Virus record (IMG/VR): IMGVR_UViG_3300010883_000289
Location: 1-29,018 of that record
Origin: a virus
Reading direction: 5' to 3' (one strand)
Length of the DNA stretch: 29,018 bases
In this document: in pieces, positions 1 through 29,018 of the stretch
Position numbering within the stretch: position 1 is the first letter of the stretch
Layout: the number at the start of each line of letters is the position of its first letter
The notes under the pieces: generated by a model
What the model was told of the DNA's origin: nothing
Database searches by the model: none
What the model saw: only the letters and a program-made list of their open reading frames with translations
Position numbers and translations under genes: made by a program

Positions 1-13
1 ATCATCATTCTTC

Positions 14-165
14 AGATGTACAAGTTTATTATGTAAAAAGATGTAACAATAATTAATTCAGCTAATGTGCAGATTTACATTGTTATGTGCAAATGTTACA
101 TCTTTTTACATCTTATTTATTATAAAAAAAACATAAAAAACTTTATAAAAAAACTGTACATTTGC
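14..165. repeat. Inverted repeat and iteron-like cluster, possible origin or operator region
   Basis: A perfect 18-bp inverted repeat lies at 31-48 and 94-111 (arms ATGTAAAAAGATGTAACA and its complement), separated by 45 bases. Between and around the arms is an imperfect direct repeat, ATGTGCAGATTTACAT at 65-80 and ATGTGCAAATGTTACAT at 85-101. More copies of a GATGTAmA-like word occur at 15-23, 40-48, 96-103 (reverse) and 106-113 (reverse), with TGTACA at 155-160. Clusters of short repeats plus a long palindrome in A/T-rich DNA suit a replication origin or a multi-site operator. No gene is seen here. The function is inferred. Confidence 0.55.
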
Positions 166-188
166 TTTATTTAGGGTATTATTATAGT
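154..188 (+). promoter_or_regulatory. Promoter for the first small gene
   Basis: CTGTAC at 154-159, a 17-base spacer, then TATTAT at 177-182, with an A/T-rich tract upstream. The arrangement matches the other promoters in this window. Transcripts would start near 190 and read into the gene at 240. Confidence 0.5.
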
Positions 189-239
189 ATGTCAATCAGA
201 CATGCAAAAGAAAAAACTCAAAGATAAAGGATAAATAAA

Positions 240-551
240 ATGTCAAATAATAATAATAAAAATGTAAATTGGAATTTCTATGCACAAATAGCTTGGGATT
301 GTGATAAGCTCGTGCGTGACATAATGTCAATGGCAATAACTTTTAATGCACATAATCATGGGATTATTGGGGATAAAGCTGGCAATAAAAATGAGCCATT
401 TATGCTTAGCGCAATCCCTCAAAAGCCTGGCAATGGACATTGGGATTTACATTTAATTGCTCCCTTAAATGCATTAATGGCATGTGCAGCTTTGCTTGAG
501 GGATGGGACATGGAGCTAAATGAGGATGAGCAAAGCATTATTATGTGCTAA
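240..551 (+). CDS. Hypothetical small protein, 103 aa
   Basis: I do not recognise the family. The start is supported by AAAGGA about 9 bases upstream of the ATG and a promoter at 154-182. The protein opens with an Asn-rich stretch, then has a WNFYAQIAWDCD segment and an amphipathic C-terminal half (PLNALMACAALLEGWDMEL) that is probably helical. It has no signal peptide and no clear membrane segment. It is transcribed alone: a strong terminator follows 20 bases after the stop. Its place beside an origin-like repeat cluster suggests an early or accessory protein. A TGACATAATGTCA palindrome lies inside the coding region at 317-329 and recurs past the terminator. Real gene: likely; function: unknown. 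Confidence 0.7.
   Translation: MSNNNNKNVNWNFYAQIAWDCDKLVRDIMSMAITFNAHNHGIIGDKAGNKNEPFMLSAIPQKPGNGHWDLHLIAPLNALMACAALLEGWDMELNEDEQSIIMC
317..332. repeat. Palindrome TGACATAATGTCAATG, copy 1
   Basis: A 13-base palindrome (6 + 1 + 6) followed by ATG. An almost identical copy lies at 648-663. This one is inside the 240-551 coding region. Confidence 0.5.
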
Positions 552-571
552 GCCTATTGCTATTATAACAT

Positions 572-620
572 AGCTATCCCTGCTTTTACAAAAGAAAATG
601 GGGATAGCTTATGCTTTTTT
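572..620 (+). terminator. Rho-independent terminator after the 103-aa gene
   Basis: AGCTATCCC at 572-580 pairs with GGGATAGCT at 601-609 (9 bp, 20-base loop), followed by six Ts at 615-620. Confidence 0.75.
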
Positions 621-821
621 ATCGAGGGCTTTAGGGCTATGGAATAATGACATTATGTCAATGTAAATAAATGTAATAAAAGCTTCTAGGGCCCCAAAGG
701 GCTTTGTAAACCTCCCTATAAATGAATAGTGAAAATTGCTCACCCAGAAAAACGATAAAAAACAATTGCTCTCAAAAAATTCTGGCAGAAATAAAAAGAG
801 CTTTTAGCTAAAAAAAAATAC
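621..821. other. Gene-free gap between two convergent genes
   Basis: No coding region is supported. The stretch holds the second TGACATTATGTCA palindrome (648-660), a small hairpin near 690-705 (GGGCCCC / GGGCT) and a direct repeat of AATTGCTC near 735 and 764. Nothing else was identified. Confidence 0.4.
648..663. repeat. Palindrome TGACATTATGTCAATG, copy 2
   Basis: It differs from the copy at 317-332 only at the central base. A paired perfect palindrome about 330 bases away is typical of a dimeric regulator site, but no regulator is assigned. Confidence 0.5.
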
Positions 822-845
822 AAAAAAAGGAGGCCCCGAAGGGCC
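822..845 (-). terminator. Terminator with UUCG loop, minus strand
   Basis: Read on the minus strand: GGCCC, TTCG tetraloop, GGGCC, TCC, then seven Ts. It ends just past the stop of the minus-strand gene at 852-1103. Confidence 0.8.
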
Positions 846-851
846 AGTGAC

Positions 852-1103
852 TCATGCTTCTTTGATTAGGTCACATTGATTCTGCACTTGATACTTAGAA
901 AAAGTTGCCTGAATAGGTAGTTCATTCTGAATGTAGTATCCGAGTACTCGTGTAGTTTGATTCACCTGAGGAGGGAGAGTTGCTTCATCGTCAATCCAGA
1001 ATGTATCGCCTGTGTGAATAAAACGAATTCTATCACCGTTATCATTTCCTAGTATTTGACATGTCATTTTGCGTGCTCTTCTGTTCTTGTATAATTTTTG
1101 CAT
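852..1103 (-). CDS. Hypothetical small protein, 83 aa
   Basis: Not recognised. The start is supported by AAGGAAATCAAAATG on the minus strand and by a close-to-consensus promoter at 1150-1178. The N-terminus is basic (MQKLYKNRRARK); a short beta-rich core follows (CQILGNDNGDRIRFIHTGDTFW), then an acidic patch. It has no membrane segment. An internal Met at residue 13 would give a shorter product, but it lacks as good a ribosome site. The gene is monocistronic, with its own promoter and UUCG terminator, and diverges from the gene at 1259. This layout is common for early phage host-takeover proteins, but that role is only a guess. Confidence 0.7.
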   Translation of the reverse strand: MQKLYKNRRARKMTCQILGNDNGDRIRFIHTGDTFWIDDEATLPPQVNQTTRVLGYYIQNELPIQATFSKYQVQNQCDLIKEA

Positions 1104-1149
1104 TTTGATTTCCTTGAGTTTGAGTTTGTCTTCTTATTAAGACAATACT

Positions 1150-1178
1150 ATTATAACTACTCAGACATAAATGTATAA
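1150..1178 (-). promoter_or_regulatory. Minus-strand sigma70-type promoter
   Basis: Read on the minus strand: TTATAC (1173-1178), 17-base spacer, TATAAT (1150-1155). The same -35, spacer and -10 occur in the promoter at 27491-27519. Confidence 0.7.
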
Positions 1179-1209
1179 ATAATTTTATAAAAAAAAATAC
1201 AAAAAAAAC

Positions 1210-1238
1210 TTGAACAAATGATGAAAAAGGATTATAAT
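1210..1238 (+). promoter_or_regulatory. Plus-strand sigma70-type promoter
   Basis: TTGAAC (1210-1215), 17-base spacer, TATAAT (1233-1238), preceded by an A tract. It diverges from the minus-strand promoter at 1150-1178 and drives the 1259 gene with a very short leader. Confidence 0.75.
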
Positions 1239-1258
1239 ACTATTATAGGAATTAACCT

Positions 1259-1534
1259 ATGGCAGAAGAAAAAGGAAAACTTATGAAATTACAAATTGGA
1301 CAAAACTGGAACATGGCAAAATACCAATCCGGATGGAGAAATGGAGTTTTGATGGAAATTACAGAATTACCTGATGAAGGAATGAATGAATGTATTTTCT
1401 TGATTAATGGAAAACTAGAAACCTATTGGATTGGAATTGATAATGATGGAGATTATTATTGGAATGAAGAGGATAAAACTATAGGAATGGTTTATTATGG
1501 AGAACATTGCCTCGTTATGAAATCTATCAATTAG
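1259..1534 (+). CDS. Hypothetical small protein, 91 aa
   Basis: Not recognised. Two starts are possible: ATG 1259, with AGGA 8 bases upstream but only about 14 bases after the likely transcription start; and ATG 1283, with AAAAAGGA at good distance, giving 83 residues that begin MKLQIGQNWN. I slightly prefer 1283 biologically and give the longer form here. The protein is rich in Trp, Gly and acidic residues (WIGIDNDGDYYWNEEDKT), suggesting a small beta-fold without membrane segments. It lies in the accessory block before the methyltransferase gene. Its codons are more A-rich than those of the structural genes. Confidence 0.7.
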   Translation: MAEEKGKLMKLQIGQNWNMAKYQSGWRNGVLMEITELPDEGMNECIFLINGKLETYWIGIDNDGDYYWNEEDKTIGMVYYGEHCLVMKSIN

Positions 1535-1544
1535 ATTTGTTTGT

Positions 1545-1563
1545 TCTTATAGTTATACACTTA
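1545..1563 (-). repeat. 19-bp dispersed word, reverse copy
   Basis: The complement reads TAAGTGTATAACTATAAGA, identical to copies at 3242-3260, 11297-11315 and (reverse) 27913-27931. It lies between the 1259 gene and the methyltransferase gene. Confidence 0.75.
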
Positions 1564-1601
1564 TGAACTAGCTAGCTCTTATAGATTTTATTATTCTATT
1601 T

Positions 1602-1615
1602 AGTATAGTTATACT
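1602..1615. promoter_or_regulatory. TATA-GT-TATA operator-like site
   Basis: AGTATAGTTATACT is palindromic except for its centre and has the same TATAGTTATA core as the 19-bp dispersed word. It lies 16 bases before the methyltransferase start, preceded by TTCTATTT as at the 2552 site. It may be an operator or a -10 region. Confidence 0.5.
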
Positions 1616-1630
1616 AACAAAGGAGGCTAG

Positions 1631-2149
1631 ATGAAACTAACACATTATAAAAGGAAACATCATACGGACGACAAATCCTATTCAGATGTTGTAATGACAC
1701 CAAAAGAATTAGCTCATAGAATTGTTGACCATTTATCACCATCAGGTAAAGTATTAGAACCATGTAGAGGTGATGCTCCACATTCTTATTACTCACATCC
1801 TTCATTTACAGACTGGTGTGAAGTAAGAGAAGACAAAAACTTCTTTGACTTCGAAGGACATGTTGACTGGACTATAACAAACCCACCATTTTCTATTTTC
1901 TCTCAGTTCTTAGAAGCATGCCTAGTAGTATCAGACAATGTTGTATTAGGACCGGTACATACAACACATTTAATAGCATCAAAGAAGAGAATGAGAATGA
2001 TGAAAGCTTATGGCTTCGGTATAAAAGAGATAATTATTTTTGATACACCCATTAAACCATGGCCTCAAACAGGCTTTCAATACTGTGCTTACCACCTAGA
2101 AAAAGGCTGGAAAGGTGTCATAACATTCACAGACTGGACAACACAATAA
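1631..2149 (+). CDS. Compact DNA N6-adenine methyltransferase-like protein, 172 aa
   Basis: Probably transfers methyl from S-adenosylmethionine to adenine N6 in DNA. Visible motifs in order: TPKELA at 23-28 (motif X-like segment), VLEPCRGDA at 41-49 (SAM-binding motif I, usually VLEPxAGxG) and TNPPFS at 83-88 (motif IV, catalytic NPPF). The order X-I-IV and the short length fit minimal phage adenine methylases without a separate target-recognition domain. Motif I is unusual: Arg-Gly-Asp replaces Ala/Ser-Gly-x-Gly. The start has AAAGGAGG ideally placed. No restriction enzyme lies nearby, so it is an orphan, perhaps protecting phage DNA or marking it for replication or packaging. Catalytic activity is likely, not certain. 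Confidence 0.75.
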   Translation: MKLTHYKRKHHTDDKSYSDVVMTPKELAHRIVDHLSPSGKVLEPCRGDAPHSYYSHPSFTDWCEVREDKNFFDFEGHVDWTITNPPFSIFSQFLEACLVVSDNVVLGPVHTTHLIASKKRMRMMKAYGFGIKEIIIFDTPIKPWPQTGFQYCAYHLEKGWKGVITFTDWTTQ

Positions 2150-2232
2150 AGACATGTTAACTTGTTTATCATCAGACATCGTCTCTAAGAGCTTTTCTTT
2201 GTTTGCCTATTAGATAACATAGCAAACTAAAA

Positions 2233-2255
2233 AGGATGACCTCTATGACCATCCT
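2233..2255 (-). terminator. Terminator, minus strand
   Basis: On the minus strand AGGATG (2250-2255) pairs with CATCCT (2233-2238) across an 11-base loop and is followed by TTTTTA. It lies 24 bases past the stop of the minus-strand gene at 2280-2456. Confidence 0.65.
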
Positions 2256-2279
2256 CGTTAATCCTAGAGCCATAATGTA

Positions 2280-2456
2280 TCAATGCTCCACATCAACTTT
2301 GGTGACAATTGCATGGTGTTTAGGCATACAGTCTGGGCCTGCTAGTTCTTTTGCTTTGTGGAATGCTTCTGATTGAGTGAAGGCTGTGACCTCTACCACT
2401 TCAGTTACCACAATCCGTTTTTTTAAGATGACTTTGTATTTGCGTTCGTTCTTCAT
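2280..2456 (-). CDS. Small DpnD/PcfM-like phage protein, 58 aa
   Basis: The reading frame is open further upstream to 2600, but I place the start at ATG 2456: it has AAAGGGAG 6 bases upstream on the minus strand and lies below a TATAAT promoter at 2488-2493. The longer version would run through the promoter. The sequence (KYKVILKKRIVVTEVVEVTAFTQSEAFHKAKELAG) has the pattern of small phage and plasmid proteins: two beta strands then an Ala-rich helix, similar in style to the DpnD/PcfM family. Function unknown in that family as far as I know. The likeness is by eye only. Confidence 0.6.
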   Translation of the reverse strand: MKNERKYKVILKKRIVVTEVVEVTAFTQSEAFHKAKELAGPDCMPKHHAIVTKVDVEH

Positions 2457-2487
2457 GTGAGCTCCCTTTATGTTGTTCCCATAGTTA

Positions 2488-2515
2488 ATTATACAATGTC
2501 TAGATTTTTTGTACA
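2488..2515 (-). promoter_or_regulatory. Minus-strand promoter for the 58-aa gene
   Basis: Minus strand: TGTACA (2510-2515), 16-base spacer, TATAAT (2488-2493). Confidence 0.55.
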
Positions 2516-2551
2516 TTTTTTTTAATAAAAAATTTATCTTTTCTATTTTCG

Positions 2552-2568
2552 GAGTATAGTTATAACTC
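2552..2568. promoter_or_regulatory. TATA-GT-TATA operator-like site before the HTH gene
   Basis: GAGTATAGTTATAACTC is near-palindromic and shares the TATAGTTATA core and an upstream TTCTATTT with the site at 1602-1615. It lies about 53 bases before the HTH gene at 2621 and may serve as its promoter -10 region, its operator, or both. Confidence 0.5.
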
Positions 2569-2620
2569 ATAAGGCATGAAGTATTGTATAGGCCTGTCAA
2601 TTATAATTGGAGGACTATGA

Positions 2621-2977
2621 ATGGATAAAGATGATAGAAAGTATTATCGTAAGCATTGGAATTGTAAAGACCCGGCACTATTTGAATGGATTGCGCATCA
2701 ACGGGGGTTTTCTTATGACCCAACACTTGAGTTGGAAAGAAAGCTTGATGGTGAGCCTGACCCACAAGAAGCTGAATGGGAGAGGTCTGATTTGTTAAGA
2801 AAATGTATTAAAAAATTATCAAGTGATGAACAGATTGTAGTATTTCATTATTATTATGATGGTTGGACTCTACAGCAAATCGCTGATGAGATGAGCGTTG
2901 TAGTTAGTACAGCATACAAAAAAAGAGAGAAGGCATTGAAAAATTTAAGGTATCTTATAGAGGTGGCCCAAAAATGA
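2621..2977 (+). CDS. Sigma-region-4-like helix-turn-helix protein (late regulator or small terminase)
   Basis: The C-terminal half (about 58-113) has the layout of sigma factor region 4: LLRKCIKKLSSDEQIVVFHYYYDGWTLQQIADEM, a turn, then VVVSTAYKKREKALKNL. The probable recognition helix covers 95-108. The N-terminal 55 residues are charged and not recognised. GGAGG stands 7 bases before the ATG. It opens the long structural gene block and overlaps the next gene by 4 bases (ATGA). Two roles fit: a DNA-binding small terminase subunit, usual just before TerL, or a late-gene activator that recruits host RNA polymerase. Regularly placed TATAGTTATA sites at 1604, 2555, 3248 and 11303 make the second attractive. 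The fold is fairly clear; the role is not. Confidence 0.6.
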   Translation: MDKDDRKYYRKHWNCKDPALFEWIAHQRGFSYDPTLELERKLDGEPDPQEAEWERSDLLRKCIKKLSSDEQIVVFHYYYDGWTLQQIADEMSVVVSTAYKKREKALKNLRYLIEVAQK

Positions 2978-3231
2978 ATAAAGACGAACATAAAAAGCGT
3001 AGTGCTAATTATAAAGCACAACTGAAACAAGCAATCTATGCTGGAGACTTTGAGAGAATCGTCTGTACAGTTATGTTGTTAGCCGTTAAGAACAATGAGG
3101 CAGAAGACTGGAAAGCCTCTCCTCGCACATTTATGGAACTCCTACAGGTGCTCTCCAAGTATAGAGCAGAGTTTGGTGATTCCGGTATGGAAGACATACT
3201 TAAAGTGTTAGAAGGCGGAAAAGAAGATTGA
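2974..3231 (+). CDS. Small protein before TerL, candidate small terminase subunit, 85 aa
   Basis: It starts inside the preceding gene's stop (ATGA overlap), so it is translationally coupled to the HTH protein. The protein looks all-helical: a basic N-terminus (MNKDEHKKRSANYKAQLKQ), a hydrophobic helix (FERIVCTVMLLAVKNNEA) and a C-terminal helix (PRTFMELLQVLSKYRAEFG). Phage small terminases usually combine an N-terminal HTH with a helical oligomerisation core; here the HTH is in one gene and a helical, core-like piece in the next. It could therefore be the whole small terminase, half of a split one, or unrelated. Position is the main evidence. Confidence 0.5.
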   Translation: MNKDEHKKRSANYKAQLKQAIYAGDFERIVCTVMLLAVKNNEAEDWKASPRTFMELLQVLSKYRAEFGDSGMEDILKVLEGGKED

Positions 3232-3241
3232 TTGTATTCTC

Positions 3242-3260
3242 TAAGTGTATAACTATAAGA
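3242..3260 (+). repeat. 19-bp dispersed word, copy before terL
   Basis: TAAGTGTATAACTATAAGA, about 38 bases before the TerL start. The identity with the copy at 11297 extends to 26 bases (3241-3266). It contains -10-like TATAAC/TATAAG, so it may be a promoter, operator or both. Confidence 0.75.
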
Positions 3261-3298
3261 TACAAACTATTATTAATAGTAAATAAGGATAAGTGTAG

Positions 3299-4852
3299 AT
3301 GTCGAAGATAAGTCCAGCAATTATGAAAAGATTACATGACCCTCGTCAGTTCTTTAAGTTTCTTAAAGTATTTGATAAGGATACAGGTAAGCTGGTTCCC
3401 TTTGTCTTAAATGCAGAACAAGAAGAATTATTAGATGCACTCTTAACTCATCAAAAAGTAGTTGTCTGTAAAGCACGGCAGATAGGATGTTCTACTCTAA
3501 TTCGTGCTTACTTCCTATGGAAAACTTATGTCGAAACCCAACCAACCAGAAGTGCTATTATCAGTTACACAAGAGATAGTGCAGACCACCTCCACAGTAT
3601 TGACAAAGAATTCTATCTATCAATGCCAAAGCCACTCCAAAGGAAGTTGTCCAAGTCCTCCTCTAGAACCTTACAGTTTGGGGACACTAAAGCTGAGCTC
3701 AGAGCATTCACAGGAGGCGGTAAAGGAGGAGCTACCCGTTCATTTACTTTTTCATCAGCTCACATCTCAGAATTCGCCTTTTTTGACGACCAGTCTGACT
3801 TGCTTGCTAACATCCAAGCTTCAGTTGGAGAGGGACAATTAATCATTGAGACGACACCAAATGGTCCAGGTGATGTTTACCATCGCTTGTGTAACAATGC
3901 TAGAACCAATGGTTGGCATTTATGTTTCTTCCCATGGTTCAAGCATGGTCGTTACAAGAAGAAGAGCCAGTTTGGAAGTACTAATGTACCAAACGCAACT
4001 GATGATGAGTTAAGTGTAAAAGAAGAATTAGGTCTAACGATGGCACAGTTGTATTGGCGTAGAACACAAATAAGTACAATGGGTTTAGAGAAGTTCCAAA
4101 GAGAGTTTCCTTCCTCAGTTGATGAAGCATTTATGACCTCATCCAATGTGTTCTTTCCTACAGACATTGTGGATAATTTAGACTTGTTAGAACTGGGTAA
4201 AGGTCCTGACATGTATTATTGTGATGTGATGGGTGATAAGTATGCAATGGGTGTGGATGTTGCACATGGCAATGGTGGTGATTACAGCACAGTAACAATT
4301 GTGAGTTGTACAACCATGCAGCCAGTGTATCATTATCGCTCTAATCGTATCAGACCGGAAGACTTTGCGGAAAAAATTTGGGACATCTATTGGGAATACG
4401 ATGAACCTTATACAATTGTAGAAGCAAATGGGCCGGGTTCATTGGTCATTTATCGATTAAAAGAATTTAGAATGAAGAATTTGTATAAAAATAAACAAAA
4501 CAAAGATTGGAATACACGAAAAGAAAATAAGATGGCCATCTATGACCATTTTAGAGAATTGATTTGTGATGGCACGATAGATTGTTTAGAAGCAACTCTA
4601 TGGGGTGAGATGAGAAACACTATCTGTAATGAAGGTGGTGCACCATCACATCCAAAAGGCCAGAACGATGACCTAATTATAAGTACTGCTCTAGCACTAT
4701 GGGGTGCAAAACTTAAACCGGCACCTTCTCTTTATGAAGTTAAACGAGAGTTGGTAGACAAATTTATAGCAAAAACGAAGGCCAGACGCACAAAAGCGAA
4801 AGGACCTATCCCGTATAGAATAAAAGGAAAGAAGTATGGCATACGCAATTAA
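3299..4852 (+). CDS. terL: Terminase large subunit
   Basis: The packaging motor: an ATPase that pumps DNA into the prohead and a nuclease that cuts it. Residues 58-66 (KARQIGCST) are the Walker A region; the Lys stands at the first position rather than before the Ser/Thr, a known deviant form as in lambda gpA. Residues 155-161 (HISEFAF) are the Walker B/catalytic Glu region (E158), with Ser in place of the usual Asp, and 184-189 (ETTPNG) are the coupling motif. The RNase H-like nuclease domain shows GVDVAHGNGGDYS (D320), VEANGPG (E375) and NDDLIIS (D457/D458). Length (517 aa) is normal. The portal start overlaps its end by 17 bases. Confidence 0.95.
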   Translation: MSKISPAIMKRLHDPRQFFKFLKVFDKDTGKLVPFVLNAEQEELLDALLTHQKVVVCKARQIGCSTLIRAYFLWKTYVETQPTRSAIISYTRDSADHLHSIDKEFYLSMPKPLQRKLSKSSSRTLQFGDTKAELRAFTGGGKGGATRSFTFSSAHISEFAFFDDQSDLLANIQASVGEGQLIIETTPNGPGDVYHRLCNNARTNGWHLCFFPWFKHGRYKKKSQFGSTNVPNATDDELSVKEELGLTMAQLYWRRTQISTMGLEKFQREFPSSVDEAFMTSSNVFFPTDIVDNLDLLELGKGPDMYYCDVMGDKYAMGVDVAHGNGGDYSTVTIVSCTTMQPVYHYRSNRIRPEDFAEKIWDIYWEYDEPYTIVEANGPGSLVIYRLKEFRMKNLYKNKQNKDWNTRKENKMAIYDHFRELICDGTIDCLEATLWGEMRNTICNEGGAPSHPKGQNDDLIISTALALWGAKLKPAPSLYEVKRELVDKFIAKTKARRTKAKGPIPYRIKGKKYGIRN

Positions 4853-6500
4853 ACCAAAACAGATAAGAAGAATCTGTGAACTACACGAATCTTACTGGGA
4901 TAACCATGTTAACACTCTATTTCAGTACAAATGTGCTTATGAAACAGATTTTTGGGATAACCAATTCAAAGATGACACTTCACAAATCCAAGTGCAGACA
5001 TCAGATGCTTATGGTTACATTGAATCATACATCGCTTCACTCTTCAGTCGCAATCCAGGTGTTATTGTTAAAGGAGGCGTCAGAGGCAGAGGTAATCCTC
5101 GTGCAGCACAACATCTAGCAAATGATTTTCTTATCTTACATAGACAAGAAATTGAAGATGCTAGTCGTCTCGCACTTATCTATCCTATGGCTTTCATGAA
5201 AATGTCGCCTAGAGAACATAAGGACATCTATCGTCGAGTAGACATGATGGCGTGCAACCCATGGGATGTGATTCTAGACCGAGATGCAAAGCGTTATAAG
5301 GACCAAAGATTCATTGCACACAAGTACTACCTCAGTCTTCCAGAAGCACAAGCCAAGTTTGGTAATAGGCAATACACTCCTACTTCAAAGAAAGAATACT
5401 TTGAAAGACTAGAAAACAATGAAGATGTGGCAGATTTAGATGCTGATGACATGTTTAAGTACATTGAAGTTATAGAGTTCTACGACCTCATCAACATGGA
5501 ACTTAAGTTCTGGTCTCCTCAGTATACTAACGGTGACAGATTCTTAGAAGCAGATTCTATTCCTTTCATGGACCATAACGGAGAACCTTGTATTCCAATC
5601 GTACCTCTTTACTTCAATCGCAAACCTGATTGTCCTATTGAAGGTTACAGTGCAATGAAACGCATTTATGACCAAATCTTTGAAACCAATCTTATTCGTA
5701 CCTTTCAAGCAAACGGTGTTAGAAAGGCAAGTCGGCAATACATTATTAAGCGGGGTACCTTCGATGAAGACTCTATGGCACAAATTACATCTGGTGTAGA
5801 TGGACTTTTTGTGGAAATTGATGATGATGACTTGGCCGGTGCTATTCGTCCAGTACCTAACAACCCAGTACCACCAGAACTACAGGCCTATTATGCACAA
5901 GTACAAGCAGATAAAGACAAAGGAAGCATCATGGCACCTTTCACACGAGGAGAAAGTACGCGTGCTTCTGCAACAGAAATTGCTGCTCTCGCTGCTTACA
6001 CTTCAAGTGAAGTTGGTCGTCTTGCGCGTGAAAGAGATAGTATGATTGAGGAACTTGCAAGAGTTTATCTATGTATCCTCAGTCTCTACTTAGAGCGAGA
6101 TAAAGCAGACATTGTTATTATAGACAATAAAGCAGAACCAGTAGGTTCTGATGACTTACATGAAAACTGGGTTATCTTTGCACAAGACCAAGCACAAACA
6201 CCTCTATCCGAATCAGTTAGGAAAAGAGAGTTTATTTCTTCAATTCCCACATTACAATCTTTAGGTGTCCCTCCGGATACTCTATTGGCTGAGATGGTGC
6301 GTGCTCTTGGTTTACCAGAATCTTTTGTGGAAGAAGCGGCAAGGAATAGAGAAGACATGGCAAAAGCCCAACAAGCTGTATCAGCTGCTAAAGCTGGAAC
6401 AGTTACAGACAACATACAACCGGATGCGACCGAATTGCAACAATTAAGTCAACCTGTTGGACCCAATAACTTAAACGCAATACTCGGTGAACAACCGTAG
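4836..6500 (+). CDS. Portal protein
   Basis: Forms the ring at the capsid vertex through which DNA passes and to which the neck attaches. The call rests on position right after terL (17-base overlap), length (554 aa) and typical portal segments: NPWDVILDRDAKRYKD at 141-156, followed by HKYYLSLPEAQAKFG (162-176), and a helical region near 375-400 (TRASATEIAALAAYTSSEVG) resembling the stem helix region. AAAGGAAAG supports the ATG. The last 60 residues (AKAQQAVSAAKAG and on) look flexible and may thread into the head. P22/T7-like podoviral portals are the closest type by style. Confidence 0.9.
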   Translation: MAYAIKPKQIRRICELHESYWDNHVNTLFQYKCAYETDFWDNQFKDDTSQIQVQTSDAYGYIESYIASLFSRNPGVIVKGGVRGRGNPRAAQHLANDFLILHRQEIEDASRLALIYPMAFMKMSPREHKDIYRRVDMMACNPWDVILDRDAKRYKDQRFIAHKYYLSLPEAQAKFGNRQYTPTSKKEYFERLENNEDVADLDADDMFKYIEVIEFYDLINMELKFWSPQYTNGDRFLEADSIPFMDHNGEPCIPIVPLYFNRKPDCPIEGYSAMKRIYDQIFETNLIRTFQANGVRKASRQYIIKRGTFDEDSMAQITSGVDGLFVEIDDDDLAGAIRPVPNNPVPPELQAYYAQVQADKDKGSIMAPFTRGESTRASATEIAALAAYTSSEVGRLARERDSMIEELARVYLCILSLYLERDKADIVIIDNKAEPVGSDDLHENWVIFAQDQAQTPLSESVRKREFISSIPTLQSLGVPPDTLLAEMVRALGLPESFVEEAARNREDMAKAQQAVSAAKAGTVTDNIQPDATELQQLSQPVGPNNLNAILGEQP

Positions 6501-6538
6501 TGAAAAAAAATAGGTATTAAATAGGACAGGAGATTATT

Positions 6539-7093
6539 ATGCCAGAGATGAGAGAAATGGAAATGGAAGCACTCAATGATGTTGATGCTGCAAAAGCTGC
6601 AGCAATGGAACAAGCACAGATTGCTGATTCAAAAGAAGAGGACATGTACACAATGGAACCAGGTGAGTATAGTACTGATGCGCTAAACAAACTAGTTGAT
6701 TCCCTTAATCGTGTTAATAAATTATTCAGAGCACCTATGTATCCCAGTTTTGATAAATTCCCAGAAGGTGGAACACTACCTCCAGAGTTTATCCGAAACT
6801 TAGACATGGTGAATCAAGCCCTAAATGATGCCGGTATCGAAGACAAAATGTTTGACCTATCTCTTATGGTAGACGACAAAGAAGTCAAGATGGTTGCTGG
6901 TAAACTAGATGCAGCTGCTGGAGATAGAGCATTCAAAGCCTACCTCAATAAGCCTATAGGAATGGGTGAACTTCAAGCTGAAATGGGAGTACCAACAACT
7001 CAACCAGAAGGTGGAGATGTAATGAGAGACAGTTCAGGCCCTGCTACTAGCCCAGGACAAATGGATGAATTATTTATGGCTAGACTATCATAG
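6539..7093 (+). CDS. Head-assembly associated protein of unknown function, 184 aa
   Basis: Not recognised as a named family. It lies between portal and scaffold, both head-assembly genes, with its own AGGAGATTATT ribosome site. The N-terminus is an acidic helix rich in Met, Glu and Ala (MREMEMEALNDVDAAKAAAMEQAQIA); the middle holds LVDSLNRVNKLFRAP and a Pro/Gly-rich loop; the end (GGDVMRDSSGPATSPGQ) is disordered-looking. It may be a minor head protein or a co-scaffold. The 38-base gap before it resembles the gap before the gene at 16241 (TGAAAAAAATAG ... AATAGGA), which hints at a shared processing or regulatory element. Confidence 0.7.
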   Translation: MPEMREMEMEALNDVDAAKAAAMEQAQIADSKEEDMYTMEPGEYSTDALNKLVDSLNRVNKLFRAPMYPSFDKFPEGGTLPPEFIRNLDMVNQALNDAGIEDKMFDLSLMVDDKEVKMVAGKLDAAAGDRAFKAYLNKPIGMGELQAEMGVPTTQPEGGDVMRDSSGPATSPGQMDELFMARLS

Positions 7094-7106
7094 GAGATAA
7101 AATACA

Positions 7107-7997
7107 ATGAGTGAAGAAATCAGCAACCCAAGCACCGTAGTAGACGCAGACAATGGTGGGACTGATGTAGATACCTCTAATAATACAGATGTAACAACAC
7201 AGACCCAAGAAATTAGTCCAGAAGATGTGGCAACAGCAGTACGAAGTAAGATTCGTGGCACCAGAGATAGAGTAGGTGAAGCTATTGACCAAGCCAAGAA
7301 CGGTAAAGTATCGTTTGATGGTGAGGCAACAGTAGAATCATTAACCTCAGTCGAAGGACTAGATGAAGGGGGTCATAAAGGTATTGACTTCAATCGTGTT
7401 ATAAAAGCACTACCTGAAGATGCACAAAAGATGTTAGCAAACATTCGTGCAGACTACACCAGGAAAACACAAGAACTATCACAAGAAAGAAAAAAGCTAG
7501 AGAACTTACAGAGTTCTATGTTAGCCGATTCTTTTACCTCTAGCATTGACGAGATTGCTGGTGGTGATACTGTAGAACTTGACCCCTATAATACCAAATC
7601 TTTTGAGTCAAGAATTGAACAAGAGGTCGCTAAGAGAATGCAGCAGATGCTAGCACCTGTAAGAGAAGAGCAAGAAGTTCTTCGTAAGCGAACTGAACTA
7701 CAACAATTTAAGAATGAGCATCCAGACTTGATGGAATACAAGGAAGACATTGCTAAAATGTTGACTGAAAGAGAATCTGTTTCATTACAAGATGCTTATT
7801 ACATGGTGAAAGGAAAACACCAGGTTCAAGAAAATAAGAAATTAAAAGAAGAGCTAGACACCAGAACCACTAGGATGCGTGAAGTAGGACTTAAAATGAC
7901 CACTGCAGGCGCAAGAGGTCAAGCACAAATCCCTAAGCACATTAAGAAGCCACATGAGATTTATGCATGGATAAAAGCAAATAAAGGAAAAAAATAA
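7107..7997 (+). CDS. Capsid scaffolding protein
   Basis: Guides capsid assembly and is expelled or degraded before DNA packaging. The segment IRADYTRKTQELSQERKKLE at about 113-132 is the common pattern of podovirus scaffolds (a ...DYTrKTQel... stretch starting a coiled coil). An acidic, Thr/Asn-rich N-terminus (1-40) is followed by mostly helical charged sequence (150-260) and a very basic tail (HIKKPHEIYAWIKANKGKK), which would bind capsid subunits. Length 296 aa is typical. It lies directly before the capsid gene, with one 51-codon gene between. Moderate to good certainty from motif plus position. Confidence 0.8.
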   Translation: MSEEISNPSTVVDADNGGTDVDTSNNTDVTTQTQEISPEDVATAVRSKIRGTRDRVGEAIDQAKNGKVSFDGEATVESLTSVEGLDEGGHKGIDFNRVIKALPEDAQKMLANIRADYTRKTQELSQERKKLENLQSSMLADSFTSSIDEIAGGDTVELDPYNTKSFESRIEQEVAKRMQQMLAPVREEQEVLRKRTELQQFKNEHPDLMEYKEDIAKMLTERESVSLQDAYYMVKGKHQVQENKKLKEELDTRTTRMREVGLKMTTAGARGQAQIPKHIKKPHEIYAWIKANKGKK

Positions 7998-8152
7998 TGT
8001 ATTCTATAGATAGCCCCACATCGCGCACTGATTTGGATAAGCTTCTACATAATCAGGACTCCGAAAGGAACAACCTACAAATTGGTGCAAAAAACATAAA
8101 CATTCAAACTAATTCTATTAAAGAATTGAATAAACGATTAACAAGAGGATAA
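7997..8152 (+). CDS. Small protein between scaffold and capsid, 51 aa
   Basis: A short frame that uses the TAATG overlap with the scaffold stop and ends two bases before the capsid ATG. Its last codons (AGAGGATAA) contain the capsid ribosome site. Translation gives MYSIDSPTSRTDLDKLLHNQ, then a helical, Asn/Ile-rich half ending KELNKRLTRG. Stop-start overlap on one side and tight spacing on the other indicate a real, coupled gene. I do not recognise it; a small head-assembly helper or regulator of capsid translation is possible. No transmembrane segment. Confidence 0.6.
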   Translation: MYSIDSPTSRTDLDKLLHNQDSERNNLQIGAKNINIQTNSIKELNKRLTRG

Positions 8153-8154
8153 TC

Positions 8155-9207
8155 ATGGCTATTTCAAACGACATACTCAGCTCGACCCTCCGTATTTTGT
8201 TAGATGAAGAAGTTGACCAGTTATTTCAGGCAACACCTTTACTACAGAAGATGCGAGAACGAGGCGGAGTAGAAACTTACGATGGGGGACAAAAATTAAA
8301 TGTACCCTTGATTCTTGAAGAACATTCTTCAATCACACAATTGAGTTCAGGTTATGAACCAGTAAACCTTGCAGTAAAAGATGCTTTGCGTCAAGCTGAG
8401 TTTAACTGGTGTGACTTTGTAGCTCCAATTGTAATTACTCGTTCAGAAGAATTGAGTAATAAAGGCGAACGAGCAATCATCGACATCGCTGAAGCACGAC
8501 TTAAGTCAGTAATGGGAGCATTGCAACGCGAAGTTGAAAAACAAGTAATTGCTAACGCTTCTAGTATTCTTACTAACTTAAATACATTTAATGGACTTTC
8601 ACAAGGTACTTCTGGTGGTAACATTACTGGTGGATTCTTTGACAACCAAGCTTTTGGTTCTCAAGGTGGTACTGTTGGTGGACTTCTTAAGTCAACTTTT
8701 GCTCGCTTGCAAAACCAATTTGTTACATCGGCTGGTGCTGCTGTAACTGGTGCTGCTACAATGCTTGCGGACATGGCTGCAGTCTACATTGATTGTCAAT
8801 TAAATACTCCTGATGGCTCGGCTCCAGACCTTATCATCTGTTCACCCACTTACTACAAAAACTATAAATCAGTTTTGCAAGCACAAGAAAGATACATCGA
8901 TGAGAAAGTTCTCGATGGTGGTCGTCTTGCTTTAGCTTTCAATGGTGCTATGGTAGTTGCTGACCCATTCTTGGGAAGTGCGGTTCAGATTCCTGGTGGC
9001 ACTGCTGCTGGTGAAGGTATCATAGGTGCATACTTCTTGAACACTAAGTACATGAAGGTTGCTTTTGATAGTGCTGCACAATTCGAAATGGATGACTTTG
9101 AACATGTTTCAGGTTATGCTTCTAGAAGCGCTAACATCTTTACTAGACTTCAAGTCTACTTCACACATCTTGCGTCACATGGTATACATGTAAACGCAGA
9201 AAGCTAG
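8155..9207 (+). CDS. Major capsid protein (HK97-like fold expected)
   Basis: The shell subunit. Position after scaffold, length (350 aa), absence of Cys-rich or enzymatic motifs and a set of typical capsid features support it: a helical N-arm (ILSSTLRILLDEEVDQLFQATPLL), a DGGQKLNVPLILEEHSSI strand region (E-loop-like), a long spine-helix-like stretch (KGERAIIDIAEARLKSVMGALQREVEKQVIANASSIL, 103-139) and a P-domain pattern DLIICSPTYYKNYKSVLQAQ at 225-244. Codon use is the most GCT/GGT-rich in the window, as expected for a highly expressed gene. Ribosome site AGAGGA. No N-terminal cleavage site evident. Confidence 0.88.
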   Translation: MAISNDILSSTLRILLDEEVDQLFQATPLLQKMRERGGVETYDGGQKLNVPLILEEHSSITQLSSGYEPVNLAVKDALRQAEFNWCDFVAPIVITRSEELSNKGERAIIDIAEARLKSVMGALQREVEKQVIANASSILTNLNTFNGLSQGTSGGNITGGFFDNQAFGSQGGTVGGLLKSTFARLQNQFVTSAGAAVTGAATMLADMAAVYIDCQLNTPDGSAPDLIICSPTYYKNYKSVLQAQERYIDEKVLDGGRLALAFNGAMVVADPFLGSAVQIPGGTAAGEGIIGAYFLNTKYMKVAFDSAAQFEMDDFEHVSGYASRSANIFTRLQVYFTHLASHGIHVNAES

Positions 9208-9216
9208 GGGGAAATC

Positions 9217-9732
9217 ATGGCTACAAATACATTAATTCAAAAATTATTCGCTCTCGACGAAACAGGGGTAGGAGAAGATTCTATACTTGATTCGAACAGA
9301 CAACAACTAGAAACATTTAGATGCTCTGAAATCATCACTCCTGGTGCTTGTGTATCTTTGGATGTCAGTCAAACTTCAAACGGCCTTCGTGGCATGGTTG
9401 TTGCAGAAGCTGATGCTACAGATTACATTCCAGTTGGAGTTTATACAGGTGCAACTGCATCTGCTGTTGGAGACTTCATTGAAGTTACCATTCGTGGTAT
9501 CGTTGAAGAAGCTTTGACTAAAGGTGATGTCGTTGGCATTACTGCTGGTGATGCATTGATTATTAGTTCTGCTGGAAAGCTTGAAAAAGCACCTTCTTAC
9601 AGAACTGACATTGGTGATGGAACTGGTACAACTGTTGGTGCTGTTCTTGTTCAGCAAACTATCGTTGCAATTGCAATGGAAACAACAGCTGCTGATGGTT
9701 CTTCACGAGTGTTCGTATTGAATAATTACTAA
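9217..9732 (+). CDS. Head decoration protein-like, 171 aa
   Basis: Follows the capsid gene by nine bases with GGGGGAAATC before the ATG. The repeated pattern GACVSLDVS ... IPVGVYTGATASAVGDFIEVTIRGIVEEALTKGDVVGITAGDALIIS is typical of small beta-rich head decoration/stabilisation proteins of the DUF2190 type, which sit on the capsid surface. Codons match the highly expressed capsid gene. It is the last gene before a strong hairpin, so capsid and decoration protein share an abundant transcript. A minor head protein of another fold remains possible. Confidence 0.7.
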   Translation: MATNTLIQKLFALDETGVGEDSILDSNRQQLETFRCSEIITPGACVSLDVSQTSNGLRGMVVAEADATDYIPVGVYTGATASAVGDFIEVTIRGIVEEALTKGDVVGITAGDALIISSAGKLEKAPSYRTDIGDGTGTTVGAVLVQQTIVAIAMETTAADGSSRVFVLNNY

Positions 9733-9756
9733 TTCAGTATAGTTGAGTAACATTTT

Positions 9757-9788
9757 GGGGGGAGGAAAACTCCTCCCCCCTCTTTATT
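9757..9788 (+). terminator. GC-rich terminator/attenuator after the head genes
   Basis: GGGGGGAGG (9757-9765) pairs with CCTCCCCCC (9772-9780) around AAAACT, followed by TCTTTATT. In such AT-rich DNA a 9-bp G/C stem stands out. It probably ends or reduces transcription after the head genes, giving more capsid than tail mRNA. Confidence 0.75.
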
Positions 9789-9805
9789 AGTAGGAGCGAT
9801 AGAAG

Positions 9806-11299
9806 ATGAACTTAAAAGAAATGCGTGCTATGGTAGGCAACATTCTGGATTACAACCCAGATGTAGAAGCTTATAACATAGAAATTAATAGGATACTCAA
9901 TGAAGTGTATCTAGAGTTTATGACTACGCAACCGTGGACATTCACTCAACAAACTCTGGACATTTATACAATGCCAGATTCAAGTCAAACTAATCTTCAG
10001 ATAACACCTCAGGCTACAAACTCGTTATTATTCAATTCTGTCGACAATGTTAACTTCATAACCGGTATAGGAACAACCGAAAACGGTTCCCAAATGAGTA
10101 GAGAAGGTAGTATTCTATACATTACAGCAGATGCTGGAACACCTACTAGTGCCAATGTAGGCGAATACATAATAGACAAACTGGAAGAAGGTACATCTAA
10201 AGCCTATGTTTCGAAACTAAGTGGTAATAGACAATTGGTTACATGGTCAGGTAATGCTGGTGTGGCTAGAACAATTAGTGCCACTGCACAAGAAAGATAC
10301 CTTGCACTTCCAAAAGATTGCTTACAAATTATGTCTGTAGGCATCAGAAACCATAATGAGGCTGGTACTGGAAGTAATGCACTAGGTCACATTTATAATC
10401 TTACAAGAAGTCGTGATGAAGAACTAGACTTACGATTTGATTTAACCGGAACACCAACAAACTGGGTAGCATACGACCAAGCACCAAACGGATACCAAGA
10501 TTACACACATTTTGTACCTCGTGCTGGTAAAGACTTTCATGTTGATACAGTTTCAGGTACACCTGGTTGGCCATCTGGAACTTATGAGTTTAAGTGTGCT
10601 TATGTATGGCATGGTATCGAAGGCCCTCTATCTGACCCTCAAGAGTTAGTCATAGGCGAAGGTAACAATGTTCCAAGATTCAATACGATAGATACAACGA
10701 CTCTTGGTATAAGAGGCCTTAGAAAACGATTCTATGTACGACTTAAGTCAATTGCAGGTTTGAATCTTTCTACATTCCAAGAAGACTTTTTTAGAGACAT
10801 GGGTGACATCTGGTTCAATTCATACGGAAATCAAGGTTCTAAGCAATTTCCTGGCTTTATTGTAGATGATACAACTATACAAGTTGCATGGCCTCAAGCA
10901 GAACTAGCAATAGATACTATAGCTAAGTTACGAACTATTCCTCGTTTACATCATCCTACAACTAGTAGATGGCGTATCAGATTATACCCTAGACCAGCTG
11001 CAGAGACACCCATTAGAGTTCGCTATGTTTCCATACCTGCAGAACTACAGGATGACTTTGACCAACCAAAGAGTCCTATAGATACACATCGTTACATAGT
11101 GTATAGAGCTATTGAAGAAGCAATGGTTAAACATGATAATGATGAGAAGTCAATCTTATACAAGCGAAAGGCTGATAAGGAATTACAGAAAATAGAAGAA
11201 AAGCATCTTACACAAAGAAGCTCTTATTACATCAAAAGCAACATGAGACAGGGACCTATTCGAATACGACCATACAGAACACTGACTCATCTTGGCTAA
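9806..11299 (+). CDS. Head-tail adaptor / tail tubular protein A-like
   Basis: Probably forms the neck ring joining portal to tail. The N-terminus (MNLKEMRAMVGNILDYNPDVEAYNIEINRILNEVYLEF) and C-terminus (SPIDTHRYIVYRAIEEAMVKHDNDEKSILYKRKADKELQKIEEK) are helical pairs typical of podoviral adaptors (T7 gp11-like). At 497 aa it is clearly larger than the roughly 200-aa T7 protein; the extra middle holds beta-rich sequence with a fibronectin-like segment near 258-285 (YEFKCAYVWHGIEGPLSDPQ), also echoed in the next large gene. ATG has AGGAG 9 bases upstream, past the GC hairpin. Confidence 0.7.
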   Translation: MNLKEMRAMVGNILDYNPDVEAYNIEINRILNEVYLEFMTTQPWTFTQQTLDIYTMPDSSQTNLQITPQATNSLLFNSVDNVNFITGIGTTENGSQMSREGSILYITADAGTPTSANVGEYIIDKLEEGTSKAYVSKLSGNRQLVTWSGNAGVARTISATAQERYLALPKDCLQIMSVGIRNHNEAGTGSNALGHIYNLTRSRDEELDLRFDLTGTPTNWVAYDQAPNGYQDYTHFVPRAGKDFHVDTVSGTPGWPSGTYEFKCAYVWHGIEGPLSDPQELVIGEGNNVPRFNTIDTTTLGIRGLRKRFYVRLKSIAGLNLSTFQEDFFRDMGDIWFNSYGNQGSKQFPGFIVDDTTIQVAWPQAELAIDTIAKLRTIPRLHHPTTSRWRIRLYPRPAAETPIRVRYVSIPAELQDDFDQPKSPIDTHRYIVYRAIEEAMVKHDNDEKSILYKRKADKELQKIEEKHLTQRSSYYIKSNMRQGPIRIRPYRTLTHLG

Positions 11300-11315
11300 G
11301 TGTATAACTATAAGA
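11297..11315 (+). repeat. 19-bp dispersed word at the neck gene stop
   Basis: TAAGTGTATAACTATAAGA begins with the stop codon of the 9806-11299 gene and precedes the 11339 start by 23 bases. It is identical over 26 bases (11296-11321) to the sequence before terL. Confidence 0.75.
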
Positions 11316-11338
11316 TACAAATTAATAAAGAGGAACTA

Positions 11339-11599
11339 ATGACTGCAGAAGAAGACGAAATCATTAAGCATAACATAGATGACATAATGGAGCAATGGGA
11401 AACCTTTGTGCCGGAGATGAAGAACAAATTAAATGACGCACAAACACAATCAGATGGAGAAGGCAATAACTTCTGGTTTGAAGTACCTGTAACTGTAAGT
11501 GAGCGGACTCTAATGCTAGCAACATTATGTGACCCTAGAACAGGCCTTATGCAAGTAAGTCATTATAAGTGGGAAGATGTAGATGAAAACTCCAGGTAA
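11339..11599 (+). CDS. Small tail-region protein, 86 aa
   Basis: The frame is open from a GTG at 11300, but ATG 11339 has AGAGGAAC just upstream and avoids reading through the dispersed 19-bp word, so I use it. The protein is acidic and helical at first (MTAEEDEIIKHNIDDIMEQWETFVPEMKNKLNDA), then has beta-like sequence (NNFWFEVPVTVSERTLMLATLCDPRTG). It overlaps the start of the next gene by 17 bases, suggesting coupled expression with the tail-tube protein. Not recognised; a chaperone or minor tail component is plausible from context only. Confidence 0.65.
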   Translation: MTAEEDEIIKHNIDDIMEQWETFVPEMKNKLNDAQTQSDGEGNNFWFEVPVTVSERTLMLATLCDPRTGLMQVSHYKWEDVDENSR

Positions 11600-13715
11600 A
11601 TTAACAATCAATCCTCAAGAAGGACTATTCATTGGAATACCAGCACCTTATCAGTCTGCTAACCGATTGACTAACTTTAGGTATGACCCTAAAACAAAAG
11701 CTTGGTGCACTAATCTAGGCTTTGAAAAGTACTTTAGTAATCAAACAAACTTTGGTTCTTTTGGTGGTGCAGCACAGCGAGAAGTAGATTCAGTCTATTG
11801 CTTTCAACAACACTCTGGTGCTAGACAAACAATACTATTTGAAACAAACGGTAGATTACAAGTTATCAATGGTTCATCTGAAGGAATTGACTTACTACAA
11901 TCAGATAGAAAGAAACCAACTGCTACAGAACCTCATACATCATACGAACCTTATGGTCGCTATGTAATCATTACAAACGGACTAGATGGTCCTATTAAGT
12001 ATAGAGGCACTGGTGGAGGAAGTCCAAGAGGTGATAGACTATTTGACTTAGGTTGGAGACAATTACCCGGCACTCCTACAATTAGAGGTGTTGGTCAACC
12101 TGATTCAGTACCAAAGACATTCTTAGATGCTTCTGATTCTATAATCAATGACCAAATCTGGAAAGCAAATGATTCTGTGTATAGAGGTGTTACAAGTGGC
12201 ACAGCAGCTGAAGAGAGTAGATACACATACAAAGTAAGTTTTGTGAATGAAGCAGGTTCTGAATCGCCACTTAGTCAATCATCAAATGAAATTACATACA
12301 CCTCAGTATCAGTTACTAGAGGCGGTACTAGTGGTGTTCCAAAGACTGGTTTTATTATTGACATACCAAGAGGACCAAACGGAACACTTGCTAGAAGAAT
12401 CTATAGAACAAAGAATGGTGCAAATCAGTATTTCTTTTTAAGACAATTAAATGAGAATGCTTCTGATACTATAACTGACTTCTTTACAGATACACAACTA
12501 GGCGCAGAAGCACCAGGAATTACAGATTCTGTGTTAATGCCTTCACCTTCATGTAGGTTTACAGCAACTTTTAAGAACTGTCTTTTTATAGATGGTGGTG
12601 AAGCTGACCCTACAAGATTATTCTTTTCAACTCCATTACAACCTGATACCTACAAAGCACAAAACTTTTTTGAAGTAGGAACAAGAGAAGGTGGAGACAT
12701 AACAGGTTTAGCACCATACTATAACTCACTGGTCGTATTCAGAGAGAATGCAATTGACTTGGTACGGGGTAATTCCGTAGCAGGCTTTGAATTGATTCCT
12801 TTCATACAAGGAGTTGGTACACTTTCACCTCAAACTATAGTCCCAATACCTAACTTTGGTCTTTCATTCTTATCACAAGATGGATGTTATGTATTAAAGG
12901 GCGGACTTGATGGGGGAGCTAACTTGTCGTTAGAAAAGATAAGTAGTCCAATACAAGAGTTTTTCGATAGGGCAAGTAGAGACAAGCTACCTGCTGCTGT
13001 TGGTGCTTATTCTCAGAAGGAAAGAGAACTTCATTACTATTTTACAATTGATGGTCAGACCTTCTTAAACAAAGGTATCTGCTATCATGTAGATTCTGGC
13101 AACTGGTCTGAAAGAGGTGGATTCCCTGTTAAGTGTATAACAACTGATAAAGATGGTAACTTTATTTGTGGTTATGATGACAACAATGTGTATACAGGGT
13201 ACCCAAATCCTAGAGTGAATGGCACAGTAGCAAAAGGTGGACTATTTGTAATCAGTGGTATACACAAAGAAGGTTATTCATTTGGAATAGTACCAAACAT
13301 TGTTGAAGGCCCTGACATACTCAGTTCTTTTAGAAGTGCTTGGCATGATTTTGGATTTGTTGCAAACAAGAAACATGTAAAGTATGTATACATTCTAGCA
13401 CTTACAACTGGTGATGCATCATTGGATGTTACAGTTTATAAGGATAGAGAATGGGCAAACGGTGTAACATGTCCTACAGTACTAATGCAAAGACCGGACC
13501 ACAAAGACCAACCGGTTTATGATTCTGATACATACAAATGGGATAAAGTGAATTGGCAAGATAAACTACTAACACAAATAAGAGTTGATGTCGCTAACAT
13601 GGCATGTTCGGAATTTGCATTCCAATTTGATACTATAAGCCAAATAGAGTTTATTGGTTACCAAGTTGAATACACACTCGATGAGACAAAAACCATTGGA
13701 GGCAAGAGAAAATAA
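11583..13715 (+). CDS. Tail tubular protein B / tail nozzle-like protein
   Basis: Probably the tail tube/nozzle, working with the adaptor upstream. It begins GLFIGIPAPYQSANRLTNFRYDPKTKAWCTNLGFE, then shows propeller-like repeats (YGRYVIITNGLDGPIKYRG), a fibronectin-like segment near 212-235 (YTYKVSFVNEAGSESPLS) and RIYRTKNGANQYFFLRQL, a style common in large podoviral nozzle and P22 gp10-like DNA-stabilisation proteins. Length 710 aa fits (T7 gp12 is about 790). No catalytic motif seen. The TAATG at its end couples it to the next gene. Good confidence as a tail structural protein, lower for the exact homologue. Confidence 0.7.
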   Translation: MKTPGKLTINPQEGLFIGIPAPYQSANRLTNFRYDPKTKAWCTNLGFEKYFSNQTNFGSFGGAAQREVDSVYCFQQHSGARQTILFETNGRLQVINGSSEGIDLLQSDRKKPTATEPHTSYEPYGRYVIITNGLDGPIKYRGTGGGSPRGDRLFDLGWRQLPGTPTIRGVGQPDSVPKTFLDASDSIINDQIWKANDSVYRGVTSGTAAEESRYTYKVSFVNEAGSESPLSQSSNEITYTSVSVTRGGTSGVPKTGFIIDIPRGPNGTLARRIYRTKNGANQYFFLRQLNENASDTITDFFTDTQLGAEAPGITDSVLMPSPSCRFTATFKNCLFIDGGEADPTRLFFSTPLQPDTYKAQNFFEVGTREGGDITGLAPYYNSLVVFRENAIDLVRGNSVAGFELIPFIQGVGTLSPQTIVPIPNFGLSFLSQDGCYVLKGGLDGGANLSLEKISSPIQEFFDRASRDKLPAAVGAYSQKERELHYYFTIDGQTFLNKGICYHVDSGNWSERGGFPVKCITTDKDGNFICGYDDNNVYTGYPNPRVNGTVAKGGLFVISGIHKEGYSFGIVPNIVEGPDILSSFRSAWHDFGFVANKKHVKYVYILALTTGDASLDVTVYKDREWANGVTCPTVLMQRPDHKDQPVYDSDTYKWDKVNWQDKLLTQIRVDVANMACSEFAFQFDTISQIEFIGYQVEYTLDETKTIGGKRK

Positions 13716-14392
13716 TGGGATACAGATGGACAAAAGACAGAATAGAAACAAAAACAATCGTTCAATCACGGCAAGTGGACGCAGTTTACGCGAACTACGC
13801 AGCAGTCGTCAATGGAGGTATGGACCGAGAAAACTTACCATCAGATTGCATTGGGAATTCTTCCGTGGTTTCTCAAGCTCTTGGCAAAGCTACATTGCTA
13901 GACGACCAGAGTAATCCTGAAGTAAATAACATTCAAGATGCTAAGTATGGTGCACCTTATTCAAATACTAATACAAGAGGTAATAGAATTACTGGATTGG
14001 GTTATAGTAGAGAACCTATTCTAGAAGGTGGTGGCATCTTCACAGTTGCTGAAACAACTACAGCGTGTGAAGAAGGTATGTTACATCTACAATGGAGATG
14101 CAATGTATGGATGCCTATGTATTGGTCATACTATAAAAACTTTACAACTACAACAGTAAACAGAAGAAGATACCAATGGATTATGAAAGTTAACGGTATA
14201 ATAGTTTATGAAAGCGCAGCAATTTGTCAACCTTTCTTTACCACTAACATCACAACAATGATTCCTATCTCGAAAGGAGATAACTTGGTTTCAATTGGTT
14301 TAAGAGTACCATCTAAAACAAACGAGGATGACTCCCAAGTTATGCTAAACTGGTTTGGTGGACAATTATACATGCACAATTATTACAGATAG
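13715..14392 (+). CDS. Fibre-like virion protein 1, 225 aa
   Basis: Starts on the TAATG of the preceding gene with GGAGGCAAGAG upstream. Residues 19-42 (RQVDAVYANYAAVVNGGMDRENL) show the short helix plus VNGGM...NL pattern that recurs near the N-terminus of the next two genes and is common where fibres or appendages attach to a virion. The rest is beta-rich (MLHLQWRCNVWMPMYW, YQWIMKVNGIIVYESAAI, GDNLVSIGLRVPS), like a trimeric jelly-roll head. Likely an appendage or receptor-binding component; no enzymatic motif. First of three tandem proteins of this layout. Confidence 0.6.
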   Translation: MGYRWTKDRIETKTIVQSRQVDAVYANYAAVVNGGMDRENLPSDCIGNSSVVSQALGKATLLDDQSNPEVNNIQDAKYGAPYSNTNTRGNRITGLGYSREPILEGGGIFTVAETTTACEEGMLHLQWRCNVWMPMYWSYYKNFTTTTVNRRRYQWIMKVNGIIVYESAAICQPFFTTNITTMIPISKGDNLVSIGLRVPSKTNEDDSQVMLNWFGGQLYMHNYYR

Positions 14393-14401
14393 GAGAAGAC
14401 G

Positions 14402-15526
14402 ATGGGAACTGTAAAACTACAAACTTTTTATCCAAACAATGGAACAGTATCGGCAGCTGAAGTAAATGCCAATAACGGGGCTTTGGAAGGTTCACTAGGT
14501 AACCTTCTAAAAATTAACGAAGGAAACATAAGAGCTGAAGGAATAGATAGAAGAAACCTATCAGAAAACCTCACAGTTCTAGAAGTAAATAGACTTAACA
14601 ATGGATACCAAATTGGAACTGGTACAACTGTTGCTGCTGGTGCGCGGTATAATTCAGCATCAGTAGATGTTAATACATACAAAGAAAGTGCAATTAATCA
14701 TGATGCTGCAGGTAATACAAACACATTAGCTTCACATGGTACCAAGATGACAGTGAATGGCTTATCTGGTGAATTATTTACAGGAGGGGAATTGGTAAGA
14801 GTTAATCATAATGTTACAGTTCATGCAAATGTCCCTAACGCACCTATAGCGAACTTAGTAAACTACCTTATAGATACTACCACAAAAGATGGTGGAACAG
14901 GCGCTACATACCCTTACGGTTCAGGAGTAGGTGAATGGTGTTGGTGTATCTACCCTAAGTTTAATGTTACATCAAATGCATTGAATGATGCAGACTTTAC
15001 TGATGCAAAAACTGCAGGACTGATTACAACTGGTAATAACTTCTTTGACCCTTTAGCAATTGCTGCTGGTATACCCAGTCCTAATGCTTGGTTTGCAGAC
15101 TTTGATGACATTCGTTTTGACCATGTTTTGGTTGTACCAGATGTATTCTTTTCAGCATCTAATGTTTCAACATCACCTTTCTTGATGATTAATTCAGGTG
15201 CTTCTACTGGTGGAACTACAAACGGACAACTTGGTGGACCTCAAATGTTTGCAAACTCTTTCCAATTCAAGGTAGCAGACAATGTTGCTGCTGGTAAGAG
15301 ACTATTCGGAATACAATTGTATGTATCAGGTTATTGGCGAATACATGGAAATACAAGCGGTACCGGTTCACCAATGAATGCAGGTTTATTCTTGGAATCA
15401 GAACCTTGTGACCCATCTAGAGTTAACGCATCTGGTGACCCAATACCTCAATACGGCGTTAACGGTGCAATACACATTGAAAGAATTCAAAGTTCAGTAA
15501 TAATACATAGAACGCAGGTGGCATAA
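14402..15526 (+). CDS. Fibre-like virion protein 2, 374 aa
   Basis: Has AGGAGAAGACG before ATG; an 18-base stretch here (TAGGAGAAGACGATGGGA) is repeated exactly at 24437-24454. The N-terminus (SAAEVNANNGALEGSLGNLLKINEGNIRAEGIDRRNL, 17-53) is a variant of the N-terminal module in its two neighbours: A-x-x-V-N-A-N, then N-x-G-N, then NL. A beta-rich body follows (VRVNHNVTVHANVP, FDDIRFDHVLVVPDVFFS). No catalytic residues recognised. Probably a tail or head fibre; the middle of a tandem set of three. Overlaps the next start by one base (TAATG). Confidence 0.6.
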   Translation: MGTVKLQTFYPNNGTVSAAEVNANNGALEGSLGNLLKINEGNIRAEGIDRRNLSENLTVLEVNRLNNGYQIGTGTTVAAGARYNSASVDVNTYKESAINHDAAGNTNTLASHGTKMTVNGLSGELFTGGELVRVNHNVTVHANVPNAPIANLVNYLIDTTTKDGGTGATYPYGSGVGEWCWCIYPKFNVTSNALNDADFTDAKTAGLITTGNNFFDPLAIAAGIPSPNAWFADFDDIRFDHVLVVPDVFFSASNVSTSPFLMINSGASTGGTTNGQLGGPQMFANSFQFKVADNVAAGKRLFGIQLYVSGYWRIHGNTSGTGSPMNAGLFLESEPCDPSRVNASGDPIPQYGVNGAIHIERIQSSVIIHRTQVA

Positions 15527-16206
15527 TGGCTTTAACTATACCAAACACATTCACTACAAATACTAAGATTGAAGCAGCAAAGATGCATGAAAACTTGGAA
15601 GCAGTAAAAGACTATGTTAATGGTGGAATGGCTGTTGGTGACATACAAACTACAGCACCATTTGCTCAATCAAAGCACTTTATGAAAGGACTATACTTTC
15701 CTACAGATAACCACAATGAAATGTTGAGTGGTCTGTATCAAGGTCCAAGTATGAGTGATTTACCAACCTTTCATCCAGGTTATGCCGGTATCTTTGTTGC
15801 AGACATTGCTGGTTCAGCACCACCTCAAGCAGTACCTGGTGCTGGTATAAGTTTTTACTTAGAAGAAGAAGCTGATGTAATGTTTACTGCATCAATTAGT
15901 CCAAGAGGTCTTCCAATCAATGGTGGAACTGATGGTGCAGCATTGGCATGTTACTTGGATACATTCTCATCAGCAAACAATAACTATAGTCAAATGTTAT
16001 TAAGTAAAGAAGATGACCCACTAGTCTCATCCGGTGCCGGTGCAGACATTCCTGGGTTTTATAGGAGAAGATTCTATCAAGTTCATACAGTTTTTCCAAC
16101 TGTGTCAGCAGGATACCATACAATCTATCTCGCAACAAGGTCAGACTTACGAGCTGTAAGTCTCAAATTCTACTCATACTCTGTTCAGTGCTACTACCGA
16201 ACATAA
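15526..16206 (+). CDS. Fibre-like virion protein 3, 226 aa
   Basis: TAATG coupling to the preceding gene, with AGGTGG upstream. Residues 13-40 (TKIEAAKMHENLEAVKDYVNGGMAVGDI) carry the same helix-VNGGM module as fibre-like protein 1. The body looks like a jelly roll (ISFYLEEEADVMFTASISPRG ... GYHTIYLATRSDLRAVSLKFYSYSVQCYYRT), with the last strands resembling those of protein 1 in length and order. Ends this transcription segment; an A-rich gap with AGGAGA leads to the ejection protein genes. Likely receptor-binding or appendage tip, by context. Confidence 0.6.
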   Translation: MALTIPNTFTTNTKIEAAKMHENLEAVKDYVNGGMAVGDIQTTAPFAQSKHFMKGLYFPTDNHNEMLSGLYQGPSMSDLPTFHPGYAGIFVADIAGSAPPQAVPGAGISFYLEEEADVMFTASISPRGLPINGGTDGAALACYLDTFSSANNNYSQMLLSKEDDPLVSSGAGADIPGFYRRRFYQVHTVFPTVSAGYHTIYLATRSDLRAVSLKFYSYSVQCYYRT

Positions 16207-16240
16207 ATGAAAAAAATAGTGTAATAAATAGGAGATACTT

Positions 16241-16843
16241 ATGCCAGTAACAGCATTAACAACAGCGGCCCTCATAGCTTTAGGCGGTGGTCTAGCAAAA
16301 GGTGTAGGAGCCGCAGCCGGACAATACGCACAAGGTAAAGCCTTGATGGGTGAAGAACAAGAAAAGAGATTAAAAGAACTACAGCGAATGGAAGAGATGA
16401 ATGCGCTTGGCCTTACAGATAATGAAAGGTCGCAATTCTCACAATTAATTCTAGACCCTGTTCAAGCACAAGCAAAAGAATCAATGCAAAGGCAACAAGC
16501 GCTAATTGGTCCTGCTGGTGGTGCTGGTCAAGCTTTTAACGCAGCAATGGCTATGGATGATAAACAAAGAAAAATCCAACAAGAAGCCGGTGCTAAGTTA
16601 GCAGAAGCAGACCTTCGTACAGCGAAAGCACAAGAAGTTGAACTTATGAAATTAGGCGCACAATCTGATGCAGCTGATGCAATGAAGTCTACTGCAATCT
16701 ATCAGTTCATAGGACAAGGTGTTGGTGGAGCTTCTGATGCTTACTTACAACAACAAGCATTTTCAAACATGGCTACTCCTAGAAATCAGTCATCAGGTTT
16801 ATACTTAACACCGGAAGACCTACAACTACTGGAGACATTCTAA
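16241..16843 (+). CDS. Internal virion protein-like (small), 200 aa
   Basis: Begins with a hydrophobic Ala/Gly stretch (TALTTAALIALGGGLAKGVGAAAG, 4-27), then long charged helices (GEEQEKRLKELQRMEEMNALG; KQRKIQQEAGAKLAEADLRTAKAQEVELMK) and a Gly-rich second hydrophobic part (IYQFIGQGVGGASDAY). This is the usual make-up of the smallest podoviral ejection protein (T7 gp14 / P22 gp7 type), which leaves the head first and inserts in the outer membrane. It is the first of three consecutive genes linked by overlaps, as in T7 (14-15-16). No sequence match claimed. Confidence 0.65.
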   Translation: MPVTALTTAALIALGGGLAKGVGAAAGQYAQGKALMGEEQEKRLKELQRMEEMNALGLTDNERSQFSQLILDPVQAQAKESMQRQQALIGPAGGAGQAFNAAMAMDDKQRKIQQEAGAKLAEADLRTAKAQEVELMKLGAQSDAADAMKSTAIYQFIGQGVGGASDAYLQQQAFSNMATPRNQSSGLYLTPEDLQLLETF

Positions 16844-18534
16844 TGCCACCAACACCACAAAGTGCACAAGCACGATACAGAAACATGTATCAAGATGCTT
16901 ACTTAATGTCGCATCAACAACGATTAGAGTATTCTTTTAACTTAGCACAACAAGAACTTAAGACAAAAATGCAATTGATTGAGTTCTACGAAAAGCGTGC
17001 AAGTGACTTAAAGAAAGCAAATACTGGTAGTGAGTTCTCACAATTAGTAACTTTCTACAAACTAGAACATTCAGTCGATAAACAAATACAAGACAGACTA
17101 GATAAAGAAGCAAGAGCAGTTGAGGGTGCATTTGACATCTCTCGTGTTGATGTAACTGGTTTAGGTGAAGCAATGAGAGCAGACATGCGTTCTGGTTCTT
17201 CTGGAAACAAGGCTTTAACCAGGTCACTATCTACAGTAGGTCAAGTAGGTTCTTCAGAACTACAAAGAATTGTTATTGGTAAAGCACTATTCGCACAAGC
17301 TGCATCACAAGCAAAATCTCTATCTAAACCATTCGATGCTTCAAAAGCAAGAACTGACATTGGTACATCATTAGGTATTACACCTGCTAAAATGTTAATG
17401 TCAGATACAGACTTGAAGATGGATGAATACGAAGCAAGAACTAAAAAGATTGGTAGAACAGTTTCGGGTGATGACTTACGAGACTTGAAAGGTAAGATTG
17501 CTGCTGATAATGCAAAAGGTGATGCTTATTCAGATAAAGCTGATGCGTTAATGAATACCATCTCTGAAACTTATGGTGATGAAATTAATCTAGAAAACTT
17601 GGTTGAAAGAGGTAGAGAAATCTATACCAATCAGTTCGCACCAATGAGCAAACAAGACAAAGAATCTTATGCACAACAACAAGTTATTCAATCACTTAGT
17701 CCAAAAGCAAAACTCATCTATTCAGGTTTAAGTGGTTTAGACCCAAAAGATAAAAGAATTGGTGCTTTAAGTATTGATAGTGAAGACACAGTAATTCGTT
17801 TGGCCGCACAAATCTTAGAAGAAAAGAAAACAGGCCGAGATACTAACATGATTCAGTTCGCTAGAGACTTTGCAAAGAGAGAAGGTGTTGCTGAAGATGA
17901 CATACAAGAAGTTATAGAAACAGGTTTTGGTTTAGCATTTAGAACATACGCTGCAGAGCAACCTAAAGCAACAACACGCTTAGAAGACAGAGCAGCAAAA
18001 CTAGAAAAACTAAAAGAAATAGAAACAGACGAGAGAGACCCATTAGTTGAAGAAGCTAAGCAAGGTGCATTCTCAGAACTTCTAAATAAACTTCAAGGTG
18101 GAGTTGACATGGGTGGATTTGATGAGTTATTCAGTAATAGAATAACACGAAAAGTCAATCCTAATACTGAACGAGTTATACAAGAAGATGAAATTCCTAG
18201 TAGAGAAGATGTCGAGTTTGATGAAAGCGGTGGACAACCTCTAAACGGACAACCAAGTAGAGCAGATGTAGAGTTTGATGAAAGTGGTGGAATACAAACA
18301 AGCATTCCAACTGCAGTAGATTCAGTCAATCCTCTATACTTACCTATAGGCACAAATGTTGTTGACAAGAATACTTATAATTACCAAATAACAGGTTATA
18401 ATACAGATAACAAGCCTGCGTTTGTGTTTGTTGGTAAAGATGGGAATCCAATACCAACAAAAAAGCTGAATCAAGCAATGTTGGACGAAGCATTAAAAGG
18501 CTATGAAGTTAAAACAAAAGAACTGGAGAAGTAG
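16843..18534 (+). CDS. Internal virion protein-like (middle), 563 aa
   Basis: Starts on the TAATG of the previous gene; the next gene begins directly after its stop. Mostly helical, Lys/Glu/Ala/Gln-rich, consistent with a middle ejection protein (T7 gp15 role). A tandem 13-residue repeat, PSR(E/A)DVEFDESGG, lies at about 452-464 and 471-483, a likely flexible acidic linker before a small C-terminal domain (GTNVVDKNTYNYQITGYNTDNKPAFVFVGKDGNPIP) that looks like a beta barrel. No enzymatic motif seen. Function from position, size and composition only. Confidence 0.6.
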   Translation: MPPTPQSAQARYRNMYQDAYLMSHQQRLEYSFNLAQQELKTKMQLIEFYEKRASDLKKANTGSEFSQLVTFYKLEHSVDKQIQDRLDKEARAVEGAFDISRVDVTGLGEAMRADMRSGSSGNKALTRSLSTVGQVGSSELQRIVIGKALFAQAASQAKSLSKPFDASKARTDIGTSLGITPAKMLMSDTDLKMDEYEARTKKIGRTVSGDDLRDLKGKIAADNAKGDAYSDKADALMNTISETYGDEINLENLVERGREIYTNQFAPMSKQDKESYAQQQVIQSLSPKAKLIYSGLSGLDPKDKRIGALSIDSEDTVIRLAAQILEEKKTGRDTNMIQFARDFAKREGVAEDDIQEVIETGFGLAFRTYAAEQPKATTRLEDRAAKLEKLKEIETDERDPLVEEAKQGAFSELLNKLQGGVDMGGFDELFSNRITRKVNPNTERVIQEDEIPSREDVEFDESGGQPLNGQPSRADVEFDESGGIQTSIPTAVDSVNPLYLPIGTNVVDKNTYNYQITGYNTDNKPAFVFVGKDGNPIPTKKLNQAMLDEALKGYEVKTKELEK

Positions 18535-21500
18535 ATGGCAGCACCAGCACCTAATGATACAACTGTATTTGAAGAAGATGAATTACTATTATACAACGAC
18601 CTCTTTGATAGAGACACGAAAGATGGCGGTACTAGAGCAAATTCGTTCTATAATAATAAACTAGGTGAGATGGAGTTACAAGACTCTTTCAAACCAGAAG
18701 TTATTGAACCACCACCGTCAGTTGATAGATACATTCCTGGTATGGAAAATCTAGGTGGAACAGAACCAGGAATACCCCAAGAGACTATTGATAGAATAAA
18801 AGCAATAGACCAAGCGGGTATGATTATAGAAATAGAAGGACTCTTAGATGATAAGTCTAAAGAAGTCTATCTTTCAGCTATTGACCGTTTTAAGTCAGAA
18901 GGGTTTCCAGATAAAGACATGCTTGCCAAACAATTTAAGTTTGAGTATGATGACAAGTTCAATACTAGCGAACCAGACATGGCTGATGCTAATTATGGTA
19001 ACTATGTCGGTGGCCTTATGACATACACACAAGGCAAGTTAGCTGGTGTAGAAACTGCACAAAGCAAAGCAAAAAGAGAAGTATTCAAACTAGAACCGGC
19101 TAGAAAACCTAGAAGTGTTACACCTTATGAAGTAACACCTACACCAGTATCACCTGGACAACTACAAAGAAATCCAGAATTACAATCAGAAATGACTACC
19201 GGTCAAGTTGTTAAAGAAGCACTATCACCTCAGATTCTAACAACTGGTGACCAAACAAGAACTGTGCGCGCACAAAGAAGCATGCGACAAAGTGAAGTAC
19301 TAGACCAGATTGCAAACTTACAAGAATCAGAAGGTATCACATCAGAAGCAGCAACTAAACTATTCTTTGAAACTTATGAAGACATGATTCGTCAGCAAAT
19401 CCTAACTGGACAAATTGGTGAAGGTGTTGCTGAGATGGAAGATGCAACTATGTTTTCTCTCATTGGTGCTGATAATGACCAGATGTTAGAAATAAATAGA
19501 GGTGTAGATAATTCAGCTAGAAGAATTGTAAGAGATACAATCTCAGATGTCTATGGCTTTCCAGAAGATAGAATAGAATCTGGTGCTGGAAAGAAAACAC
19601 CAAGAGAAGAAACACTACTTGCAGAGTTTGGCTTACTAGATGGTATGGAATCACAAGGCTACATTGAAAGAAGCATGGATACACTATCATTCTTACTAGA
19701 AGGTGCAACAAGTACAAGATGGGATGCTGATGCTAGAGCAAGGTATGTTAGAGCCGGCATAATTGATGATGAAGACGCTATAACAGAATCTATGGGTATG
19801 GCAATAGTACGAGACTTAAACTTACCTTTCAGAGCAGTTATCAATCCAGCAATGAGTGGTTTAGAAAACATAGGACTTATTGAAAGAAAACAAGATGTAG
19901 ATGAAGTAGATACAATTCTACCGGCAAAAAGAGTAGAACTTACAGAAGATGCAACTGGTGTTACCGGTATGGCTGATGCCTACTTACGAGAAATCATGAT
20001 TGAAACTGCAACAATGCGTGGTCTTGGTAATGATGTAGGACAATTAGATAGTATGCTCTTTGGCCTTATTGATGGTTCTTCAGAAGGAGTAAGTAGAGAT
20101 TTTCTTGTAGGTGCTGGTACATTTGCTGAAATACTTATGCCAGTTGGTATTGTTAAAGGTGTTGGAATCACTGGTAAACTAGGAAAAGGTGCAGCAAGAC
20201 TTACAAAAGCAGGACCAAAAGCACAAAAAGGAATAGCAAAAGGTCTTGAGATTGCTGGTGACTTTGCACTATCAGGAGGTAATCCACTCTATCCTCTAGT
20301 TAAACAAAGTGCGATTGGATTGAATACACTAGGTAGAAGTTTACCAAACTATGCTATTTTGGCTAAAGCAAGTAAAGTTGCTAAAAACACACCAGATGGA
20401 CAACTCATAGCAGATACTCTACAACCTAAATTTTTGGATGAATTACTAGACTCATCAATGACACCTAAGGCAAAGATTGCAGATGAAGTAAGTGACCAGA
20501 TGACTGCTTATGCAATTCAGGCTGGACCAGGAGATGGTGCTAAACTTTTAGATGATGCATTACAAGCAGGTGTTATAAGTTCTCGAAGTCATGCAATGGC
20601 ACACATTTTAAGTCCTGATGCTGCCAAAACTTTGTTATCATCATTGGCCAAAACTGAAGATAGTAGATTGATTGCAATGGGTGCAACTGAAGCATTAAGT
20701 GCAACTACTGATGACTTAGTAAAGGGTTTAGCAAAGACAAGAATAAGAGACGAAGTCATGGATGTTATGGCTGGTTCATACTTAGGTGACTATGTTATGC
20801 TTACAGACCGAATGGTTGTATCACAATCATGGTTACAAAAGAATAACAAAGCAATCATAGAACACTTCACAGATGCTGCTGGTAATAATCGTCTTATTGA
20901 TTCGATAGATGATACAGGAACATTAATTAAAGTAGACCCTTCTGAAATTACTACAACATTCCAAGTAAGAGATAACTACTTAAACTCAATACTAGCAAAA
21001 GTTAATGCTGGTGAAAATGTAAATGTTTATGAGTTTTCTTATCTTACAAATCGTATGACTGAATCATTTGTAAAAGGTGATGAAGCACTACGAAGAGGAA
21101 GTGGTGCATTCAATCCAACTTCGGCTGATGTATTGGGTGATGCAACAATACCAGTAGAAAGAAGAATTGAGAATCCACTAGTAGATGGCTCTAGAGTTAT
21201 CGATGTTGCTTACCAGAGCTTTGTTCCAACGAAGCTACAGAACTTTATAAGTAAACAAACAAGTAAGGTTCTGGGCAAACCTGTAATACCTGGTGCACAA
21301 ATAGACACTAATCGTGCAATGACTAAATTGTTTAAGGATGGAACTGAAGCGGAAATCAGTAGATTAGAAAGAGTTATGCCAGCTGCATTTGCAAATGTAA
21401 GTAGAGAATTAAGAGGTATACTGGGTATGCCAAATGTACTGGATAACTTAAACTTACCAATGACAAACTTAAGTAGACTTTCAGTAGGTGGTCAGACTGG

Positions 21501-24075
21501 AATGACTTATCAGATAGTAATGAAACTACAGAGAGGTGGTTACTCTATGGGTGACATTGCTGGTTTCACAGCAGAACAGATGAAAACTGCAATTGCTAAA
21601 ACTACATTAGAAGAATCACAAATTGCAAATAAAGCTGGTATCGCACTCCAGAGACAACAGATTCTGAAACTATACTTTGGTCCTGCACTCCAAAGAAAAC
21701 CTGTTCAAGCCTTAATAGACACCAACGCTGAACTAGCAGGTTATAGTCTTAAGACAATAGGTCAAGCAACAGATACTGGTATGGCCAATGTAGCTGAAGC
21801 AATTCAGATAATAGAAAAGAATTTTCCAGAGATGATAAAAGGTACTCCAAGAAGACTACAAGATGTAATGACTGCTACTATGGTTCAGACAGAGATGAAA
21901 GCAATCATCAATAGAAACTTAAGACAAACCTTTGGTTCTCAACCTATGGCAATGGACATACAAACAAATGTAAGAGCATTGAATCTTGTGGGTGAAAGAG
22001 CAGATAAATACCCAGAACTTATTCAAGACTTAGTGTCCACAAGATTGGCAAGTGGTAAAACATACTACGACATGACACCAAATGAGATTAATGTATTGAT
22101 GAATAAACATGGTTTTCCTATTAGCACTAGTGACCCACTTGCTCTTATCCAGAAACTAGATGATGGTGCATCAATGCGAATAGGTAATTACTTCGAAGCA
22201 AATGCAATGAGATACAATGTATCATCACAAGAATTATTAGATAGATGGGGATACAGTATAAATTCGTCAAGAGAAGTTAATCTACTTGGTGATGCTGCAT
22301 CTGGTGTAGAACCAGTTAGAGTTGGCCAAGACATGATACCTTTAAGTAAGATGGAATCAGATGCAATCGATACATTCCTTCAGGCTTTTGGTAGTCCAGC
22401 TAGTACAAACTTAAATAGAAACATGGCGGCACTTGCAAAGAAAGGTGATGCTGGTCAATACGCAACTGACATGATTAATCACTATGCTAACGGATTAAGA
22501 AGAACATTTGTAACAGGTATGCTAGGTGGTAAGTATTTACCAAACATTCCATACCATGCAGAAAACTTACTTACCGCTTCACTTATTGCTTATGTTACCA
22601 ATCCAAAGTATGTATTAAATGCGATTGGCCAGACTGCTAAGAATGTATTTGGAATCACACCTTATAGGCAACTTAGATACATGAACGCATTGTATCCAGA
22701 GAAGCTTCTACCTGGTACCAGATACTCATACAAAGAAGCATACAACCTATTCAATACACAGAATCTTGGTATCTCAAATGCAGGTATAAACTTAGGTGAC
22801 TCATTTTATAGAGACTTAGAATCAATTGCTGCTGGATGGAATAGATTCACAAGAGGTGTTCCAGGTGCTGGTGCTCCAGTTAATGCTAAACTACTTAAAG
22901 ACCATCTTGCTGGTATGGCATCATTTGGTAGAAGAATTACAACTGATACAGCATCTGCTGCAGCTGAGATAAGAAAACCTTTGAGTGGTACTAGTTCACC
23001 TTTTATGAGATGGGCTGATGAAACTGATAGAAGTTTTAGAGAAGCTGCATTTATCAAATCACTACAGAATGGTGATAGTGCTGAAGTTGCTGCAAAAATA
23101 GCAAGAGAAACATTCTTAGACTATGGTTCTATGCCATCTTGGATGAAGAGTGGATTCTTAAAAAGTGCATTGTTTCTATCATTTACTGCAGTATCTTCAG
23201 CCGAATTACTAAGAGCACTAGCAACCCCTAAGGGAGTTTTAAGAGTAAGTGCGATGGCAAACTATCATAGAAACCTATCGAGGCAGGTAGGTGCATGGAA
23301 CTACGATGGAGACAAGAGTATGCAGTATGTATGGGCACAACCATTTGATGATGGAACTGCATACAATTCTTATGTTCGAAGTCCTTACATCTCAAACATT
23401 GCAGTTATGTCAAATCTAGTTGGCTTTGGTGCTGAAGCATACACTCGTTCACAAGAGGCTGGTAAACTTAGAATGCCAGAAGATGGTGTAACTAGAGCAA
23501 TTGAAGGTATGGCTGACTTCTTCTACTTTCCAATGATTGACTTTGCTAGACAACTTGATGCTGACTATAAGAAAGGTGTACCTGCCAAACAGGTGTTAGC
23601 AATGCAAGAAGGTTCTTATGGTTATCAGTTCTATAGTATGAATCCTATGTCATTTATTACTGGAGCTGCTGCTGGTGGACAACCTGCTGCATACTTCTTC
23701 GATAGGTATGACATTGAAGTTAAACCTATGGATAGGGTTACTGGTGGAGCAACATTTGGTGATAGACAATTTAGATTCAGAAGTAAAGAAGGATACAATC
23801 AGTATCTATTTGATAACTTACTAGGAGCCAACATTGGTACAACTAGAGGTTTTAATGATTACATCTATGCTTACTACTTGGCAAATCCAGATAAGTTGCC
23901 GGCAAATGTGGACTTAAAAAGTGCACAAGAACCAGGTGGTTACATTGATGTAATGCAGTACATGTTCCTCAGAAAGAGGATGAATAAACTTCCAAAAGAA
24001 CTTCAAATTGAGTATCGTGCAGTGAAAGAATCACAACGCAGATTACAAGAACAATTAAAGAAGTATGAAAAATAA
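18535..24075 (+). CDS. Giant internal virion / DNA ejection protein, 1846 aa
   Basis: The largest gene, a fifth of the window. Its position as last and largest of three coupled genes after the tail proteins matches the biggest ejection protein of podoviruses (T7 gp16, about 1300 aa), which crosses the periplasm with the DNA. It is longer than gp16. A Gly/Ala hydrophobic segment lies near 528-600 (FAEILMPVGIVKGVGITGKLGKG) and another near 1538-1577 (SALFLSFTAVSSAELLRALA), possible membrane-interacting parts. The Pro-rich stretch at 188-215 (RKPRSVTPYEVTPTPVSPG) is a linker. The C-terminus is a charged helix (EYRAVKESQRRLQEQLKKYEK). I could not find a lysozyme, transglycosylase or polymerase signature by eye; a hidden one is possible. 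Confidence 0.65.
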   Translation: MAAPAPNDTTVFEEDELLLYNDLFDRDTKDGGTRANSFYNNKLGEMELQDSFKPEVIEPPPSVDRYIPGMENLGGTEPGIPQETIDRIKAIDQAGMIIEIEGLLDDKSKEVYLSAIDRFKSEGFPDKDMLAKQFKFEYDDKFNTSEPDMADANYGNYVGGLMTYTQGKLAGVETAQSKAKREVFKLEPARKPRSVTPYEVTPTPVSPGQLQRNPELQSEMTTGQVVKEALSPQILTTGDQTRTVRAQRSMRQSEVLDQIANLQESEGITSEAATKLFFETYEDMIRQQILTGQIGEGVAEMEDATMFSLIGADNDQMLEINRGVDNSARRIVRDTISDVYGFPEDRIESGAGKKTPREETLLAEFGLLDGMESQGYIERSMDTLSFLLEGATSTRWDADARARYVRAGIIDDEDAITESMGMAIVRDLNLPFRAVINPAMSGLENIGLIERKQDVDEVDTILPAKRVELTEDATGVTGMADAYLREIMIETATMRGLGNDVGQLDSMLFGLIDGSSEGVSRDFLVGAGTFAEILMPVGIVKGVGITGKLGKGAARLTKAGPKAQKGIAKGLEIAGDFALSGGNPLYPLVKQSAIGLNTLGRSLPNYAILAKASKVAKNTPDGQLIADTLQPKFLDELLDSSMTPKAKIADEVSDQMTAYAIQAGPGDGAKLLDDALQAGVISSRSHAMAHILSPDAAKTLLSSLAKTEDSRLIAMGATEALSATTDDLVKGLAKTRIRDEVMDVMAGSYLGDYVMLTDRMVVSQSWLQKNNKAIIEHFTDAAGNNRLIDSIDDTGTLIKVDPSEITTTFQVRDNYLNSILAKVNAGENVNVYEFSYLTNRMTESFVKGDEALRRGSGAFNPTSADVLGDATIPVERRIENPLVDGSRVIDVAYQSFVPTKLQNFISKQTSKVLGKPVIPGAQIDTNRAMTKLFKDGTEAEISRLERVMPAAFANVSRELRGILGMPNVLDNLNLPMTNLSRLSVGGQTGMTYQIVMKLQRGGYSMGDIAGFTAEQMKTAIAKTTLEESQIANKAGIALQRQQILKLYFGPALQRKPVQALIDTNAELAGYSLKTIGQATDTGMANVAEAIQIIEKNFPEMIKGTPRRLQDVMTATMVQTEMKAIINRNLRQTFGSQPMAMDIQTNVRALNLVGERADKYPELIQDLVSTRLASGKTYYDMTPNEINVLMNKHGFPISTSDPLALIQKLDDGASMRIGNYFEANAMRYNVSSQELLDRWGYSINSSREVNLLGDAASGVEPVRVGQDMIPLSKMESDAIDTFLQAFGSPASTNLNRNMAALAKKGDAGQYATDMINHYANGLRRTFVTGMLGGKYLPNIPYHAENLLTASLIAYVTNPKYVLNAIGQTAKNVFGITPYRQLRYMNALYPEKLLPGTRYSYKEAYNLFNTQNLGISNAGINLGDSFYRDLESIAAGWNRFTRGVPGAGAPVNAKLLKDHLAGMASFGRRITTDTASAAAEIRKPLSGTSSPFMRWADETDRSFREAAFIKSLQNGDSAEVAAKIARETFLDYGSMPSWMKSGFLKSALFLSFTAVSSAELLRALATPKGVLRVSAMANYHRNLSRQVGAWNYDGDKSMQYVWAQPFDDGTAYNSYVRSPYISNIAVMSNLVGFGAEAYTRSQEAGKLRMPEDGVTRAIEGMADFFYFPMIDFARQLDADYKKGVPAKQVLAMQEGSYGYQFYSMNPMSFITGAAAGGQPAAYFFDRYDIEVKPMDRVTGGATFGDRQFRFRSKEGYNQYLFDNLLGANIGTTRGFNDYIYAYYLANPDKLPANVDLKSAQEPGGYIDVMQYMFLRKRMNKLPKELQIEYRAVKESQRRLQEQLKKYEK

Positions 24076-24099
24076 TAGGTAATCTATAAGGGGACGCTT

Positions 24100-24414
24100 G
24101 TGAAAAGAGACTATAAAAAAATCTATAAGAAGTATCATTCTTCTCGAAAAGCAAAGAAGGCTAGAGCTGCACGCAATCAAGCTCGTCGTATCATGGAAAG
24201 AGAAGGAAAGGTACAAAAAGGTGATAACAAAGAAGTCGACCACAAGCGTCCTCTTTCTAAAGGTGGTAGTAATAAACGAAGCAACCTACGAGTTGTATCT
24301 AGAAAGAAGAACAGACAGGCAGGACAAAAGCTTTCAGTTACTGCTAGAAAAAAGAATGGAAGAATAGCGAAAAGAAAGAAAACAAAAAATAGCTCTAGAA
24401 AAGGAAAAAAATAG
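24100..24414 (+). CDS. Small basic HNH endonuclease-like protein
   Basis: GTG start with AAGGGGA upstream; the frame has no better ATG. Residues 46-73 (VDHKRPLSKGGSNKRSNLRVVSRKKNRQ) form an HNH-type core: D47-H48, PLSxGG, N58, N62 and N71. The flanks are extremely rich in Lys and Arg, suiting DNA binding. In phages, HNH proteins often act with terminase in packaging or are free-standing homing nucleases; this one sits between ejection and fibre genes, which fits either a packaging accessory enzyme or an inserted homing gene. No Cys pairs, so no structural zinc expected. Family call is fairly good; role open. Confidence 0.75.
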   Translation: MKRDYKKIYKKYHSSRKAKKARAARNQARRIMEREGKVQKGDNKEVDHKRPLSKGGSNKRSNLRVVSRKKNRQAGQKLSVTARKKNGRIAKRKKTKNSSRKGKK

Positions 24415-24449
24415 AGTAGTTATAGAAAGAACCCCAGTAGGAGAAGACG

Positions 24450-24881
24450 ATGGGAAAATCAGGACATTTTATACACCGTGTGGTCAAAGAAGGATTAACT
24501 ATTAATGCAAACACAACTTACGACATTGCCAATAAAGTTGAGATTAATCTCAATGATGTTAGGGATGGTAGTAGTCAACAAGCAATTAAGAGAGCATCCA
24601 AATACACCGGTAACATTCAACTTATTCGTATTAAGTGTACAACGAATGCAGGAACACCAACTGCCATTACACTCAAAGGTTATGAAGATTCAGCGGGAAG
24701 CAAACTTATACTGCCCGCATCCTCCTCAGTATTGGAGCCAAGCCTTGATGGCAATAGTCATGCAGTTTCTTTTTTATGTAATGTATACCATGCTAGTGGT
24801 AACGATGAGCTCTATCTCTTTCTTAAAACAAATTCAGGAAGTGTTATTGTTAACGAGGTGCAGGTCACTTGGTTTGAATGA
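24450..24881 (+). CDS. Small beta-rich virion protein, 143 aa
   Basis: Preceded by GTAGGAGAAGACG, part of an exact 18-base repeat of the start region of the fibre gene at 14402. The protein is beta-rich throughout (GNIQLIRIKCTTNAGTPTAITL, DELYLFLKTNSGSVIVNEVQVTWFE) and resembles a small jelly-roll or carbohydrate-binding-like module. It sits with two other appendage-type genes before the lysis-like genes. Not recognised; minor tail or head spike subunit is the simplest reading. A degenerate GAGTAGTTATAG lies 26-36 bases upstream. Confidence 0.6.
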   Translation: MGKSGHFIHRVVKEGLTINANTTYDIANKVEINLNDVRDGSSQQAIKRASKYTGNIQLIRIKCTTNAGTPTAITLKGYEDSAGSKLILPASSSVLEPSLDGNSHAVSFLCNVYHASGNDELYLFLKTNSGSVIVNEVQVTWFE

Positions 24882-24919
24882 TAGCACAACACTGAAGGCT
24901 GAACGAAGTAGGAGAAGAC

Positions 24920-25204
24920 ATGCCAGCAACAATAGAATTTGGAGGACCTTTCCAACCCATTCAAGGGTCGGACCTAAAATCGGTGGACATAAGTTCTCAG
25001 ATAAATGGAATCACCAATCAATTTACAATAGCCGAGGAGTTCATCACACAACAATGTTTTGTATTCCTCAATGGATTATTTCAAGGACCACCAAGTGGTG
25101 CCGAAATAACTATAAACAATTCAACAACATTCACTATCGCCACGCTGCCGCTGTCGGGCGATTCACTCACGGTGGTTTATTCACCGTTTATAAAACAGTC
25201 ATAG
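24920..25204 (+). CDS. Small fibre-tip-like module protein, 94 aa
   Basis: ATG with GTAGGAGAAGAC upstream. Residues 25-90 (SSQINGITNQFTIAEEFI ... CFVFLNGLFQGPPSGAEITINN ... PLSGDSLTVVYS) follow a common fibre module: hydrophobic strand, VF-NG turn, a strand describing the ligand loop, then P-x-x-GD-x-L-x-V-x-Y. The C-terminal 80 residues of the next gene have the same pattern (VFRNGM at 240-245), so this appears to be a stand-alone copy of that domain. Probable appendage or receptor-binding subunit. Confidence 0.6.
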   Translation: MPATIEFGGPFQPIQGSDLKSVDISSQINGITNQFTIAEEFITQQCFVFLNGLFQGPPSGAEITINNSTTFTIATLPLSGDSLTVVYSPFIKQS

Positions 25205-25214
25205 GAGACTAATT

Positions 25215-26090
25215 ATGGCAATTCAAATCAGAGGTAATCAGGTATTAAATAATACTATTGGTGCCCTTCAACTTAACGAAGCAGATACATACGATTTTAC
25301 TAGTGGTACTGTATCCGTTGCAACCCCTTCAGCAGCTGCTCATGCTGCTACCAAAGCGTATGTAGATGCTGCTGTTCCAGATACATTTTCTGGTGGCGAT
25401 GGTATCGTTATTACAGATGCATCTCCAGATGTAATCGCTGTTGACCTGGCTACCAATCCTGGTCTTCAATTCACTTCCAACAAACTTGACTTAAAAGTTA
25501 AGGCTGAATCTGGTGGTTCATTAACTAAAGATGCTAATGGTATCTACATTGCAAATGCTGCTATTGGTAATGCTAAGTTAGTTAGTTCAACTATCTCTGG
25601 CAAAGCTCTTGGTACATCACTTGCTGCTATTGCAGCTGGACAAGGATTGGCTCTTGCTGCTCCTTATGATGGTTCTGCTGCACAGACAATGGACATTGCA
25701 CTTGATGCTGCTACTCTTACTAAGGGTGCTGGCGGATTGAAAGTATCTGACCTTGGAATTGCTGCTGGACAGATTGCAGGAGCTGCTGTAACAACTGCTA
25801 AGATTGCTGATAACGCTGTTACTGCTGCTAAAGTATCTTTTGGTTCAAATGTAGACAAGTTGACACCTAACGGTTCACTTACTGCTTTTGACTTATCAGC
25901 TACTATTCCAAGTGAGTTTGCTTCTATTATGGTCTTCCGTAATGGGATGTCATTAGAGCAAGTTGCTACTCCGGCTAACATTGATGAGTTCAAGTTGGAA
26001 CTTGCTGCTGGAACTGGAGGAGTATCACTCGTTACATTTGGTGCTGCTATTCCATCTGGGGAAAATGTTAGAGTATTCTTTATCGCATAA
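25215..26090 (+). CDS. Tail fibre-like protein, 291 aa
   Basis: AGGAGACTAATT before ATG. The N-terminal half has the repeat style of phage tail fibres: PSAAAHAATKAYVDAAVP at 39-56 (the widespread HAxTKxYVD motif), then GDGIVITDASPDVIAVDL, Gly/Ala-rich shaft repeats (AAGQIAGAAVTTAKIADNAVTAAKV), and a C-terminal beta module at about 212-291 paralogous to the whole preceding gene. Codon use resembles the capsid gene, indicating high expression. Likely the main host-recognition fibre or its distal part. Followed by a strong terminator. Confidence 0.75.
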   Translation: MAIQIRGNQVLNNTIGALQLNEADTYDFTSGTVSVATPSAAAHAATKAYVDAAVPDTFSGGDGIVITDASPDVIAVDLATNPGLQFTSNKLDLKVKAESGGSLTKDANGIYIANAAIGNAKLVSSTISGKALGTSLAAIAAGQGLALAAPYDGSAAQTMDIALDAATLTKGAGGLKVSDLGIAAGQIAGAAVTTAKIADNAVTAAKVSFGSNVDKLTPNGSLTAFDLSATIPSEFASIMVFRNGMSLEQVATPANIDEFKLELAAGTGGVSLVTFGAAIPSGENVRVFFIA

Positions 26091-26100
26091 ACTAATTTTT

Positions 26101-26130
26101 GGGAAGGTCCAAAAGGGCCTTCCCTTTCAT
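26101..26130 (+). terminator. Terminator after the fibre gene
   Basis: GGGAAGGTCC (26101-26110), AAAA loop, GGGCCTTCCC (26115-26124) then TTTCATT. Ten pairs including one G-U. Confidence 0.8.
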
Positions 26131-26156
26131 TCAAAAGGTGATAAACAGGAGAAATA

Positions 26157-26384
26157 ATGGACGACCCAATTGCATTGCTGGAAATGCTTGGCCCTTCTGG
26201 TACAGCTGTTGCGGTCTGTCTTTACCTTCACAAAAGTTTTATAGCACATTCAAAGTTTATGCTAGAAATGCTTTTGAAAGAGCAAGAAGAAGATAGAAAG
26301 GTATTCAAACAGGCCGTAAATAAGCTAGACCAAAGGCTTCAGTATTTAGAATTACTAATAAAAGACATGAGAGATAAGAGGTAA
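26157..26384 (+). CDS. Holin-like small membrane protein, 75 aa
   Basis: One hydrophobic stretch near the N-terminus (about 11-30, LGPSGTAVAVCLYLHKSFIA) followed by a long, highly charged helix (LLKEQEEDRKVFKQAVNKLDQRLQYLELLIKDMRDKR). This resembles BhlA/UviB-type holin-like proteins or small spanin-like helpers: one membrane anchor plus a coiled coil. Position after the fibre gene at the end of the late block is usual for lysis genes. AGGAGAAATA precedes the ATG. No endolysin is recognisable next to it, which weakens a firm holin call. Confidence 0.5.
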   Translation: MDDPIALLEMLGPSGTAVAVCLYLHKSFIAHSKFMLEMLLKEQEEDRKVFKQAVNKLDQRLQYLELLIKDMRDKR

Positions 26385-26387
26385 CAC

Positions 26388-26585
26388 ATGGATAAAAAAC
26401 CACAAGAGATAGTTGTAGAAAATGCACCATCATTGTTAAAGTTAATTTGGAAACTTATTACTTACTCAAGAGATGGTTGGTCAGTTGAAGAAAAGAAAGA
26501 ACTCGGACAAGACTTACTTGTACTTGCGTCAGCAATACTAGAAGATGTGATTCATTTTGAAGATAAAGAGGCGAAGGAAGAATAA
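26388..26585 (+). CDS. Hypothetical small protein, 65 aa
   Basis: Three bases after the previous stop, with AGAGGTAACAC before the ATG, so co-transcribed and probably coupled. Acidic at both ends with a central amphipathic helix (SLLKLIWKLITYSRDGW) and a second hydrophobic helix (LGQDLLVLASAILEDVIHF). It may lie on the membrane with its holin-like partner, but no true transmembrane segment is clear. Not recognised. Last gene of the late block, before a strong terminator. Confidence 0.6.
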   Translation: MDKKPQEIVVENAPSLLKLIWKLITYSRDGWSVEEKKELGQDLLVLASAILEDVIHFEDKEAKEE

Positions 26586-26609
26586 CTAAAAGATGATAAA
26601 CAAACATTA

Positions 26610-26660
26610 GGGCACCTGTTTTTTGACTATGTCAAACTATAGCAGGTGTCCGTTTTTTTT
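26610..26660 (+). terminator. Terminator closing the late block
   Basis: GGGCACCTG (26610-26618) pairs with CAGGTGTCC (26643-26651), with an inner hairpin TTGAC/GTCAA in the loop, followed by eight Ts (26653-26660). Confidence 0.85.
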
Positions 26661-26753
26661 ACAATAAAAAATACAAAAAAACTGTCAAAAATAAAATTAC
26701 ATACATACTTATAAAGGTCCAATGCAGAAGAAGGACATAAACGGAGACAGAGT

Positions 26754-27254
26754 ATGTATGACTGGCAGACCTCATTTGAATGGGGTACACAACAAGAGCA
26801 TCTTGTGCTCAAACAATTGGCTGAACTTAATCCACAATGGAATGTTAAACCAACTGGAGGATTCAATGAACCAGATGGTGAGTTCTTGTATGGAGGCATA
26901 GAGATTAAGTCCTATTCAACTTGGTATTACAAACCACCTATAGAAACTGGAATAGTTGGAGGCAAACTATCATGTTGGGTAACTGATGAAAGAGTAACAC
27001 TACTTATTATCAATCATGATGAATGGCTACACCTGTATAGAGCTGACAAACTAAGAACATGTATAGATGACATTCCTCAGTACCAATGCAATGTATCACA
27101 GGGTAACGGAGATTATAAGAGAATGAACTTTCTTTATGTTTCACCTATGTCAACTAGGCAAGACCATGAGTGTGATACACAGTATGACCCAGAGCGCTGG
27201 AATCTATCAGGCTTAGATGAGTCACCTTACATTTGTTCTATAAAAAAAGTATAA
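26754..27254 (+). CDS. PD-(D/E)XK nuclease-like protein, 166 aa
   Basis: Residues 36-53 (GFNEPDGEFLYGGIEIKS) hold the signature P40-D41 then E50-x-K52, a nine-residue spacing usual for PD-(D/E)XK nucleases; E15 in a first helix (GTQQEHLVLKQLAEL) could complete the site. The rest is small beta strands and an unrecognised C-terminus (QYDPERWNLSGLD). Likely a DNA nuclease acting in replication, recombination or host DNA breakdown. It is the first gene of the right-hand replication-like block. ATG 26754 has GGAGA upstream; a poor promoter may lie near 26690-26715. Confidence 0.6.
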   Translation: MYDWQTSFEWGTQQEHLVLKQLAELNPQWNVKPTGGFNEPDGEFLYGGIEIKSYSTWYYKPPIETGIVGGKLSCWVTDERVTLLIINHDEWLHLYRADKLRTCIDDIPQYQCNVSQGNGDYKRMNFLYVSPMSTRQDHECDTQYDPERWNLSGLDESPYICSIKKV

Positions 27255-27270
27255 AATAATTATAAAAAAG

Positions 27271-27299
27271 TTGTACATTTTCTATTGTTGCTGTATAAT
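27271..27299 (+). promoter_or_regulatory. Sigma70-type promoter for the structured RNA
   Basis: TTGTAC (27271-27276), 17-base spacer, TATAAT (27294-27299); predicted start near 27306. Confidence 0.75.
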
Positions 27300-27305
27300 T
27301 AGTAT

Positions 27306-27455
27306 TGTAGGTTAATAACGATTATGCTAAATTTTTAAGTTATTAATCTATAGCCGAGTTTTGACATCTCGGTTCTCCGTAAATTGAAATTGAGTTTACC
27401 CTAGCATCATAATAAGTTTTCTTCTGCCATTGACAACTTGATGCTAGGGTTTTTC
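27306..27455 (+). ncRNA. Structured non-coding RNA, about 150 nt
   Basis: No coding region, but a promoter with consensus -10 at one end and a terminator at the other. Stems visible: P1 27308-27319 with 27339-27350 (12 bp, one G-U); P2 27352-27358 with 27368-27374 (7 bp, CCGAG core); P3 27379-27383 with 27395-27399; P4 27399-27409 with 27439-27449 (11 bp, CCCTAGCATCA) followed by TTTTT, the terminator. ATGCTA in the P1 loop (27324-27329) can also pair with TAGCAT in the left arm of P4, and P3 and P4 share a base, so alternative folds are possible. It may be a small RNA or an attenuator leader of the gene at 27556. Not a tRNA: no T-loop or acceptor stem. Confidence 0.65.
27399..27454 (+). terminator. 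Terminator of the structured RNA
   Basis: CCCTAGCATCA (27399-27409) pairs with TGATGCTAGGG (27439-27449), then TTTTT. Confidence 0.8.
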
Positions 27456-27490
27456 TTTATAAAAAATAGATAAAAAAAAAGATAAAAAAA

Positions 27491-27519
27491 TTATACAAAA
27501 AGCTTTTATGGAGTATAAT
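27491..27519 (+). promoter_or_regulatory. Sigma70-type promoter for the polymerase-like gene
   Basis: TTATAC (27491-27496), 17-base spacer, TATAAT (27514-27519). It lies after the RNA terminator, so the gene at 27556 has its own promoter. Confidence 0.7.
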
Positions 27520-27555
27520 TAGATTATAAGAATAATAACATGGCAGGAGATTATT

Positions 27556-28548
27556 ATGAAATCACAATTTATGAAGAGGCTTGGAAGAAAATCCCATGCA
27601 AAAGAAAAACTCTTCAATGTCTATTACGAGTGCTTTGAAAAGTGGATGCGAAGAGGAATCTATAGAGATGAACCTCCCTTTGTGCCATCTAAAGAATTAG
27701 CCAAAGCAAATGTCAGATACTTTAAGTATAAACATCTATTCGTTGCTGCAGATACACCCTACTTTATCAATGAAAAATGCAAGCAAATAACACAATGGAA
27801 TCCACACTTCATTGAATGTGCAATGCATCTATTCAATACAGGCTATCAATGTGCACAAGCACTGCCTTGTATAAGAAGACATGAATGGAAATTAGATAAC
27901 AATGTTTCTCTATCTTATAGTTATACACTTAGACATAAACACTTCTTCGATTGGGTCAAAGGCAAGATAGATAGAGGTGAAACATTCAATGACCATTATG
28001 TCAGAAGACCTCATCGTCTATACACAAGAGGCATGTCAATGCAATACATTCCTTCAGACATGCGCAATCACTTCATGCCTAATCATAATGACTATGACTT
28101 TCAAAATTGTCATTGGTCAATCTTCGCACAAACACAGCATGTTGATAAACAATACAAAGAATGTCTTCAACCCATGATTGATGAACCTGTTAGCTTTATG
28201 AAATACATTGCCAAAGAATCAGGTCGTGATGTCAAATACATGAAAACAAAAAGAAATGCAATAATCTATGGCGATAAAAGAGGCACAGGCTCTAAAACTC
28301 TCAACAACATCAGAAACAAACATCAAGCATGGCTGATAGAGAATCATAAAGAGGCAACAGAGCTATTCTCTGACATTACATCATGGGAAACAAAGGCATT
28401 AGAAGAAAGTATCACAGAATGTAACCCTGACCTACTCATGTATGATGGCTGGATGACCAAAGAATCTATAAACATTCAAGCGGTGCAACAAAGAATAAAA
28501 GATAACATAGGCATTGACCTAACAATCATACAAAAGCGGGCTGCATAA
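27556..28548 (+). CDS. Polymerase-like protein with compact palm motifs A, B and C, 330 aa
   Basis: No named family recognised. Three motifs in the order and style of family-A DNA polymerases / T7-type RNA polymerases are visible: A, DFQNCHWSIFAQ from D181 (compare DYSQIELRIMA); B, K230-x7-Y238-G239 (KTKRNAIIYG; Pol I has K758-x7-Y766-G); C, LLMYDGWM with D297 (Pol I HDE, T7 RNAP HDS). D181 to K230 is 49 residues (53 in Pol I). B to C is much shorter, so the fingers would be reduced. The N-terminal 150 residues are basic and helical, with GRLY-like RLYTRGMSMQYIPSDMR before motif A. If real, this is a miniature polymerase or primase-like replicase. ATG has AGGAGATTATT upstream. The family call is inference. 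Confidence 0.5.
   Translation: MKSQFMKRLGRKSHAKEKLFNVYYECFEKWMRRGIYRDEPPFVPSKELAKANVRYFKYKHLFVAADTPYFINEKCKQITQWNPHFIECAMHLFNTGYQCAQALPCIRRHEWKLDNNVSLSYSYTLRHKHFFDWVKGKIDRGETFNDHYVRRPHRLYTRGMSMQYIPSDMRNHFMPNHNDYDFQNCHWSIFAQTQHVDKQYKECLQPMIDEPVSFMKYIAKESGRDVKYMKTKRNAIIYGDKRGTGSKTLNNIRNKHQAWLIENHKEATELFSDITSWETKALEESITECNPDLLMYDGWMTKESINIQAVQQRIKDNIGIDLTIIQKRAA
27913..27931 (-). repeat. 19-bp dispersed word, reverse copy inside the polymerase-like gene
   Basis: The complement is identical to TAAGTGTATAACTATAAGA; identity with the other copies spans 22 bases (27911-27932). It lies in coding sequence, antisense to the gene. If it is a promoter it would produce antisense RNA against the start of the gene. 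Confidence 0.7.
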
Positions 28549-28643
28549 ATGTATTCAGGCGTTACATAAAACATAAGACAAATGACTTAAACAGATAATA
28601 AAAACTAGAATAAGATAGCTACATACAGCGCTGGAGGTACATA

Positions 28644-29003
28644 ATGGCTAAGAAGGATAAGAAAAAACAACAGATGGTGACATACAAACCACTTGACCTA
28701 AGTAAATTAAGTGTCAAAGACTTAGAAGAGAATGTATCTATCGATGTAGGCGACAAGGTGCTCATACACTGGCATGATGAAGGCAAACTAGACATAGCAA
28801 CTATCACCCACATAGACTATGACACTGAAGAGATACACACAGACATTGGCTCATGGAATGAACTACAATTATTAAGAACAATGCATGGCAAACTAATACA
28901 AAAAATACAACTTATCGTAGGAGATGAAGATGAAGACAAAGACGAAGTACAGACCGGCAAAGGCCTTACCAAAACAAAAAGTGACAATACCAGTGAGTGT
29001 TAA
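28644..29003 (+). CDS. Acidic-tailed small protein, 119 aa
   Basis: GGAGGTACATA before ATG. Basic N-terminus (MAKKDKKKQQ), a central part with an SH3/Tudor-like barrel look (IDVGDKVLIHWHDEGKLDIATITHIDYDTEEIHTDIGSW, about 33-72) and a very acidic stretch (VGDEDEDKDEVQ). Family not recognised. It follows the polymerase-like gene by about 95 bases and may share its transcript. Its acidic tail coding overlaps the start of the next gene in another frame. A nucleic-acid or protein-binding helper is possible but unproven. Confidence 0.65.
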   Translation: MAKKDKKKQQMVTYKPLDLSKLSVKDLEENVSIDVGDKVLIHWHDEGKLDIATITHIDYDTEEIHTDIGSWNELQLLRTMHGKLIQKIQLIVGDEDEDKDEVQTGKGLTKTKSDNTSEC

Positions 29004-29018
29004 AAGAGAAAAGATGAT
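28930..29018 (+). CDS. Partial gene running off the right end
   Basis: AGGAG (28919-28923) stands exactly six bases before ATG 28930, inside the 3' part of the 28644 gene in a different frame. The frame stays open to the last base: MKTKTKYRPAKALPKQKVTI, then PVSVKREKM. Very basic, in contrast to the acidic partner it overlaps. If the sequence were circular, the frame would continue 15 codons to a stop at 44-46 in the left inverted repeat. Not recognised. Confidence 0.5.
   Translation, partial: MKTKTKYRPAKALPKQKVTIPVSVKREKM

Follow-up and report, generated by a model that had tools for sequence, protein, structure and literature searches.

A compact, divergent TV-Pol-like polymerase in the variable region of ~30-kb tailed phages

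Introduction

Can a protein of only 330 residues hold an intact active site of the family A polymerase type, and what might a small tailed phage use it for? The question is raised by an open reading frame (ORF) in an IMG/VR virus record of 29,018 bases, the whole stretch of DNA analysed here (hereafter the window), in which no end repeats were detected. The window carries tailed-phage genes encoding the terminase large subunit, the portal, the major head protein, a sigma-region-4 protein and a methyltransferase. A preliminary description had noted palm motifs of the DNA polymerase I (Pol I)/T7 RNA polymerase (RNAP) type in this ORF and proposed a new compact phage replicase. We found strong evidence that the ORF encodes a divergent, compact member of the TV-Pol family.

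Results and discussion

The polymerase ORF and its homologues

The polymerase gene and the putative signals upstream of it are as follows.

27398..27450, + strand: terminator-like element between the nuclease and polymerase genes, a 12-bp hairpin followed by TTTTT (-22.5 kcal/mol, z -5.8)
27492..27519, + strand: putative sigma-70-like promoter TATACA-16-TATAAT 5' of the polymerase gene, weak and about as frequent in shuffled sequences
27556..28548, + strand: TV-Pol-like polymerase of 330 aa with a catalytic block from R154 to D297, assigned from homology, profiles, alignment and model

The reading frame is open, with the sequence AGGAG located 6 bases upstream of the ATG. The hairpin and T5 tract that separate it from the nuclease gene suggest that the polymerase forms a separate transcription unit. 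No confident family assignment emerged for the ORF from Pfam, PHROGs, NCBIfam or PADLOC, and neither phmmer/hmmsearch against PDB sequences nor tblastn against phage records yielded matches. A match to Tox-ART-HYE1 (E 0.0067) was rejected, as it is below the cut-off of that family and was seen in only one homologue.

A single-sequence scan of IMG/VR with the polymerase found no homologue. Using the terminase as a bridge, we obtained 60 related loci; when 30 of these records were searched, three homologues of about 40% identity to the window polymerase came to light. A pattern scan added a fourth (L138, 36% identity); the matches to the MYDGWM and DYDIxNCH patterns were mostly due to chance and were discarded once the ORFs were read. 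In the phylogenetic tree, the five phage proteins form one clade on a long stem, with a support of 100/100. A search of 148 genomes of one phylum with the A3 profile gave no genome beyond one already known.

Comparison of the block R-x-Y...Q...R...YDxxNCH with published families pointed to the TV-Pols, which were named in 2008 by Iyer, Abhiman and Aravind and include standalone forms and one phage member (PMC2579912). Microcystis phage LMM01 is listed as the carrier (PMC2579912). Its ORF MAP_030 shares the blocks of the window polymerase and is, judged by sequence, a candidate for this TV-Pol, the text of PMC2579912 that we used giving no gene name. MAP_030 in turn matched a Polaromonas plasmid protein near a recombinase gene, a context described for TV-Pols (PMC2579912). 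Further TV-Pol references were collected by scanning genomes for DYDIxNCH.

Conservation of the active-site motifs

Alignment of the five phage proteins with five bacterial TV-Pols located four conserved blocks.

28015..28065, + strand: β-hairpin block R154-x-Y156...Q163...R170, the counterpart of Pol I R668/Q677/R682 by sequence register
28090..28113, + strand: motif A, D179-Y-D181-F-Q-N-C-H186, in which D181 matches Pol I D705 and H186 lies at the position of E710
28243..28272, + strand: motif B (O-helix-like), K230-x7-Y238-G239, from the alignment; residues 226-237 are a helix in the model
28438..28449, + strand: motif C, M295-Y-D297-G298, replaced by HDG in L138 and most bacterial TV-Pols

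The preliminary description had listed D181, K230-x7-Y238-G239 and D297 in this order, with a D-to-K distance of 49 residues against 53 in Pol I. These values are correct, and the pattern exceeds chance: D181, K230, Y238, G239 and D297 are invariant in all four homologues and in the five bacterial TV-Pols, at variance with the free variation of D181, K230 and D297 that was to speak against a polymerase. N184, C185 and H186 are likewise invariant across the five phage proteins. As H186 occupies the position of Pol I E710, which we take to be the ribose gate, the choice of sugar is not readable from the sequence. The hairpin block resembles R668-L-S-S...L-Q677-N-I-P-x-R682 of Pol I, and its earlier reading as a conserved RxY...Q-x-P-x-x-R element holds in part: R154, Q163 and R170 are invariant in 10/10 aligned rows, whereas P166 is found in the window sequence only among the five phage proteins. 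The hairpin around R154 was modelled at low confidence.

Motifs A and B are 49 residues apart in each of the five phage proteins. Four of the five aligned bacterial TV-Pols share this spacing, and the fifth, the Sinomicrobium protein L106, has 44. By contrast, from K230 to the second aspartate (motif B to C) the phage proteins have only 67-68 residues, compared to 94 in L106, 111-112 in the other TV-Pols and 124 in Pol I; in the alignment with the TV-Pols, the phage proteins lack a stretch after the fingers helix.

Membership of the TV-Pol family

A hidden Markov model of seven TV-Pols retrieved the ORF at an E-value of 2.8e-16 among the ORFs of the related phage loci, with the next non-family match at 0.34; within these loci the profile found members of the polymerase family only. 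On the window protein itself, the E-value is 2.7e-17 (database size set to 1000). Since references had been collected by a scan for motif A, we masked this motif in a second test, which gave 3.5e-10; masking all of the R154-187 block gave 1.1e-9, and residues 190-330 by themselves 1.3e-10. Among the controls, the best of 20 composition shuffles reached 7.9 and E. coli Pol I 1.3. Profile-profile comparison by hhalign of the phage family against the TV-Pols gave a probability of 99%; against the LMM01 protein alone the match is weak (E 0.012), yet in register. The combined profile A7 detected MAP_030 as the sole match in the 162-kb LMM01 genome (E 9.3e-7), and gave no match in T7, CRP-7, immuto_3-5A (MW353176) or MG592441.

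TV-Pols are characterized by two metal-binding aspartates on the palm, a β-hairpin with an absolutely conserved arginine before the palm, a fingers helix with a conserved aspartate and an RxxxK motif, and an N-terminal two-helix thumb (PMC2579912). D181 and D297 correspond to the two aspartates and R154 to the conserved arginine. Only the lysine of RxxxK could be placed; the arginine is absent from the phage proteins and not placeable in the aligned TV-Pols. Helices are predicted in the thumb region, but residues 100-165 mostly have pLDDT values below 50, and no homology of the N-terminal 150 residues was identified outside the subfamily. Pfam gave no family A or exonuclease match in the 330-residue ORF, which lacks the exonuclease domains and full-length thumb of Pol I. 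Taken together, residue invariance, profile searches and structural neighbours bear out the earlier reading of a polymerase that belongs to the Pol I/T7 RNAP superfamily, carries the catalytic residues listed above and has no exonuclease domains.

Structure models and fold neighbours

A first model from four sequences had a pLDDT of 65.7, and a second from ten sequences reached a pLDDT of 73.8 and a pTM of 0.60. In the second model, blocks within residues 171-330 average 77-96, whereas residues 100-165 are poor; the N-terminal 150 residues were modelled poorly. Structural similarity search of BFVD revealed viral neighbours that include phage proteins (E 1.2e-5), replication proteins of Zamilon and the Qinghai Lake virophage, and giant-virus proteins. 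Almost every PDB neighbour listed is a DNA polymerase from family A or B, in line with the expected fold, although none has an E-value below 0.001 and the TM-scores to family A are low, at 0.3-0.4. The PDB ranking was rejected as deciding evidence, for family B outranks family A in the second model. The reading as a palm is supported by homology combined with fold matches that are consistent and individually weak.

Comparison with known polymerases

The phage proteins share with the TV-Pol family (PMC2579912) the R/Q/R hairpin block, the YDxxNCH motif A, the K-x7-YG motif B, the DG motif C, the 49-residue spacing seen in most of the aligned members, and the lack of an exonuclease. They differ in the shorter segment between motifs B and C (67-68 residues versus 94-112), in an N-terminal domain of their own and in size, at 330 residues compared to the 400-600 first described. 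In addition, the window has a nuclease gene adjoining the polymerase and lacks the D5 helicase or recombinase that form the usual, not obligatory, context of the family. The closest outside relative by BLASTP (E 2e-12) is L106, a 363-residue TV-Pol from a Sinomicrobium MAG (L144:5516-6607). It is also a standalone protein of comparable size in a phage-like region, with neighbours resembling terminase, portal, PhoH and RNase HI genes (named by eye from their sequences), but differs in its motif B-C spacing of 94 and is only about 21% identical to the window polymerase.

The CcPol-MP primase of SCCmec (PMC7581432, PMC10061031) likewise has a family A core with two catalytic aspartates and no active exonuclease, and resides in a mobile element. 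CcPol differs in keeping part of the exonuclease domain and in its partners, an OB-fold SSB and a helicase, none such being shown for the window polymerase. The divPolA1 and divPolA2 proteins of tailed phages (PMC11348598) are also divergent phage PolA forms that lack an active exonuclease and whose thumb is truncated or missing; however, their genomes encode a regular polymerase as well, and the A7 profile found no match in either record.

A proposal of 2008 has Pol I and the T7-type RNA polymerases descend from a minimal core represented by the TV-Pols (PMC2579912), and as of 2020 CcPol was the only protein grouped with them that had been studied biochemically (PMC7581432). With its 330 residues, short fingers-to-motif-C segment and active site conserved across divergent phages, the present form offers a test of the minimal polymerase or primase, and it also bears on the initiation of replication in small tailed phages. 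The earlier proposal of a new compact replicase must be narrowed: the family itself has been known since 2008 and the gene is missing from a complete relative, whereas the divergent, especially short phage clade with its unusual context, namely stand-alone use in ~30-kb tailed phages and a nuclease neighbour, is new.

Genomic context in related phages

Comparison of gene families in 12 records revealed one conserved structural block and one variable region. The polymerase gene lies within the variable region in the window, G019, G025, G026 and also G031. The relative G018, of 30,578 bases, is probably complete, since it has a direct terminal repeat of 123 bases, and it has no polymerase gene; no obvious replication enzyme was seen among its accessory ORFs. 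The gene is also absent from G024 (32 kb), both ends of which lie inside the terminase gene. Since a complete relative does without it, the polymerase is not an obligate replicase and such phages can replicate in its absence; the slot that it occupies in these ~30-kb tailed phages varies in content, and the gene can be seen as an optional module for replication. In the window it is the only candidate for a replication enzyme, as had been proposed: library scans found no helicase, no primase such as DnaG or AEP and no other polymerase, the small structural-block ORFs that were not scanned being too small for a helicase. Nor was a D5 helicase, recombinase, transposase, resolvase or annealing protein seen in the window.

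Two genes accompany the polymerase.

26754..27254, + strand: putative PD-(D/E)XK-like nuclease of 166 aa with D41 and E50-I-K52, assigned by motif only, near the polymerase in four phages
28644..29003, + strand: small conserved protein of 119 aa that carries an IDVG block, encoded immediately 3' of the polymerase gene both here and in three relatives

The putative nuclease family carries an NHxxWLHxY motif, and D41, E50 and K52 are invariant in the window, G019, G025 and G026; Pfam, PHROG and NCBIfam gave no match for it. In the window its gene precedes the polymerase gene; in the three relatives it lies downstream of the small IDVG protein. As the nuclease also occurs in G018, which has no polymerase, the link between the two may reflect a shared position. 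According to Iyer et al. 2008, TV-Pols are never linked to nucleases (PMC2579912); if the motif-based assignment holds, the present pair is an exception to a statement that concerns the set known then and is not a defining feature of the family. The 119-residue protein, which by eye resembles a small β-barrel, is a possible partner of the polymerase; it was not found in G031, where a different ExK-type gene lies near the polymerase homologue. A RusA-family gene is present in three of the phages.

Proposed role and alternative explanations

We consider it probable that the window ORF encodes a minimal, catalytically intact single-subunit TV-Pol, most likely a DNA primase-polymerase (prim-pol), that serves as an optional replication module. 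Its chemistry is proposed by analogy with Pol I and CcPol on the basis of the active-site conservation, profile homology and fold neighbours described above. On an RRM-type palm, D181 and D297 would coordinate two metal ions; the short fingers helix would bind the incoming nucleotide through K230 and Y238, and R154 and Q163 would contact the template or primer. The polymerase may start or carry out the copying of phage DNA. We infer primer synthesis on single-stranded phage DNA, because TV-Pols, for which a prim-pol role has been predicted, replace prim-pols beside D5 helicases (PMC2579912), and the CcPol-MP complex makes DNA primers in a reaction that requires both predicted metal-binding aspartates of CcPol (PMC7581432). 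Host helicase and Pol III would then extend the primers, a reliance suggested by the lack of phage counterparts in the window, and the neighbouring nuclease might handle branched or replicating DNA. As CcPol primes only together with its partner MP (PMC7581432), the window polymerase may also need a partner, for which the 119-residue neighbour is the candidate. More tentatively, and doubtful at present, this exonuclease-free polymerase of ~330 residues, among the shortest intact family A-type enzymes, could be the sole phage-encoded replication initiator in ~30-kb tailed phages, priming and copying without a phage helicase or conventional primase, possibly with small protein and nuclease partners, and gained and lost as a cassette.

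Instead of a primase or replicase, the protein might be a primer-dependent enzyme that fills gaps during repair or recombination in concert with the nearby nuclease; this alternative is unlikely, though the least unlikely of those considered. The PD-(D/E)XK-like gene near the polymerase in the four phages that carry both, the ExK-type gene in G031, the RusA-family genes and the dispensability of the polymerase in relatives would all suit it; yet the nuclease persists without the polymerase in G018, no recombinase or annealing protein was seen in the window, and the typical association of TV-Pols is with D5 helicases and the replication of small elements (PMC2579912). It is improbable that the protein transcribes phage genes as a compact single-subunit RNA polymerase, in the manner of T7 RNAP. 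Membership of the same superfamily, the YDG/HDG form of motif C and H186 at the E710 position, which differ from DNA polymerases, point that way, but the protein, with 330 residues compared to 883 in T7 RNAP, has no counterpart of the promoter-binding N-terminal domain, the phage sigma-region-4 protein suggests use of the host RNA polymerase, and the characterized CcPol prefers dNTPs (PMC7581432).

The remaining two explanations are more improbable still. Many TV-Pols belong to transposon-like elements, one of them inside phage LMM01 (PMC2579912), so the gene might be cargo that serves an inserted transposon; this is very improbable, given that no transposase or resolvase was seen in the window and that the gene occupies the same slot with the same neighbours in related phages. 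That the protein is a catalytically dead RRM-type accessory factor, comparable to the palm-only proteins beside some SCC-like helicases, is hardly credible: its small size would fit, and such decayed proteins exist (PMC10061031), but the metal- and nucleotide-binding residues are all kept in the five phage proteins despite identities of only 36-40% to the window protein. The prim-pol reading remains the preferred one.

Other features of the window

Two further genes lie at the other end of the window.

1631-2149: DNA methyltransferase, PHROG 799 (E 7.5e-24)
2621-2977: sigma-70 region 4 protein, encoded upstream of the terminase genes and also conserved in the majority of relatives

In G024 and G031, the methyltransferase homologue lies beside a second, MT-A70-type methyltransferase gene. 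A frame at 24505-25212 overlaps the gene at 24450-24881; its conservation is probably the shadow of that gene, so that it is probably not a gene itself. Palindromes near the window start were rejected as iterons, with three sites against 2.0 expected. A perfect 18-nt inverted repeat with a 45-nt spacer (31-48 and 94-111) is found at the contig start, and a perfect 19-nt inverted repeat, TCTTATAGTTATACACTTA (1545-1563 and 3242-3260), flanks the interval from the methyltransferase to the terminase.
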